Source of the DNA: an uncultured Blastocatellia bacterium
Lineage (GTDB): Bacteria; Acidobacteriota; Blastocatellia; Pyrinomonadales; Pyrinomonadaceae
Direction of reading: 5' to 3'
Length of the DNA: 61,909 nucleotides
NCBI GenBank assembly: GCA_946480785.1
Contig: CAMLLD010000036.1
Coordinates: forward strand, 1-61,909
Below the pieces are notes generated by a model, which saw nothing but the letters and a program-made list of their open reading frames with translations, was not told the DNA's origin and made no database searches. Positions 1 through 61,909 of this stretch are shown in pieces; position 1 is the stretch's first letter; the number at the start of each line of letters is the position of its first letter. The position numbers were made by a program, and so were the translations under genes.

Positions 1-654
1 TTTGCGACGAACGAGTCCCTGCGCCGCGTCAAGCAACATGCCGTTTGGCTCGCCCGATTGTTTGTCTTTCGAGATCTCACCACCGAACGGATCCTTAGTG
101 TTCTTGTCGACGCCCGCGAGTTTCAGTGCGGCACTGTTGACAACCGCGCCGTGACCATCAGCGCGCCCGAGGATCACCGGATTGTCAGGCGAGACTTTGT
201 CGAGGTCCCAACGCGTGGGAAACACCGGCGGCTGCCAATGCGTCTCGATCCAGCCGCGGCCCGTGACCCATTCGCCGGGCTTCACCTGGTCCACTCGCGC
301 TTTCACCTTCGCGAGCAGATCTTCGAGACTCGTGGTGCCTTCGAGATTCAACGTCATCTCGCGTTGGCCCACGCCGGAGAGATGCTGGTGCGAGTCGGTG
401 AAACCCGGCAGCACGGTGTTGCCGTGCAGATCGACGACACGCGTGTTGGCGCCGACGTACTTTTGCGCCTCGTCGTTCGTGCCAACGAAGACGATGCGAT
501 CGCCTTTAATCGCGATCGCTTCCGCGTGCGGCGCTTTGTCGTTTGCGGTGTAGACGTTGCCGTTTTTGAGAACGATGTCGGCGGGCGCGACGCGCGGCTG
601 CAGTAGCGCGAGACTCAAGAGCAGGATGGAAAGTACGATCAAGAGGAGTTTCAT
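1..654 (-). CDS. Metal-dependent amidohydrolase, YtcJ-like (3' end outside window)
   Basis: Reading the minus strand from an ATG at 654 gives 218 uninterrupted codons that run off the window, so the C-terminal part is missing. The product starts with a hydrophobic stretch (MKLLLIVLSILLLSLALL) that looks like a signal peptide or anchor, suggesting export. Next come the composite beta-domain strands (ADIVLKNGNVYTAND) and the metal-binding motif of the amidohydrolase superfamily, TDSHQHLSG, near residue 84. A later GRADGHGAVVNSAAL segment is typical of YtcJ-type amidohydrolases, which hydrolyse C-N bonds of often unknown substrates. It follows the PfkB kinase gene by only about 10 bases and is probably co-transcribed with it. 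The family call is firm; the substrate is unknown. Confidence 0.85.
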   Translation of the reverse strand, partial: MKLLLIVLSILLLSLALLQPRVAPADIVLKNGNVYTANDKAPHAEAIAIKGDRIVFVGTNDEAQKYVGANTRVVDLHGNTVLPGFTDSHQHLSGVGQREMTLNLEGTTSLEDLLAKVKARVDQVKPGEWVTGRGWIETHWQPPVFPTRWDLDKVSPDNPVILGRADGHGAVVNSAALKLAGVDKNTKDPFGGEISKDKQSGEPNGMLLDAAQGLVRRK

Positions 655-656
655 AA

Positions 657-675
657 GCCACAGATTAACACGGAT
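657..675. repeat. Dispersed repeat copy (CACAGATTAACACGGAT type)
   Basis: The sequence GCCACAGATTAACACGGAT resembles the two longer copies flanking the uvrC 3' end (3479-3508 and 3551-3580). It supplies the stop codon of the PfkB kinase gene (TAA, read on the minus strand at 667-665). It also supplies a TAATCT box ending 7 bases before the ATG of the amidohydrolase gene. Motifs of this kind are, from memory, common in intergenic DNA of several environmental phyla, but I could not search for that. Confidence 0.5.
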
Positions 676-1606
676 TTTTCAGAAAGTTTTTGAGTTCAGG
701 TTCTGTCGGGAGCGCCGTTCTCGCGCCCAGTGCGCTGCACTTCATCGCTGCGACAGCGTTGGCATACTGCAAACTCGTTTCGAGATCTTCGCCTGTCAGA
801 AAGCCGTAAAGAAAGCCGCCGTGAAACGCATCGCCTGCCCCGGTCGTATCGCGGCAACCTCCGGGCGCGACGTAACCCGGCGATTCAATGAACTCACCTG
901 CGCAATAGACCACCGCACCGGCTGCGCCCGTCGTCATGCCGACGATCGCGCAGCCAAAGCGCGCGTGCATCGCGATCAGCGCTTCACGTTCGTCAGCGAT
1001 GCCGGTCACACGTCGCGGAAATTCCTTTGAACCAATCATGATGTCGATCGACGGCAGTAACTCCGGCAGACCTTCGTAAACGTTGTCGATGTCGGCGGAG
1101 ACGATCGTGCCGCTCACCTTTGCGGCTTGCGCAATGCGCGCACACGCCGGCGGATCGTGCGCGTCCAGATGCAGCACGCGTCCTAACGCACCAAACTCAA
1201 CCGGCGCTTCTAGTGGGCTGTAGGCCAGACGATCGTCGCGGTCCCAAACGATCGTGCGCTCGCCGCTGCGCACGTCGATCGTGATGAACGCGATCTGGTT
1301 GCGCGCACCCTCGACTACCTCGGCGTAGTCAACATTCACGCCCTCAGCTTTCAACGTGTCGAGGCCAAACAAACCCTCCGGATCCGATCCGAAACGACCG
1401 GCGTAAGCTGTCTTCAATCCCAAGCGTCTCAAAGAAACCATCGCCGTCGCAGTCTGTCCGCCCGCTGACTGCTTGTGCTCTATCAGCCGCATCTTCGTGT
1501 CGAACTCGGGGTACTCCGGCACGACGATCAGGTGATCGACGGCGTTCAATCCAAACCCGACGGCGTCGAAAGTTTTCCCGGAAGGGGGCTCAATCGGAAA
1601 CTTCAT
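665..1606 (-). CDS. PfkB-family carbohydrate kinase
   Basis: A 313-residue protein, the normal length for ribokinase/PfkB kinases, which transfer phosphate from ATP to a sugar or nucleoside hydroxyl in the cytoplasm. The glycine-rich N-terminal substrate region (SAGGQTATA, about residue 48) and the C-terminal PfkB signature DTTGAGDAFHGGF (about 253-265) are present; the Asp in GAGD is the catalytic base of the family. The start ATG at 1606 has no Shine-Dalgarno sequence. A TAGCGT box lies 6 bases upstream, so the mRNA may be leaderless. The gene is divergent from uvrC with 30 bases between starts. Its last codons and stop lie in a dispersed repeat. The sugar specificity cannot be told from sequence alone. 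Confidence 0.88.
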   Translation of the reverse strand: MKFPIEPPSGKTFDAVGFGLNAVDHLIVVPEYPEFDTKMRLIEHKQSAGGQTATAMVSLRRLGLKTAYAGRFGSDPEGLFGLDTLKAEGVNVDYAEVVEGARNQIAFITIDVRSGERTIVWDRDDRLAYSPLEAPVEFGALGRVLHLDAHDPPACARIAQAAKVSGTIVSADIDNVYEGLPELLPSIDIMIGSKEFPRRVTGIADEREALIAMHARFGCAIVGMTTGAAGAVVYCAGEFIESPGYVAPGGCRDTTGAGDAFHGGFLYGFLTGEDLETSLQYANAVAAMKCSALGARTALPTEPELKNFLKNPC

Positions 1607-1611
1607 CTCAG

Positions 1612-1622
1612 TACGCTAAAAT
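1612..1622. promoter_or_regulatory. Overlapping divergent -10 boxes for the PfkB kinase gene and uvrC
   Basis: The 11 bases TACGCTAAAAT hold a minus-strand TAGCGT (1618-1613), ending 6 bases before the kinase ATG, and a plus-strand TAAAAT (1617-1622), 14 bases before the uvrC GTG. Neither start has a Shine-Dalgarno sequence. The 30-base divergent gap leaves no room for separate promoters, so shared or overlapping -10 elements are the simplest reading. No convincing -35 was identified. Confidence 0.4.
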
Positions 1623-1636
1623 GGCATCACAACATC

Positions 1637-3517
1637 GTGGCGATCGAAGAGAAACTCAAGGAAATTCCTACCTCGTCCGGCGTCTACCTGCACAAAGACG
1701 CGGCGGGCAAGGTGATCTACGTCGGCAAGGCAAAGAACCTGCGCAGCCGCGTGCGCTCGTACTTCCGCGCGCGTCCGTTCGACCGCAAAACCGACGCGCT
1801 CGTCGGCCAGATCGCAGACTTCGAGTTCATCGTAACCGACAACGAAGTCGAGGCGCTGATTTTAGAAGCGACGCTCGTCAAACAGTACAAGCCGCGCTAC
1901 AACATCAAGCTCCAGGACGACAAGTCGTACCCGCATCTCAAGCTCACGATCAACGAGCCGTTTCCGAAAGTCGTGATCACGCGCCGCGTGCAAAAGGACG
2001 GCGCGCTTTACTTCGGCCCGTTTCTGCCGGCGAGCCTTGCGCGCCGGACAATCGATCTGATCAACCGCACGTTTCAGTTGCGCACCTGCGACATCGAGAT
2101 CGACGGCAAAGCGCCGCGCCCGTGTCTCGAGTATCACATCAAACGCTGCCTTGGCCCATGCGTCAAAGGCCTCTGCACGCCGGAACAATATCAGGAAGCG
2201 GTGCGCGACGTAAGGCTGCTGCTCGAAGGCCGCAACAAGGAACTCGCCGACGCGCTCGAAGGCCGCATGATCGAAGCTTCCGACGACTTGCGCTACGAGC
2301 TCGCCGCGAAGTATCGCGACCTGCGCAAGACCGTGATTCGTCTTTCCGAACAGCAGAAGATGGCGACCACTTCCGAAAGCGACGTCGATATCTTCGGTTA
2401 CTACCGCGAAGGACAGAAGCTCGCGCTGCAATTGTTCACGATGCGCGAAGGCAACATCGTCGGGCGGCGCGAGTTCTTCTGGGAAGACTTGTCGGAAGAT
2501 GCTTTCGATCCGGCGGAGTTTTTGAGCGACGTGCTGGCCCAGTATTACGCGTCGGATTACGTGCCGCGCGAGATCTACGTGCCGGTTGATTTTCACGACC
2601 GCGAGCTGCTCGAAAAAGCACTCGGCAAACGGCGCGGACGACGCGTGAAGATCGAAGCGCCGCAACGCGGCGAGAAGCGCGACATGATCGATCTCGTCGA
2701 GAAGAATGCGAAGCTCGCGTTCGAACAACGTTTCCGCGTGCTCAAGCCGGACATGAAGCGCGTGCTCGAAGAGTTGCAGGAAACGCTCGAGCTGCCGAAG
2801 TTCCCCGCACGCATCGAGTCGTTTGACATCTCGCACATTCAGGGCGCGGAGAACGTCGCAGGCATGGTCGTTTGCGACAACGGCAAGATGAATCGCGCGG
2901 AGTATCGCAAGTTTCGCATTCGCAGTGTTGAAGGCGCGAACGACGTCGCGTCGATGCGTGAAGTCGTGACGCGGCGTTATCGCCGTCTGCTCGAAGAAGG
3001 AAAGCCGCTGCCGGATTTGATCATGATCGACGGCGGCAAAGCGCAACTGAACGGCGCGGCCGAAGCGATGAGCGAGCTGGGACTCGAAGCGATTCCGATG
3101 GTCGGCATTGTGAAGCCGCCGCAACATCACAACCAGGTCGCTTACCTCCTGATGAAAGGACGCGAAGACGAGCCGATCTATCTCGACTCCCACTCGCTGA
3201 TCCTGCGCCTGTTGCAAATGATTCGCGACGAGACGCACCGCTTCGCTGTCACTTACCATCGCAAGCGGCGTGAGTTGCGTGACTTCACTTCGGAGCTGAC
3301 TGCGATTCCCGGTGTCGGTGATAAAAGAAAAGGGCGTTTGCTGCGGCACTTCGGCTCGATTCAACGAATCGCGCGCGCCGGGGTTAACGAGTTGACGCCG
3401 TTTGTCGGCCGCAAAACCGCGGAAGAGATCGCCGACCACTTCGAACGCCAGCGATCGTTAGCGCAGCAAAGTGTCTCAGCCACGGACTACACGGACGAAC
3501 ACAGACATCTTAACTGA
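1637..3517 (+). CDS. uvrC: UvrABC excinuclease subunit C
   Basis: UvrC makes the dual incisions around a DNA lesion in nucleotide excision repair, working with UvrA and UvrB. From a GTG at 1637 the protein is 626 residues, close to the family norm; upstream codons in the same frame lie in the divergent kinase gene and are not UvrC-like. Domains in order: GIY-YIG nuclease (SSGVYLHKD and IYVGKAKNLRSR, about 8-85), UvrB-binding UVR motif (about 195-240), RNase H-like second nuclease (SFDISHIQGAENVAG near 391, LIMIDGGKAQLNG near 461), and a helix-hairpin-helix pair (AIPGVGDKRKGRLLRHFGS, about 553-601). The last 13 or so residues are encoded by a dispersed repeat, so the natural C terminus was probably shorter. 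Confidence 0.97.
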   Translation: MAIEEKLKEIPTSSGVYLHKDAAGKVIYVGKAKNLRSRVRSYFRARPFDRKTDALVGQIADFEFIVTDNEVEALILEATLVKQYKPRYNIKLQDDKSYPHLKLTINEPFPKVVITRRVQKDGALYFGPFLPASLARRTIDLINRTFQLRTCDIEIDGKAPRPCLEYHIKRCLGPCVKGLCTPEQYQEAVRDVRLLLEGRNKELADALEGRMIEASDDLRYELAAKYRDLRKTVIRLSEQQKMATTSESDVDIFGYYREGQKLALQLFTMREGNIVGRREFFWEDLSEDAFDPAEFLSDVLAQYYASDYVPREIYVPVDFHDRELLEKALGKRRGRRVKIEAPQRGEKRDMIDLVEKNAKLAFEQRFRVLKPDMKRVLEELQETLELPKFPARIESFDISHIQGAENVAGMVVCDNGKMNRAEYRKFRIRSVEGANDVASMREVVTRRYRRLLEEGKPLPDLIMIDGGKAQLNGAAEAMSELGLEAIPMVGIVKPPQHHNQVAYLLMKGREDEPIYLDSHSLILRLLQMIRDETHRFAVTYHRKRRELRDFTSELTAIPGVGDKRKGRLLRHFGSIQRIARAGVNELTPFVGRKTAEEIADHFERQRSLAQQSVSATDYTDEHRHLN

Positions 3518-3580
3518 GTTAAGAAGACACCCAACCTGAGTTAACCGTCTTGTCAGTGTTCATCCGTGTTCGTCTGTGGC
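3479..3580. repeat. Inverted pair of dispersed repeats between convergent genes
   Basis: Two copies of a roughly 30-base repeat lie head to head: GCCACGGACTACACGG... at 3479-3508 and its imperfect reverse complement at 3551-3580, differing by four substitutions and one indel. Between them is a perfect 17-base palindrome with a one-base centre at 3508-3524 and a second GAGTTAA copy at 3537-3543. The element covers the uvrC stop codon and abuts the stop codon of the next, convergent gene, so it fills the whole intergenic space. Transcribed either way it would fold into a long stem and could act as a bidirectional terminator or 3'-end stabiliser. It has no clear U-tract. Confidence 0.65.
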
Positions 3581-4324
3581 CTATGTGCCTTCGCCGCGCA
3601 CGCCGCTAAACTCGTAAGTCAAATGCAGCTTCAACGCGCCGTCGAGGATCTCGGCGCGTACGTCTTTCGCATGCGCTTTCACCGCGCCGTTGCTCGCCTT
3701 GACGGGAATCAGTAACTGCAACTGCTTGTCGTTGACGAGCACGAGCGGATTCACGCGCTGATTGATCGCGCTTTGCACGAACACGGTGACGAACGTGTTC
3801 GCGATCGGATTCACGCCTTCAAGATTCACGCCCTCAACCGTGACGTTGCCGTAAACCGTCTGCTTCGGCTCTTCGAAATACAACTTGATGTTGGTTTGAG
3901 CCCAGCCTTTGAACTGAATGCACTGGCCCGTGAAACTGTAACTGCCGGTGAAAGCGAGCGGCGCCGTGACGTTGCCATTGTGAAATTGCACTCCCGTCTT
4001 GACGCCGCTTCCTTCGGGCAAGAGAGTGATGCTGTTGGCGCATCCACCCTGAAACGCTGCCGTTCTGATCTCACCGTCCCCGCCCGTTGGCGCGGCCTGG
4101 CCCAATTGAAACGTCGGCGTTCCGACCTGGAACGTCGTGGCCAGCACCGCATCGACGAAACTCTGTTCGAGTCCGATCTCAACAGTCGCCGGCGGACTCT
4201 GCCCGTTGTCCGGCGGCTTCACTGCGACGCCGGGCGTCTTTCGCGCCGGACCGATGCCGAGCAGATAAGCCGCGGCGACCCCGCCGAGCAGAATTCCGAG
4301 AATCAGAACGAGAACGTATCTCAT
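3581..4324 (-). CDS. Membrane-anchored or exported protein of unknown function
   Basis: A 247-residue protein that I cannot place in a family. It starts with one hydrophobic segment (YVLVLILGILLGGVAAAYLL, residues 3-22), followed by a Pro-rich linker and a largely beta-type soluble domain (about 48-247) that should lie outside the cytoplasmic membrane. The domain holds alternating hydrophobic strands such as SGVKTGVQFHNGNV and NVTVEGVNLEGVNP, with a single Cys near residue 94. An AAGGAG ribosome site lies 11 bases before the ATG at 4324. It sits 19 bases downstream of a lipoprotein gene on the same strand and is probably co-transcribed with it, so the two may act together at the envelope. Confidence 0.7.
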   Translation of the reverse strand: MRYVLVLILGILLGGVAAAYLLGIGPARKTPGVAVKPPDNGQSPPATVEIGLEQSFVDAVLATTFQVGTPTFQLGQAAPTGGDGEIRTAAFQGGCANSITLLPEGSGVKTGVQFHNGNVTAPLAFTGSYSFTGQCIQFKGWAQTNIKLYFEEPKQTVYGNVTVEGVNLEGVNPIANTFVTVFVQSAINQRVNPLVLVNDKQLQLLIPVKASNGAVKAHAKDVRAEILDGALKLHLTYEFSGVRGEGT

Positions 4325-4343
4325 TTGGTATTTGACTCCTTCT

Positions 4344-5303
4344 TTATGGCGTACGACTCGCTGCCGGCGAAACAGCCGGTGAAACCGTTGGTGTCGGCGA
4401 AGATGGCGGGGGCGGCGCGGTGTTCATGTTCGTCAGCAGAGTCCGCAGACCCGCGGCGACCGCGTTCGTGATCGCGTCGACCTGTTGCCTCACTTGCGCT
4501 TCCGGAATCTTGTTGTAACCCGCCGGCACTTCAAACAGACTCAGGTCCGGTTCAGTGTTGATGTCGCGCATCTCCGCCACGAAAGCAGCGGCTTTGACGC
4601 CCTGCACGTTGCCACTGGCTTCGCTGAAAATCTCCGCGCGCAACGGCAGCCCGGTGTCTTTGTCGATATAGATGAACGACTCGGTCTTCACATCACCGGC
4701 GGACGTTTTCGTCTGGGAGGTACGATCGTAACGATACTTCAGCGCCGTTCGTCCTGCCTGCTGTTCTTCCCCGACAAGCTGAATGCCCTGAAGCCGATCA
4801 AGGTACGACACGAGCTGGCCCGGCGTCATTAGTTTATGGAGTTGAAAGCCGGTGGCTTCGGGCGTCAGCTCAGCATACTGCTTGCGCGCCGGAAGAATCG
4901 CGTAAGGAGTCCCGTTGTGGTCGAGATAAATCAGATCCGATCCGTCAGGTAACTTGAACTGCACCCGTCGATCCTGACCGTTCTTGGCAACCTGGGCCGA
5001 CAGTGTTGGAATACCGATGGTCTTCTCGCCACCTTCGGTTTGAGCGCTGAACACGAGCGTCGCCGTATAGCGGTCGGGTTCGCGAGCCGCGAGCGCAGAG
5101 GGCGCCGTCGCTGTGTTTGCGTTTACGGGCGCGAGGTTCGCGTTCGCGTTGACGTTGGTATTCACGTTCAAGTTGACGTTTGATTCGGCTGGACCACGAG
5201 AACACCCGCTGATGATGATAACCATTGCTGACAGAGCGCAGACAAACAGGAAGACCGGCGGGCGAACAGTTTTGACCCGTGGTCTGGCATCGGCAGTTTT
5301 CAT
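4344..5303 (-). CDS. Lipoprotein, possibly LolA-like fold
   Basis: A 319-residue protein with a lipoprotein signal: a hydrophobic stretch ending in the lipobox IISGC, the Cys at about residue 34 being the predicted lipid site. A low-complexity Asn/Val/Ala tract (about 40-70) forms a linker. The mature domain has strands and lipid-carrier-like phrases such as FIYIDKDTGLPLRAEIF and TALKYRYDRTSQTKT that recall LolA/LppX-type outer-membrane lipoprotein carriers; this fold guess is an inference. The C terminus is a Pro/Ser/Thr-rich tail. A GGGGAG ribosome site sits 9 bases before the ATG. A 12-base palindrome lies further upstream, in the divergent gap to the 5452 gene. Confidence 0.7.
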   Translation of the reverse strand: MKTADARPRVKTVRPPVFLFVCALSAMVIIISGCSRGPAESNVNLNVNTNVNANANLAPVNANTATAPSALAAREPDRYTATLVFSAQTEGGEKTIGIPTLSAQVAKNGQDRRVQFKLPDGSDLIYLDHNGTPYAILPARKQYAELTPEATGFQLHKLMTPGQLVSYLDRLQGIQLVGEEQQAGRTALKYRYDRTSQTKTSAGDVKTESFIYIDKDTGLPLRAEIFSEASGNVQGVKAAAFVAEMRDINTEPDLSLFEVPAGYNKIPEAQVRQQVDAITNAVAAGLRTLLTNMNTAPPPPSSPTPTVSPAVSPAASRTP

Positions 5304-5326
5304 TTTGAGACTCCCCGAAGGAAAAA

Positions 5327-5338
5327 TCGCCTAGGCGA
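5327..5338. promoter_or_regulatory. 12-base perfect palindrome in a divergent gap, possible operator
   Basis: TCGCCTAGGCGA is a perfect palindrome located 24 bases upstream of the lipoprotein gene starting at 5303, in the 148-base gap to the divergent gene at 5452. Its position fits a dimeric regulator site, but a single copy is weak evidence and no regulator gene is adjacent. Confidence 0.25.
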
Positions 5339-5420
5339 AAAGTTGAAACCAGGGGGTAATCGAGGGGAAGGCCCATAGAATAGCACGGTCGAAACGTCCG
5401 TGTAATCTAATGGTTGACTT

Positions 5421-5449
5421 GGCCCGCATTTTCGAATACAAAGCGGGCC
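5421..5449 (+). promoter_or_regulatory. Leader hairpin directly before the start codon at 5452
   Basis: GGCCCGC (5421-5427) and GCGGGCC (5443-5449) can form a 7-bp GC stem with a 15-base loop. It ends two bases before the ATG at 5452 and would occlude ribosome access if transcribed. If the ATG at 5410 is used instead, the hairpin falls inside the coding region. Confidence 0.35.
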
Positions 5450-5451
5450 CA

Positions 5452-6087
5452 ATGAAACCCATAACGCTTATTGTCGCCATCTTCTTCTCGTTGTCTCTTT
5501 GCAATCTTTCAGAACGACTCCACGGCAGCAAATCGAGTTCGACTGGTTCTGCCGGCTCGAGCTCAAGCTCCGGATCGAGCGGTGGAAATGTCGAAAAGGG
5601 TGAACCGACCGCGGCCCAAACTGCGGCGCTCGCCGGCGGGCAACCGGCAAAGTGGGACCGCCAGGGAATGTCGTGGACCGTGCCCGCGAAATGGACGCAA
5701 ACGGAAAACGAAGCGAAGTCGTTTACGTGGCGCTCGCCCGGCGGCTCGGACGCCGCGAACCTGATCGTCAGTATCTCGCCGATGCCCGAAAACTTTCCCG
5801 CGGAGGCGAGCATCAATGCCGAGTACGATCAGGCCAGATCGCGCGCGAAGAACGGCGAAGTCGATGAAGTGAAGTGGGTCGAGATCGACGGCGTGAAAGG
5901 CGTTCAGTTTCGGGAAGCGAACCCGGAGAAGGGTGACGACTTCCGACGCTTGCAGTGGATCGCTTTCCGCAAGTACTTAGGCCAGTTACAGCAGATCAAC
6001 GTCATGCTCTCCACCGACGGCAAGGATTTCGATCGGCACAAGGATGCGATGTACGGCATCCTCTATTCAACCAAGGTTGAACACTGA
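5452..6087 (+). CDS. Small exported lipoprotein-like protein of unknown function
   Basis: From the ATG at 5452 the protein is 211 residues and begins MKPITLIVAIFFSLSLC, a short signal with a lipobox-like SLSLC, so the Cys at residue 17 may be lipidated. A Ser/Gly-rich linker follows (about 25-48). The C-terminal domain (about 60-211) contains GMSWTVPAKWTQTENEAKSF and GVKGVQFREANPEKGDDFRR, reminiscent of small domains in secreted proteins that bind or sense stress, but I do not recognise a named family. An in-frame ATG at 5410 would add 14 residues that do not look like a signal start. No ribosome site is seen before either start. Confidence 0.6.
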   Translation: MKPITLIVAIFFSLSLCNLSERLHGSKSSSTGSAGSSSSSGSSGGNVEKGEPTAAQTAALAGGQPAKWDRQGMSWTVPAKWTQTENEAKSFTWRSPGGSDAANLIVSISPMPENFPAEASINAEYDQARSRAKNGEVDEVKWVEIDGVKGVQFREANPEKGDDFRRLQWIAFRKYLGQLQQINVMLSTDGKDFDRHKDAMYGILYSTKVEH

Positions 6088-6134
6088 TTTACGGGCGAAT
6101 TACCCGCTCGTTGACCTCACGTCGAAGTTTGTTG

Positions 6135-6192
6135 TTGACAGTTCCTCATCACATAGGCTAACTCTGTCCCGCGTTTATATATATAGGTAAGT
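6135..6192 (+). promoter_or_regulatory. Candidate promoter region of the C11/CHAT/sigma unit
   Basis: A consensus TTGACA at 6135-6140 is followed 17 bases later by a poor -10 (CTAACT) and about 33 bases later by an AT-rich TTTATATATATA tract. The untranslated stretch up to the ATG at 6304 is over 100 bases. No second ECF-type promoter copy was found to suggest autoregulation by the encoded sigma factor. Confidence 0.25.
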
Positions 6193-6303
6193 AGTACGTC
6201 CTTACGATCCTTTTCTGGCTTTACCCAGAACGAGTATCCCCGAAACCCAACAGACTCCAGGATCTGAACACGTTTCAGTTCCGCTCCCATTGGAGGTCAG
6301 TGG

Positions 6304-7938
6304 ATGGCAAAAAGGAATGCAGCATGGACAGTAATGGTTTACCTCGCGGGGGACAACAACCTGACCACCGAGTGCATGTTTGCGCTCACCGAAATGAAGC
6401 ACGCGGCGTTTGGAAAACATCTGAATGTCGTCGCGCAGTTTGACCCGCAGGACCCCGATCTTCCCACTCACCGCTATCACATCAGGAGGCGCGGCAAGAA
6501 AAAGAGCTTCCATCACGACATCATCGACCGCGCCTGCTACGTGAGTGACAACGGCGAAGTCGCGTTCAGAAACGAGAGTTTGAGAGCGCAGGCACTCGCC
6601 GTCGAGCGCAAACGCGAACGCCAACTTCGCCGCTCGGAACTGGACGAAGCGTGTCTGAGCGGTCCGCCCGCGAAAGAAGAAGTGATCATGGACGACACCG
6701 ACACCGGTTCGCCCATCACGCTCTATAACTTCATCACGTTCTGTCTGCAGGAGTATCCCGCCGATCACTACCTCGTCGTGCTTTCGGGACACGCCGGCGG
6801 CACCGAACGCGATTACCTGTTGAAAGACGAGAGCAGCTCGCGTTCGTTGACGTTCAATGAACTCAAAAATGTTTTTCGGCGTGTGAAGCAGGATCGCAAC
6901 GGCAAACTCATCGACATTCTCGGCATGGACAACTGCCTCATGAGCATGGCCGAGATCTGTTACGAGTTGCGCGGCGTTGCGGAGATCGTGGTCGGCTGCG
7001 AGAGTTTCAGTCCGGCGTCGGGTTGGCCGTATCGCGAAGTGCTCGAACGTCTGGCCCAGGATTTTGTGTCGCCAAACTTGCCGCCGGAACAATCAGTGGC
7101 CGAAGCCGCGGCGCGGGCGATCGTCCGGGAGTATGTCGATTACTACGCGAACTATTGGCTCGCGGGTCTGTCGGTGACGCAGTCGGCGTTGAGCGTGTGC
7201 AAGGTCGAAAGGCTGCGCGAAGAGATCGACAAGCTCGCGCAGTTGATGCAGCAGCAGTTGGTCGCGGAATGGCGCGAAAGTGGAGTCAACGCCGGCGAGC
7301 GGCCGTTTCACGATGCGTTGTTGCTGGCGCATTGGGAAGCGCAGTCATACAACGGCGAGCAGTTTATCGATCTGTTTGACTTTTGCGACCGCCTCGAAAC
7401 GCGTCTGGCCGACGGCGTGGTGGTTGAACAGTGCCGAGCGGTCAAAGAGTTTCTGAGTAATGATTTCGTTTTAACGTCATGTTATTCAGGGGCTGCTTAT
7501 CAATATTCCTACGGCGTGTCGCTCTACTTTCCGTGGTCGCACGTCGCGCCGAGCTATTGGAACCTCGACTTCGTGGAGGATGCGAACGGCAGCGGCTGGG
7601 GCAGTTTCCTTAAGAGTTACACGCTATTGACGCGGCGCGCGCCGCGCGGCCTCGACACCAACAGCAAACTGGCTAAGGCGTTGAACGGAACGATCGAGGA
7701 GCGGTTATTTGCGGTGCCCATGGCCACGGATTACATGGACGGCGAGCGGATGATCTCAGATCGCATGATCTCGGACCGGATGATTTCGGATCGCATGATC
7801 TCGGATCGCATGAACGCCGGCGTGGCGCGGAACTACATCCACAGCATGCGCAATCCGCCGAACGTCTTTTTCCCTGACGCGTGTCTGCGCAAGCGACGCG
7901 CGCATCTGGTCACACAGGAAATGCTGCGTTTGCGATGA
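6304..7938 (+). CDS. Clostripain-like caspase-fold cysteine peptidase (family C11)
   Basis: A 544-residue protein with a GGAGG ribosome site before its ATG and no signal peptide, so probably cytoplasmic. C11 peptidases share the caspase fold and usually cut after Arg or Lys, often after self-cleavage. The opening AWTVMVYLAGDNNL, the His motif VVLSGHAGG (His163) and the Cys motif ILGMDNCLMSMAE (Cys211) are the classic C11 dyad elements. Between them and the N-terminal strand lies a basic, poorly conserved-looking segment (about 60-130) that could be a processing loop. Near the C terminus (482-501) are four RMISD repeats from a 15-base tandem repeat. The stop codon overlaps the start of the CHAT gene (ATGA), implying translational coupling. 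Confidence 0.92.
   Translation: MAKRNAAWTVMVYLAGDNNLTTECMFALTEMKHAAFGKHLNVVAQFDPQDPDLPTHRYHIRRRGKKKSFHHDIIDRACYVSDNGEVAFRNESLRAQALAVERKRERQLRRSELDEACLSGPPAKEEVIMDDTDTGSPITLYNFITFCLQEYPADHYLVVLSGHAGGTERDYLLKDESSSRSLTFNELKNVFRRVKQDRNGKLIDILGMDNCLMSMAEICYELRGVAEIVVGCESFSPASGWPYREVLERLAQDFVSPNLPPEQSVAEAAARAIVREYVDYYANYWLAGLSVTQSALSVCKVERLREEIDKLAQLMQQQLVAEWRESGVNAGERPFHDALLLAHWEAQSYNGEQFIDLFDFCDRLETRLADGVVVEQCRAVKEFLSNDFVLTSCYSGAAYQYSYGVSLYFPWSHVAPSYWNLDFVEDANGSGWGSFLKSYTLLTRRAPRGLDTNSKLAKALNGTIEERLFAVPMATDYMDGERMISDRMISDRMISDRMISDRMNAGVARNYIHSMRNPPNVFFPDACLRKRRAHLVTQEMLRLR
7747..7806 (+). repeat. In-frame 15-base tandem repeat (RMISD x4)
   Basis: Four near-identical 15-base units encode RMISD four times inside the C11 peptidase, with a partial fifth (RM) after them. 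Units differ only at synonymous positions, showing selection to keep the peptide. Each unit offers an Arg, the residue C11 enzymes prefer to cut after. Slippage here would change protein length without breaking the frame. Confidence 0.85.
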
Positions 7939-10892
7939 GTTGCTTCAGACCCGCAAACATTGCGATTCAATTTTGCCTGCTGGCTTCTCTCCTGCTTGTC
8001 GTTACGACTGTGCGCGCCGCAGACGAGCGTGTCGTCAACGCGGAAAGTTTCGCCGCAGACGCCGATCGTTTGCGCGCCGAACAAACCGCAGAGGCAAATC
8101 TCAAAGCAGTCTCCAGCTATCGCGCCGCCGCTTACATGTGGATCGAGAAAGGAAAACTCGCGCCGGCCGCGACTGCTTTGCGCAACGCCGGTGAGATCCT
8201 GCAACTGCTCGGCAACAGCACGGAGGCTAAACGGAATTACGAAGAAGCGCTGTCGTTAACCAAACGCGCGAAAGATCAACTCGCAGCAGCGCATGTTCAC
8301 AACGATCTCGCTTATCTTTACTTCCTCACCGGCGATAACGATCAAGCCCGGCAACACTGCCAAACCGCACTCGCAATCGCGCAAAGTCTGCACGAGCGAA
8401 GCGTAGAAGCGGAGGCGTTGTACCTGCTCGGCGAAACGTTCTACAACACCGATCTCGCCAAAGCGACAGCGGTGCAACAACAGTCGCTCGCCATCTCGCG
8501 TGAGTTGAATCAACCACGCGGGCAGGCGCTCTCGCTCACCGCTCTCGCTTACTACTACTCAAACGCCGGTCAACGTGCGAACGCTTTCAATTCCTGTGAC
8601 GAGGCATTGTCGTTGGCACGTTCAGCAAAGGATCTCGGCGTCGAGACGCTCGCGCTGATCGCCACGGGCAACATCAAGCGAAAGTTTGGCGAAAAACAGG
8701 AAGCGCTGACTGGTTATCAGTCCGCCAACGTCCTGGCCGAACGCATTGGAGACAAGACCTCGCAAGCGATGGCGATCGGCGGTGTCAGCGCGGTGTCGCT
8801 GGAAATGAACGATCTGCAAACCGCGCTGGAATACTGCACGCGAGCTACCGCGCTGTTTGAAGCAAACGGGCAGAAGTGGGGCGTTGCCGAAGGCAAGATG
8901 AATCTCGGCACGATCTATCACGCACTCGGCGACGAACAAAAAGCACTCGAAAACCTCAACGACGGTCTCGCACGTTTCCGCACGCTCAAGTTGCAGCGGC
9001 TCGAGTCGATCACGTTGCGCGTAATCGGTCTGGTTTACGACGCGCAAGGCGATAGCCCGCGAGCGCTGAAATCGTTTCAACAAGCGCTCGCCCTAATCAA
9101 CCTCGAAACGGACCAGCGCGAGGCTGCTTACACAATCAACTGCATCGGTAAAGCTTACGAAACCCAGAACCAATTCGATCGTGCCGAGCACTACTATCGA
9201 CAAGCGTTGTCGCTGGCCCAACACTCGTCCGATCCGCAGAGCGAAATGCAGAGCTTCTACAACCTCGCTCATCTCGAACGCGGTCGCGGCAAACTAGACG
9301 AGGCGATTCGCGACATCAACTCGGCCATAAAGCTCGGCGAGACAGTGCGCACGAATGTTTCGAGTGAGGATCTGCGCACGAGTTACTTCGCCACCGTTCG
9401 CGACAGCTACGATCTCTATATCGACGTGCTGCTGCTCCAGCACAAACGCGAGCCGGCGGCGGGATTCGATCGCGAGGCATTTGCGGCCAGCGAAAAAGCT
9501 CGCGCGCGATCGTTGCTGGAAGGCATCAATCCGCTGCCGCAGACGCTCGGCCTCAAAGAAACACAACAACAGATACTCGACGAGGAAACAACGCTCGTCG
9601 AGTTTGCCCTCACGGACGAACGAAGCTACGCGTGGGCCATCACGCGAAACAGCGCTGCTGTTGTCGAGCTCGCTGGTCGTAAAGAGATCGAAGCATCAGT
9701 TAAACGCGTCTACGATCTGATCGCGGCCCATCAAATCATCCTCAATGAATCGGTTGAAGCACGCGCCGCGCGTGAAGCCAAAGCTGACGCCGCGATGCCG
9801 GCGGAAGTCGCGGTGCTGAGCAACTTGTTGCTTGTCCCACTCGCCGGGCGGCTCAACACGCCCCGCCTGCTCATCGTTGCTGACGGCGCGGTGCAGTACA
9901 TTCCGTTTCAAATCCTGCTCGATCCTGATTCGCACGCGTCACTAATCTCGCGCCACGAGATTGTCAACGAACCTTCCGCCTCGACGCTCGCTGTGTTGTT
10001 GTCGGAAATTGCTGCCCGCAAAACTGCGCCGAACTCAATCGCCGTGTTCGCCGATCCGGTGTTTGAAGCCGGCGATCCACGGCTTAACCGGAACGCGCCA
10101 AACGCGTTGGACCAGTCGTCGTCGGAGTTGTTCGCCGTGCGCCGCGCGCTTCGCGATGCGGGCGTCACGCCGGACGGGTTGCACGTTTCGCGGCTGCTCG
10201 CGTCGGGACGCGAAGCCGATGAAATCACCGCGCTCGCGCCGCAAAGCACGAGTTTGAAAGCCGTCGGCTTTGCCGCGAATCGAGAGCGCGTCTTCAGTTC
10301 GGAGCTGGCGAATTATCGTATCGTGCACATCGCGACGCACGGCATCATCAACAACGAACAGCCCGAGCTCTCGGGCATCGTCCTCTCCCTCCTCGACGAA
10401 CAAGGCCATCCCCAGAACGGCTTTCTGCAGCTGCGCGATATCTACAATTTGAAACTGCCCGCGGATCTCGTCGTGTTGAGCGCATGCAGCACCGCACTCG
10501 GCAAAGACGTGAAAGGTGAAGGATTGATCGGCCTCACGAGTGGATTCATGCACGCCGGCGCGGCTGGCGTCGTCGCTTCGCTGTGGAAAGTTGACGACGA
10601 AGCCACCGCGGAACTGATGAAGCACTTTTACACCGCATTATTCAAAAAAGGATTGCCGCCCGCCGCCGCGTTGCGATACGCGCAACTCGAGTTAGCGAAA
10701 TACCCACGCTGGCAGTCTCCATATTATTGGGCTGGCTTCGTAATTCAGGGTCAGTACGAACAGAAGGGGCAGTTCACCCAATCCTCGCTCAGCAACATTC
10801 AAATTGCGGTGTTTGCGGTTTTGGGCAGCTCACTCCTTGTCGCTCTCATTCTTTTTTTACAACGGAGACGCCGCGCCGCAAGTAATGCCTAG
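7935..10892 (+). CDS. TPR-CHAT caspase-fold protease, exported and C-terminally membrane-anchored
   Basis: From the ATG at 7935, overlapping the previous stop, the protein is 985 residues. It starts with a hydrophobic signal (about 10-28, ending VRA-ADE), followed by many tetratricopeptide repeats (about 60-480, e.g. AHVHNDLAYLYFLTGDNDQA) and a CHAT domain (about 600-930). The caspase-like dyad is intact: His802 in HIATHGIINN and Cys851 in VVLSACSTALG, followed by GLTSGFMHAGAAGVVASLW. A transmembrane helix near 955-975 is followed by four arginines, placing the very C terminus in the cytoplasm. If the N-terminal signal is cleaved, TPRs and protease would lie in the periplasm. TPRs usually bind partner or trigger proteins. 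Downstream are sigma and anti-sigma-like genes. Confidence 0.93.
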   Translation: MSCFRPANIAIQFCLLASLLLVVTTVRAADERVVNAESFAADADRLRAEQTAEANLKAVSSYRAAAYMWIEKGKLAPAATALRNAGEILQLLGNSTEAKRNYEEALSLTKRAKDQLAAAHVHNDLAYLYFLTGDNDQARQHCQTALAIAQSLHERSVEAEALYLLGETFYNTDLAKATAVQQQSLAISRELNQPRGQALSLTALAYYYSNAGQRANAFNSCDEALSLARSAKDLGVETLALIATGNIKRKFGEKQEALTGYQSANVLAERIGDKTSQAMAIGGVSAVSLEMNDLQTALEYCTRATALFEANGQKWGVAEGKMNLGTIYHALGDEQKALENLNDGLARFRTLKLQRLESITLRVIGLVYDAQGDSPRALKSFQQALALINLETDQREAAYTINCIGKAYETQNQFDRAEHYYRQALSLAQHSSDPQSEMQSFYNLAHLERGRGKLDEAIRDINSAIKLGETVRTNVSSEDLRTSYFATVRDSYDLYIDVLLLQHKREPAAGFDREAFAASEKARARSLLEGINPLPQTLGLKETQQQILDEETTLVEFALTDERSYAWAITRNSAAVVELAGRKEIEASVKRVYDLIAAHQIILNESVEARAAREAKADAAMPAEVAVLSNLLLVPLAGRLNTPRLLIVADGAVQYIPFQILLDPDSHASLISRHEIVNEPSASTLAVLLSEIAARKTAPNSIAVFADPVFEAGDPRLNRNAPNALDQSSSELFAVRRALRDAGVTPDGLHVSRLLASGREADEITALAPQSTSLKAVGFAANRERVFSSELANYRIVHIATHGIINNEQPELSGIVLSLLDEQGHPQNGFLQLRDIYNLKLPADLVVLSACSTALGKDVKGEGLIGLTSGFMHAGAAGVVASLWKVDDEATAELMKHFYTALFKKGLPPAAALRYAQLELAKYPRWQSPYYWAGFVIQGQYEQKGQFTQSSLSNIQIAVFAVLGSSLLVALILFLQRRRRAASNA

Positions 10893-11439
10893 TAACTGGG
10901 TCATGTCACAGGAAACGTTCGAAGCCCTGCTTGACTGGCTCGATCCAGACCGTGAACAAGCGGCAGTAAAGTACGAAGAGATCAGGACCAAGCTGATCAA
11001 GTTCTTTTCCGCGAGTTGTCAAAGCGACGCTGAGGCGCTGGCGGATGAGACCATCAACCGCGTTGCGCGCCGCTTGGATCAGGTTAAGGACCAGATTTAC
11101 GGTGAGCGCGCTCGTTATTTTTACGGCGTCGCGCGCAGGGTGCTACTCGAATACCGCAGAAGGAAACAGCCTCAGGCCGGGCCGGAGTTTGTCCTGGATT
11201 CAGAACGAGTCGAGATCGAATACAAGTGTTTGGAAGATTGCATGGCGAAACTGAGCGCGCAGCATCGCGAGTTGGTTCTGCTGTACTACGGCTCCGAAGG
11301 CCGCGAACGGATCGAGCAACGCAGACTGCTGGCGGAAAAGCTGGGAATCGCGCCGAATGCGCTTAGAATCCGGGCTTTTCGCATACGCGCCGAGCTACAG
11401 AAGTGTCTGAAGGAATGTGTGGACCGATCGTTAAGATGA
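10885..11439 (+). CDS. ECF-like RNA polymerase sigma factor
   Basis: A protein of 184 residues from the ATG at 10885, which overlaps the end of the CHAT gene by 8 bases; an ATG at 10903 (178 residues) is an alternative, and neither has a clear ribosome site. Region 2 is visible as SDAEALADETINRVARRL followed by ARYFYGVARRVLLEYRRR (core binding and -10 recognition). Region 4 has AKLSAQHRELVLLYYGSEG and a helix-turn-helix RRLLAEKLGIAPNALRIRAF (-35 recognition). The spacing and small size match extracytoplasmic-function-type sigma factors. The neighbouring membrane protein is the natural candidate for its anti-sigma factor, and the upstream proteases are candidate activators. Confidence 0.85.
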   Translation: MPSNWVMSQETFEALLDWLDPDREQAAVKYEEIRTKLIKFFSASCQSDAEALADETINRVARRLDQVKDQIYGERARYFYGVARRVLLEYRRRKQPQAGPEFVLDSERVEIEYKCLEDCMAKLSAQHRELVLLYYGSEGRERIEQRRLLAEKLGIAPNALRIRAFRIRAELQKCLKECVDRSLR

Positions 11440-11475
11440 AATACCCACGATCTTTTGGTCATGTAGATTAGGAGC

Positions 11476-11487
11476 GGCCTTCGGGCC
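11476..11487 (+). other. UUCG tetraloop hairpin between sigma and anti-sigma genes
   Basis: GGCC-TTCG-GGCC forms a small, very stable stem capped by a UUCG loop in the 65-base gap between the sigma stop and the next ATG. Outer bases (GAG/CTC-like) could extend it imperfectly. It may protect the mRNA or tune relative translation of the two genes. It lacks a U-tract, so it is not a terminator. Confidence 0.45.
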
Positions 11488-11504
11488 TCGCAGGTAGCAA
11501 ACTA

Positions 11505-12359
11505 ATGCGTAACATTGATGAGCAGGAGTTGAAAAGTTATCTGCTCGGCAGTTTAACGCCAGAGCGAAAAGCGGAAGTAGACGCGCTGCTACGTGACGAC
11601 GCGAACCTCCACGACGAACTTCTCGCGGTGGAGGCTGAACTTTTTGATCAATATGTTTGCGATCGGCTCACGGACCGCGAGAAAGAACTTTTTGAGTCGC
11701 ATGTGCTGACTGCCGCGGACGCCGATGACAAGCTGCGTTTCGCTGAGAACTTTGATCTTTTTACAACTACGCAGAAATTGGACGATGCCTCGGTATTCGC
11801 CTGCGCTCCCGCGCCCGGCGCTTTCGTTCCCACTTCTGCTCCGTTGTTTGCGACCTTTTATAGGAATCCTGCTTTTGCAGTTTTGGCGATCGTAGTCGCG
11901 GGTCTACTGGTCGCGCTGCTTGGCTGGTCGTTTCTAAGAAAGACCCCCGCAAATAACCTCGCACGGAAGTCTTCGCCGGTCGACGTGGAAATCGCGCTGA
12001 GTCCCGGATCGATGAGATCCGATGGTGGGATTCAGCACCTTCCCGCGCCGGCGAAGAACGTCCGGGTCAAGATCGAGTTGCAACTGGCTAAGTCAGACTT
12101 TCAGCATTACCGGACGCAGTTGTTCCGCGAGAACCAGGCGCTGGAGTCGCAGGAGGAGTTGAAGTCGGAACCGCGAAATGCTCACTACGTCGTGCCCGTG
12201 ACTGTGACGGGCGAGATCCTCACGCCCGGCGATTATCAATTCAAGCTGAGCGGCGTCGGTGACTCGGGCGCCGCGGCGTTTATTGACAGCTACTCGTTTC
12301 GGGTCACGCAGGACCAGGCCGGAGACTCCGAACCGGCGCGCGACCGGCTGGCGCGTTAA
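11505..12359 (+). CDS. Membrane-anchored putative anti-sigma factor
   Basis: A 284-residue protein. The N-terminal part (1-115) is acidic and helical (EQELKSYLLGSLTPERKAEV, then LTDREKELFESHVL), as in cytoplasmic sigma-binding domains, but the usual His/Cys zinc motif (HxxxCxxC) is absent. One transmembrane helix is at about 121-144 (FAVLAIVVAGLLVALLGW). The C-terminal part (about 160-275) is beta-rich and should lie in the periplasm, where the CHAT protease of the same gene run is predicted to be. The gene directly follows the sigma gene, and a strong terminator lies 135 bases downstream of the stop. The anti-sigma role is inferred from topology and neighbourhood, not from a diagnostic motif. 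Confidence 0.65.
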   Translation: MRNIDEQELKSYLLGSLTPERKAEVDALLRDDANLHDELLAVEAELFDQYVCDRLTDREKELFESHVLTAADADDKLRFAENFDLFTTTQKLDDASVFACAPAPGAFVPTSAPLFATFYRNPAFAVLAIVVAGLLVALLGWSFLRKTPANNLARKSSPVDVEIALSPGSMRSDGGIQHLPAPAKNVRVKIELQLAKSDFQHYRTQLFRENQALESQEELKSEPRNAHYVVPVTVTGEILTPGDYQFKLSGVGDSGAAAFIDSYSFRVTQDQAGDSEPARDRLAR

Positions 12360-12464
12360 TCCCCCGAAAAAATTTTTTTGGAAATGTTTCGGCTGAAAAG
12401 GTCATAAGTATTGAAGCCGGTTTTTTACACGGGACTACCCCACGCACGTGAACCCCTCACCCCT

Positions 12465-12482
12465 CCATGCTGAAAAGCATGG
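12465..12482 (+). other. GAAA-tetraloop hairpin in the 3' untranslated region
   Basis: CCATGCT-GAAA-AGCATGG forms a perfect 7-bp stem with a GNRA loop. The 5' arm with its flanking bases (CTCCATG) can alternatively pair with CATGGAG at 12487-12493, so two exclusive structures exist just before the terminator. Confidence 0.5.
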
Positions 12483-12494
12483 CCCTCATGGAGA

Positions 12495-12540
12495 ACGGCG
12501 AGCGACTGAAGTGGTTGCAGTCGCTCGCCGTTTTTATTTT
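12495..12540 (+). terminator. Strong intrinsic terminator of the protease/sigma unit
   Basis: A perfect 14-bp stem (12495-12508 with 12518-12531, 9-base loop) is followed by TTTTTATTTT. It ends plus-strand transcription after the anti-sigma gene, 15 bases before the stop of the convergent ARPP-1 gene. Confidence 0.92.
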
Positions 12541-12554
12541 TTCAGGAAATCGGA

Positions 12555-13613
12555 CTATTGCTTACGGATGTAGTTGCGGTGGACCCAGGCGTCGTTCTGT
12601 CGCCGGTCCTGTGTCTCAAAAAACACGTTCTTGTCGTCCTCGCGCGTGACCACGCGCACGCGCTCGGTCACCGCTTTCGCTTGCGGCTTCGGCTTTTCCG
12701 ACGCGGCCAGAAACGCGTTAATCGTTTCATCCGCCACCGGCGCGGCCGATTCAACCCGCTCCCCCTGATTCATCTCCGCGAGCGCTTCCGTCGCCGTCGC
12801 TTTCAACAACTTCGGCCAAAGCTTCGCGAACAGCGCGTGCGACGCATAAACGTCCGCGCTATTCACTTGCCCGTTGATGGCGAACGCGTAACCGATCACA
12901 TCGGACTTGTTTCGCAAAATTCCGCTGAGCGCGTCGATATAAGCGGCGGTGTTCTCTTTCACCTTCGCGTTCTCGACTGACAACTCGTAGCTGGTACCGC
13001 TTACCGTCACGACAGCACTGACATTGCGGCTGAGCTTCGCCTGCGCGGCCGAAACATTTTCCCAAACCGCTTCCTGCGACTTAGCCGATTTCGCTGCGAG
13101 CTTGAGCTCACGCGTGGCCGCCACGTTGTCGGAACTGCTGAACCACGCCGACTGCTCGTCGCCTCGTCTCCTCCACCGTCCCGACTCGACACAAAACGCC
13201 GCGATCGGCATGCGACCGGATCGCGGCGGCACGATGAAGTCGATCGAGATCATCCGATCCTGATCGCCGCCGCGGACGATGTCGCCGGCCTGCACGTACA
13301 CATCCTGGTTCGAGAAGTTGCGGATGGCGAGTTCGTTGACGTCTTTCGTTTCATAAACCCTGACCTTCTTTTGGGCCAGCGCTTCCTGCAGCGTCAGGAA
13401 GTCTTTGCCCGGCAGGAGATCTTTTCCGTGGACCAGGAAGACGGTCAGGTTCTTGTGGGTGTAGGGACCGGAAATGCGATAGCCGGCGGGAAGGGATTTG
13501 TCATCCGGGCGATTGCTTGAGCTCCGTTGAGCGCGGGCGTTGATAAAGAGCCCGATGGGAAGACCGATTAACAGGCAGAAGACCGCGAGCGTAACCAGGT
13601 GCTTGTTCGTCAT
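12555..13613 (-). CDS. ARPP-1 (DUF6569-like) domain protein
   Basis: A 352-residue protein with an N-terminal hydrophobic signal or anchor (LVTLAVFCLLIGLPIGLFI, 6-24), so probably exported. The following region (about 45-330) matches my memory of the ARPP-1 domain: GPYTHKNLTVFLVHGKD, ELAIRNFSNQDVYVQAGDIV, GGDQDRMISIDFIVPPRSGR and PIAAFCVESGRW. That domain has been found near stress- and phosphatase-related genes but its biochemical role is unknown. The ATG at 13613 has a strong GAGGAG site 7 bases upstream. It stands alone, convergent with the sigma unit. The 212 bases upstream to the thymidine kinase stop hold no gene I can recognise. Confidence 0.7.
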   Translation of the reverse strand: MTNKHLVTLAVFCLLIGLPIGLFINARAQRSSSNRPDDKSLPAGYRISGPYTHKNLTVFLVHGKDLLPGKDFLTLQEALAQKKVRVYETKDVNELAIRNFSNQDVYVQAGDIVRGGDQDRMISIDFIVPPRSGRMPIAAFCVESGRWRRRGDEQSAWFSSSDNVAATRELKLAAKSAKSQEAVWENVSAAQAKLSRNVSAVVTVSGTSYELSVENAKVKENTAAYIDALSGILRNKSDVIGYAFAINGQVNSADVYASHALFAKLWPKLLKATATEALAEMNQGERVESAAPVADETINAFLAASEKPKPQAKAVTERVRVVTREDDKNVFFETQDRRQNDAWVHRNYIRKQ

Positions 13614-13825
13614 TGTCGTACTCCTCTAAGCGGCGGCTTCTGGCGGGCGAGCCGAGGGCCGCGCTGCGTAAGTGATGGACCGCGGGGAGACGGTATTAAG
13701 ACATCCGCGGGACTGGGGAGCCGTGGTCGCGTGCGGTTAGAGGAACGAAGGATGAAAGACTTCTTGCGCGGTTGAGACGATGCGCGAAAGTGTTTCGTTG
13801 TCCGAGAATTCCGAGAAGGTGAGCT

Positions 13826-14440
13826 TCACTCGTGCACGGTGGGCGCGTCAACGTGCGGCACAAAACACTGGCGGCAGCGCGCTTCGTACTTGTCCGCCGC
13901 GCCGACCGCGACGCGCTCGTCGGAATCAAACGTGCGTTGTGAGTAGTTCGCGGGCTGGCCACACTTCATGCAGATCGCGTGTGTCTTCGTGATGTATTCG
14001 GCGATCGCGAGCAGTTGCGGCATCGGCTCAAAAGGCTTGCCGGTGTAGTCCTGGTCCAACCCGGCGATGATCACGCGCACCCCGCGCCGCGCCAGCTCGT
14101 TTGCCACGTTCACCAGTTCGTTGTCGAAAAACTGTCCCTCGTCAATGCCGACGACTTCCGTGTCGGGATCCACTCGCGCCAACACTTCCGCCGCGGAACG
14201 GCTGTTTGCTGAGTCGTGACGCATTTCGGAGTGCGACACGATCTGGTTTTCCGCAAACCGCGAATCCAGTTCCGGTTTGAACACCTGCACCTTTTGCCGC
14301 GCGATCTTCGCGCGTCGCAGCCGGCGAATCAGCTCTTCCGACTTGCCGGAAAACATCGATCCGGCGATGACTTCCACCCAGCCGGCGTTCTTTCGCGGCG
14401 GCGGCTCTTCGTGATTTACTTGTGATACCAGTTCGTCCAT
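13826..14440 (-). CDS. tdk: Thymidine kinase (type II)
   Basis: Thymidine kinase phosphorylates thymidine to dTMP in pyrimidine salvage. From the ATG at 14440 the protein is 204 residues, normal for the type II family. It has the P-loop [16 protein letters not shown], the catalytic segment GIDEGQFFD, the sugar-binding loop [15 protein letters not shown], and a zinc-binding pair CMKC...CRQC near the C terminus. An upstream in-frame start at 14488 would add 16 residues from inside the preceding gene and is less likely. It is 13 bases downstream of the DUF84 NTPase, so the two nucleotide-metabolism genes probably form an operon, possibly with an extra internal promoter. Confidence 0.95.
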
Positions 14441-14453
14441 TCTCGCTTCTTCG

Positions 14454-15032
14454 TTATGAATAAAACTTCGGATTATAAAACGGCGCAAACGCTGCGATTA
14501 ATGCGACTTCAAAACTCATCGAACGCGTCACGAGATCGCGCGACAACACACCCCACGCCCCTTGCTTGCTGCGCACGTCGCGTCCGCCACTGACTTCGTC
14601 GATCACCACGCCCAACTCACGCCTTCCCTGCACTACGCTTTTCACAATATCGGCCGGTACGGAAATCGACGGCGCGGCGCCGAATGCGCTGCGGTCGGCG
14701 CCGTCGGTCGCGTAGGCCCAGCCGCGCAGGAACGTGTGCCACTCACCGCCGATCGAGATCGAGTGAAAGCCGCCTTCGAGTCCGACGTAAATGTCCGCTT
14801 CGAGGCGCCGGCTGTGCAGTGAGTCGCGCACGGCGAGTGCTCGTTCGCGCGCGCCTTCCATCAACTGCCAGTCAGTGAGCGGCATGGCGGGCGCGTTGAT
14901 CTCGACGCGACGCGCGACGACATTAGCGTTAGTCCAGTCCGGATCGATCGTGGCGACGCGCGCGACACTCGCGCGCACAGCCATGATCTTGGCCGCACGA
15001 TCCGACCCGAGAGCGATTGTTTTAAGTGCCAT
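14454..15032 (-). CDS. Non-canonical purine NTPase (DUF84, YjjX-like)
   Basis: A 192-residue protein of the inosine/xanthosine triphosphatase family, which removes damaged purine nucleotides (ITP, XTP) from the pool. Recognisable parts are the N-terminal [27 protein letters not shown], the core [10 protein letters not shown] and [19 protein letters not shown] followed by [17 protein letters not shown]. It is the first gene of a pair with thymidine kinase, consistent with a nucleotide-pool role. No ribosome site is visible before the ATG at 15032. A divergent plus-strand promoter starts about 65 bases away. Confidence 0.88.
14472..14477 (-). promoter_or_regulatory. Consensus -10 box (TATAAT) upstream of thymidine kinase
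   Basis: Read on the minus strand, TATAAT lies 31 bases before the tdk ATG, inside the last codons of the DUF84 gene. The -35 region is weak. It could give tdk its own transcript. Confidence 0.3.
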
Positions 15033-15098
15033 GAAATGCGAGAGAGCCTATAACATACGGTTCGTGCTTCGTCAAAATGAGCTTCAATTTTGACCTGC

Positions 15099-15127
15099 TT
15101 GACTTTAGTTTTCGCGGTTGTTGTAAT
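15099..15127 (+). promoter_or_regulatory. Promoter of the DRE-TIM/M20 operon
   Basis: TTGACT (15099-15104) and TGTAAT (15122-15127) are separated by 17 bases. The expected start of transcription, near 15134, falls at the GGAGG ribosome site (15134-15138), giving a very short leader before the GTG at 15148. Confidence 0.55.
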
Positions 15128-15147
15128 CCTCGCGGAGGCTCGAAGGC

Positions 15148-16362
15148 GTGACCAGCGACGAATTAGTTTACGATTGGAACACGATCAACCCGTCGTTTTC
15201 GGCGCCCAATCGACACATCGGCATCAATGACGAAACACTGCGCGACGGGCTCCAGTCGCCGTCTGTTTGCGAACCTGAAGTCGAACAAAAACTCGAGCTC
15301 GTGCACTTGATGGAAGCGCTCGGCATGGACAGCGCCGACATCGGTTTACCAGGCGCGGGCGGCACGCACGCAGCCGGAGTCGAACGCATCGCGCGCGAAA
15401 TCGTCGAACAGAAACTCAAGCTCCGACCCAACTGCGCGGCACGCACACACCGCAACGACATCACGCCCGTCGCCGAGATCTCGCAACGCGTCGGTATTCC
15501 GATCGAAGTCTGCACGTTCATTGGTTCTTCGTCGGTGCGCTTCTTCGCCGAAGACTGGACGCTCGACAAGCTGTTGCAAATGACCGAAGAAGCGGTCTCG
15601 TTCGCGGTGTCGCAAGGCTTGCCGGTGATGTACGTCACCGAAGACACGACGCGCGCCAATCCGGAAACGATTCGCGCACTCTACACGACCGCGATTCGCG
15701 CGGGCGCAAAGGCAGTTTGCGTCTGCGACACGGTCGGTCATTCAACACCCGACGGCGCACGCGCTGTCGTCAGCTTCGTCAAGAAGATCATCGAAGAACA
15801 GGGCGGCAACATCCGGCTCGACTGGCACGGACACCAGGACCGGGGCTTGGGCGTAATCAATTCGCTCGCGGCGATTGAAGGTGGCGCCGATCAAGTGCAT
15901 GCCTCAGCGCTCGGCATCGGCGAGCGCGTCGGCAACACGCCGCTGGATCAATTGCTCGTCAACTTGAAACTATTAGGCTGGATCAAGAACGACCTCTCGC
16001 ACCTGCGCGAATACTGCGAAACCGCCGCGCGCATCTGTGGCTGGACCGTGCCGTACAACTATCCCGTCTTCGGCCGCGACGCGTTTCGCACCGCCACGGG
16101 CGTTCACGCGGCCGCAGTGATCAAGAGCTACCGGAAAGGCGATCAGCATCTGGCGGACATCATCTACTCGGGCGTACCGGCGGGTGAGTTTGGTTTGGAA
16201 CAGGTCATCGAGATTGGTCCAATGAGCGGCAAGTCAAACGTGATCTACTGGCTCGAGAAGCGCGGCATCGAAGCCGACGAAACTCGCGTCAATCGCATTT
16301 ACGAACGCGCCAAGTCTGCTCACGGCGTGCTCGAAGAACACGAAATCCTGGAATTGGTGTGA
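15148..16362 (+). CDS. DRE-TIM metallolyase family acyltransferase/lyase (isopropylmalate/homocitrate synthase-like)
   Basis: A 404-residue protein starting at a GTG with GGAGG 9 bases upstream. The family is clear: ETLRDGLQSPSV near residue 28, RPNCAARTHRNDI, CDTVGHSTPDGARAVV, and the metal-binding HGHQDRGLGV and ASALGIGERVGNTPLDQL. These enzymes condense an acyl-CoA with a 2-oxo acid or cleave the reverse. The C-terminal allosteric domain of standard LeuA is absent, and RDGLQ rather than RDGEQ is more usual in HMG-CoA lyase-like members. The acceptor is therefore uncertain: 2-isopropylmalate, homocitrate, citramalate or another product are possible. The next gene starts inside its stop codon. 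Confidence 0.8.
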   Translation: MTSDELVYDWNTINPSFSAPNRHIGINDETLRDGLQSPSVCEPEVEQKLELVHLMEALGMDSADIGLPGAGGTHAAGVERIAREIVEQKLKLRPNCAARTHRNDITPVAEISQRVGIPIEVCTFIGSSSVRFFAEDWTLDKLLQMTEEAVSFAVSQGLPVMYVTEDTTRANPETIRALYTTAIRAGAKAVCVCDTVGHSTPDGARAVVSFVKKIIEEQGGNIRLDWHGHQDRGLGVINSLAAIEGGADQVHASALGIGERVGNTPLDQLLVNLKLLGWIKNDLSHLREYCETAARICGWTVPYNYPVFGRDAFRTATGVHAAAVIKSYRKGDQHLADIIYSGVPAGEFGLEQVIEIGPMSGKSNVIYWLEKRGIEADETRVNRIYERAKSAHGVLEEHEILELV

Positions 16363-17600
16363 CCTTGTCGTCCTCACTCAAAACTGCGCCAGCCGGAACC
16401 ATTCGACAGCTCGCCTCCCTACCTGAGGTCGAGCAGGCGCTGCGTTTCTTCGAGACCAACGCCGCCGCGATCACCGAAGAACAAATTCGCATCTGCTCGG
16501 TTCCCGCGACTCCATTCGCCGAACAACAACGCGCCGAATATCTGGCGGAAAAATTTCGCGAGCTTGGTTTGCACGACGTGTCGATCGATGAAGAAGGCAA
16601 TTGCCTCGGACTCTTTCGCGGTCGTGCGGCGACTCCGCTGATCATCGTCAGCGCGCATCTCGATACAGTTTTTGCAAAAGGAACTGACTTCACCATGCGG
16701 CGCCAGGGCGAACGTTTGTTTGGGCCCGGCATCGCCGACGACGGCTGCGGCCTCGTGGCGTTGATCGCGATCGTTCAGGCAATGCGCGCCGCACAAATCA
16801 CGACCGCGGGTTCGATTCTGTTTGTCGGCACCGTTGGTGAAGAAGGCGAAGGAAACCTGCGCGGTGTTCGTCATCTATTCACGCGCGGCGCGTGGGCCAA
16901 ACAAAAGATCGATGCGTTTTTGAGTTTCGATGGACCAGGTGTGGATCGCATCACAAACCGCGCGCTCGGCTCGCGTCGCTATCGCGTCGAGCTTATCGGC
17001 GCAGGCGGTCACTCGTGGGGCGACTTTGGTTTGCCCAACCCGGTGCACGCACTCGGCCGCGCAATCTCGCGGCTCGCGGCGTATCCCGCGCCGAAAGATC
17101 CGCGCACGACTTTCAACGTCGGTAGTGTCGAAGGCGGCACGAGCGTTAACGCGATTCCGTCACGCGCGGCAATGGAAGTGGATCTACGTTCGGCGGCAGA
17201 CGCGGAACTGCGCCGCCTCGATGCGTTCTTCCGCCGCGCGGTGAAGGAAGCGCTGGACGAAGAGAACAACGTGCGCCGGCCCGGCGATGCGCTGTTGAAA
17301 CTGCAACTCGATCTGATCGGTGAACGACCGTCCGGCGAAACGCCGGCCGATGCGCCGGTGGTGAAGCTGGCGCTCGAAGCTACGAAGTTGCTGGGCGTTG
17401 AACCGCGGTTGGATCAGTCTTCTACCGACTCAAACTTACCAATCTCACTCGGCATTCCGGCGATCACACTCGGAGCCGGTGGTACTTCCGGCGCCTCACA
17501 CACGCTCGCCGAATGGTACGAGCCGCGCGATCGCGACAAGGGACTCAAGCGCGGTCTGCTCGTAATTCTCGGACTCGCTGGAACCCAGAATCAGCTTTAG
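16359..17600 (+). CDS. M20-family metallopeptidase
   Basis: A 413-residue cytoplasmic protein with the di-zinc hydrolase motifs of M20 peptidases: SAHLDTVF (about 100), PGIADDGCGLVALIAI (about 124) and VGTVGEEGEGNLRG (about 157), then a dimerisation domain around 195-310 (GGHSWGDFGLPNPVHALG) and a final metal ligand region GASHTLAEWYEP. M20 enzymes remove an amino acid from small peptides or N-acyl amino acids. The GTG start overlaps the previous stop (GTGA), so translation is coupled to the DRE-TIM enzyme; a shared role in amino-acid metabolism is plausible. It converges with the next gene, overlapping it by 4 bases. Confidence 0.88.
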   Translation: MTLSSSLKTAPAGTIRQLASLPEVEQALRFFETNAAAITEEQIRICSVPATPFAEQQRAEYLAEKFRELGLHDVSIDEEGNCLGLFRGRAATPLIIVSAHLDTVFAKGTDFTMRRQGERLFGPGIADDGCGLVALIAIVQAMRAAQITTAGSILFVGTVGEEGEGNLRGVRHLFTRGAWAKQKIDAFLSFDGPGVDRITNRALGSRRYRVELIGAGGHSWGDFGLPNPVHALGRAISRLAAYPAPKDPRTTFNVGSVEGGTSVNAIPSRAAMEVDLRSAADAELRRLDAFFRRAVKEALDEENNVRRPGDALLKLQLDLIGERPSGETPADAPVVKLALEATKLLGVEPRLDQSSTDSNLPISLGIPAITLGAGGTSGASHTLAEWYEPRDRDKGLKRGLLVILGLAGTQNQL

Positions 17601-18523
17601 TTAATCGGAATCGAGATCGTCGCCGAACCGGCTTTGCCCGCCGGAAAACGTTTCTGCCGCGCGATCCGCAACGCGTTTGCATCGCCGCCCGAAGCCTGCG
17701 TCACTCTTCCCGACTCGTCGTAAGTAACCGTCACGACAACTCGCTTCGCGCCGGGCTTGGTTTCCGCTGGAGCAGGCGCAGATGGCGCCGAAGCCACAGT
17801 AGCCGGATTCTCAGCAGCCTTCGCTTCACGCGCGCGACGCTCTTTCTCGCGCTGGCGTTTCAAAGCAGCAGCGGCATCTTCATTCGCCGGGGCGGTTTCT
17901 TCACTCGCGGGTTGCGGCTGCACGGGCGCATCGGCTTGCGCGGTTTGCGGCGCGGCCGGTTGATTCGCAGTCTCTGTCGTTGCTGCCGCAGCCGGTTTCT
18001 TTGTGCTGTACCAACCCGCCGGAACACCAATCACTGCCACACTCGCCAACACCGCCACGGCTGCAGCGCCGATGAACAACGGCTTGCGACGTCCGACCGA
18101 TTCTTTACCGAAAGCTAGAAACGCGGGCGCCAACGACTTCTCAACTTCCTCGCTTGTCTCCTCTTTATTTGTCGTGTGCTGAAGCTCGTCAGCGTCGTGA
18201 ACGTACTCCGCCGGAAACGCTACGCCCGGCGCGATGCTCTCATCCAACCTGCGCAAGCCTTCCAACACGACCTGCGTCCACGGTTGATTGATGGTCCGAT
18301 TGCCCGCCTGCGCGTCGACACTGAATTCAAACTCCGCGTTCGGCAACGTCAGCGCGTAATAGACCGCGTCGATGCGGGCGTCGACCACGGAGCCCGCTTG
18401 CAGATAGAAATAGCCGGCGCCTTGCGGATAGAGAACTTTAAGGCGGCCGCTCTTGCGCTGGTTGCAGAAAAACTCGATCAGTTCGGAAAGTGAAAGATCA
18501 CTGAGGTGTCCGGTAAGTGCCAT
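17597..18523 (-). CDS. DUF4388 sensor domain fused to a TonB-like C-terminal domain
   Basis: A 308-residue protein. Residues 1-100 (GHLSDLSLSELIEFFCNQRK, then SGRLKVLYPQGAGYFYLQAG) match DUF4388/PATAN domains, which are cytoplasmic and linked to signalling and polarity in many bacteria. A transmembrane helix at about 152-172 is followed by a long Ala/Pro/Glu-rich linker, and the end (VVVTVTYDESGRVTQASGGD) resembles the TonB C-terminal domain. The layout suggests a protein that spans the inner membrane, with a cytoplasmic sensor and a periplasmic domain. An AAGGGA site precedes the ATG. The neighbouring gene on the same strand also encodes a TonB-like protein. Confidence 0.7.
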   Translation of the reverse strand: MALTGHLSDLSLSELIEFFCNQRKSGRLKVLYPQGAGYFYLQAGSVVDARIDAVYYALTLPNAEFEFSVDAQAGNRTINQPWTQVVLEGLRRLDESIAPGVAFPAEYVHDADELQHTTNKEETSEEVEKSLAPAFLAFGKESVGRRKPLFIGAAAVAVLASVAVIGVPAGWYSTKKPAAAATTETANQPAAPQTAQADAPVQPQPASEETAPANEDAAAALKRQREKERRAREAKAAENPATVASAPSAPAPAETKPGAKRVVVTVTYDESGRVTQASGGDANALRIARQKRFPAGKAGSATISIPIN

Positions 18524-18620
18524 GAGAACTAGTCCCTTCTACAAACGACGAATCAAAGGTTGGAAACGAGCGGGGGAGAAAGGCGCGCCACCTTGCGACG
18601 CGCCTTCAGGAACGGCAGGT

Positions 18621-19733
18621 TTACGGCATCAGCGTGAACTTGTAGTTGATCACGCCGGAAACCTTCACGGGCTGGCCGGAAAGTTTTGTGGGAGAGAACC
18701 GGGCCTTGAGCGCTGCCTGGACCGCGGCATCGCGCAGCGACGCCGGACCACTCGAAGCATTCGCCGAAATCACTTTGCCGGTTTCGTCGAGCACCACGTC
18801 GACCGCAACCACGCCCTGCTGCCTCATGCGCTTCGCAGACTCAGGATAAGACGGAGCGGGCAACGAGACTGCCGTGCCGTTCAAGACGCCACCCGAGATC
18901 GGTTTCAGAATCGGACGTGGACCAGGACTCGGCGGCGGCTCGGAGTCGAGATTAACCATGGGCTGAGTTTGATTGCTGCTGACCGAAGGAGACTTCACGT
19001 CGACTGGAGTTGCCGCGAGTTTCGTCGCTGCGTTGGACGCAGTCGGCAGATCGGTTGTCGTGGTGTTGCGAGATTTGTTTGCGTTGGTCTTCGGATCGAC
19101 CACGGGTTTCGCCGCGTTGTTTGCCGCCGGGGGTTGAGCGGTCGTGTCAGGCGTGGTCGCGCTTGCGCCGTTCGCCATCTTCACCATGCTCTCGTCGAGG
19201 TAGTACATGATCGAGCGATAAGTGACTTCCGACGGTTCGAACGTGATGCCGCGGCTGTCGACCACGGCGACCGAAGTGGTCATCTTGTTCCAGTTGCCGG
19301 CGAAGTCAAACTCATACTTGTAGATCTCTTTGCTGAGCAGCGTGCCGTCAGGATTGAGCAACGTCATCTCGCTGATGTTGCCCTTGTCGTCATACTTGTA
19401 GACCTCTTTGCCCGTCAGCGTGGCGCCCGCGATGGGGAAATACTGGTTCTCGACCTTCGCGCCCTTGATGTCGTAGGCAGCGAGTTCGACCAGCACGTGC
19501 TTCGCTTCACTGACGCGGCCGTCGGTCATCACGAGCTTGGCGACTTCCGTGCGCACGCGGCGCACCGGACCGACGAGGCCGTCGCGGGAGCGATCGCTTT
19601 CGACCGGGGCACTTACGGTGGGGGAACTTCCGGCTTTGGCCGTCAGACCATTCTGGGTTTGCGCGCTTGCCGCGGCGGCAAAGGCCATCAGGCCAAGCAT
19701 GAAGAAACTGAATCGAATCGACTTTCTAAGCAT
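18621..19733 (-). CDS. Exported TonB-family C-terminal domain protein
   Basis: A 370-residue protein with a signal peptide ending ASAQ (about residue 25) and an AGGAG ribosome site 6 bases before the ATG. A middle region (about 50-190) has repeated short strands such as VYKYDDKGNISEMTLLNPDG and IYKYEFDFAGNWNKMTTSV, like toggling YD-type beta repeats. A low-complexity linker leads to the C-terminal TonB-like domain (about 290-370): PSYPESAKRMRQQGVVAVDV and VVLDETGKVISANASSGPAS. Without an N-terminal membrane helix or ExbBD neighbours it is unlikely to be a classic energy transducer; it may bind periplasmic or outer-membrane partners. Confidence 0.78.
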   Translation of the reverse strand: MLRKSIRFSFFMLGLMAFAAAASAQTQNGLTAKAGSSPTVSAPVESDRSRDGLVGPVRRVRTEVAKLVMTDGRVSEAKHVLVELAAYDIKGAKVENQYFPIAGATLTGKEVYKYDDKGNISEMTLLNPDGTLLSKEIYKYEFDFAGNWNKMTTSVAVVDSRGITFEPSEVTYRSIMYYLDESMVKMANGASATTPDTTAQPPAANNAAKPVVDPKTNANKSRNTTTTDLPTASNAATKLAATPVDVKSPSVSSNQTQPMVNLDSEPPPSPGPRPILKPISGGVLNGTAVSLPAPSYPESAKRMRQQGVVAVDVVLDETGKVISANASSGPASLRDAAVQAALKARFSPTKLSGQPVKVSGVINYKFTLMP

Positions 19734-19859
19734 TGTTTTCTCCTAAATTCGCTGAGGCAGGCTAATTTGGAAAGCACTCGTGAGGCGCGCGGTAACTCCC
19801 AGTCCCGCCGGAAGCTCGAACGAGCCCTAGCCATACTAACGGAGTTTAACGACGTTTGT

Positions 19860-20885
19860 CTACAGGGATCTTAACCGGTCGGTGCGGCTGGTGGAGAGGA
19901 CTTCGCGGACGGCTTGATAGACCTGTTTTACGGGGATTTGGGTGATTTCCTTCCCGAAAATAAGTCGGTGCTGCTCGCCGACGGGCGTGAAGCTGTGGTG
20001 GTCCGGCCGGTCCATGATGACCACGACGGGCGTTCCGACTGCGGCCGCGATGTGTACCGGACCGGTGTCGTTAGAGATGAAGAGCGTTAGCCGCGCCTGA
20101 GCCGAGACGAGCTGCGGAATCGTCAGTTTGTCGAAAAAGATCGTGCCTTTCGGAAACAGCGGTCGCATTTGCGGCAGGAGCACGCGCTCCTCTGGACCGG
20201 CGAAGACGATCACGCGGACGCGTTCGTTGCGGATGAGATGATCGGCGACTTCCGCGAAGTGTTCGAGCGGCCAACGGCGGGAATCATTGCCCGCGCCGGG
20301 AAAGATGCCGACCAGCAGCGTGCCCGAGTTGGCCTTTTCTTTTTTTAGTAAAGCTTCGACGGCGGCGTTTTCCGCGATTCCGGTTTTGAGCACCGGAGTG
20401 CGCGTCGGGTTCTCGATCCCGAGCGGCTTGATCACGTCGAGATAACGATCAACAGCGTGGGCGGATCTTGCTTCGCGTTGCGGGCGCGGCTCGAAGTTGG
20501 CGAGGATATCGATCGAGCGTCCGGGCCGGCGCGCGTAAAGCCGTCGCGGCGCGCCCGACAGAAAACCGAGCAGGTTGGTTTCGGAAAGACTGTGTAGATC
20601 GATGACGAAGTCGTACTTCTGTCTGCGAACGTCGCCGACAAACTTGATGATGCGGCCGATGGATACGAGTTTGTTTCCGTCGCGCAGCCCGACGCGATCT
20701 ACTTCCAGCACGTCGTTGGCGTAGCCGGAAAGTTTGACGATCTCGCCGCCGGGTTTTCCGATCGCCACCGTGATCTTCGCGCGTGGGAAACGCTCGCGAA
20801 TCGCTCGCAACGCCGGCAGACTCAACACGACGTCGCCGAGCTGGCCGAAATCAATGACGAGGATGTTGCGCGGATCGAAGGCCAC
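19860..20885 (-). CDS. Glycosyltransferase family 9 (heptosyltransferase-like)
   Basis: A 341-residue GT9 protein; this family adds heptose or related sugars to lipopolysaccharide core at the inner face of the cytoplasmic membrane. Seen motifs are the N-terminal NILVIDFGQLGDVVLSLPAL, the donor-site PGAGNDSRRWPLEHFAEVAD near 200 and FISNDTGPVHIAAAVGTP near 260. It starts at a GTG only 6 bases after the gpmI stop and is the last gene of the overlapping CNNM-eno-gpmI-GT9 unit. Its presence supports a Gram-negative outer membrane. The exact sugar is not predictable. Confidence 0.9.
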   Translation of the reverse strand: MAFDPRNILVIDFGQLGDVVLSLPALRAIRERFPRAKITVAIGKPGGEIVKLSGYANDVLEVDRVGLRDGNKLVSIGRIIKFVGDVRRQKYDFVIDLHSLSETNLLGFLSGAPRRLYARRPGRSIDILANFEPRPQREARSAHAVDRYLDVIKPLGIENPTRTPVLKTGIAENAAVEALLKKEKANSGTLLVGIFPGAGNDSRRWPLEHFAEVADHLIRNERVRVIVFAGPEERVLLPQMRPLFPKGTIFFDKLTIPQLVSAQARLTLFISNDTGPVHIAAAVGTPVVVIMDRPDHHSFTPVGEQHRLIFGKEITQIPVKQVYQAVREVLSTSRTDRLRSL

Positions 20886-20891
20886 GTAAAA

Positions 20892-25117
<4,226 letters not shown>

Positions 25118-25206
25118 TCTTGAGTAGGTGGGCAGGAATGATAGCACGAAGGCTACGGCTTCACGACCGCGCAGACCTGTAGCTCAAGCCGGGAGCGACT
25201 TTACAA

Positions 25207-25230
25207 AGAAAAAACAATAACTGGCAGTTA
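25207..25230 (-). terminator. Weak intrinsic terminator after the CarD-like gene
   Basis: On the minus strand a 5-bp stem (TAACT-GCC-AGTTA, 25230-25218) directly after the CarD stop is followed by TTGTTTTTTC. The stem is short, so the call is tentative. Confidence 0.4.
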
Positions 25231-25231
25231 A

Positions 25232-25780
25232 CTAATGGCCGGCAGCAGCACCCGCTGCACGGGATCGGACTGGACGCCGCTCATGCTTCGCACGAGCGCG
25301 AGCGAGCGCCTGATCGACGCGAGGTTCGATATTGCACTCGGGTTGACGGCACACGGCCGCCAATTCTGAGACCACCAGATAACGTGAACGTTCGAGCATC
25401 CGCTGCTCGCGGAAAGAGAGTGGTTTGATATTGCTCAGATAGGTCAGGTGTTTGAGCACCTCGGCCACTTCGAAAATGTCGCCGGTGCGCATTTTGTCTG
25501 AGAATTCCTTGAAGCGATCCTTCCAATCATTAGCCGGGGAGGAAAAATCATCTGCCAATGCCTTGAACAGCATGTCACACTCACCCGATGAGATTGGGGC
25601 GCGCAGGCCAACTTCTGAAGCATTGGAAACCGGAACTAAGACCAGGGAGTTGTTAGCAGCAAGACGAAGCGTATAGAAAGGAAGGAGAGTAGCGCCTATC
25701 TGCTTCTGTTCTATTTGCTCGATGGTCCCGATTCCATGATTCGGGTAAACGACTTTCTGGCCGACTTTGAAGCCCACCAT
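25232..25780 (-). CDS. CarD/CdnL-family RNA polymerase-binding regulator
   Basis: A 182-residue protein. CarD-type proteins bind the RNA polymerase beta subunit and stabilise open promoter complexes, affecting rRNA and many housekeeping promoters. The Tudor-like RNA polymerase-interacting module is at the N terminus (FKVGQKVVYPNHGIGTIEQI), followed by an all-helical DNA-binding part (DWKDRFKEFSDKMRTGDIFE, SFREQRMLERSRYLVVSELA). The ATG at 25780 sits immediately after GGAGG, only 3 bases away; the GTG in the second codon has better spacing and is an alternative. The Ala/Arg-rich C-terminal tail is poorly conserved. It is monocistronic. Confidence 0.92.
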   Translation of the reverse strand: MVGFKVGQKVVYPNHGIGTIEQIEQKQIGATLLPFYTLRLAANNSLVLVPVSNASEVGLRAPISSGECDMLFKALADDFSSPANDWKDRFKEFSDKMRTGDIFEVAEVLKHLTYLSNIKPLSFREQRMLERSRYLVVSELAAVCRQPECNIEPRVDQALARARAKHERRPVRSRAAGAAAGH

Positions 25781-25939
25781 GCACCTCCATCGAATTTGAA
25801 ATATCAGACTGCGCCGCACGCGCAGGCTTGGGGATTAAAACGAGTGACGCGGGTTGCGTCGGAAGCCCTAGTTGGTAAGTAGTTGAAGTCTAGCAAGCGA
25901 TCTTGCACAGCGTCAACCCGAATGGGTGAGAACGCTATT

Positions 25940-27661
25940 TCACTTCAACGGCAGTTGGTAAGCAGTGAGATTTTGGCAGGGCTTCAATTCGAGGTTGGTC
26001 TTCTGTGCGTCGGCGACGCGCCGCAGTTTCGCGCGCGTGTCGGCGGCTTCGGGCAGTCGCAGCTTTGCGAGTGTGTTCGTGTCGTCAGCGATGGTTTGCG
26101 TCAACACGAGGTAGCGGCCAGGCGGCAGATTGTTGAAGGAAAACGTGCCGTCTGCTTCGACTGGCGTCATGAAGTAACGCAGCACGTCGGTGCTTTTTTC
26201 ACGTTCGGCGGGCACTAGATAAACGCCAAGCGAAGCCGGAATCGCGACGTTGTTTGCAGTAGTGACTTTTCCGCGAATCGACGCCGCACCTTCTGTGAGC
26301 GTGATCGTGACGTCGGTTCGTTGACCGACTTTTAGCGTCCACCAGTTGGCTGCCGCATCGACCTTCGGCGGCCCGGCGCTCGTCATCGAATTCAGATACC
26401 AATAACGCCCGTAGAACTGTGGTTGCGGCATGTAGCGACCCGGTACCAGCCCGCGAATCGCAAAGCTTCCTTTTGCATCCGGCATAGCTGAGTTTGACGT
26501 CGGGTACAAAGACGATGGATCGGTGTCCGTGTCCTTTTGTGCGCCTACCACGGTCACGTTCATTTCGGAAAACAACGGACTGCGTTTGCCTTCACATTCC
26601 GGCGGTTTTGTCGGGTCGAGCACGATGCGACCCGACAGCGACGCGAGTGGTTTGGTTGTCAACTCGATGCCGGTTACGTCTGCGCCTTTGACGGTGACGC
26701 GCTGCGGGTCGGACATCATCATCTCCGAAGGCAACGGCGCGGAACCGGGCACGATTTCACGTGCGATGAGGACGTAATCGCCATCGGCCAGCCCGGTGAA
26801 CTCGAACGTACGATTGCCGGCTTGCAGATACGCACCGCCGAAAGACATGAATGCGCCGGTGGCGGACGTCAGGGTAACCGAGGCTCCGGCCGCACTGGCG
26901 AGTTTCACCGATCCGCTGACCACATGCCCTTGTTCGCCGCGATAGCGAATGTCCGCAGTGCTTTCTTCACCTGGGCGCACGCTGATTTCCGCCGCGCCGT
27001 CGCGCGTCGACGAAGGCGAGTACGTCGGCATGTCGTTACTATAAGCGGTGACTTGATAGCGCGGAGCAAAGCCGTTTCCACCGGCACTCACGATGTACGT
27101 TCCCGGCATGAGTCCGAAGAGACGATAAATGCCGCGGTCGTCAGTCGCCTGCTGCATATAAAACGCGAACGGGAATTTCGTGACGCGTCCTTTCGCGTCG
27201 CGCACCATCCACGCCTGCACCGTGAGCGCGATCAACGGCTCACCGGCGGCCGTCGTAACTGAACCCGTGATCACGCCGCCACGGATGAGCTCGAGCCTGA
27301 CATTGTCGCCGACGCGGTAATGAGTACCAGACAGATCCGGATCCCACGCTGCTTGCACATAGCCGGGAGCGGATGCCGTAACAACATAGAGTCCGGAAGT
27401 TAAGCCATTAATCCGAAAGGTCCCTTCTGAATCGCTGGTTCCGTTGCGAGCGCCGCCCGCGTAATTCAGGCGGCGCACTAAAACCTGAGCACCCGCAAAC
27501 GGCTGCCCGCTGTCGTTCACGACTGAACCCGTAATGCTGCCGACGGTTGTGTCGTCAACATTCGTCGCCGGGGCTGGAGTACTCGAAGTAGTCTTCTGCG
27601 CTAAAACGCAAATGCAGCCCAACACCAAAATCAGAAGCGTGCGAAGAATTTGTGCAAACAT
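25940..27661 (-). CDS. Secreted protein with carboxypeptidase-regulatory-like beta domains (paralogue 2)
   Basis: A 573-residue protein with a signal peptide (LRTLLILVLGCICVLAQ). It consists of repeated immunoglobulin-like CarboxypepD_reg modules, seen as GSITGSVVNDSGQPFAGAQV, RGGVITGSVTTAAGEPLIAL and others, each ending in a G-x-Y-x-V type strand. Such domains serve as adhesion or carbohydrate-contact modules of envelope proteins, and are abundant in Acidobacteriota and Bacteroidota. No peptidase or TonB-receptor barrel is present. It begins 2 bases after the stop of a similar gene with no own ribosome site, so its translation probably depends on that of the neighbour. Confidence 0.82.
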   Translation of the reverse strand: MFAQILRTLLILVLGCICVLAQKTTSSTPAPATNVDDTTVGSITGSVVNDSGQPFAGAQVLVRRLNYAGGARNGTSDSEGTFRINGLTSGLYVVTASAPGYVQAAWDPDLSGTHYRVGDNVRLELIRGGVITGSVTTAAGEPLIALTVQAWMVRDAKGRVTKFPFAFYMQQATDDRGIYRLFGLMPGTYIVSAGGNGFAPRYQVTAYSNDMPTYSPSSTRDGAAEISVRPGEESTADIRYRGEQGHVVSGSVKLASAAGASVTLTSATGAFMSFGGAYLQAGNRTFEFTGLADGDYVLIAREIVPGSAPLPSEMMMSDPQRVTVKGADVTGIELTTKPLASLSGRIVLDPTKPPECEGKRSPLFSEMNVTVVGAQKDTDTDPSSLYPTSNSAMPDAKGSFAIRGLVPGRYMPQPQFYGRYWYLNSMTSAGPPKVDAAANWWTLKVGQRTDVTITLTEGAASIRGKVTTANNVAIPASLGVYLVPAEREKSTDVLRYFMTPVEADGTFSFNNLPPGRYLVLTQTIADDTNTLAKLRLPEAADTRAKLRRVADAQKTNLELKPCQNLTAYQLPLK

Positions 27662-27663
27662 GA

Positions 27664-29307
27664 TTATTGCGGCGACGGAGTAAGATCGATCGTCAATACG
27701 ACGTCAGTGACGACGCCATCAGCGAGCGTAACGCTGCGCGTCGCCTGGTATCGCTTGCCGGGGACGATCAGGGTAACCGTTACGTCATACACGCCCGCCG
27801 GCACTCCTTCGATCAGAAAATGACCGCGTGAATCGGCCTGCGACGGCCGAACGGTTACGTTGTTCTCGCCCGATCTTGTGAGACGCACAGCGAAGCGGGT
27901 GTTTGGCGGCGCGGCTCCATTTTCCACGCCGATGACACCACGCAGACTCGCAGTGCCGTAACTAACAAACACCTTCACCCCCGTGATCGATTCGCCGTCT
28001 TTCAGTTCAAGCTGCGGGATTCTCACGCCGTCGCGCTCGATGCGTGAGATGGCGAATCCCTTGGGCGGAAACGGCATGTTCTTCTCAGTCAGCGCGATGT
28101 TCAGCACGCCGTTTTGCAACCCGCCGAAGTGAAAGCCTCCATCCGCCGCAATCATCGAAGAAACCGAAGTCGAGGTACCGGCCGCAACCGATCCGTAGCC
28201 ACGCAACTGTAGCTCAGACAATTTGCTGCGCGCGGCTTTGTCGTCACTTTCGAGCACCACGACTCCGTTAATACTCGCGCCTTTCGCGAGCTTGATCGCG
28301 AAATCGGTGATGTCCTGATCGACCACTTCGAAAGTAATTGTTTCGAGGCGCAGTTCGTTAGCTTGATCTGAATACTGCACGATCGCGTATTTGCCCGGTA
28401 ATAGTCCTTCGGTTATGAAATCGCCGCGCTCGTTTGCTGCAATGCCGGTGTTTACATAATCGGACCGGTCGCCGATGATGCGCGACAAACCGTAACGCAC
28501 GTTCGGTACGGGCAGGCCGGTCTCGGTATTGATCACGTGCCCGCTCACGGAGAACGTCTGCATCGCACGGCCCAGGTTGATATCGACGTCCTTCGCTTCC
28601 CCGGCTTCCCCGACTACAACTATCGTCGCTTTCTCGGAGTCGCTCACGTCCGGATGAAATACCTGTTTGTAAGTGGCTCTTTGCGCAATCGTGAACCCGC
28701 CGGCGAGCTCATCGCTGCGGCCCGCGGCGACTTTGTATTTCCCGGGCAGCAGTCCGTAGACGCGATAGATGCCGCGATCGTCCGTCAAACTGCTATTCAC
28801 CGGATAGATCTGGCGCACTGGAGCTTGCTTGTCTATCAAATCGGCGCGAAAGATATTGACTGTTGTTTGAATAACCGGCCGGTTGTCTGCATCGGTTACT
28901 TTGCCGGTGATCACGCCGCCACGTATGAGCGAAAAATCAACGTTCTCGACGTTTTCATCTTCGTTAATGACCACTGGTTGGACGGCGTAGTCTGAGTTGG
29001 GCGACACGTAGGCAGGCGCGGAGGGAACAACGTGATACGAGCCCGCGGCGACGTTCGTGATGTGATAGACGCCGTCCTGATCGGTCAAGGCGCTGGGTAT
29101 CTGCTCAAACGGATTCGAGCCGTCGTAACGACGCAGACCAACCATCACGCCTGGGGCCGGTTTGTCCTTGATTGTGATCCGGCCTGAGACACTCCCGTGC
29201 GCAGTCTTTGCCGCCGGCTGCTTCGACGGGGTCTGCGCCGACAACGTGTAGGCGAAACAGAAAACAGTTATTAAGGCGAGCGCGGCACTGCGAGCCGAGG
29301 ACCTCAT
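27664..29307 (-). CDS. Secreted protein with carboxypeptidase-regulatory-like beta domains (paralogue 1)
   Basis: A 547-residue protein with a signal peptide ending LSAQ (about residue 24) and an AAGGAG site 7 bases before its ATG. Its modules (GSVSGRITIKDKPAPGVMVG, RGGVITGKVTDADNRPVIQT, FSVSGHVINTETGLPVPNVR) match those of the next gene in order and layout, so the pair is probably a tandem duplication with strong divergence. The protein should lie in the periplasm or at the surface. No enzyme domain is visible, and the binding target is unknown. Confidence 0.82.
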   Translation of the reverse strand: MRSSARSAALALITVFCFAYTLSAQTPSKQPAAKTAHGSVSGRITIKDKPAPGVMVGLRRYDGSNPFEQIPSALTDQDGVYHITNVAAGSYHVVPSAPAYVSPNSDYAVQPVVINEDENVENVDFSLIRGGVITGKVTDADNRPVIQTTVNIFRADLIDKQAPVRQIYPVNSSLTDDRGIYRVYGLLPGKYKVAAGRSDELAGGFTIAQRATYKQVFHPDVSDSEKATIVVVGEAGEAKDVDINLGRAMQTFSVSGHVINTETGLPVPNVRYGLSRIIGDRSDYVNTGIAANERGDFITEGLLPGKYAIVQYSDQANELRLETITFEVVDQDITDFAIKLAKGASINGVVVLESDDKAARSKLSELQLRGYGSVAAGTSTSVSSMIAADGGFHFGGLQNGVLNIALTEKNMPFPPKGFAISRIERDGVRIPQLELKDGESITGVKVFVSYGTASLRGVIGVENGAAPPNTRFAVRLTRSGENNVTVRPSQADSRGHFLIEGVPAGVYDVTVTLIVPGKRYQATRSVTLADGVVTDVVLTIDLTPSPQ

Positions 29308-29393
29308 TCAGTTGCTCCTTGTGGTGTGGGCGGTCGGATAATAGCCCAGCAGTGTTCACGCTGAAAAGGTTTACGGGTTCAATTTTTTCGCGG

Positions 29394-29423
29394 TTGTCAG
29401 TGTTAAGATTCTGCTGTTAGGAT
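29394..29423 (+). promoter_or_regulatory. Promoter of the FHA-cyclase operon
   Basis: TTGTCA (29394-29399) and TAGGAT (29418-29423) are 18 bases apart. Only 9 bases separate the -10 from the ATG at 29433 and no ribosome site fits there, so the mRNA probably starts within a few bases of the start codon. Confidence 0.5.
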
Positions 29424-29432
29424 CGCGCGTCC

Positions 29433-31097
29433 ATGGCTCATCTCAAAATCACCGACGCGAGTGGCCGTCAATGGCAATACAGTTTTTTGCCGCAGGCTGC
29501 GTGTACGATCGGCCGCGCGCCGGACAACACGGTGGTTTTGGACGATCCGCGCGCCTCACGCTATCACGCTCACGTCAATCAGGCAGACAACGGAACGTTC
29601 ACGATCGTCGACGGTGCGGTGATCAACGGCCAGCTACGGCGCAGCGCGAATAAAGTCTTCATCAACGGCGAGCCGCGTTTCGAACAGCAACTCAAAAACG
29701 GCGACCGCATCACGATCGGCGCGAGCACGTTGCGCTTCGAGCAGCCCGTGGAAGAACGGACCACGGATGTTCGTTACGACGACAAACCGCTGGGCCATAC
29801 GCAACTGCTGATCTCCGCGAACGACGTGATGTCGACCGTGCTGCGTTCGAAAGAAGAGATTCCCGTCGCGGCGCAACGCGACAAAGTGCTCGAAGCACTG
29901 CAGCGCAAAGCAAACATCCTGACGGCGCTTTACGAGATGAGCAAAACGCTCGGCTCAGTCTTCGACCTGAACGCGATCTTTGAAAAGGCCACCGACATCA
30001 TCTTTCGCTCAACGCCCGCCGATCGCGTGGTTGCATTGTTGGCTGAAAACGGAAACAACGGTGACGATGCGAACCTGACGCCGATCGCCGTGCGCGCTCG
30101 CGACAACAAGCTCGAAGCACACGCGCGCAAGTTGTCGATCGGACGGACCATCACGCGCAAAGTGATGCGCGAACGGGTCGCTTTGCTCTCACAGGACGCC
30201 GCGTCTGACGAACAGTTTGCCGGCGTCGATTCGATCGTGTCGCAAGGCGTGCGTTCGACGATCTGCGCGCCGTTGATGGCGGAGTCGCGCGTACACGGCG
30301 CCCTTTACGCCGATCGGTTGGATCCTTTCGCCGCGTTCAAGCCCGACGATCTCGAACTGATCAGCGCCGTCGCCGCGCAAACGGCGATCGCCGTTGAGAA
30401 TGCCCGCGCTCACGAACGTCTCGCGCGTGAAGAAGTCGCGCGCGCGAACTACAGCCGGTTTCTGCCCGAATACGTCGTGAAGCAGATGCTCGAAAATCCC
30501 GACTCGTTCAAGCTCGGCGGCGTGAGTCAGACCATCACAATTCTCTTCGCGGACATTCGCGGCTTCACACGCATCTCCGAACACGCGCCGCCCGAAAAGA
30601 TCGTGAGCCTTCTGAACCGTTACTTCTCCGCGATGACCGACATCATCTTCGCGCACGGCGGCACGCTCGATAAATATCTCGGCGATGGTCTAATGGCCCT
30701 GTTCGGCGCGCCAACAGCCACGCCCGACGATGCATCAAACGCCCTGAACGCCGCCGTCGCGATGCAGCGCCGTTTGCTTGGCATCAACCGCGAGCTGCGC
30801 GACGAAGGTTTTCCGGAAATCGGCGTCGGCATGGGCCTGCACACGGGCGAAGTCGTCGTTGGTTATATCGGTTCTGAACGCCGTTCCGAGTACACTGCAA
30901 TCGGTGATACCGTCAACACCTCGTCGCGGCTCGAATCAAACGCGCAGGGTGGAGAGATTCTGATCAGTGATGCGACGGCGAAAGCCGCACGCAGTCGTTA
31001 TAGACTAAAGCCACGCGAAGCGATCATGGTGAAAAACAGGCAACAGCCTGTGATGCTTTGGGAGGTCGACTGGCAAAAAGCAAGCGGGTCGTTTTAA
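29433..31097 (+). CDS. FHA-GAF-class III adenylate cyclase
   Basis: A 554-residue cytoplasmic signalling protein. An FHA domain (about 5-100; IGRAPDNTVVLDDPRASRYH) should bind phosphothreonine peptides. A GAF domain (about 170-315) could bind a small ligand. The C-terminal class III cyclase (about 355-545) keeps both metal Asp residues (LFADIRGF near 374 and YLGDGLMALFG near 417) and the ATP-type specificity residues (Lys in LDKYLGDG, Asp in TAIGDTVN), so it should make cAMP. The gene begins a tight run with an MreB-like gene 3 bases downstream. Together they suggest a link between protein phosphorylation, cAMP and cell shape. Confidence 0.92.
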   Translation: MAHLKITDASGRQWQYSFLPQAACTIGRAPDNTVVLDDPRASRYHAHVNQADNGTFTIVDGAVINGQLRRSANKVFINGEPRFEQQLKNGDRITIGASTLRFEQPVEERTTDVRYDDKPLGHTQLLISANDVMSTVLRSKEEIPVAAQRDKVLEALQRKANILTALYEMSKTLGSVFDLNAIFEKATDIIFRSTPADRVVALLAENGNNGDDANLTPIAVRARDNKLEAHARKLSIGRTITRKVMRERVALLSQDAASDEQFAGVDSIVSQGVRSTICAPLMAESRVHGALYADRLDPFAAFKPDDLELISAVAAQTAIAVENARAHERLAREEVARANYSRFLPEYVVKQMLENPDSFKLGGVSQTITILFADIRGFTRISEHAPPEKIVSLLNRYFSAMTDIIFAHGGTLDKYLGDGLMALFGAPTATPDDASNALNAAVAMQRRLLGINRELRDEGFPEIGVGMGLHTGEVVVGYIGSERRSEYTAIGDTVNTSSRLESNAQGGEILISDATAKAARSRYRLKPREAIMVKNRQQPVMLWEVDWQKASGSF

Positions 31098-31100
31098 GCA

Positions 31101-32204
31101 ATGTCCTTCATTCGCACTACCGGAAAACTGATCGGCCTTCACGCCCTTCAGAACGTTGTCTCAGACTCAATGGCGATCGATATGGGCTCGGCGAGCACAC
31201 TCATAGCCGTGCGCGGCCGTGGTGTCGTTGTCGATGAACCGTCTGTTGTCGCCGTCAACAAGATCACCGGCGAAGTGATCGCCTTCGGCAACGAAGCGCA
31301 CAAAATGCAGGGACGCGAAGCGCGCGACATCGCCGTGATCGCGCCACTCGTCGACGGCGTCGTGGCTGACTTCGAACGCACGCGGGCGATGCTCGATCAC
31401 TTCGTGCGCGAGGCTCGCAGCGGTCTTTCGCACTTCAGTCGCCGCGCGATCATGAGCGTCATTTCCGAAGTGACGCAGGTTGAGCAACGCGCGCTGCTCG
31501 CGGCCGCTGAAGAAGCCCGCATTAGTCGCGTCTACATGATCGAAGAAGGACAGGCAGCAGCGATCGGCGCGGGCGTTCCCGTCAACGACGAACACGCCGC
31601 GGCAGTCGTGGACATCGGCGGTGGCACGACGAACGTCGCCGCGATCATAAGCGGCTCGATCATCGCTTCGCGCGCGGAAAGAATCGGCAGCGGCGATATC
31701 GATCAGGCGATCATGGACCGTCTGCGGCGTCATCGCGGTTTGACTATCGGCGTGCAGACGGCGGAACGGTTGAAACTGGAGCTGAGTTCCGCGATCGAAC
31801 CGGAAGAACCCAACAAGAAGATCAACGTGCGCGGGCGTGACGTGCAGACGGGAAGTCCGGGCGCAGTCGACATCACGGCCGGCGAGGTTTACGCGATCAC
31901 GATGACGATCATCCGGCGCATTGCCGAGGAAGTGCGCTCGATGCTGACGGAGCTCGCGCCGGAAGTCGCCGGCGATATTTACGAGCGCGGGCTGATTCTC
32001 ACCGGCGGCGGCGCGCAACTCGAAGGCTTGTCGCAATACCTGCAACGCGAGCTCGATCTGGTCGTGAAAGTTGCCGACGATCCGCGCTTCGCGATCGTGC
32101 GCGGGTTGGCCCAACTCTACGAAGAACCGCTGTTGCTGCGGCGCGTCGCGCGCACCGAAGCGCATCCGTTACTCGACACAGAAGCGACCGCGTTCGAGAC
32201 CTAA
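31101..32204 (+). CDS. MreB-family bacterial actin homologue
   Basis: A 367-residue actin-fold protein. Phosphate-binding loops are AIDMGSASTLIAVRGRGVVV (about 26-45) and AAVVDIGGGTTNVAAIISGS (about 169-188), and the adenosine motif is GLILTGGGAQLEGLSQYL (about 298). These match MreB, which polymerises under the inner membrane and guides wall synthesis. The context is unusual: no mreC, mreD or rodA is next to it, and it follows an FHA-cyclase by 3 bases. It has about 20 extra residues at each end. It may be the main MreB or a specialised paralogue; other copies in the genome would decide. Confidence 0.88.
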   Translation: MSFIRTTGKLIGLHALQNVVSDSMAIDMGSASTLIAVRGRGVVVDEPSVVAVNKITGEVIAFGNEAHKMQGREARDIAVIAPLVDGVVADFERTRAMLDHFVREARSGLSHFSRRAIMSVISEVTQVEQRALLAAAEEARISRVYMIEEGQAAAIGAGVPVNDEHAAAVVDIGGGTTNVAAIISGSIIASRAERIGSGDIDQAIMDRLRRHRGLTIGVQTAERLKLELSSAIEPEEPNKKINVRGRDVQTGSPGAVDITAGEVYAITMTIIRRIAEEVRSMLTELAPEVAGDIYERGLILTGGGAQLEGLSQYLQRELDLVVKVADDPRFAIVRGLAQLYEEPLLLRRVARTEAHPLLDTEATAFET

Positions 32205-32222
32205 GCCGCCGGGAACCACGAT

Positions 32223-33377
32223 GTGAACTTCCTCGGAATCTACAAACGCCAGATCACGGTCGCGCATATCTTCGGCATTCCGGTGCGTTTTGATTACCGC
32301 TGGTTCATCGTCTTCATCCTGAGCGTCTGGCTCATCGCCGTGAACCTCAGCCGCGGCGGCATGTTTATCGGTTCGTTTCGACTGCAACCGGTCGGCACGG
32401 TGACGGCGTGGGTGCTCGGCGTCATCACGACGCTCGGGCTGTTTCTCTCTGTGTTGGCCCACGAGCTCTCGCACGCGTTAGTGGGCCGTTCGGAAGGCAT
32501 CGAGATCGAAGAGATCGTGCTGCATCCGTTTGGCGGACTCGCGCGACTGCGCAACGAACCGGAGAATCCGCGCGCCGAGTTCAGAATCGCCGTCGCTGGA
32601 CCAGCCGCGAGTTTCCTGATCGGCGTGATCAGTTTTGTCCTGTTATTGCCGACGGTGCGCGCCGGCTACTCGATCGCCGCCGGTATTTTGCTGCTGCTCT
32701 CGGCCGGCAATCTGTTGCTCGCGATCTTCAACCTCTTTCCCGGTTATCCACTTGACGGCGGCCGCGTGTTGCGCGCGATCCTCTGGCGTCGCACTGGTGA
32801 CATTCGCGAAGCGACGCGTCTCGCCGGAATCTGCGGGATGCTGATCGCCGCGATTCTGATCATCTTCGGCGTCTACATGGTCATCGCGCCGAATTTCCGT
32901 TCGTACTTCATGGGTTTCTGGTCCGTGCTCGTCGGCCTGTTTCTCTTCGACGCGGCTTATAGAATCGTGAAGCACGTGCAGGGTCGTTTGCAAAACATCG
33001 TGCGCGAAGCGATGTCGGCGCCGTTTTCGATCGAACCTGACTTGTTGATTAGCAACTTGATCGATTCCGTTTTGCCTATGCACCGCCAGGTTGCGTTTCC
33101 CGTGGCTCTGAATCAACGCCTTCACGGCATGTTGTCGTTGGAAGATCTGAAAGCATTGCCGCGTGAACGCTGGCATCTCACGCGCGCTCGCGACGTGATG
33201 CGGCCGATCGCGCCGCGGTTCTTCGTCGAACCGAACGCGACGCTTGGTTACGCCCGCGAACTGATGAAGGTTAACGGTATCGGATCGCTCGCCGTAGTCG
33301 GCAAAAACGGCGAACTCGTCGGCTTCCTGCAAAGTGGCAAGTTCAAACGCAAACGCGGCGCAAAAGTGGCGCGCTAA
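32223..33377 (+). CDS. Site-2-type intramembrane metalloprotease with CBS domains
   Basis: A 384-residue integral membrane protein of family M50. The zinc motif HELSHALVG (about residue 80) and the third-ligand motif NLFPGYPLDGGR (about 169) lie in membrane helices. A pair of CBS domains occupies about 260-375 and may sense adenine nucleotides. Such proteases cut transmembrane substrates, for example trimmed anti-sigma factors. The start is a GTG at 32223; the ATG two bases earlier is followed at once by a stop. The gene is 18 bases after the MreB-like gene and likely in the same operon. Confidence 0.9.
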   Translation: MNFLGIYKRQITVAHIFGIPVRFDYRWFIVFILSVWLIAVNLSRGGMFIGSFRLQPVGTVTAWVLGVITTLGLFLSVLAHELSHALVGRSEGIEIEEIVLHPFGGLARLRNEPENPRAEFRIAVAGPAASFLIGVISFVLLLPTVRAGYSIAAGILLLLSAGNLLLAIFNLFPGYPLDGGRVLRAILWRRTGDIREATRLAGICGMLIAAILIIFGVYMVIAPNFRSYFMGFWSVLVGLFLFDAAYRIVKHVQGRLQNIVREAMSAPFSIEPDLLISNLIDSVLPMHRQVAFPVALNQRLHGMLSLEDLKALPRERWHLTRARDVMRPIAPRFFVEPNATLGYARELMKVNGIGSLAVVGKNGELVGFLQSGKFKRKRGAKVAR

Positions 33378-33416
33378 CTCACAACCCGCGAACCTCCGCG
33401 TGATAAATTAGCGACG

Positions 33417-33445
33417 TTGCTCACATAGAATTTTTCCGCGATAAT
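33417..33445 (+). promoter_or_regulatory. Promoter of the CDF transporter gene
   Basis: TTGCTC (33417-33422) and GATAAT (33440-33445) are separated by 17 bases, 41 bases before the ATG at 33487. Confidence 0.45.
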
Positions 33446-33486
33446 CCGAATGGCGCTTTCATTCTCGCTACTTGAAGGACTCGTGT

Positions 33487-34434
33487 ATGCTGGCCGTAAT
33501 CGGCGCGCTCTTTGCCAACGGTTTGATCGCAGTGTTGAAGCTGATCGCAGCCTTCATTACCGGTTCTTCCGGGATGATGGCTGAAGCGCTGCACTCGGTC
33601 GCAGACACCACCAACCAGATCTTTCTGTTGCTGGGTCTGCGCTTCTACAAGCGTCCGGCGTCCGCCAAACACCCCTTTGGTTACGGGAAAGAACGGTTCT
33701 TCTGGTCTTTCATAGCCGCGATCTTTATTTTCGGCGTCGGCGCGACGTACGCGATTTACGAAGGCATCGTAAAACTGACGCACCCGCACCCGCCGACGAA
33801 CCTCGGCTGGGCTTACGTGGTGCTCGCGCTTTCGTTCCTGTTGGAATCCGCCTCGATTGCGATCGCGCTGTACCAGGAAGTGAACGAAGCGCATCACGAA
33901 GGCCTCAGCTTTCGCGATTACTTGCGGGAGTCGAAAGACCCGACCGCCAAGACCGTGATCTTTGAAGACTCTGCGGCGCTGATTGGCATCGTCATCGCTA
34001 CGCTCGGGCTCGTGCTGACCCAATACCAGGTCGGCGGCAGCGCGGGCGCGTACTGGGACGGTGTCGCCTCGATCAGCATCGGATTGGTGTTGGCCGTGGT
34101 TGCCTTCGTGCTGGCGCGCTCGTCGCGCGGACTCCTGCTCGGCGAAGCAGCAAACAAGAAAGAAGTGGCGGCGATCAAACAGGCGATCGAGAGCCACCCG
34201 AACGTCGAACGAGTGGTCGAGCTGCTGACGATGCATCTGGCGCCGAAACAGATCTTGATCAACGCGCACGTGCAACTGCGGCCGAACCTGGTCACAGGCG
34301 ATATCGAAAAGTCGATCGCGGAGATCGAAGATCGCATCAAACGCGCGGAGCCGAAAGTTGAAATGATCTTTCTCGAGACCGCGCGCGGCGAAACGGTCGA
34401 TGGTGGTCGACTCGTCGCCGAGAACATCGGTTAG
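33487..34434 (+). CDS. Cation diffusion facilitator (CDF) metal exporter
   Basis: A 315-residue inner-membrane protein with about six helices and a C-terminal cytoplasmic domain. It exports divalent metals (zinc, iron, manganese or cobalt) by proton exchange. The metal site motif AEALHSVADTTNQ near residue 35 and FEDSAALIGIVIATLG near 160 are present, and the cytoplasmic part ends with a regulatory domain (VERVVELLTMHLAPKQILIN). An AAGGA site sits 7 bases before the ATG at 33487, which I prefer over a TTG at 33472. The metal is not predictable from the motif alone. Confidence 0.9.
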   Translation: MLAVIGALFANGLIAVLKLIAAFITGSSGMMAEALHSVADTTNQIFLLLGLRFYKRPASAKHPFGYGKERFFWSFIAAIFIFGVGATYAIYEGIVKLTHPHPPTNLGWAYVVLALSFLLESASIAIALYQEVNEAHHEGLSFRDYLRESKDPTAKTVIFEDSAALIGIVIATLGLVLTQYQVGGSAGAYWDGVASISIGLVLAVVAFVLARSSRGLLLGEAANKKEVAAIKQAIESHPNVERVVELLTMHLAPKQILINAHVQLRPNLVTGDIEKSIAEIEDRIKRAEPKVEMIFLETARGETVDGGRLVAENIG

Positions 34435-34514
34435 TTGAATTTCGCATAGTGTGGAGAAACTAAGTTGCTGTCGCTACGCCCGGCATCAGGGACCCACAAA
34501 ATCGATCGTACGAG

Positions 34515-35366
34515 ATGTTGCTACTACTGCCATACACGGAGTATCTGAGACGAGCCGGTGAGCCGCGCAATATCGCGGACATCGTGCTTGTCTTTTTGCT
34601 CGTGTATGCAGTTTTGAAACTCCTGCGCGGTACTCGCGCCGCGCCCATGGCCGCCGGCCTCGCCGCTATCGTTTTTCTCTACTGGCTTTCCGTCAAACAA
34701 GATCTCGCGACGCTGGAGTTCGTGCTCAGCAACGGGCTGCTCTACATCGGTATCGCGATCATCGTTTTGTTCCAGTCGGAAATTCGGCAGGCGTTGATTA
34801 CGTTCGGCAATCGTTTTCGCATGCCGTTTTCGCGGCAACACCGCGGACAGTTTGGCGAAGGCGTCTACGATGAAGTGATCCTTGCGGCGACGACACTCGC
34901 CTCGACGAAAACCGGGGCACTGATCGTGATCGAGCGCAACGTCGGGTTGAAGAACGTGATCGACGGCGGCGTGCAACTCGACGCCGAACTCAGTTACGAC
35001 CTGCTTTTGAGTATCTTCAACACGGCGAGTCCGCTGCACGACGGCGCGGTCGTCGTGAGACGTCATCGCATCGCTGCGGCGTCGTGCTTTTTGCCGTTAA
35101 CACTGAATCCGCGTCTGTCGCGCGATCTCGGCACGCGCCATCGTGCCGCGATCGGCGTGACTGAAGACACGGACGCGGTCGCCGTGGTCGTCTCGGAAGA
35201 AACAGGACTGCTATCGTTCGTGCAACGAGGCGATATCAAACGCGGGCTCGACGCCACGAAGCTGCGCGAAGCGATCTTCGAAGCGTTGGGCGTGGCGCCA
35301 AAGAAAGAAAAAGAAGCCACGCAGAAAGCTGCGGAGTCGGACGCGGAAGAGATCGCGCCGGTGTGA
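34515..35366 (+). CDS. cdaA: Diadenylate cyclase (c-di-AMP synthase, CdaA type)
   Basis: A 283-residue protein that makes c-di-AMP from two ATP. Three N-terminal membrane helices (about 18-95) anchor it, then comes the DAC domain. Its two signature motifs are present: DGA in ASPLHDGAVVV (near 176) and RHR in LGTRHRAAIGV (near 207). The C-terminal tail is Lys/Glu-rich. The order cdaA-cdaR-glmM is the same as in Firmicutes, where CdaR and GlmM control the cyclase and link c-di-AMP to wall precursor supply. cdaR starts 3 bases after its stop. Confidence 0.95.
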   Translation: MLLLLPYTEYLRRAGEPRNIADIVLVFLLVYAVLKLLRGTRAAPMAAGLAAIVFLYWLSVKQDLATLEFVLSNGLLYIGIAIIVLFQSEIRQALITFGNRFRMPFSRQHRGQFGEGVYDEVILAATTLASTKTGALIVIERNVGLKNVIDGGVQLDAELSYDLLLSIFNTASPLHDGAVVVRRHRIAAASCFLPLTLNPRLSRDLGTRHRAAIGVTEDTDAVAVVVSEETGLLSFVQRGDIKRGLDATKLREAIFEALGVAPKKEKEATQKAAESDAEEIAPV

Positions 35367-35369
35367 GTT

Positions 35370-36329
35370 ATGCCGTTTCAGGACGTTGACGAAATCACGG
35401 AGGCACCAAGCGCCGCGCCGGCGCCGCCCAGTCGTGTCGAGAAACTGCTGCGCAAGCTCTTCATCGAAGACTGGAGTTTGAAACTGCTCTCGCTTGCGAT
35501 CGCGCTCGTACTTTGGTTGCTAGTAACGGGGCAAAACCAGCCGGTAACAGCCCACCTCAATGTGCAACTCAATTTCATCCGGCCACCGGCACTCGAGATC
35601 AGCAACGACCCGCCGCGCACGGTTGACGTGATGCTCACCGGCAGTAGAAACAAACTGGACGATTTGACGTCGCTCGATCTCGTCGCCACCGTCGACATCA
35701 GCGATCAGCGCGCGGGCGAACGCGTGTTGCGGCTCGCGGACAAGGCGCAGATCTCGTTGCCGCAGGGCGTGAAGGTTGATGGTTTTCAACCGAGCGCCGT
35801 TCCCGTTCGGCTCGAAGCGATCGTCGAGCGGCAGGTCCCGCTCGATCCCAAGCTCGAGGGTAAGCCAGCCGATGGTTACGACGTGTATTCGGCGCGGCCG
35901 AGCCGGGAAACGGTGACGCTGCGCGGCCCGGAGAGTCGCATCGCCGCGTTGCAACGAGTGCCGACGGAGAGCATTTGGATTTCGGGACACAAGGAGAGTT
36001 TTACGGCCACGAATGTGGCAGTTGATGTGCCGGATCCGAAAGTCGACGTGATCGATCCGGTGGTGAATGTGGAAGTCGAGATCGGCGAGCACCGTGCGGA
36101 AAAGAGTTTTTCGGGAGTGACGGCAAGCGGAACGGACGGCGCGCGCGTGCAGCCGGCGAGCGCGTCGGTGACACTGCTTGGGCCGGCGAGTCTGTTGGAT
36201 TCGCTGAAGGCCGAGGAGCTCAAAGTTCTAGTCGACGGAAGCAGTGGACCACGAATTCAGTTGCCGCCGGCGCTGAACGGAAAAGTTTTCTTGAAATCAA
36301 TTCAACCCAGCAGGTTCATCATCCCTTAA
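35370..36329 (+). CDS. cdaR: YbbR-domain protein, CdaR-like cyclase regulator
   Basis: A 319-residue protein with one membrane helix (WSLKLLSLAIALVLWLLVTG, about 38-57) and then several YbbR repeats that should lie outside the membrane (ISNDPPRTVDVMLTGSRNKL; RQVPLDPKLEGKPADGYDVY). In Firmicutes the equivalent protein binds CdaA and modulates its activity. Its place between cdaA and glmM supports the same role here. The stop codon shares one base with the glmM start (TAATG), implying coupling. Confidence 0.9.
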   Translation: MPFQDVDEITEAPSAAPAPPSRVEKLLRKLFIEDWSLKLLSLAIALVLWLLVTGQNQPVTAHLNVQLNFIRPPALEISNDPPRTVDVMLTGSRNKLDDLTSLDLVATVDISDQRAGERVLRLADKAQISLPQGVKVDGFQPSAVPVRLEAIVERQVPLDPKLEGKPADGYDVYSARPSRETVTLRGPESRIAALQRVPTESIWISGHKESFTATNVAVDVPDPKVDVIDPVVNVEVEIGEHRAEKSFSGVTASGTDGARVQPASASVTLLGPASLLDSLKAEELKVLVDGSSGPRIQLPPALNGKVFLKSIQPSRFIIP

Positions 36330-37684
36330 TGAAGGCTCTCTTTGGAACTGACGGCATTCGCGGCGAGGCCGGACGTTTTCCACTCGACGCCGCCACTGTC
36401 AAAACGATCGGCTTCTCTTTAGCACGTCATCTGGCGGAAACGATCGCTAAACCAACAATCATTATTGGCCGCGACACGCGCGAATCAGGCGAGTGGCTCG
36501 AGCAGGCTCTGATAGAGGGCGCGTCTGAGGCGGGCGTCGAGTGTCTGTCGGCGGGTGTGATCACAACACCGGGCGTGGCGTTCCTGACGCGCAAATACGA
36601 GGCGAGCGCCGGCGTCGTCATCAGCGCCTCGCACAATCCATATCAGGACAACGGGATCAAGATCTTTTCGCCGTCTGGGCAGAAGATCGACGATGCTTTA
36701 GAACGCCAAATCGAACGTGACATTGAACAGGGATTGAAGCCCGATCTTAAAGAGGGATTTATCCCAAAAGATCCCTCTCCCACGGCCGCAGCTAGCGCAC
36801 GCAACGACTACCTGAACTTCCTCACAAACGACATCGGTCATGGCCTATCACTCCACGGCCTGACAATCATCGTCGATTGCGCCAACGGCGCCAGCACCAA
36901 CTTCGCTCCGCAACTCTTTGAAAATCTCGGCGCCCGCGTCATCGCGATCAACGCCAACCCCGACGGCCGAAACATCAACCTGAACTCCGGTTCACTCCAC
37001 ATCGACTCCCTCATCAACGCCGTCAAAAAAGAAAAAGCCGATCTCGGCGTGGCCTTCGACGGTGACGCCGATCGCTCGTTATTCGTCGACGAAAAAGGCG
37101 GCTTTGTCGATGGCGACGCAACACTGTGGGTGCTCGCAAACTATCTCCGCGCCCACGGAAAACTAAAAGACGACACTGTTGTCGCGACAGTGATGAGTAA
37201 TATCGGCTTGGAGATCGCACTGCGTGCCGCCGGCATTCGCCTGGTCCGCACCGACGTCGGCGACAAGTACGTCCTTGACGAGCTCCTAAAGCTCGGCGCG
37301 AGTCTCGGTGGCGAACAGTCAGGCCACATCATCATGCCGGAGCTGAGTCTCGCGGGCGACGGCATGATCACCGCGCTCAGCCTGCTGCGCGCTCTCCGTG
37401 AAACCGACAAAACACTGGCGCAAGCGACCGCAGGTTTCCAGCAATATCCGCAGATTCTCGTAAACGTGCGCGTCCGCGAGAAAGTCCCCTTTGCCGAACT
37501 GCCTGCTGTTCAGGCGGAGGTCAGAGACGTCGAGGAACGGCTCTCGCACAAAGGCCGGCTACTGCTCCGCTACTCGGGCACGGAGCGGCTGGCCCGCGTC
37601 ATGATCGAAGGCGAGAGTCAGTTTGAAATCGAGGGCTACGCGGAACGGATCGCCGCTGCGATCAAGCGCGCGATCGGGGCCTGA
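36329..37684 (+). CDS. glmM: Phosphoglucosamine mutase
   Basis: GlmM converts glucosamine-6-phosphate to glucosamine-1-phosphate for UDP-GlcNAc, peptidoglycan and LPS. The 451-residue length is typical. Seen are the N-terminal FGTDGIRGEAG, the active phosphoserine loop ISASHNPYQDNGIKIF (about residue 100), the magnesium loop AFDGDADRSLFVDE (about 243), the sugar-binding GGEQSGHIIMPE and the phosphate-binding end RYSGTERLARVMIEG. It is the last gene of the cdaA-cdaR-glmM unit. A GC-rich 8-bp stem at 37699-37706/37730-37737 follows, without a U-tract. Confidence 0.97.
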   Translation: MKALFGTDGIRGEAGRFPLDAATVKTIGFSLARHLAETIAKPTIIIGRDTRESGEWLEQALIEGASEAGVECLSAGVITTPGVAFLTRKYEASAGVVISASHNPYQDNGIKIFSPSGQKIDDALERQIERDIEQGLKPDLKEGFIPKDPSPTAAASARNDYLNFLTNDIGHGLSLHGLTIIVDCANGASTNFAPQLFENLGARVIAINANPDGRNINLNSGSLHIDSLINAVKKEKADLGVAFDGDADRSLFVDEKGGFVDGDATLWVLANYLRAHGKLKDDTVVATVMSNIGLEIALRAAGIRLVRTDVGDKYVLDELLKLGASLGGEQSGHIIMPELSLAGDGMITALSLLRALRETDKTLAQATAGFQQYPQILVNVRVREKVPFAELPAVQAEVRDVEERLSHKGRLLLRYSGTERLARVMIEGESQFEIEGYAERIAAAIKRAIGA

Positions 37685-37824
37685 GCCTGAAATTTCTACA
37701 CGCCGCCCCGCGAAAAATCTACATCGTTCGCGGCGTGAGTCGAGGGGCGAAGGTGCTTTCGCTCGGCTCAATCACGCGATTTCCACGGGATTCTTACTTA
37801 GTTCAAGCTTCTCAAAAAAGACTG

Positions 37825-37854
37825 TTGCACGGCACAAGCGTTGCGGTGTATATT
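37825..37854 (+). promoter_or_regulatory. Promoter of the candidate RNA upstream of aroB
   Basis: TTGCAC (37825-37830) and TATATT (37849-37854) with an 18-base spacer; TGTATA at 37847-37852 gives 16 bases. Transcription would begin near 37861, at the 5' edge of three hairpins. Confidence 0.55.
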
Positions 37855-37860
37855 GCGGGG

Positions 37861-37975
37861 CAAGAGAGACGGTTGGTGGATCCTCCGTCTCAAGTGGTTG
37901 CTGGGGTGAGGACAGTAACCACGAATATGGATGGGCGCGACGCACTCCCACGTATGTCGCGCCCATTCGCTTTTG
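37861..37975 (+). ncRNA. Candidate structured RNA or attenuator with three hairpins before aroB
   Basis: The 315-base gap between glmM and aroB has no gene, but its second half is strongly structured. Hairpin 1 pairs 37866-37872 with 37885-37891 (7 bp). Hairpin 2 pairs 37894-37903 with 37913-37922 (10 bp, one G-U). Hairpin 3 pairs 37931-37941 with 37956-37966 (11 bp) and is followed by TCGCTTTTGTT, terminator-like. A fitting promoter lies just upstream. It could be an independent small RNA of about 115 bases, or a leader attenuating aroB, whose ATG is 33 bases after hairpin 3. It does not match any riboswitch class I know. The first part of the gap (37685-37820) shows only a GC-rich stem at 37699-37737. 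Confidence 0.6.
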
Positions 37976-37999
37976 TTGGCGAGTAACCTCCAAGTCCCC

Positions 38000-39163
38000 A
38001 TGCAGCGGTTCGAGATTTCGATAAATCAGCACGCTCGCAAGAGCGAAATCAACATCGGCCGCGGCATCAGGCAGGATTTGGGTCAACTGCTCTCGTCCAC
38101 CTTGCCGCAGCCTCCACGCCAAGTCGGCATCATCTCAAACAAACGGGTCTTCGGCCTTTACGGCCGCGAAGTCCGGCGCAGTCTTAAACGCGCCGGGTTC
38201 AAGACATTTGAGTGGTTGATGCCGGAGGGCGAGCGCTACAAATCATTTCCGATCCTTGAAAACGCGGTCGAGTTTCTCAGTGAAAAGCGCTTCGAGAGGA
38301 ACGATCTCGTGGTGGCGCTTGGTGGCGGTGTGGTTGGGGATCTCGCTGGTTTCGCGGCAGCGATTTACCTCCGCGGCATTGCCGTCGTGCAAGTCCCGAC
38401 GACGTTGCTTGCCCAGATTGATTCTTCGGTCGGCGGCAAAACCGGAATAAATCTGGCCGTAGGCAAGAACCTGGTCGGCGCTTTTCATCAACCGGTGGCA
38501 GTTTTTATCGATACCGAAACGCTGCTGTCGTTGCCGCCGCGCGAATTGGTTTCGGGATTTTGTGAGATGGTGAAACAGGCCCTTATTGCGGACGAGACAC
38601 TCTTGAGCAAGACGGTTGAGTGTCTGCGGGAAGTCGCACGTGACCGGGAGTTTGTTGCGAGTGGGGATTTTGCAAATTTGATAAAGGCGAACTGCGAATT
38701 CAAGGCTTCGATCGTTGCGAACGACGAACGCGAATCGACGGCGCGCTCGGACAGGCAGTCGCGTCGCATTCTCAACTTCGGCCACACGACCGCGCACGCT
38801 CTCGAAGCGATCACGAAGTATCGCCGCTTCCGTCACGGCGAAGCGGTCGGCTATGGAATGTTAGTTGCCGGAGAACTCTCGCGAGACCTCGGTCTCCTTG
38901 CTGCCGAGGACTTGCAATCGTTGCGTAACGCCGTCGCTCTGTGTGGCCCACTGCCGCGCGCGAACAAACTTGACGTCGATCAAATTATTCGCGCGCTGCA
39001 GCACGATAAGAAGAGCGTCGACGGCAAAATCAATTGGGTGTTGCTTGAAGGGTTGGGCCGACCGAAGATCGTCGACGGCCGGCTCATCAGTACCAAGTCG
39101 TTGCGTCGCTCGTTGCGCGCGGGATTACAACGCCGCGCGCGGCAAACAGAAAGTGGTCATTAA
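38000..39163 (+). CDS. aroB: 3-dehydroquinate synthase
   Basis: AroB makes 3-dehydroquinate from DAHP, the second step of the shikimate pathway, using NAD and a metal. From the ATG at 38000 it has 387 residues, slightly longer than usual because of a basic tail. Present are ALGGGVVGDLAGFAAAIYLR, the substrate loop DSSVGGKTGINLAVGKNLVG and the metal ligands in RILNFGHTTAHALEA and RHGEAVGYGM. No ribosome site is visible; CCTCC just upstream would if anything mimic anti-Shine-Dalgarno sequence. A three-hairpin RNA element precedes it. The end overlaps the next gene by one base (TAATG). Confidence 0.96.
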   Translation: MQRFEISINQHARKSEINIGRGIRQDLGQLLSSTLPQPPRQVGIISNKRVFGLYGREVRRSLKRAGFKTFEWLMPEGERYKSFPILENAVEFLSEKRFERNDLVVALGGGVVGDLAGFAAAIYLRGIAVVQVPTTLLAQIDSSVGGKTGINLAVGKNLVGAFHQPVAVFIDTETLLSLPPRELVSGFCEMVKQALIADETLLSKTVECLREVARDREFVASGDFANLIKANCEFKASIVANDERESTARSDRQSRRILNFGHTTAHALEAITKYRRFRHGEAVGYGMLVAGELSRDLGLLAAEDLQSLRNAVALCGPLPRANKLDVDQIIRALQHDKKSVDGKINWVLLEGLGRPKIVDGRLISTKSLRRSLRAGLQRRARQTESGH

Positions 39164-39543
39164 TGCAAACGCAAAGATCAACTGAACGCGGCAGTGCCAG
39201 CCTGAAATTTCTGGTCGTAATCCTGGTAATTGGCGCGTGCGCGTACGCCGGTTATATCTACATTCCGGTGGCCTATCGCGCTCACACCTTCCAGGACTTG
39301 ATGCAGCATTACGTCGACGTTGCGTCGGCGGAAGGAAAGCCGCCCGGGTGGGCCGGCGAACAGTTGATGAAAAGCTTCGCTGAGTATGAAGTTCCGGCCG
39401 ACGCGCTAATCACTCCCACCAAGCGCGACAACCGCATTGAAATCCGCGTCCAGTTCGTGAAGCCGATCGAGTTTCCGGGTTACACGTACAACTACGAATT
39501 CGATCACACCGCGACCAGCACAGCCCTCCTCGATTTTAAATAG
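39163..39543 (+). CDS. Small membrane-anchored protein of unknown function
   Basis: A 126-residue protein with one N-terminal membrane helix (SLKFLVVILVIGACAYAGYI, about 13-32) and a small soluble domain outside the membrane ending EFDHTATSTALLDFK. It resembles the general layout of DUF4845-like or pilin-like single-span proteins, but I do not recognise it. It is coupled to aroB by a TAATG overlap and converges on rpoD with a 6-base gap. Confidence 0.7.
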   Translation: MQTQRSTERGSASLKFLVVILVIGACAYAGYIYIPVAYRAHTFQDLMQHYVDVASAEGKPPGWAGEQLMKSFAEYEVPADALITPTKRDNRIEIRVQFVKPIEFPGYTYNYEFDHTATSTALLDFK

Positions 39544-39549
39544 ATAAGT

Positions 39550-41274
39550 TTAGTGAGGCGCGCCGTCGAGAAACGCTTTCAACTTGCGCGAGCGTGAAGG
39601 ATGGCGGAGTTTGCGCAAGGCTTTGGCCTCGATCTGCCTGATGCGCTCGCGCGTGACGGCGAAGTGTTGGCCCACTTCTTCGAGCGTGTGTTCCGAGCCG
39701 GTGGTGCCGAGTCCAAATCGCATCTTGATCACTTTCTCTTCGCGTGGCGTGAGCGTCGCCAAGACTTCGTCGGTGATCTCGCGCAGATTCGAAGCGACCA
39801 CAGCGTCCGCGGGATTGAGTATCGACTTGTCTTCGATGAAGTCGCCGAGGTGCGAATCCTCTTCCTCGCCGATCGGCGTTTCCAAAGAGATCGGCTCCTG
39901 CGCGATCTTCAACACCTTGCGCACCTTCGAAACCGGAATATCCATCTTGCGCGCGATCTCTTCGCTCGTCGGCTCGCGCCCGAGCTCCTGCACCAGCGAG
40001 CGCGACGTCCGAATCAACTTGTTGATGGTTTCGATCATGTGCACCGGAATGCGAATCGTACGCGCCTGGTCCGCGATCGCGCGCGTGATCGCCTGCCGGA
40101 TCCACCACGTCGCATACGTGGAAAACTTGTAACCACGCCGCCACTCAAACTTGTCGACCGCCTTCATCAAACCGATGTTGCCTTCCTGAATCAGATCCAG
40201 AAACTGCAAGCCGCGGTTCGTGTACTTCTTTGCGATCGATACGACGAGGCGAAGGTTCGCTTCCACCAGCTCGCGCTTCGCCTGTCCGGTTTGTTGCTCG
40301 CCGGTGACGATTGCGGCCAGCGAACGCTTGATCTCGACTGGTCCAACAAAGTTGTCGATCTCGATCTGCGATAGACGCTTGCGCGCGGCCATTATGCGGC
40401 GTCTGAGTTCTCTTTGCTCTTCGGGCTTGATGCGCTTGTGAGTGAGCTTCTCGTTACAACTGTCGGTCTCGCGTTCCGCGTCGCGCACCGTTTTTTGCAC
40501 CGCGCGAATCGCACCGATCAGCCGCTGGCGCGCGCGCTCGGTCAGGTTCAGCCGGCCGATCTCCTGCGCCATCTCGAGCCGCGTGCGCGCGACGCGTCGC
40601 TTGAGCCGCGTGAGTTTCCTGCTCTTCTTGCCGTGAGTTAGTTGCTGTTCTTCGTGAACTTTTTCGAGTTCCTTGAGCGCTTGTTTGGCGAGCTTCGCGA
40701 TGTTCTGAATGCCTTCGATGGTCCAGGTGCGATACTCCTCGGCCTTGTCTTCATCGCCGGTGAGCTCGGCCTGTTCGGAGAACGTCACCGTCTCACGAAT
40801 GTTGATGCGCTGCGCTTCAAGATCCTCGCCGATCCTGATCAACTCGCGCACCGCAATCGGCGAACGCGCGATCGCTTTCTGAGTTTTCAACTGTCCGCGC
40901 TCGATGCGTTTGGCGATCGCGACTTCGCCTTCACGCGTCAACAACGGCACGACGCCCATCTCGCGCAGATAAAGCCGGACCGGATCATTGGTCTTCTCGA
41001 GCGCGCCTGCGGAAAGATCGAGCTCGATGTCTTCGTCGAGAACTTCTTCGTCGTCGTCTGAAACTGTGGCCGCGGCTTGTTCGAGGAGTCGCTCGTCGGA
41101 ATCGGCGACAGGAATGTTCGAGCCTTCGAGTTTCTGGAGTACGTCCTCGATGTCGTCCGGCGAGACGACATTGTCGGGCAATTCGCGATTTAGGTCGTCG
41201 AACGTCAGGTACTTTTTGTCGCCGCCCAGCTCGAGCAGGCGTTCCATGACGTCGTCGCGATCCTTATCTTCCAT
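39550..41274 (-). CDS. rpoD: Primary RNA polymerase sigma factor (sigma-70)
   Basis: A 574-residue housekeeping sigma factor. Region 1.2 is seen as [20 protein letters not shown] (about 97), a non-conserved helical insert follows, then region 2 ([60 protein letters not shown]), region 3 and region 4 ([40 protein letters not shown]). The full set of regions with region 1.1-like N terminus and the position after dnaG mark it as the primary factor. It is the third gene of the minus-strand run mutS2-dnaG-rpoD. No ribosome site is visible before the ATG. Confidence 0.97.
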
Positions 41275-41322
41275 GGTTAGTTTTATTCGTAGAGCAACTG
41301 GCTTTTAACCAGTGGGCTTACT

Positions 41323-43137
41323 TCAGCTCGCTTGTCGCGCGGGTTGCAACATTATCTGGCGCTCGGCGGCGAGTTGAATCTGTTCGGCGGCCAATCGTGA
41401 AACTTTTTCCATGTCCTCTTCACGCTCGGCGATGACCAGTTCGCGCCGCAGCTCCTCGATGCGCTGTTCGATTCGCATCAAGCGGAACGTCGAAACGCAT
41501 TCTTCTGCAACGTAATGCTCGTTTGAGCCGTGCAGCGAGGAATTCATCAACACCATCGGCACCACGCTCGCGGCGAACTCGTCGCCTTCGGTCCGGCGAA
41601 TCAACGCGTCGAAGTCAATTTCCGTGCCTTCGCGGTCGAGTGCGAGCAAGGCTTCGAAAAGCGGCGCGGTCGCGAGGTCCGCGTAGTCTTCTTTTTTCAA
41701 CATCGGCAACACCTGGTGTCGCAAATCGGCGTCAGCCAGCAGCAAACCTAAAAGACGCTGTTCCGCGGCCGTGACCTTCGCCTCTTTCGCAACCGCGTGC
41801 ACCGAGCTGGACCGCGCGGGCCGGTTGTCGCGCACTGCCTGCCACAACTCTCTGCGCCACGCGGAGGTGTTGACGTTCTCGCGATCGATCCCCAGCGAGT
41901 CCATCGCCATATCAAAATACTCGCGCTTCTGAATGCGACTGTTAACGGCGCGAATGTAAGGGAGAACTTCCTCTACCGCTTCCGCCTTCTCAGCCGGCCG
42001 GTGAAGGTTGCGCTCGCGCAGAGCGTTCTCAATCACAAATTGTATGTGTGGTTGTGCCTGTGCTCGTCGTCGCTGATATTCAGTTACGCCAAACTTTCGA
42101 ATGAACTCATCGGGATCTGCATTGTCGGGCAGGACCAGCACCTTAACTTCGATGTCCTCGGCGAGGAGGATTTCGATCGATTTTTTTGCCGCTTGTATGC
42201 CCGCGCGGTCGCCATCATAGTTGACTACCACTTTGCGCGCAAACCTGCTTAGCAGCTTCGCCTGCGCGTCAGTCAACGCAGTGCCCAAACTCGCCACGAC
42301 GTTCTTCACACCAAACTGATAAGGAACGATCAGATCGAGAAAACCCTCGACGAGGATCGCGAAACCCTGGCGCCGAATCTCATCGCGCGTGAGGTTCAAG
42401 CCGAAAAGATTTCGTCCTTTGACGTAAGCCGCGGTCTCGGGTGAGTTGACGTACTTCGCGTCTTCGTTTTTCAACGTGCGGCCGCCGAAAGCGATGGGCC
42501 GTCCTTGGACGTCGAGAATCGGAAACATCAACCGGCCGCGAAAACGATCGTAAGAACCAGACCCTTCTTCTTTTTTAACGACGAGACCGCTGCGTTCGAG
42601 CTGTTGTTGAGTCGCGCCTTTCTGTCGCAGATAGATTGAGAGCGCGTCCCAACTGTCGGGCGCGTAACCGAGACGAAACGCTTTCTGAGTTTCTTCGCTG
42701 AGCTCGCGTTGGACCAGGTACTCGCGCGCGATGCGGGCTTCTTTGCTTTCAAGCTGTTGTTGCCACCATTCCATGGCCCACGTGTTGAGTTGAACGATTT
42801 CGTCCGACTCCTGGCGGCGCGCTTCGAAACGGCTGTCGTCGATCATCTTCGGCAATGGCATGCCGATCTTGTCCGCGACGATGCGAATCGCTTCGGGAAA
42901 CGCGACGCGCTCGATCTCCATCACGAAGTTGAAGACCGAACCGCCTTTGTGACAGCCGAAACAGTAGAAGATCTCTTTGGCGGGACTGACCGAGAACGAC
43001 GGCGTCTTCTCTTTGTGAAACGGGCAGCACGCCATCCAGTTCGCGCCCTTCTTTTTGAGCTGGACGTAGTCCTGGATTACGCGGACGATGTCTGCCTGAC
43101 GCTTCAGGTCATCGATGAAGGTCTGCGGGTAACGCAT
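41323..43137 (-). CDS. dnaG: DNA primase
   Basis: DnaG synthesises RNA primers for replication. The 604-residue protein has the N-terminal CHC2 zinc finger (CPFHKEKTPSFSVSP and FYCFGCHKGG, about 38-65), the Toprim catalytic domain (FAILVEGFLDLIVPYQFG and VVVNYDGDRAGIQAAKKS, about 255-330) and a C-terminal helicase-binding domain. It lies 7 bases after mutS2 and 48 bases before rpoD on the same strand; dnaG-rpoD is a widely conserved pair. Confidence 0.97.
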   Translation of the reverse strand: MRYPQTFIDDLKRQADIVRVIQDYVQLKKKGANWMACCPFHKEKTPSFSVSPAKEIFYCFGCHKGGSVFNFVMEIERVAFPEAIRIVADKIGMPLPKMIDDSRFEARRQESDEIVQLNTWAMEWWQQQLESKEARIAREYLVQRELSEETQKAFRLGYAPDSWDALSIYLRQKGATQQQLERSGLVVKKEEGSGSYDRFRGRLMFPILDVQGRPIAFGGRTLKNEDAKYVNSPETAAYVKGRNLFGLNLTRDEIRRQGFAILVEGFLDLIVPYQFGVKNVVASLGTALTDAQAKLLSRFARKVVVNYDGDRAGIQAAKKSIEILLAEDIEVKVLVLPDNADPDEFIRKFGVTEYQRRRAQAQPHIQFVIENALRERNLHRPAEKAEAVEEVLPYIRAVNSRIQKREYFDMAMDSLGIDRENVNTSAWRRELWQAVRDNRPARSSSVHAVAKEAKVTAAEQRLLGLLLADADLRHQVLPMLKKEDYADLATAPLFEALLALDREGTEIDFDALIRRTEGDEFAASVVPMVLMNSSLHGSNEHYVAEECVSTFRLMRIEQRIEELRRELVIAEREEDMEKVSRLAAEQIQLAAERQIMLQPARQAS

Positions 43138-43144
43138 TGGGGGC

Positions 43145-45625
43145 TTATTGTCTCAACTCAACTAACGTAGCACCAGTGCCGCCTTGATCGGGTGGGGCGG
43201 CGACAAAACGGGCGACGTGGGGATGATCGCCTAACAGGTTTGCGATCGCGCGACGCAGCGCGCCAGTGCCGTGGCCGTGAACGATCCGTACCTGGCTCAA
43301 GCTCGCGAGTGACGCTTCGTCGAGAAACTTGTCGACGGCGTCGACGGCTTCGTCGGTTGTTTGGCCGATGACGTTCAGTTCGGATCTCGCGTTCTGCTCG
43401 GCGCCTGAAAGATGAACTTCAGTGCCGGTTGATCGTCGGAGTTTTTCGAGTTTGCCTTGCGGCTTTGCGCCTTGCTGTGACTTTGCGCTCGGGTGCTGTT
43501 CGACGAGTTCGAGGTTTTCGAGCTTCTCGCGGAAACGCAACGCCTTCACGCGCACTTCAGCGTAACCGTCTTTGATCTGATCAACGATACCGACCGAGCC
43601 GAATGAGAGTAGCTTCACTTTATCACCGACGACGATCTCACGCGGCGCGGCGGTGACGTACTCGATAACGTCTTCTTCAGCGCGCGACGCCGGTGCGGGT
43701 GTTTCAGTCGGCGCCGGTTGTCCATCACGAACAATTCGAACGCTACGTGAAGTTGAATTCGCTGCGCTTTGCGCGGCGCGCTTCATCTCCGCCACACTGC
43801 GCTGCGCTTCACGCTCCGCACGAGTTCTCTCGGCGCGGTCCTCAATGCGTCCGACGAGTTCGCGCGCCCGCTTCTCAAGGTCTGCCACAGTCCGCTGCGC
43901 CATTTGTTCAAACGCCGCCTGACGTTCGCGTTCGCGCTTCGCTGCTTCTTTATCGAGCGACGCGAATTTCTCAGCCACCGCCGCGCGTTCCTCGTCCAAA
44001 GCGATGCGTAACGCTTCCGCTTCTTCCGCCTCGCGCTTGATGCGTCGCAAATATTCCGAAGCCTGCAGCGACGAATCCGCGACGGAGCTCACGGCTGCGT
44101 CAACAATCCCCTTCGGCACACCAAAACGCCGCGCGATCTCGAGTCCCGACGACGCACCCGCCAAACCGACAAGCAAACGATACGTCGGGCGCAACGTCTT
44201 CTCGTCAAACTCAACACTCGCATTGATCACGCCTGCTTCATTTCCCGCATACATCTTGAGCCCGCTGTAATGCGTCGTCGCGATGACGTGCGCATTACAC
44301 ACACGCCGAAAATGATCGACGACCGCAACGCCGAGCGCTGATCCTTCTTCCGGATCAGTGCCGGTGCCGACTTCGTCGAGCAACACGAGCGCGGGCGCTT
44401 CGCAGATCTCGATCATGCGCGCGATGTTCGCCACGTGCGACGTAAACGTCGAGAGGTTCGCGGCCAGCGATTGATGATCGCCGATGTCGGCCAACACTGT
44501 CGCGTAAAAAGGAAATCTTGCTGAAACAGCCGGAACCGAAATTCCCGACAGCGCCATCAACGCCAGCAATCCCGTCGTTTTCAACACGACGGTCTTGCCG
44601 CCGGCGTTCGCGCCGGAAATGATCATCGCGTTCTTATCATCGTCGAGCGCAAACGAGACCGGCACCACGGCGCCGCCGCTCGCGCGCAAATTTTCTTCGA
44701 GCAACGGATGTCTCGCTTCGATGAGTTCCAGCGTTCGAGCTGAGTCGATCTGCGGGATCGTGCAGCGGAACTGCCGGTGAAAGATCGCTTTCGCGTTAAC
44801 GAAATCAAGCTCCGCAACGGCCGCGGCGGCCATCTCGATCGCCGGCAGTTGCGCGCGCAACTCGTCGCTCAAGCCGAAAAGTATGCGCGCGATCTCGCGC
44901 GCTTCCGCTTCGTGCAAGCCCTGCAACTCGTTGTTTGATTCGATCGTCTCGAGCGGCTCGATAAACGCGGTCGCACCCGACGATGAATAACCATGCGCCA
45001 CGCCCTGCACGCGCCCGCGATGATCCGCTTTCACCGGGATCACGAAACGATCGTTGCGAATCGTGACGAGTTCATCCTGGATCGCTTCGGCCGAGCGATG
45101 CATCAGTCTTTCGAGTGAACGCGTAATCCGCGAGCGTAAGCTGGTGATCTCGTGACGAATCTGCGCCAGCTCCGGACTCGCGCGATCGTCGAGCTCTCCA
45201 CTCGGCAAAATCTTGTTGCTGATGCGCGCCACGAGACTGTTCAACTCGCGCGGCAGATCTTCAACCAGTTGCCACAACACCGGCGCGTTCTCGCGCTCCG
45301 CCAGAATCGCGGCGCGCGCGGACATCGCCTGTTCGCACAAACGCGCCGTCTGCAAGATCGCGAGCGGATCGAGTGTCGCGCCTTCGACGTGTAACCGCGC
45401 AATCGTTTCGGCCGGATTACTGAACCCGCTGAAAGACCAGTTCACACCACGCGCGCGCAGCATCACACACTCCGCCAACGTCGCGAGCTCGCGCTGCAAC
45501 TGCGCCTCGCTCGTCGCGGGCGACAACGCCTCGACACGCGCCTGGCCCGCTTCGGTCTGCGCGTTTCGTCTGATGAGCGCGAGCAATTGCTGATATTCGA
45601 GCGTGTTGAATGCCTGGTCGTTCAT
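43145..45625 (-). CDS. mutS2: Endonuclease MutS2
   Basis: MutS2 is an ATPase and Smr-domain nuclease acting on branched DNA or, in some bacteria, on collided ribosomes; it lacks the mismatch-recognition domain of MutS1. The 826-residue protein has the lever/clamp region (ELVTIRNDRFVIPVKADHRG near 190), Walker A (IISGANAGGKTVVLKTTGLL near 330), Walker B (ALVLLDEVGTGTDPEEGSAL near 405), a long coiled coil (about 510-620) and the Smr domain at the end (SQVRIVHGHGTGALRRAIAN). It heads the run to dnaG and rpoD. Confidence 0.96.
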   Translation of the reverse strand: MNDQAFNTLEYQQLLALIRRNAQTEAGQARVEALSPATSEAQLQRELATLAECVMLRARGVNWSFSGFSNPAETIARLHVEGATLDPLAILQTARLCEQAMSARAAILAERENAPVLWQLVEDLPRELNSLVARISNKILPSGELDDRASPELAQIRHEITSLRSRITRSLERLMHRSAEAIQDELVTIRNDRFVIPVKADHRGRVQGVAHGYSSSGATAFIEPLETIESNNELQGLHEAEAREIARILFGLSDELRAQLPAIEMAAAAVAELDFVNAKAIFHRQFRCTIPQIDSARTLELIEARHPLLEENLRASGGAVVPVSFALDDDKNAMIISGANAGGKTVVLKTTGLLALMALSGISVPAVSARFPFYATVLADIGDHQSLAANLSTFTSHVANIARMIEICEAPALVLLDEVGTGTDPEEGSALGVAVVDHFRRVCNAHVIATTHYSGLKMYAGNEAGVINASVEFDEKTLRPTYRLLVGLAGASSGLEIARRFGVPKGIVDAAVSSVADSSLQASEYLRRIKREAEEAEALRIALDEERAAVAEKFASLDKEAAKRERERQAAFEQMAQRTVADLEKRARELVGRIEDRAERTRAEREAQRSVAEMKRAAQSAANSTSRSVRIVRDGQPAPTETPAPASRAEEDVIEYVTAAPREIVVGDKVKLLSFGSVGIVDQIKDGYAEVRVKALRFREKLENLELVEQHPSAKSQQGAKPQGKLEKLRRSTGTEVHLSGAEQNARSELNVIGQTTDEAVDAVDKFLDEASLASLSQVRIVHGHGTGALRRAIANLLGDHPHVARFVAAPPDQGGTGATLVELRQ

Positions 45626-45674
45626 GGCGTGGGTGTAAGGTTACAACGCCACCGGACGACAAACAAATCAGGCG

Positions 45675-45684
45675 TGTATACAAT
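45675..45684 (+). promoter_or_regulatory. Extended -10 box directly before the AhpD-like gene
   Basis: TGTATACAAT holds an extended -10 ending 6 bases before the ATG at 45691. Transcription would start at about the A of the start codon. The -35 region is not convincing and no ribosome site exists, so the message is likely leaderless. Confidence 0.45.
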
Positions 45685-45690
45685 GTCCGT

Positions 45691-46026
45691 ATGGATGAAT
45701 TCGATCGCTATCGCGCTGAGATGAATGAAAAACTGCTCGGCAGCGGGCATCTCGGCATCAAACGTTTCTTCGCGCTCGACACGCAAGCTTACGAAGAAGG
45801 CGCGCTCGACAAGAAGACGAAAGAGCTGATGGGACTGGTCGCGTCGACCGTGTTGCGTTGTGATGATTGCATCACTTATCACATCAAGCAGTGCGCTTCT
45901 GTGGGGGTGAATCGCGCCGAGTTTCTCGACGCATTCAATGTCGCGCTCGTAGTCGGCGGCTCGATCACGATTCCACACTTGCGCCGCGCAATCGAGCGCG
46001 TGGATGAATTGCTTGAACAAAAATGA
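45691..46026 (+). CDS. AhpD-like carboxymuconolactone decarboxylase-family protein
   Basis: A 111-residue protein of the AhpD fold. The redox motif STVLRCDDCITYHIKQCASV contains the CxxC pair plus the His that marks peroxidase-type members, so it likely acts in thiol-based peroxide defence rather than ring decarboxylation. The ATG at 45691 is chosen because upstream codons in frame lie in the divergent mutS2 gene. Its stop overlaps the start of the thioredoxin-NHL gene (ATGA), which supports a shared redox role. Confidence 0.88.
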   Translation: MDEFDRYRAEMNEKLLGSGHLGIKRFFALDTQAYEEGALDKKTKELMGLVASTVLRCDDCITYHIKQCASVGVNRAEFLDAFNVALVVGGSITIPHLRRAIERVDELLEQK

Positions 46027-48011
46027 AGTTACTGATTGTCGCACTGTCATTAGTCTGTTTCATGTTCGCTTCCGAGCGAGGTGTTTCCATGTCTGCACAA
46101 GAAAGAACGCGCGTAAGAGCGCCGGAAATTCAGGGCGGCCGCGGCTGGTTGAATACCGATAAGCCGCTGTCAATCGCCGCCCTCAAGGGCAAGGTCGTCT
46201 TGCTCGACTTTTGGACCTACGGCTGCATCAACTGCATCCATATCATTCCCGATCTCAAGAAACTCGAAGCGAAATACGCTAATCAGCTCGTCGTGATCGG
46301 CATTCACTCCGCGAAGTTCGCGAACGAAAAAGACACCGAGAACATTCGTCGCATCATTCTGCGTTACGAGATCGAGCATCCGGTTTACAACGATTCCGAG
46401 TACGCGGTGTGGCAGAGTTACGGCGTGCGCGCGTGGCCGACACAGGTGCTGATCGACCCGGCTGGTTACGTCGTCGGCGCTGCTTCCGGCGAGGGAAATT
46501 ATGAAGTGATCGATCAAGCGGTCGGTAAACTGGTCGAGGAGTTTCGCAAGCGCGGCGAGCTGAATGAAGAACCGCTCAAGCTCGTGCTCGAACGCGCGAA
46601 AGTCGGCGATCTGCCGCTCGCGTTTCCGGGCAAGATTCTGGCCGACGCCGCCAGCGATCGTCTCTTCATTTCAGACTCGAACCACAATCGCATCGTTGTC
46701 ACCAAACTCGACGGCACGCTGATCGACACGATCGGCACGGGCGAACGAGGCGCGGCCGACGGCGCGTTTGATAAAGCGAGTTTCTATCGGCCACAGGGTC
46801 TCGCGCTCGCGGGCGACAGCCTTTACGTTGCGGACACGGAAAACCATCTCATCCGCCGCGTGGATCTCAAATCACGAACAGTCGAAACAATCGCCGGCAC
46901 CGGCCAGCAAACGCACGAGTATTTTCAAACCGGACCAGCGCGCCAGGTCGCGTTGAGCTCGCCGTGGGACTTGCAGCTCGTCGGCAACACGCTCTACATC
47001 GCGATGGCTGGTCCACATCAGATCTGGAAACTCGATCTCGACAAGAACACTGTCTCGACTTTCGCCGGCTCGGGTCGTGAAGCACGTCTCGACGGCTCGC
47101 TGCTTGAGGCCGGCTTCGCTCAACCTTCGGGCATGGCGGTGATCGGACAAACGCTTTATGTCTCAGATGCCGAGTCGAACATCATCCGCGCGATCGATCT
47201 CGCGAAAGGCCAGGTGAAGACTCTCGTCGGCGGCGATCTATTTGAGTTTGGTGACGTCGACGGCGCCGGCGACGACGTGCGGCTGCAACATCCGCTCGGC
47301 CTGCTCGCCAACGGCGACAAGCTGTTCATCGCGGACACGTACAATCACAAGATCAAGGAACTCGATCCCAAACACGAACACGTCAGCAGTTTGTTCGGCA
47401 CGGGCAAACCCGGACAAGCCGACGGCACGTCGCCTTCGTTTTACGAGCCCGGCGGTTTGGCCCAGGCAAACGGAAAGCTCTACATTGCGGACACGAACAA
47501 TCACGCGATCCGCGTCGTCGATCTAAAAACGGAACGAACGAGCACGTTGCGCATCAACGGGCTCATGCCACCGACGACGAACAATCCGCCAACGAGCGAA
47601 ACCGCGGCCGCGCCTAACGCCGAAGAGATTAAAACGCAAACCCAACAACTCCGCACCGGCACGAACGCAGTGCTCGAAATCAACGTCGATCTGCCGCCCG
47701 GTTACCACCTCAATCCGGTGGCGCCGCAGCGTTACAAGGTCTCCGTAGACGGCGGCAAAAGCGTCACCGTTGACGAGAAGCTCGCTGCGAGCAATGCGAA
47801 AGATCTGAAGCTGCCGCTGCGTATTCCGCTAAACGTGGTAAACACCGGCTCGACGAACCTGCGCGCGCAAGCGACGCTGTTCTATTGCCGCGAAGACAAC
47901 ACCGGCACTTGCCGCATCAAGACACTCGTCTGGGAAATTCCGATCGAAGTTATTCCGAACGGAAGCGCACCAAACGAAGTCAAAGTGCATGGTAAATTGA
48001 CCGCGGATTAG
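46023..48011 (+). CDS. Thioredoxin-like and NHL-repeat protein (NHLRC2-like), exported
   Basis: A 662-residue protein with a signal peptide (LLIVALSLVCFMFA). The thioredoxin-like domain (about 40-180) has DFWTYGCINCIHI with a CxxC pair (about 68-71). Six or so NHL beta-propeller blades follow (about 195-510; FISDSNHNRIVVTKLDGTLI, LYVADTENHLIRRVDLKSRT). A C-terminal domain (about 540-655; INVDLPPGYHLNPVAPQRYK, TLFYCREDNTGTC) resembles the DsbD N-terminal fold and carries a Cys pair. It is probably a periplasmic thiol-disulfide enzyme with a propeller for binding partners. It is coupled to the AhpD-like gene. Confidence 0.9.
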   Translation: MKLLIVALSLVCFMFASERGVSMSAQERTRVRAPEIQGGRGWLNTDKPLSIAALKGKVVLLDFWTYGCINCIHIIPDLKKLEAKYANQLVVIGIHSAKFANEKDTENIRRIILRYEIEHPVYNDSEYAVWQSYGVRAWPTQVLIDPAGYVVGAASGEGNYEVIDQAVGKLVEEFRKRGELNEEPLKLVLERAKVGDLPLAFPGKILADAASDRLFISDSNHNRIVVTKLDGTLIDTIGTGERGAADGAFDKASFYRPQGLALAGDSLYVADTENHLIRRVDLKSRTVETIAGTGQQTHEYFQTGPARQVALSSPWDLQLVGNTLYIAMAGPHQIWKLDLDKNTVSTFAGSGREARLDGSLLEAGFAQPSGMAVIGQTLYVSDAESNIIRAIDLAKGQVKTLVGGDLFEFGDVDGAGDDVRLQHPLGLLANGDKLFIADTYNHKIKELDPKHEHVSSLFGTGKPGQADGTSPSFYEPGGLAQANGKLYIADTNNHAIRVVDLKTERTSTLRINGLMPPTTNNPPTSETAAAPNAEEIKTQTQQLRTGTNAVLEINVDLPPGYHLNPVAPQRYKVSVDGGKSVTVDEKLAASNAKDLKLPLRIPLNVVNTGSTNLRAQATLFYCREDNTGTCRIKTLVWEIPIEVIPNGSAPNEVKVHGKLTAD

Positions 48012-48062
48012 GACGGATCTAATATCCTTCGTCCCGTAAATTTATCAAGAAGGAGTGAGGTC

Positions 48063-48599
48063 GTGGCGAAACAACCATTTCTCACTGACATTAAAACTTT
48101 GCGCGAGCGCGCGCGACAGCATATTCAAAACGGTGCGGTCACCGAGGGTTACACCGCGGATCGCGAAACCGCCGTTAGACTTCTCAACGAGGCGCTGGCC
48201 ACGGAGATTGTCTGCGTGCTGAGGTACAAACGTCATCATTACATGGCTTCGGGCATTCACGCTGAAAGCGTCGCCGCCGAGTTTCTCGAACATGCGAACG
48301 AAGAGCAGGGTCACGCCGACTCGATTGCGCAACGCATCGTGCAGCTCAAAGGTGAACCGAATTTCAATCCCGAAGGATTGTTGAGTCGTAGTCACGCCGA
48401 ATATGTCGAAGGCGAGACGCTGACGGACATGATCAAGGAAGATCTCGTCGCCGAGCGCATTGCTATCGACAGTTATCGCGAGATGATCAACTACTTCGGC
48501 ACTGACGATCCGACTTCGCGCCGGCTGATGGAAGAGATACTCGCCGTGGAAGAAGAACACGCCGACGATCTTGTGAATCTGCTCGAAACGGTGGGTTAG
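48063..48599 (+). CDS. Bacterioferritin/DPS-like ferritin-fold protein
   Basis: A 178-residue four-helix protein starting at a GTG preceded by AAGGAGTGAGG. Di-iron ligands are visible in ALATEIVCVLRYKRHHYMAS, FLEHANEEQGHADSIAQRI and VAERIAIDSYREMINYFG, EEILAVEEEHADDLVNLL. Such proteins store iron and detoxify peroxide. It sits 51 bases after the thioredoxin-NHL gene, matching the oxidative stress theme of the run. Confidence 0.88.
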   Translation: MAKQPFLTDIKTLRERARQHIQNGAVTEGYTADRETAVRLLNEALATEIVCVLRYKRHHYMASGIHAESVAAEFLEHANEEQGHADSIAQRIVQLKGEPNFNPEGLLSRSHAEYVEGETLTDMIKEDLVAERIAIDSYREMINYFGTDDPTSRRLMEEILAVEEEHADDLVNLLETVG

Positions 48600-48608
48600 T
48601 CCCGAAGC

Positions 48609-49934
48609 TTGTCTGAAAGCCAGTCAAACCAAACTGTTCCCGACCGGCCGAAGATGTGCCGCAGTTGTGGGGCAATCGTAGGCGCGGGCGAGCCGCAATG
48701 CGCAGTCTGCGGCACGCCTACCTCACTGACGGCGGAACAGCTTCAGGCTTACCGTCCTGCCGATCGCGAAACGATCCGTTTCGCGCGCGCCGTTCTCAGC
48801 CGTCCCAACAAGTTCACGATCGCGTTGCTCGTTGCAAACCTGTTCGTGTTCCTCTTGATGTGGCAATCGAGCGGGACGTCGACGCCGGTGCTGTGGTCCA
48901 GTTTTCCCGAACCGGTGCTGATTGCGTACGGCGCGAAGCTGAACTACCTCATCAACGCTCCGAACTATCAGTGGTGGCGCTTCATCACGCCGATGTTCAT
49001 TCACATCAACCTGCCACACGTGCTGATCAATATGTACAGCCTTTGGATAGTTGGACCATACGTGGAGAAGTTGTATGGCTCGGCGAAGTTCATTGTGTTT
49101 TGGGTGTTGACGGGTATCGCGGGTGTGGTGGCGAGTTATCTGACGGTGCGGCCCGCTCTGGCGACGAGTTCGCTCGGGCGATTTCTCTTCAAAAACCTGG
49201 ACGTGCCGTCGGCGGGCGCTTCGGGCGCTTTGTTCGGGCTTGTCGGTGTGCTGTTTGTTTTCGGCATCAAGTTTCGCCGTGAACTGCCTGAAGGTTTCAA
49301 GCGTGCGTTCGGCACGGGCATGCTGCCGATCATCATCATCAATCTGTTCATCGGTTTCGTCGGGCGCGGGTTTATCGACAATGCTGCGCATCTTGGTGGC
49401 TTGTTGTCGGGAGCGGCGCTCGCGACATTGGTGGAGTATCGCCGTCCGGGCGAGCGACGCGGGATGGCTACGGCGTGGCGCGTCTTGCAGGTGTTGATGC
49501 TGGCGATCGTGCTGGTCGGGTTCTACGAGACCGCGCGCAATTTTCATCGTTCGCTGGCACTCGCGGTGCAGCCGGCGCTCAGCCAGCAGACGCAGGCATT
49601 TCTCACGTTCGCCGGCGCAATCGACCGCGCGAAACAAAAGACCAACGCCGTCATTCAGGATCGAGATACTCGAAATGTGGATGAGATCGCGCAACAGGCA
49701 AATGAGGCGCCCGCGCCGGATGCACGCGCCGCGGAGTTGCGCGTGCAACTGCTTACGATTCTGGCGAAGGCGACGAGTGCCGCGGCGTCGGCCAGTCCGC
49801 CTGCGGGCGCTGGGCCAAGACGAGCACCGCCGTTGGATCCGAAACTCGGCGAGGAGTTCAGTCAATGGCAAGCGCAGTATGACGCGTGGATGCAGCAGGC
49901 GGTTCAGCAGTACACGACGATTACGTCGAAGTGA
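48609..49934 (+). CDS. Rhomboid-family intramembrane serine protease with N-terminal zinc ribbon
   Basis: A 441-residue protein. A small zinc ribbon (MCRSCGAIVG...CAVCGTPT, about 16-37) precedes about six membrane helices. The catalytic Ser is in PSAGASGALFGLVGVLFVFG (about 206), the His in DNAAHLGGLLSG (about 260), and FITPMFIHINLPHVLINMYS carries the conserved HxxxN-type loop. A long C-terminal cytoplasmic tail is Ala/Pro-rich and probably disordered. The start is a TTG at 48609; an ATG at 48654 would cut at the zinc ribbon and is a weaker alternative. Substrates are unknown. Confidence 0.88.
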   Translation: MSESQSNQTVPDRPKMCRSCGAIVGAGEPQCAVCGTPTSLTAEQLQAYRPADRETIRFARAVLSRPNKFTIALLVANLFVFLLMWQSSGTSTPVLWSSFPEPVLIAYGAKLNYLINAPNYQWWRFITPMFIHINLPHVLINMYSLWIVGPYVEKLYGSAKFIVFWVLTGIAGVVASYLTVRPALATSSLGRFLFKNLDVPSAGASGALFGLVGVLFVFGIKFRRELPEGFKRAFGTGMLPIIIINLFIGFVGRGFIDNAAHLGGLLSGAALATLVEYRRPGERRGMATAWRVLQVLMLAIVLVGFYETARNFHRSLALAVQPALSQQTQAFLTFAGAIDRAKQKTNAVIQDRDTRNVDEIAQQANEAPAPDARAAELRVQLLTILAKATSAAASASPPAGAGPRRAPPLDPKLGEEFSQWQAQYDAWMQQAVQQYTTITSK

Positions 49935-49971
49935 ACTTCGATAAGTCAAAATAATTTTTCAGGAGAACGAG

Positions 49972-50865
49972 ATGGCAATAAGGAAAGTTGGTGTATTGGG
50001 TTGTGGGTTGATGGGCGCGGGTATCGCGCAGGTCGCCGCCACAGCCGGATATGAGACCGTCGTAAAGGAAGTTGCTGAGGAGTTTATTAAGAAAGGTTTT
50101 GGTGGCATCGAGAAGTCGCTGGCGAAGTTTGCGGAAAAAGGAACGATCACGTCCGAGCAGCAGGGTGAGATTCGGGGGCGCCTGTCGGGCACGACGTCGT
50201 TCGAGCAGTTGGCGGATTGCGACATTATTATCGAAGCGATTATTGAAAATCTTGAAGATAAACGGAGCACGTACAGCCAGCTTGACGCGATCTGCAAAGC
50301 GGAAACGATCTTCGCGTCGAATACTTCATCGCTCTCGATTACCGAGATGATGACCGCGACCTCGCCGGAGCGGCAGCAGCGTTTTATTGGTATGCACTTC
50401 TTCAATCCGGTGCCGCTGATGAAGCTGGTGGAAGTGGTGCGCACGATTCTGACGGATGCGGATGTTTACGAAGAGGCGGTGGAGTTTGGGAAGTCGCTGG
50501 GCAAGGTGCCGGTGCGTGCGGGTGACAAGACCGGGTTCATCGTGAATCGATTGCTGGTGCCGTACATGCTCGATGCGATTCGCGCGCTCGAGGAAGGTGT
50601 CGGATCGATCGTCGATATAGATAATGCGATGAAGTTGGGTTGTGGGTATCCGATGGGTCCGTTCACGCTCGGTGATTTTGTGGGTTTGGATACGACGTAC
50701 TACATCGCGGAGATCATGTTCAATGAGTTTCGTGAAAAGCGTTTTGCGCCGCCGCCGTTGTTGAAGCGAATGGTGTTGGCGGGATTGTACGGGCGCAAAA
50801 GCGGCCGCGGCTTTTACGACTACACGAAGGACCCCAAGAACCCCACACCAATGAACCTCGTGTGA
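49972..50865 (+). CDS. 3-hydroxybutyryl-CoA dehydrogenase
   Basis: A 297-residue NAD(P)-dependent short-chain 3-hydroxyacyl-CoA dehydrogenase. It has the N-terminal Rossmann motif GVLGCGLMGAGIAQVAATAG, the catalytic His in FIGMHFFNPVPLMKLVEVV (about 143), ASNTSSLSITEM and the C-terminal helical domain (LGCGYPMGPFTLGDFVGLDT). A good AGGAG ribosome site precedes the ATG. It could act in fatty-acid oxidation or in butyrate/polyhydroxybutyrate metabolism; no partner thiolase or crotonase is nearby. Confidence 0.95.
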   Translation: MAIRKVGVLGCGLMGAGIAQVAATAGYETVVKEVAEEFIKKGFGGIEKSLAKFAEKGTITSEQQGEIRGRLSGTTSFEQLADCDIIIEAIIENLEDKRSTYSQLDAICKAETIFASNTSSLSITEMMTATSPERQQRFIGMHFFNPVPLMKLVEVVRTILTDADVYEEAVEFGKSLGKVPVRAGDKTGFIVNRLLVPYMLDAIRALEEGVGSIVDIDNAMKLGCGYPMGPFTLGDFVGLDTTYYIAEIMFNEFREKRFAPPPLLKRMVLAGLYGRKSGRGFYDYTKDPKNPTPMNLV

Positions 50866-50902
50866 GGCTTTCTGGTAAATCCCGACACTCTGTCGAAGAC
50901 TT

Positions 50903-50935
50903 TAGCCATTTTCGGTAGTAAATAGCCATTTTCGG
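50903..50935. repeat. Two 13-base direct repeats with a 20-base period (possible operator)
   Basis: TAGCCATTTTCGG occurs at 50903-50915 and 50923-50935. The start-to-start distance of 20 bases is about two helical turns, so two proteins could bind the same DNA face. A TAGAAT -10-like box lies downstream, before the small coiled-coil gene at 50998. Confidence 0.5.
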
Positions 50936-50997
50936 CAAGCCTTTCCTGCTCCGCTCCTCCTTTGCGGGTGCTAGAATGCACTCACAAAGGAGAGTAA

Positions 50998-51360
50998 ATG
51001 AGCGAAGACCTTACAAACAACCTCAGACCGAACACCGACGATAACATGAGGCTGCTCCTCATGGCAGTGCAGGAATTGACCTTTCGCGTAGGTAGGAGTG
51101 AGCAGAAGTTCGACGACTTTGCAGAAAGAATTGACCGGCGACTGAATAACACTGATGCTATTCTGCAAAAGGTAGTTTTAGACATCGCACATTTGCAGGA
51201 AGGACAGAAGAGGTTGCAGTCGGACCTTACAGACTTCCGGCGGCATGTCGACCAGCAGTTTCGGACTCTAAGCGGCGAAGTGGAACGTCGTTATCGCGAA
51301 CATGACCAGCGTATCGCCCGATTGGAAACCAACGCGAACCCGCCGAATACTGAAACTTGA
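50998..51360 (+). CDS. Small coiled-coil protein of unknown function
   Basis: A 120-residue protein with an AAAGGAG ribosome site 6 bases before the ATG. Almost the whole chain (about 15-110) is predicted helical with heptad-like spacing ([40 protein letters not shown]), so it likely forms a dimeric or trimeric coiled coil. It has no Cys and no membrane segment. I do not recognise a named family. It ends in the start of ribH (TGATG) and may be co-transcribed with it. Its upstream region carries direct repeats and is less GC-rich than its surroundings. Confidence 0.75.
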
Positions 51361-51902
51361 TGCGCCTCAGAGCATCTCCTATACTGCGAAACGAGGTAAC
51401 TATTCAGCTCGCGAGGTCGCAACGGTTGCAGCCGACAGTTCACGAAGGACGACTCAACGCTGAAGGCTTTCGCTTTGCCATCATCGGCAGCCGCTGGAAT
51501 GAATTCATCACCGGACGGCTGGTCGAAGGAGCAGTCGACGCCCTCGAGCGCCTCGGAGCAAAAGAGTCTGCCGTCACCATCTATCGTGTGCCGGGGGCCT
51601 TCGAGCTGCCGTTACTCGCTTTGCGGCTCGCACAGTCGCGCCGCTTCGATGCAATCATTTGCCTCGGCACGATCATCCGCGGACAAACACCGCACTTCGA
51701 CTACATCGCCAATGAAGTCGCGCGCGGTATTTCTCATGCCGGACTGGAATCAGGACTGCCGGTAGTCTTTGGCGTCGTCACAGCCGACACTGTGGATCAA
51801 GCCATCGATCGCGCCGGCGTGAAGCTCGGTAATAAAGGTTTTGAAGCCGCGATGACCGCGGTAGAATTGGCAAGCTTATACAAGGAAGCGTTCGACGCTT
51901 AA
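51360..51902 (+). CDS. ribH: 6,7-dimethyl-8-ribityllumazine synthase
   Basis: RibH condenses the ribityl-aminouracil and dihydroxybutanone phosphate to make lumazine, the precursor of riboflavin. From the ATG at 51360 the protein is 180 residues, with an N-terminal extension of about 30. Core motifs are [40 protein letters not shown] text ([19 protein letters not shown]) and the active site [20 protein letters not shown] with the catalytic His. It precedes nusB, a common ribH-nusB pairing. No flavin riboswitch sequence is visible upstream. Confidence 0.95.
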
Positions 51903-51937
51903 TCGTTAAAGTCAATATCGGTAGTTGGTAATTCTTT

Positions 51938-52396
51938 ATGGGTTCGCGACGTAAGGCACGCGAATGTGCCTTGCAAATGCTCTTTGCGGCTGATGTTGCC
52001 GAAATGCCCACGGACGAAGTCGTCCGTAGTTACTGGGCTGAACTCGGGGAATCGGATCTCGACGAGACGGCCCGCGCCTTCGCCACGCGTTTAGCCACCG
52101 GCACACTTTCCAATCTGGCACTGCTCGACGAGCGCATCCGCTCACGAGCCGAACACTGGCGTATCTCGCGTATGGCCGTCGTCGATCGCAACATCCTGCG
52201 ACTCGCCGTTTACGAATTTCTTTACGAACCGACTCCTCGCACCGTCGCCATCAATGAGGCTCTCGAAATCGCGCGCCGCTTCTCAACTTATGAAGCGACG
52301 CAATTCATCAACGGCATTCTCGACGCGATCAAGCGCGACCTCGACGAGCAGCAGCCACAACAAAACGTCCGGCCCGAAACGGAAGACGGCGATTAG
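51938..52396 (+). CDS. nusB: Transcription antitermination factor NusB
   Basis: A 152-residue all-helical protein that binds boxA RNA with NusE to allow antitermination of rRNA operons. It starts GSRRKARECALQMLFAADVA and contains FATRLATGTLSNLALLDERI, RMAVVDRNILRLAVYEFLYE and the end ATQFINGILDAIKRDL, all matching NusB. It follows ribH by 35 bases and is followed by the kinase gene after 2 bases. Confidence 0.96.
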   Translation: MGSRRKARECALQMLFAADVAEMPTDEVVRSYWAELGESDLDETARAFATRLATGTLSNLALLDERIRSRAEHWRISRMAVVDRNILRLAVYEFLYEPTPRTVAINEALEIARRFSTYEATQFINGILDAIKRDLDEQQPQQNVRPETEDGD

Positions 52397-52398
52397 CC

Positions 52399-53451
52399 GT
52401 GAGTATCAACGATCGAGTAGATCAGATTTCGACCACAATCGAGGAGTTGCGACAAGCGTCGACCGACGGTCGCAAGTCCCGGCAATTACTCGACTCGCTC
52501 TTTCGCACCGTACACAGTTTCAAGGCGGCCGCCTCAGCTGAAGGTTTGACCAACCTGAGCCGCACTGCTCACGAATTCGAAGACATCCTGCACGGTTTAC
52601 GCACGGGTAAGATCACGCTAGACGCTGAAGTTTTGCGAGTGTTCGATCAAACGATCGTTGCGCTGCGTGAAGGAACTCAGATTTCGGGGTTCGCGCGTCT
52701 CAACAACCGTCCGTCCACTTTCTCCGACACGCTGCCTGCTGAATTTGCAAAGCTGAAAGATGATGAGAAACACCGCGCCACTGCGGCACTGCGTGAAGGC
52801 GCAAACCTCTACGTTATGAACGTAGAGTTTGAAGTAAGTGATTTTGACGAGCGGTTTCGCCAACTGAAAGAACGTTTGGAACACGACACTGAGATCATCT
52901 CGGTATCTCCGAGCATGCACGACGACCACATCAGTTTTCAGGTCGTCTACGCCAGCGAGTCTGAAAAAATCCCCCTCCGGACTGTCCTCCGGCAAGCGGC
53001 ACGCGCGGGCACCGCAGCCGCCACCCAGCTCGGAAAGCAAATCGAGTTTGTCGTTGTTAGTGAGGAGTTCTTGTTAGACAAACGCTGGGCTGACGCGCTC
53101 ATCGACGCCTTACTCCACCTGGTACGCAACGCTGTCGACCACGGTATCGACTCGCGCGGAAGAGTAGTTCTCCAAGTCACAACGAACGGCCCGCTAATAC
53201 AAATTTCTGTTACCGACGACGGCCGCGGTATCGCGCCCGAAAAGCTGCCGCTGCTTTTTCAACCCGGCTTCTCAACCGCGGCGGAGATAACCGAACTCTC
53301 CGGCCGCGGCGTAGGTCTCGATGCAGTGAAGGCGGCGATTGAAGGGTTAGGTGGTAGCGTGAGCGTCACAAGCGAACCGACGAAGGGAGCTTCATTCAAA
53401 ATCAATTTGCCAAACCCATCTAAGAGGCCCAATCCATCTTCGGATGCATAG
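52399..53451 (+). CDS. CheA-like histidine kinase lacking dimerisation and CheW-like domains
   Basis: A 350-residue protein from a GTG at 52399. An Hpt domain (about 1-100) holds the phospho-accepting His39 in FRTVHSFKAAASAEGLTNLS. A middle part (about 130-190) resembles the CheA regulator-binding segment. The ATP-binding domain (about 215-345) has the N box LIDALLHLVRNAVDHGIDSR, the G1 box VTDDGRGIAPEKL and the G2 box LSGRGVGLDAVKAA. The usual P3 dimerisation helices and the P5 CheW-like domain are missing. It may phosphorylate a response regulator outside chemotaxis. It follows nusB by 2 bases and its 3' end overlaps the convergent amidase gene by 32 bases. Confidence 0.85.
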   Translation: MSINDRVDQISTTIEELRQASTDGRKSRQLLDSLFRTVHSFKAAASAEGLTNLSRTAHEFEDILHGLRTGKITLDAEVLRVFDQTIVALREGTQISGFARLNNRPSTFSDTLPAEFAKLKDDEKHRATAALREGANLYVMNVEFEVSDFDERFRQLKERLEHDTEIISVSPSMHDDHISFQVVYASESEKIPLRTVLRQAARAGTAAATQLGKQIEFVVVSEEFLLDKRWADALIDALLHLVRNAVDHGIDSRGRVVLQVTTNGPLIQISVTDDGRGIAPEKLPLLFQPGFSTAAEITELSGRGVGLDAVKAAIEGLGGSVSVTSEPTKGASFKINLPNPSKRPNPSSDA

Positions 53452-55213
53452 CGTGCCACTGCGTCGCGCGCTCGTACGCCAGCGCCACGCGCAACGGCGA
53501 CACCTCATCATAAACGCCGCCCGTAAACATGATCGCCAGTGGCAGGTCGTTCAAAAACCCGCACGGCAACACCACCGCCGGATGGCCCGTTAAATTCGTA
53601 ACGAGCAAACTCGCACTCCCCGGTGCGGGACTAACAAACACGTCCCACTGCGACATCAACTGCTCCATCTCACGCATCAACATCGTCCGGATGCGCTGTG
53701 CCCGCAGATACTCCACCGCCGGAATGAATCGCGACGTGCGAAACGAGTTGGGCCAATCGCCCGGCGACTGCCCCGACAACTGATTCACCCGCCCGTCGCG
53801 CGTGATGTCGTCAAAGGCCGCCGCCGCTTCGGCAGTCAAGATGAAGCGCAGTGAAGCAAAAGGCAACTTCGGCATCTCGATCGGTGTCAACTTCGCGCCC
53901 GCCTTCTCTAAAACATCGAGAGCGGTCTTATAGATCGCGCGGCGTTGCTCAAACTGTTGCCGCTGCTGATCGTTCTGCGGTTGAAAACCCGCGCCCTCGA
54001 ATTCACTCTTGAGATAACCGATACGCAACGTGCTGATGTTCGTGTCGGGATTCCAGTTGAACGGCGCGTCGCCCACCGTGATGTCTTTGCCGTCGGGACC
54101 GTAGATCGCGTGTAACGCCGCCGCGCAGTCTTCAACGCCGCGACAGATCGGGCCGATCTTGTCCATGGTCCAACTTAAACCCATCGCGCCGTATCGGCTC
54201 ACACGCCCGTACGTCGGACGCAAACCCGTGCAGCCGCAGCGCGACGACGGCGAAACGATCGACCCTAACGTTTCCGTGCCGATAGAGAAACCGACTAAAC
54301 CCGCAGCGGTCGCCGAAGCTGGACCAGCCGAAGAGCCACTCGATCCCTGTTGCGTGTCTTCCGGCTGCCACGGGTTGCGCGTCACGCCACCGAACCACCG
54401 CGGGCCCTGGGCCAACGCGCCCATCGACAACTTCGCGACCAACACGGCGCCCGCGTCGTTCAATCTTTCAACTACGGTCGCGTCGTAATCGATGACCTGA
54501 TCGCGATACGGCTCGGCGCCCCACGTCGTCTTGATGCCTTTCGTGGCGAACAGATCTTTCGCGCCCCATGGAATGCCGTGCAGCGGCCCGCGATATTTGC
54601 CGCGCTTGATCTCAGCGTCGGCAGCGGCGGCTTGTTTCAGCGCGAGATCTTCCGTGAGCGTGACGACGCACAACAGCTTCGGACCAAAACGCTTCAACCG
54701 CGCGAGGTACATCTTCGTCAACTCGGTCGACGAAACACGCCGCGTGCGAATCAACTCCGCGAGCTGCGGCACGGTCGCAAACGCCAGCTCCTCGACGCTC
54801 TTGAATAGCGCAGGTTCTGTCCGGCCAAAGCGAAACTTCGTCTTCGGCACATAGAGTTCCTTCTTCGCGCGCGCGGGATGAAACGCGATCGCCGGTTCGG
54901 TATCGAGCGGCACGTCGACCTTGCGGATCGTTTCATACGCATCGAGGTTGCGATTGACGCCGCTGAGCGCCATCGCTTCCTGTGCGTCAGTGAGCTCGAT
55001 GCCGATCAGCTTCTCCGTCTGATCGAGCATCTCTTTGGTGACGCGCGCCGCGGGCGTAGGTGAAGGCGATGGCGACGGAGTTGGCGTTTGCGCCAGCGCA
55101 TTCAAAGGCATTTGCGTCGCGGCGACGCCGGCGATTCCGAGCGCGGGCAGCGCTTTCACGAAGGTGCGGCGGTCAACGCCGCCTCGTTGCTTATTCGGTT
55201 TTGTCTTTTTCAT
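53420..55213 (-). CDS. Tat-exported amidase (amidase signature family)
   Basis: A 597-residue protein. The N terminus has a twin-arginine signal (GGVDRRTFVKALPALGIAGV), so it should be exported folded. The amidase signature domain (about 150-590) has the Ser-cisSer-Lys triad: Lys in GIPWGAKDLFATKG (about 218), the Ser pair in TQQGSSGSSAGPASA (about 288) and the nucleophile in TETLGSIVSPSSRCG (about 317). It is related to the GatA fold but not part of an aminoacyl-tRNA amidotransferase. The substrate is unknown; hydrolysis of aryl or peptide amides is possible. It is transcribed convergently with the CheA-like kinase. Confidence 0.92.
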   Translation of the reverse strand: MKKTKPNKQRGGVDRRTFVKALPALGIAGVAATQMPLNALAQTPTPSPSPSPTPAARVTKEMLDQTEKLIGIELTDAQEAMALSGVNRNLDAYETIRKVDVPLDTEPAIAFHPARAKKELYVPKTKFRFGRTEPALFKSVEELAFATVPQLAELIRTRRVSSTELTKMYLARLKRFGPKLLCVVTLTEDLALKQAAAADAEIKRGKYRGPLHGIPWGAKDLFATKGIKTTWGAEPYRDQVIDYDATVVERLNDAGAVLVAKLSMGALAQGPRWFGGVTRNPWQPEDTQQGSSGSSAGPASATAAGLVGFSIGTETLGSIVSPSSRCGCTGLRPTYGRVSRYGAMGLSWTMDKIGPICRGVEDCAAALHAIYGPDGKDITVGDAPFNWNPDTNISTLRIGYLKSEFEGAGFQPQNDQQRQQFEQRRAIYKTALDVLEKAGAKLTPIEMPKLPFASLRFILTAEAAAAFDDITRDGRVNQLSGQSPGDWPNSFRTSRFIPAVEYLRAQRIRTMLMREMEQLMSQWDVFVSPAPGSASLLVTNLTGHPAVVLPCGFLNDLPLAIMFTGGVYDEVSPLRVALAYERATQWHAMHPKMDWAS

Positions 55214-55292
55214 AGGTCAGTGCAAATGAGTGCCGGAGATGATAGTCTATTCCTTCAACAAACTACACAAATTTCAAAGATAGGTAAGTAGA

Positions 55293-58200
55293 TTGAGTCA
55301 GCAAAACACGACCGATTTGTCAGAAATGATCGCCGAGGAATTTGGCGCGAACGCCGAGTACGTGCAGGCCCTGCTCGAGCGTTTCCGCAGCAATCCCGAT
55401 CTCGTCGACGACTCCTGGCGGTCCTATTTCAGTGAAATACTCGGCGACGGCGCGGGCGTAACGCAAACGTCCGGCAACGGCGCAAAAGCCACGGCCCAAG
55501 TCGCAGTCGTTGAAACCGACGATGCTCGTGGCGCGCGCGTGGAATCGAGCTCCGCCGCCGCACCGGCGAGCGCTCGGAAGCCGGCTCCGCAACCCGTCGA
55601 GGCCCGTCCCCCTGCGGACGTCGAAGCGATCCCGCTGCGTGGTCCGGCGTTGAAGATCGTCGAGAACATGGAGAGCAGTCTGAATGTTCCGACTGCGACT
55701 TCCGAAAGACGAATTCCCGTAAAACTCCTCGATGAGAACCGCCGAATCATTAACCAATATCTCGCCGAACACGATCGCGGCAAAGCGTCATACACACACT
55801 TGATCGCGTTCGCAGTGCTGCGCGCGCTCGAAGTCTATCCGCAACTCAATGACGGCTACTTCAACGGCGAAGGTGGACCAGCAAGACTAAAACGCCCGCA
55901 CGTGAATCTTGGCGTCGCGGTCGATCTCACGAAGAAGGACGGCACGCGCACGTTGCTCGTGCCGAACATCAAGAACGCCGAGAGCCTGAGCTTCTCGCAG
56001 TTTCTCACCGCTTACGACGACGTCATCAAACGAGCGCGTGAAGGAAAATTGCAGGTTGGGGATTTCCAGGGCACGACCATCTCGCTGACGAACCCGGGAA
56101 CGATCGGCACGGTGGCTTCGATTCCGCGTTTGATGGAAGGCCAGTCGGTGATCGTCGCGACCGGCGCGATCGAATATCCGGCCGAGTATCAGGCGATGGC
56201 AGCCGAAGCGTTGTCGCAACTCGGCATCAGCAAAGCGATCTCGATCAGCAGCACTTACGATCATCGCGTCATTCAGGGCGCGGAGTCGGGCGCGTTTCTC
56301 GCGCGCGTGCACGAGTACATCATCGGCAAGCACAATTTTTACGACGACATCTTCGCCGACCTCGGCATTCCGCACGTGCCGTTTCGCTGGAACACGGATC
56401 GCAATCCGTTCTTCATGCCCGGCGATCAGGTGCTCGAGCAGAGTATCAAGGAAGCGCGCGTGATCGAGTTGATCAATGCGTATCGCGTGCGCGGCCACTT
56501 GATCGCCGACACCGATCCGCTGCACGCACTGCCGCGTCTCTATCATCCCGAGCTCGACATCGAGACTTATGGCCTGACCATTTGGGACTTGGATCGAGTG
56601 TTCACGACCGATGGTCTCGCGAACAAACAAGCATCGACGCTGCGCGAAATTCTCGATGTGCTGCAACGCGCGTATTGCGGCAAGGTCGGCGTCGAGTATC
56701 GCCACATTCAAAGCAAAGAAGAGAAGCTTTGGATCCGCGAACAGATCCGCCGCCAGTTCGTCGAACCGGAGCCGCTGCCCGTTGAAGTAAAGAAACGTTT
56801 GCTTTGGAAGCTGATCTCGGCCGAACAGTTCGAGCGCTTTCTGCACACGAAATACCTGGGCCAGAAACGCTTCTCGCTCGAAGGCTGTGAAACAGTGATT
56901 CCGGTGCTCGATAAGTTGATCGACGGCGCGGGCGAACGTGGCGTGGAAGACATCGTCTTCGGTATGGCCCATCGTGGCCGTTTGAACGTGCTCGCGAATG
57001 TTATCGGCGGCTTGTGCGAACGCATCTTCGCGGCGTTCGAAGGCTCGGTGCATCCGGAGTTTCCCGCCGACGAAGGCGACGTGAAATATCACCAGGGCGC
57101 GAGCGGCGAACGCACCCTCGACGGCGGTCGCAAAGTGCGATTGACGTTGTCGCCGAATCCGAGCCATCTCGAAGCAGTCGATCCGGTGGTGGAAGGCATG
57201 GTCCGCGCGACGCAGGACGAGATCCTGGGCCAACGCGACGCGACCCGCGAACAGGTGATCGATCTCGCGTTGCCGGTGTTGCTGCACGGCGATGCGGCGT
57301 TTGCCGGCCAGGGCATCGTGATGGAGACGTTGAACCTTGCGGGCCTCAAAGGCTATCGCACCGGCGGCACGATCCACATCATCATCAACAACCAAATCGG
57401 TTTCACCACGTCGCCCGAAGCGGGACGTTCGACGATCTATTCGACCGACGTCGCGCGCATGACGCAGTTACCGATCTTTCACATCAACGGCGACGATCCC
57501 GAAGCCGCTTATCGCGTGTTGCAGATCGCTTTGGACTACCGGCAGGAGTTCAACAAAGACGTCGTGCTTGATCTCATCGGATTTCGCCGTCTTGGTCACA
57601 ACGAGACTGACGAGCCGAGCTACACACAGCCCCTGATGTATGCGCGCGTGAAAGCGCATCCCGGCGTGCGCACGCTCTACGCGCAACGATTGATCAAGGA
57701 AGGCGTCGTCACCGAAGACGAAGTCAAGAGCCTGATCGATCAGCGTATTCGTGGTTACGAATCAGCCCTCGCGAATGCGAAGCGAGAAGTCGCGGAAGAG
57801 CCGGTGCAAACGGGCGCGCGCGTCGAAGAGCTCGATGGTTCGGAGGTGATTCCGACCGGAGTCGCGGCGGAGACGATTCGCAGCCTCGCGCACAAGATCG
57901 CCGTCGTTCCCGAAGGCTTCAACGTCAATCCGAAGATGGTGGGCCAACTCGCGCGGCGCGCGAAGATGGGCGACGGCGCGGCGCCGCTCGATTGGGCGTT
58001 TGCTGAGTCGGTCGCATTTGGCTCGCTCGTGCTGGAAGGCAGACGCGTGCGTTTGAGCGGACAGGATTCCGGCCGCGGCACGTTCAGCCAGCGGCACGCG
58101 GTGCTCTACGACACGCAGACCGGGAAATCGTGGTCGCCGCTTTCCGGGTTGCGTTCGCAAGCGAATCCGTCGGCGCGCTTTGAAGTATTTGACAGCTCAT

Positions 58201-59027
58201 TGTCGGAAGAAGGCGTGCTCGGGTTTGAGTACGGCTATTCCGTGGTGAACCACGATGCGCTCGTTTTGTGGGAAGCGCAGTTTGGCGACTTCGGTAACGG
58301 CGCGCAGACGATCATCGATCAATACATCGCGGCTTCGGAAGACAAGTGGAAGCAGACGTCGCGCGTCGCGATGTTGCTGCCGCATGGTTACGAAGGACAG
58401 GGACCGGAACATTCGAGCGCGCGGCTCGAGCGTTATCTGCAGTTGTGCGCCGAGAACAATCTGTCGGTGTGTTATCCGACGACGCCGGCGCAGTATTTTC
58501 ATCTGCTGCGGCGGCAGGTGCGGCCGGGAATGGAGCGACCGCTCGTCGTGATGACGCCGAAGAGTCTGTTGCGTTTGCCGGCGGCTGCTTCGCGTATCGA
58601 GGATCTCGCGAGTGGCGGCTTTCAACCGGTTATCGACGATGCGGAGATCACTGATGCTTCGTCAGTGCGCAAGGTCGTGATGTGTAGCGGCAAGGTTTAC
58701 TACGACTTGATCGAGGGACGGAAGCAGAGTGGCGATCTGAGTGTAGCGATCGTGCGCGTCGAACAGTTTTATCCGTTTCCGTTGCGCAGTGTGCGTGAGT
58801 TGCTGGCGAAGTATCGGAGCGCGAGCGAGTTTGTGTGGGCGCAGGAAGAGCCGCGCAACATGGGCGGCTGGACGTTTATGCGCGAGCGCCTCGAAAGACT
58901 GCTCGACGATCCGGCGAAGCTGAGTTACGTCGGACGCGAGGCGTCGGCGAGTCCGGCGACAGGTTCCTACAGCGTGCATCAGCGCGAGCAACACGAGATC
59001 GTCAGCAACGCCCTCGAGACCCAATAG
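55293..59027 (+). CDS. kgd: Multifunctional 2-oxoglutarate dehydrogenase/decarboxylase, E2-E1 fusion (Kgd/OdhA type)
   Basis: A 1244-residue enzyme from a TTG at 55293, preceded by AGGTAA. The first 50 residues match the E1 N-terminal helix (SNPDLVDDSWRSYFSEILGD), followed by an Ala/Pro-rich linker. An E2 succinyltransferase catalytic domain (about 120-345) has SISSTYDHRVIQGAESGAF. The thiamine-dependent E1 part (about 380-1240) has FGMAHRGRLNVLANVIGGL (about 553), LLHGDAAFAGQGIVMETLNL and a transketolase-like C-terminal domain. This is the layout of mycobacterial Kgd and corynebacterial OdhA: no lipoyl domain, so an external E2 must supply it. It feeds the TCA cycle. Length is typical for the type. 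Confidence 0.95.
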   Translation: MSQQNTTDLSEMIAEEFGANAEYVQALLERFRSNPDLVDDSWRSYFSEILGDGAGVTQTSGNGAKATAQVAVVETDDARGARVESSSAAAPASARKPAPQPVEARPPADVEAIPLRGPALKIVENMESSLNVPTATSERRIPVKLLDENRRIINQYLAEHDRGKASYTHLIAFAVLRALEVYPQLNDGYFNGEGGPARLKRPHVNLGVAVDLTKKDGTRTLLVPNIKNAESLSFSQFLTAYDDVIKRAREGKLQVGDFQGTTISLTNPGTIGTVASIPRLMEGQSVIVATGAIEYPAEYQAMAAEALSQLGISKAISISSTYDHRVIQGAESGAFLARVHEYIIGKHNFYDDIFADLGIPHVPFRWNTDRNPFFMPGDQVLEQSIKEARVIELINAYRVRGHLIADTDPLHALPRLYHPELDIETYGLTIWDLDRVFTTDGLANKQASTLREILDVLQRAYCGKVGVEYRHIQSKEEKLWIREQIRRQFVEPEPLPVEVKKRLLWKLISAEQFERFLHTKYLGQKRFSLEGCETVIPVLDKLIDGAGERGVEDIVFGMAHRGRLNVLANVIGGLCERIFAAFEGSVHPEFPADEGDVKYHQGASGERTLDGGRKVRLTLSPNPSHLEAVDPVVEGMVRATQDEILGQRDATREQVIDLALPVLLHGDAAFAGQGIVMETLNLAGLKGYRTGGTIHIIINNQIGFTTSPEAGRSTIYSTDVARMTQLPIFHINGDDPEAAYRVLQIALDYRQEFNKDVVLDLIGFRRLGHNETDEPSYTQPLMYARVKAHPGVRTLYAQRLIKEGVVTEDEVKSLIDQRIRGYESALANAKREVAEEPVQTGARVEELDGSEVIPTGVAAETIRSLAHKIAVVPEGFNVNPKMVGQLARRAKMGDGAAPLDWAFAESVAFGSLVLEGRRVRLSGQDSGRGTFSQRHAVLYDTQTGKSWSPLSGLRSQANPSARFEVFDSSLSEEGVLGFEYGYSVVNHDALVLWEAQFGDFGNGAQTIIDQYIAASEDKWKQTSRVAMLLPHGYEGQGPEHSSARLERYLQLCAENNLSVCYPTTPAQYFHLLRRQVRPGMERPLVVMTPKSLLRLPAAASRIEDLASGGFQPVIDDAEITDASSVRKVVMCSGKVYYDLIEGRKQSGDLSVAIVRVEQFYPFPLRSVRELLAKYRSASEFVWAQEEPRNMGGWTFMRERLERLLDDPAKLSYVGREASASPATGSYSVHQREQHEIVSNALETQ

Positions 59028-59050
59028 CTCCTGTAGACCAGGAGTGTCTT
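59028..59050 (+). terminator. Weak terminator-like hairpin after kgd
   Basis: CTCCTG (59028-59033) pairs with CAGGAG (59039-59044) with a 5-base loop, starting right after the stop codon; only a short T-rich run (TGTCTTT) follows. Confidence 0.4.
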
Positions 59051-59065
59051 TACCTCACAAAGTAC

Positions 59066-59095
59066 TTGACACCAATACCAACCACGGGCTACCAT
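59066..59095 (+). promoter_or_regulatory. Strong promoter giving a probably leaderless message at 59104
   Basis: Consensus TTGACA (59066-59071) and TACCAT (59090-59095) with an 18-base spacer. The -10 ends 8 bases before the ATG at 59104, so transcription starts at or next to the start codon, and no ribosome site is present. Confidence 0.6.
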
Positions 59096-59103
59096 GCTGG
59101 GCC

Positions 59104-59712
59104 ATGAAACCTGCCCGGCTTGTCTCCAGCACTGAACCACCGGCGCTCAGCGACCGCGCCATGGACAATCTTCGCTACATCCGCGAGACCATGGAGCGGG
59201 CCATTCCCTTCACCGGCATCTCCGGTTGGGGCGAGATCGCCATCGGCGCCACGGCCTTGCTCGCCACGGCCATCGCCGCGCAACAAGTAACTTTCAAACC
59301 GTGGTTCGCGGTCTGGGTCGCGGAGGGTCTTATCTCGATCCTGATCGCCGGCTGGTCCATGGATCGCAAAGCTCGTGCGGCGCACATGCCGCTGGTGTCC
59401 GGCCCGGGACGCAAAGTTGTTTTCAGCCTGGCCCCGCCACTCATTGCCGGTGCGTTGCTCACGCTCGTGCTTGCGCGAGCGGGAGCACAGAGTGCCATCC
59501 CCGGCATGTGGCTGGTCCTTTACGGAACGGGCGTGATTACCGGCGGCATGTTTTCGGTGCGGGCGGTGCCCGCGATGGGTGTGTGTTTTATGCTCCTCGG
59601 CGCGGTGGCGCTGTTTAGTCCCCCGGTTTACACAAACTGGTTTATGGCCGCGGGATTCGGCGGGCTGCACGTGTTGTTTGGAGCGATTATTGTGAGGAAG
59701 TACGGTGGCTAA
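59104..59712 (+). CDS. Multi-span inner-membrane protein of unknown function
   Basis: A 202-residue protein with about five hydrophobic helices (EIAIGATALLATAIAAQQVT, FAVWVAEGLISILIAGWSMD, FSLAPPLIAGALLTLVLARA, WLVLYGTGVITGGMFSVRAV, FMLLGAVALFSPPVYTNWFM). I cannot place it in a named family; no catalytic motif stands out. The ATG at 59104 is chosen because of the promoter placed just upstream. Its 3' end overlaps the GTG of the winged-helix regulator gene by 8 bases, so the two are co-expressed. Membrane protein plus regulator pairs of this type are frequent in Acidobacteriota-like genomes, from memory. Confidence 0.75.
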   Translation: MKPARLVSSTEPPALSDRAMDNLRYIRETMERAIPFTGISGWGEIAIGATALLATAIAAQQVTFKPWFAVWVAEGLISILIAGWSMDRKARAAHMPLVSGPGRKVVFSLAPPLIAGALLTLVLARAGAQSAIPGMWLVLYGTGVITGGMFSVRAVPAMGVCFMLLGAVALFSPPVYTNWFMAAGFGGLHVLFGAIIVRKYGG

Positions 59713-60085
59713 GCAATCGACAGCAAAACAAACGAGACAGGAAGCGAACGAATCCGCGTCGCGCGCGCAGAGTGCCAAACAAAAAAGCGCCGCGCCTAAT
59801 CTCGATCGCTTGATTCACGAGCGCTTGCGTTTGGGCATCATCAGCGCGCTCGCCGCTAACGAGTCGCTGACCTTCAACGACTTGAAAAATCTAATGAACA
59901 CTACGGACGGCAATCTCAGCGTGCACGCACGCAAACTCGAAGAGGCGGGTTACATCTCCTGCTCGAAGTTCTTCGAAGGCCGCTTGCCGAAGACTGAATA
60001 CAAGCTGACGGCAGCCGGCCGCCAGGCTTTGCAAAATTACCTGAACCACATGGAGTCGTTGATCAAGCAAATGAGAAACGCCTGA
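59705..60085 (+). CDS. Winged helix-turn-helix transcriptional regulator (MarR/ArsR-like)
   Basis: A 126-residue protein from a GTG at 59705. A Lys/Gln/Ala-rich tail (1-32) precedes a winged helix domain (about 33-120): RLRLGIISALAANESLTFND, the recognition part TTDGNLSVHARKLEEAGYIS and the wing FFEGRLPKTEYKLTAAGRQA. The type (PF13601-like) often regulates adjacent membrane protein genes. Its neighbours are a membrane protein upstream and a CreD-like gene downstream, both plausible targets. Its last codons and stop codon form the terminator hairpin. Confidence 0.88.
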   Translation: MAKQSTAKQTRQEANESASRAQSAKQKSAAPNLDRLIHERLRLGIISALAANESLTFNDLKNLMNTTDGNLSVHARKLEEAGYISCSKFFEGRLPKTEYKLTAAGRQALQNYLNHMESLIKQMRNA

Positions 60086-60105
60086 CGCGGCGTTTCTCTT
60101 TTTTT
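60073..60105 (+). terminator. Intrinsic terminator built into the end of the regulator gene
   Basis: A perfect 10-bp stem (60073-60082 with 60089-60098) has a 6-base loop that contains the TGA stop, followed by TTTTTTT. Stopping ribosomes would cover the hairpin. Confidence 0.9.
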
Positions 60106-60140
60106 GTCTTCTTGCTTTGCGAGGTAAAGGACTTTGAGCT

Positions 60141-61394
60141 ATGACTAAGAAGATCGTCGCCATCATTTTTATCTTCCTCTGTACTTCCGTCGCGTGGGTC
60201 ATTCTCGGCGCCACGCTCTTCGCCCGCACTTACGACTCCAGCTCCGTCTCATCCAGCAAAGTGGAATCGACTTGGGGCGCGCCGCAGAACCAGGGACCAC
60301 CGAAGGCTTCGTTCATTACGCAAGTCTCGAAACAGTTCGACACCGTCGAGAACAACCAGATCGTCAAGAAGACTGTGAACGAAAACGTGCCCGTCGAGTT
60401 GCCGCTCGAGAGCAGCAGGATCAACGTCGATCTCGATCTGCAGCATCGTCAGAAAGGCCTGCTCTGGTACAGCACGTATCGCGTTCATTTCGACGGCGTC
60501 TACGGCTTTCGCAACACGAGCGACAAAGAGCAAAACGTCATTTTTGAATTGCAGTTCCCCACGGCGGAAGCCATCTACGACAATCTGACGTTCACCGTCG
60601 ACGGCAACCCGGTCGCGCTCACAAACGAAAAGAACGCCGCGAAAACCGCGGTCAAGATCGACGCCGGCAAGACCGCGCGGTTGCAGGTTGGTTACACCTC
60701 GCAGGGACTCAACGAGTGGCGTTACAGCTTCGGCACGACCAACATCACGCAGGTCAAAGATTTCAACCTGCACATGACGACGAACTTCAAAGAGATCGAC
60801 TTCCCGGAAAACACTCTCTCCGCCACCGAGAAACGCGAGACCGGAAACGGTTGGGATCTCACGTGGTCTTACAAGAACCTGCTGTCCGGTTATCAAATCG
60901 CGATGGCGATGCCCGAGAAACTTCAGCCCGGCCCGCTCGCCGGTCGCATCAGTTTTTTTGCCCCAGTGTCACTCCTGTTTTTCTTTTTCCTCATGCTCAT
61001 CATCACGACGATGCGCGGCATCGATCTTCACCCGATGAACTACTTCTTCCTCGCTGCCGCGTTCTTCTCTTTTCATCTCCTCATGGCGTATCTCGTCGAC
61101 CACATCTCGATTCACGCGTCGTTTGCGATCGCGTCGGCGGTATCGGTGTTTCTCGTTGTTAGTTATTTGCGACTGGTCGTCGGGATTCGTTTCGCGAGTC
61201 GTGAGGCGGCGCTCGCGCAGTTCATTTATCTGGTGATGTTCTCGTACGCCTTCTTCCTTAAAGGTTTCACCGGCCTCGCGATCACCATCGGCTCGGTGCT
61301 TACGCTGTTCGTGGTGATGCAGGTGACCGGACGCATCCGCTGGGCGGAGAAGTTTGCAGTAAAATCACCCGCGCCAGCCGCGCAAACGCGCTAG
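60141..61394 (+). CDS. CreD-like inner membrane protein
   Basis: A 417-residue protein with a first helix (AIIFIFLCTSVAWVILGATL, about 7-26), a large extracytoplasmic beta domain (about 30-265; RVHFDGVYGFRNTSDKEQNV) and about six helices at the C terminus (ISFFAPVSLLFFFFLMLIIT to SYAFFLKGFTGLAITIGSVL and MQVTGRIRW). This layout and end match the CreD family, inner-membrane proteins tied to envelope stress and beta-lactam response in proteobacteria. The function is unknown. It lies 55 bases after the regulator gene's stop, beyond its terminator, so it may have its own promoter. Confidence 0.75.
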   Translation: MTKKIVAIIFIFLCTSVAWVILGATLFARTYDSSSVSSSKVESTWGAPQNQGPPKASFITQVSKQFDTVENNQIVKKTVNENVPVELPLESSRINVDLDLQHRQKGLLWYSTYRVHFDGVYGFRNTSDKEQNVIFELQFPTAEAIYDNLTFTVDGNPVALTNEKNAAKTAVKIDAGKTARLQVGYTSQGLNEWRYSFGTTNITQVKDFNLHMTTNFKEIDFPENTLSATEKRETGNGWDLTWSYKNLLSGYQIAMAMPEKLQPGPLAGRISFFAPVSLLFFFFLMLIITTMRGIDLHPMNYFFLAAAFFSFHLLMAYLVDHISIHASFAIASAVSVFLVVSYLRLVVGIRFASREAALAQFIYLVMFSYAFFLKGFTGLAITIGSVLTLFVVMQVTGRIRWAEKFAVKSPAPAAQTR

Positions 61395-61487
61395 CGGCCG
61401 ATAAAACCGCAGTCGCTGTTAATAGATCGCGGGCGGTAAACGTCTTAACGGCGTACCGTCTTCGATTGCCCACCGGGGAGGTCACTA

Positions 61488-61909
61488 ATGACGCAAGCAC
61501 CTTTCTATAACGCTGGGACGAAGAAAACCGGGTTTTGGAAAAGGCAGTTCACGCCGATTCCGACCCGCGCTCAGGACACGTTTGACAGTATTTTCGCGAT
61601 TGTTTTGCCGATCCTGTTCCTGGTGCTGGACCCGTTTGTGTTCAAGAGTCCGAGACTTTTCGGCCCGGCGTACCTGGCAGACTACCAACTGCTGGCTTAT
61701 CTCTTTTGCTCTTTGGAGATGGGACTCTTTCTGACGTGGCGAACTTTTCGCCTGCCGCTGCGCCGGTTTTCGAGCGCGTTTGCGGGAGCGTTCTTCGCGG
61801 GCGCGATCTTCTCCACCGTCATCGGTATTGTGATTCTGCCGTTTAGCCTGTTGGGACTCATGGTCGTGCTCGGCATCTTCGGATTCACGATGATCTGGGA
61901 CCAGTACCT
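61488..61909 (+). CDS. Membrane protein of unknown function (3' end outside window)
   Basis: An ATG at 61488 with GGGAGG 7 bases upstream opens a frame of 140 codons that runs off the window. The product begins MTQAPFYNAGTKKTGFWKRQ and has three to four hydrophobic helices (FAIVLPILFLVLDPFVF, LLAYLFCSLEMGLFLTW, FAGAFFAGAIFSTVIGIVIL). I recognise no family. It is on the same strand as the CreD-like gene, 93 bases downstream. Confidence 0.75.
   Translation, partial: MTQAPFYNAGTKKTGFWKRQFTPIPTRAQDTFDSIFAIVLPILFLVLDPFVFKSPRLFGPAYLADYQLLAYLFCSLEMGLFLTWRTFRLPLRRFSSAFAGAFFAGAIFSTVIGIVILPFSLLGLMVVLGIFGFTMIWDQY

Follow-up and report, generated by a model that had tools for sequence, protein, structure and literature searches.

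The caspase-fold proteases that we found described as controllers of bacterial sigma factors are linked to CRISPR, as far as the consulted parts of the reports go (PMC10028731, PMC11229360). In the type III-E set Csx29-Csx30-CASP-sigma, a TPR-CHAT protease, a sigma inhibitor and a sigma factor occur together, and the portion of the source consulted describes Csx29 as bound to Cas7-11 (Craspase) and triggered by target RNA (PMC10028731). CalpL-CalpT-CalpS likewise joins a protease, an anti-sigma factor and an ECF sigma factor in one unit, but its protease is a SAVED-Lon enzyme activated by cyclic oligoadenylate, and the sections consulted describe no caspase-fold enzyme (PMC11417357). ECF54 sigma genes likewise have CHAT-domain proteins nearby, and proteolytic control has been proposed for them; in the excerpt consulted, the group is described as anti-sigma-free (PMC8999054). 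Regulated proteolysis of the RseA/RsiW type also involves a membrane anti-sigma factor that holds an ECF sigma factor. The protease that cuts first in such systems (DegS for RseA) is not of the caspase fold. In the SAVED-CHAT cascade, a CHAT protease reportedly starts further proteolysis, and the cascade is said to be CRISPR-linked and driven by a second messenger.

The locus described here lies in a window of 61.9 kb (the whole stretch of DNA that was analysed) and encodes a C11 protease, a TPR-CHAT protease, a divergent ECF sigma factor and a membrane anti-sigma-like protein. It shares a TPR-CHAT protease, a sigma inhibitor and a sigma factor with the type III-E set, but the inhibitor is predicted to span the membrane, some loci have a C11 protease in addition, and no CRISPR-like array is present in the window, in keeping with the CRISPR independence proposed by a sequence-only reading of this DNA. 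Whereas the CHAT protein of Craspase would be cytoplasmic, to judge from its complex with Cas7-11, the signal-peptide-like N terminus and the C-terminal hydrophobic helix of the present CHAT protein argue, at the sequence level only, against such a location. Unlike ECF54, with which the comparison is by gene context alone, the present loci have a membrane anti-sigma that is either separate or fused to CHAT. The SAVED-CHAT cascade is similar in that CHAT starts further proteolysis, and its CRISPR link and second messenger set it apart. Open-licence papers yielded no description of the gene set in a search that did not itself target the anti-sigma/CHAT fusion.

CRISPR-linked CHAT proteases act by way of either a sigma inhibitor or a cascade of proteolysis, according to the consulted parts of the reports (PMC10028731, PMC11229360), and the present unit might by the same token resemble Craspase or SAVED-CHAT in being triggered by phage and serving defence or cell suicide. 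We give this almost no credence. Besides the lack of a CRISPR-like array in the window, PADLOC returned nothing specific: a generic TPR model and, weakly, one PDC model were all that matched the CHAT protein, and none matched the other three proteins of the unit or the 10 neighbouring proteins, where Cas7-11 was also without a match. The flanking genes are common to two related loci, L141 and L142, and partly to a third, L001, unlike those of a mobile defence island, and the CHAT protein looks exported. The recurring gene set, with the anti-sigma and CHAT as one protein in some relatives, suggests a caspase-like, CRISPR-free route to gene activation in soil Acidobacteria. If this is true, such a chromosomal, often multi-copy and partly anti-sigma-fused version would make caspase-fold control of sigma factors a part of everyday envelope signalling, and would point to a background from which CRISPR systems could have recruited it.

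Layout of the unit and its regulatory signals

The C11 gene (6304..7938, ATG at 6304), the CHAT gene (7935..10892), the sigma gene (10885..11439) and the anti-sigma gene (11505..12359) all lie on the forward strand, as do the features given below. C11 stops and CHAT starts within a shared ATGA at 7935-7938, and the CHAT stop overlaps the sigma ATG by 8 bases. Downstream of the unit, an intrinsic terminator (12491..12540; arms 12491-12508 and 12518-12535, then a T run) folds at -32.5 kcal/mol (z -7.7), and was missed by a consensus scan. The four genes, their coupling and overlap, both intact catalytic dyads and the terminator had been claimed from the letters of the DNA, and all were confirmed. 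No Rfam element was found in the unit at gathering score.

Upstream of the unit is a promoter-like block, TTGACA-N13-TAGGCTAA (6135..6161), the -35 element of which is of the housekeeping rather than the ECF type. Similar blocks are present in L001 (spacer 13), L141 (spacer 12) and L142 (TAGGTGAC), and TTGACA words are enriched generally upstream of the first genes of units, where they are the most enriched words. Nothing resembling an ECF promoter was recognised ahead of C11. Autoregulation via an ECF promoter is not supported, because the upstream block resembles a housekeeping promoter. The leader (6264..6296) carries a small hairpin and the Shine-Dalgarno sequence GGAGG and is similar in L001 and L141; the hairpin is weak (z -1.3 and -1.2).

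The sigma pair and the TPR-CHAT protease

The N termini of relatives align with the sigma start at 10885. Matches of the sigma protein to the Pfam model of region 4 and to the ECF models of NCBIfam were below the cut-offs, and a 19-sequence sigma profile (A3) found ECF sigma factors of known structure (RpoE, 2q1z; E 2.3e-5, positions 14-166), thereby linking the protein, at profile level and across regions 2 and 4, with known ECF factors. In the predicted model, the anti-sigma-like protein consists of an N-terminal helical domain (residues 6-96; 11520..11792), a single membrane helix that is also apparent from hydrophobicity (residues 122-144; 11868..11936) and an outer beta domain (residues 161-268; 11985..12308). 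Together with the adjoining ECF gene, this predicted arrangement is that of a membrane anti-sigma factor, which would hold the sigma factor at the inner membrane face. The protein had no Pfam match and matched NCBIfam anti-sigma models weakly; no solved structure was related to it by sequence, and comparison by fold gave low-coverage matches to generic beta-sandwiches and nothing else. The ZAS His/Cys zinc motif was absent from the N-terminal domain among 24 anti-sigma sequences, in which the only His or Cys at an invariant or near-invariant position is H227 of the outer domain. One distant relative, L115, gave a sub-threshold zf-HC2 match.

The TPR-CHAT protein (PF12770, E 2.1e-65, plus TPR) starts with a signal-peptide-like segment read by eye (7935..8018), contains the CHAT domain in residues 627-940 (9813..10754) and ends with a hydrophobic helix detected in a hydrophobicity window (10785..10841) and an RRRR tail. 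With its CHAT domain and the His/Cys dyad H802/C851, it qualifies as a CHAT protease. Both residues are seen in 53 of the 61 rows of the alignment; the remaining eight are fragments short of the sites, and the dyad is intact in the four anti-sigma fusions included in this check. By its sequence, the protein looks exported. A hydrophobicity rule detected an N-terminal hydrophobic segment in many CHAT proteins but not all (37 of 51, some of the 51 being cut at contig ends). AimR-/RNPP-type matches of the TPR part were discounted as cross-matches of a kind general to TPRs.

Recurrence, fusions and a proposed envelope switch

All four genes were found together in 29 loci of soil Acidobacteria (in-line order in 15, convergent C11-CHAT and sigma pairs in 13, and the sigma pair leading in one); the home-made profiles were partly built from the very loci counted, and the 78-unit set includes loci picked via C11. 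Forty loci were picked by the anti-sigma alone, from the top of a ranked list in order and minus earlier-sampled places, so they are not a random sample; six end at a contig end, and CHAT is present in 32 of the 34 informative ones (26 adjacent, six fused), the exceptions being L168 and L188. CHAT genes number 6-24 per genome of 4.8-6.9 Mb (12 genomes), and adjacency would be expected by chance in about 3% of cases at most by our own arithmetic from CHAT gene density; the genes are thus far too few for chance to explain the adjacency. C11 occurred in 3 of the 40 loci, a sample that omitted places already sampled, many of those for their C11. At class level, where counts of C11 are lower bounds, the protease was found in at least 25 of 162 genomes at E <= 1e-40. 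Among at least 27 C11 places, 20 had all four genes (the anti-sigma cut by a contig end in two), three had CHAT, or a TPR start that looks secreted, after C11 at the contig end, three were without the rest and one was not classified. An anti-sigma match was missing from 45 of the 119 family genomes.

The conserved unit that the sequence-only reading had proposed is therefore borne out for CHAT and the sigma pair, and the co-occurrence of all four genes holds in the 29 full loci, with C11 better seen as an add-on given its presence in so few anti-sigma-picked loci. The genes do not always stay together. At an orthologous place, L141 and L142 retain the sigma and anti-sigma genes without either protease, a separation of the kind that the same reading had named, among other things, as evidence against itself; a C11 start is still present in L141.

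In ten proteins, the anti-sigma domain and membrane helix are joined to TPR-CHAT. The anti-sigma profile match stops ahead of the outer beta domain in 10 of 10, TPR-CHAT follows the membrane helix in its stead, and a sigma gene adjoins each fusion gene. A search with one fusion as query returned 289 proteins, represented here by the best 120 of the 289. Sequence distances of C11 and CHAT were correlated (r 0.78, null maximum 0.30), as were those of CHAT and the anti-sigma (r 0.74, null maximum 0.29); the correlation between C11 and sigma was weak (r 0.23, null maximum 0.25, p 0.002). Linkage and co-divergence also arise from shared ancestry.

Gene linkage, changed gene orders, the fusion, the domains and intact catalytic residues, and the C11 tail with its selected repeats form the basis on which we regard it as moderately probable that the unit is a proteolytic ECF switch that faces the envelope and works without CRISPR; CHAT and the sigma pair would be its core, and C11 an add-on. 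At rest, the single-pass anti-sigma would keep the sigma factor at the inner membrane face, and the exported TPR-CHAT protein would remain on the outer side, where its TPR region may receive a signal. The active CHAT domain would then cleave the outer portion of the anti-sigma or, in a fusion, its own protein, and removal of the leftover cytoplasmic piece would free the sigma factor. A protease-triggered switch had been proposed before, and the linkage of CHAT to the sigma pair speaks for it; since CHAT looks exported, however, it would reach the outer side of the anti-sigma and not the cytoplasm.

The proteases could instead be the output of the system: the sigma pair would sense another signal via another protease, and the sigma factor would induce C11 and CHAT, which would remodel or kill the cell. 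Sigma regulons often take in neighbouring genes, L141 and L142 hold the sigma pair without proteases, and in other phyla C11 has CHAT directly downstream with no sigma gene found (L013, L019, L021, L026, L029, L032 and L038). We nevertheless consider this reading possible but on balance unlikely, as an output enzyme would have no need of the covalent connection to the anti-sigma seen in ten proteins beside a sigma gene, and the conserved block upstream of C11 is TTGACA-based rather than recognisably ECF-like. Another reading makes CHAT an envelope sensor or scaffold on the anti-sigma, its catalysis serving another purpose, with the sigma factor freed by ordinary site-1 and site-2 proteases. 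The fusions, which place TPR-CHAT at the position of the outer domain, fit a sensor role too, and no cleavage site was identified; but the dyad is intact in every aligned row that reaches the sites, fusions included, which makes this reading improbable in our judgement.

The C11 protease and its repetitive tail

The C11 protein belongs to the clostripain family (PF03415, E 4.1e-36; 125.7 bits against a cut-off of 25.8), its predicted model matches clostripain 9cip, and its match to TIGR02953 is below the cut-off (19.6 versus 41 bits). Its dyad, H163/C211, is accompanied by an S1-type Asp, D209. The His and Cys are kept in 191 of 191 aligned C11 proteins; the residue two before the Cys is Asp in 178 and His in nine. 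The dyad and this Asp are held in common with clostripain and PmC11, and the consulted part of the PmC11 report names the position for Arg/Lys preference, so that by analogy the window C11 is expected to cut after Arg or Lys (PMC4850288). By its sequence it looks cytoplasmic. It differs from these enzymes in that no signal peptide was seen and in that its C terminus is a tail of repeats that also holds a [KR]-Asn motif; this tail had no place in the sequence-only reading. Within the proposed envelope switch, C11, where present, would perform or speed up the removal of the cytoplasmic anti-sigma piece.

The tail of unit C11s has no counterpart in 28 of 30 measured C11s of other phyla. For those phyla the comparison was restricted to E < 1e-30; the contig end truncates L016, and the set excludes L035, L037, L040, L041, L043, L044 and L045, of which some are long proteins in which a tail could not be placed. 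Presence of the tail is confounded with phylum. Among Acidobacterial C11s outside full units, seven measured ones have tails of 71-186 residues (L002, L009/L133, L018/L118, L111, L117, L139 and L140), and L132 has a tail of 2 residues. Tailed C11s also occur with neither CHAT nor this sigma pair (L117, L139 and L140).

Lineage-specific repeats are frequent in the tail, and a clear repeat is missing from 11 of the 29 full units. In the window, the repeat is RMISD x 4.4 (7747..7812), with one Arg per five residues. Exactly one Arg/Lys was present in 808 of 822 units, a count from which one array with masked letters that gave no Arg/Lys was dropped; two per unit occurred in 6 of 136 arrays, four of these six being doubled periods. 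The bound of p <= 0.41 in this analysis assumes independence of positions, and the 18 clusters depend in part on one another. In the 18 arrays of score >= 10 with DNA sequence, neighbouring units differed by 244 synonymous and 36 nonsynonymous changes; in the window C11, the corresponding numbers were 8 and 0. Mere DNA slippage was rejected as an explanation, because 244 of 280 codon differences were synonymous where 23% was expected. The repeats are kept by selection at the protein level, and the unit varies between lineages. That they mimic a site in the unit's own sigma, anti-sigma or CHAT protein was not supported, the repeat unit being no closer to its own partners than to foreign ones (mean rank 0.482 for sigma, 0.538 for anti-sigma and 0.564 for CHAT; null 0.5, n=18).

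A second element of the tail is a hydrophobic-[KR]-Asn motif, M-R-N at residues 515-517 in the window C11 (7846..7854), invariant in 26 of 26. Among 29 full-unit C11s, 28 have such a motif within their last 110 residues, whereas shuffled tails give a mean of 8.7; as it is also found in that region of the untailed L132, the motif alone is not specific. It is odd that a protease expected to cut after Arg/Lys bears arrays with one such residue per unit. The repeats and the motif may form a restraint that C11 removes by cutting itself, the least certain step of the envelope switch. We also entertain, as a very long shot, a kin- or density-sensing circuit: C11 would cut its tail after the Arg/Lys of each unit and so set free, in many copies, a single 5-10-residue peptide specific to the lineage, which at the envelope would be a ligand of the TPR region of exported CHAT, whereupon CHAT would cut the anti-sigma. 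Some relatives are already named 'pentapeptide MXKDX repeat protein' in their sources.

Organization of the unit and its recurrence

In the window, the genes for the C11 peptidase (6304-7938), the TPR-CHAT protease (7935-10892), the sigma factor (10885-11439) and the anti-sigma factor (11505-12359) all lie on the forward strand, and a strong intrinsic terminator 3′ of the anti-sigma gene closes this four-gene unit. By the source names given to its close protein relatives, the window derives from Pyrinomonadaceae-like soil Acidobacteria, in the class Blastocatellia. The same-strand order and the terminator are as described in the sequence-only reading, and the catalytic dyads that it assigned to C11 and CHAT are both present. 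Although single-sequence scores of the window sigma fell below the curated cut-offs, a profile of 19 sigma relatives matched solved ECF factors, which identifies the protein as a divergent ECF factor. Its residues C119, C174 and C178 were invariant or nearly so across these 19 relatives and may serve in redox or metal chemistry. The anti-sigma model (mean pLDDT 76, pTM 0.40) has a helical domain at the N terminus, a single membrane helix and an outer beta domain, and structure comparison of the outer domain gave generic beta-sandwich matches only. The leader before C11 contains a small hairpin (6264-6296), the stem of which differs by a compensated pair in the related locus L001; its folding was not unusual given its composition (z -1.3). 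Past the terminator lies a convergent gene with an ARPP-1 domain (12555-13613; PF20208, E 5e-61).

A C11-alignment scan of genome contigs yielded 45 loci. At class level, C11 was found in at least 25 of 162 genomes, at a minimum of 27 places (E ≤ 1e-40). All four genes were present at 20 of the 27 (two with the anti-sigma gene cut by the contig end), C11 was followed at a contig end by CHAT or a secreted-looking TPR start at three, and the other genes were missing at three; the remaining place lay outside the examined set. The full four-gene loci, 29 in total, showed three arrangements: the genes ran in line as C11, CHAT, sigma and anti-sigma in 15, the C11-CHAT pair was convergent to the sigma/anti-sigma pair in 13, and the sigma pair came first in one. 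Linkage that persists through such changes of order is stronger evidence than linkage via one inherited operon. Just downstream of one full unit, L115 encodes a 518-aa protein with a CHAT match (L115:14486-16042), whose start resembles a response-regulator receiver domain by eye.

The expectation that the four genes stay together at homologous loci held in these 29 loci and failed at L141 (genome G095) and L142 (genome G100), where sigma and anti-sigma are kept and both proteases are missing. These loci look like the same chromosomal place as the window unit, being flanked upstream by carbohydrate-kinase-like, uvrC-like and two lipoprotein-like genes (named by eye) and downstream by a gene related to the ARPP-1 gene of the window. 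Since L141 still has the upstream block and, ahead of its intact sigma gene, about 30 codons of the C11 start (L141:9058-9620 spans this remnant and the region up to sigma), both proteases were apparently lost in one deletion that spared the sigma pair. The pair at both loci may work otherwise, or be permanently off or on.

CHAT and the anti-sigma factor

The anti-sigma profile matched in 74 of 119 family genomes (E ≤ 0.001) and, in a sample of 396 genomes from across the phylum, in at least 27 (E ≤ 1e-9). We inspected 40 further places from the top of the ranked family list, leaving out those already examined. CHAT was adjacent to the anti-sigma gene in 26 and fused to it in six; it was absent in two with enough context, and six stopped at a contig end. 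Because the 12 genomes searched carried 6-24 CHAT genes each, chance adjacency would be about 3% at most by our own arithmetic. C11 occurred at three places in this sample, from which previously examined places had been omitted. The core of the set is CHAT together with the sigma/anti-sigma pair.

Ten fusion proteins have TPR-CHAT joined after the helical domain and membrane helix of the anti-sigma factor. The anti-sigma profile match ended no later than model position 156 of 284 in all 10, leaving the outer beta domain outside it (in the L148 fusion, the match began only at position 52), and the CHAT dyad was intact in the four fusions included in the dyad check. A search with one fusion returned 289 proteins, and most of the best 120 of these were similar in length. 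The absence of the outer domain from the fusions suggests that it is the part that CHAT encounters when the two proteins are separate. The main rival explanation takes the proteases as an output of the sigma factor; we consider it unlikely, and the fusions count against it.

The strongest distance correlations were those of C11 with CHAT (r 0.78) and of CHAT with the anti-sigma factor (0.74). Next came sigma-anti-sigma (0.60), C11-anti-sigma (0.52) and CHAT-sigma (0.43); the C11-sigma correlation was weak (r 0.23; p 0.002, with a null maximum of 0.25). All six owe something to shared ancestry.

Topology and proposed mechanism

By eye, most CHAT proteins have a signal-peptide-like N terminus, and many carry a membrane helix and basic tail at the C terminus. 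A hydrophobicity rule detected the N-terminal segment in 37 and the C-terminal helix in 22 of 51 proteins; some of the others are truncated by the end of their contig. The caspase-fold core of C11 starts no more than 31 residues from the earliest start codon in 26 of the 29 full units, and no evident signal peptide was found in these 26; in L003, L137 and L138, a longer candidate reading frame extends upstream. By these features, the membrane would separate the sites of action of C11 and CHAT. Csx29 acts while bound to Cas7-11 (PMC10028731), whereas the CHAT protease here has a signal-peptide-like start and is putatively exported.

We lean towards a mechanism in which an exported TPR-CHAT protease would act on the membrane anti-sigma factor and so free the ECF sigma factor, assisted in some loci by C11 from the cytoplasmic side. 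In CRISPR systems, Craspase/CASP and CalpL-T-S tie proteases to sigma release (PMC10028731, PMC11417357). ECF54 sigma factors are reported to have CHAT proteins in their gene context and no anti-sigma factor (PMC8999054). A search of the open-licence literature, targeted at the gene set rather than the fusion, found no account of the four-gene set.

The C11 tail

The model of the window C11, with a mean pLDDT of 71 that drops below 50 at tail residues 471-531, matched clostripain 9cip (E 3.5e-13). In the 29 full units, the tail past the core measured 22-208 residues, and at least 57 in 28, versus no more than 9 in 28 of 30 C11s from other phyla (exceptions, L010 with 21 and L023 with 169; seven more distant C11s left out), a comparison in which phylum and linkage to the unit are confounded. 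Most acidobacterial C11s outside full units also had a tail, only L132 being without one, and L117, L139 and L140 carry tailed C11s without CHAT or the unit's sigma pair.

In a set of 188 C11 proteins that extends to other phyla, 136 had a tandem repeat in the tail; among the 29 full units, the number was 18. The unit varies among lineages; exactly one Arg/Lys was present in 808 of 822 units, two in 12 and none in two. Among 18 clusters of similar units, 17 had exactly one, versus at most 41% expected if positions are independent (P 2.9e-6). Codon differences between neighbouring units were synonymous in 244 of 280 cases versus 23% expected, so selection acts on the repeated peptide. Of the 29 full-unit C11s, 28 have a hydrophobic-[KR]-Asn motif within their last 110 residues, whereas shuffled tails gave 8.7 on average. 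PmC11 cleaves after Arg/Lys and is activated by self-cleavage, and its specificity is attributed chiefly to the Asp at position -2 relative to the Cys (PMC4850288); this residue was Asp in 178 of 191 C11s and His in nine. A self-cut of the C11 tail would therefore be plausible.

The idea that the repeat unit resembles the locus's own partners found no support, these being no closer to it than those of other loci. The tail repeats are partly seen by databases already: relatives are named 'pentapeptide MXKDX repeat protein' in some sources, and TIGR02953 matches the window C11 with a score below cut-off.

In other phyla, a CHAT gene lies directly downstream of C11 at L013, L019, L021, L026, L029, L032 and L038; no sigma gene was found at these seven loci, and their C11 tails have no more than 9 residues. 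At L139 (9050-12881) and L140 (8717-11388), where no CHAT gene was found, a repeat-tailed C11 neighbours a kinase-like gene (by eye) and an ECF gene of another family (TIGR02999, with PF07638 as well in L140). The nine C11s with His in place of the S1 Asp (L127, L134, L135, L137, L143, L144, L155, L159 and L164) may differ in specificity, judging from this substitution.
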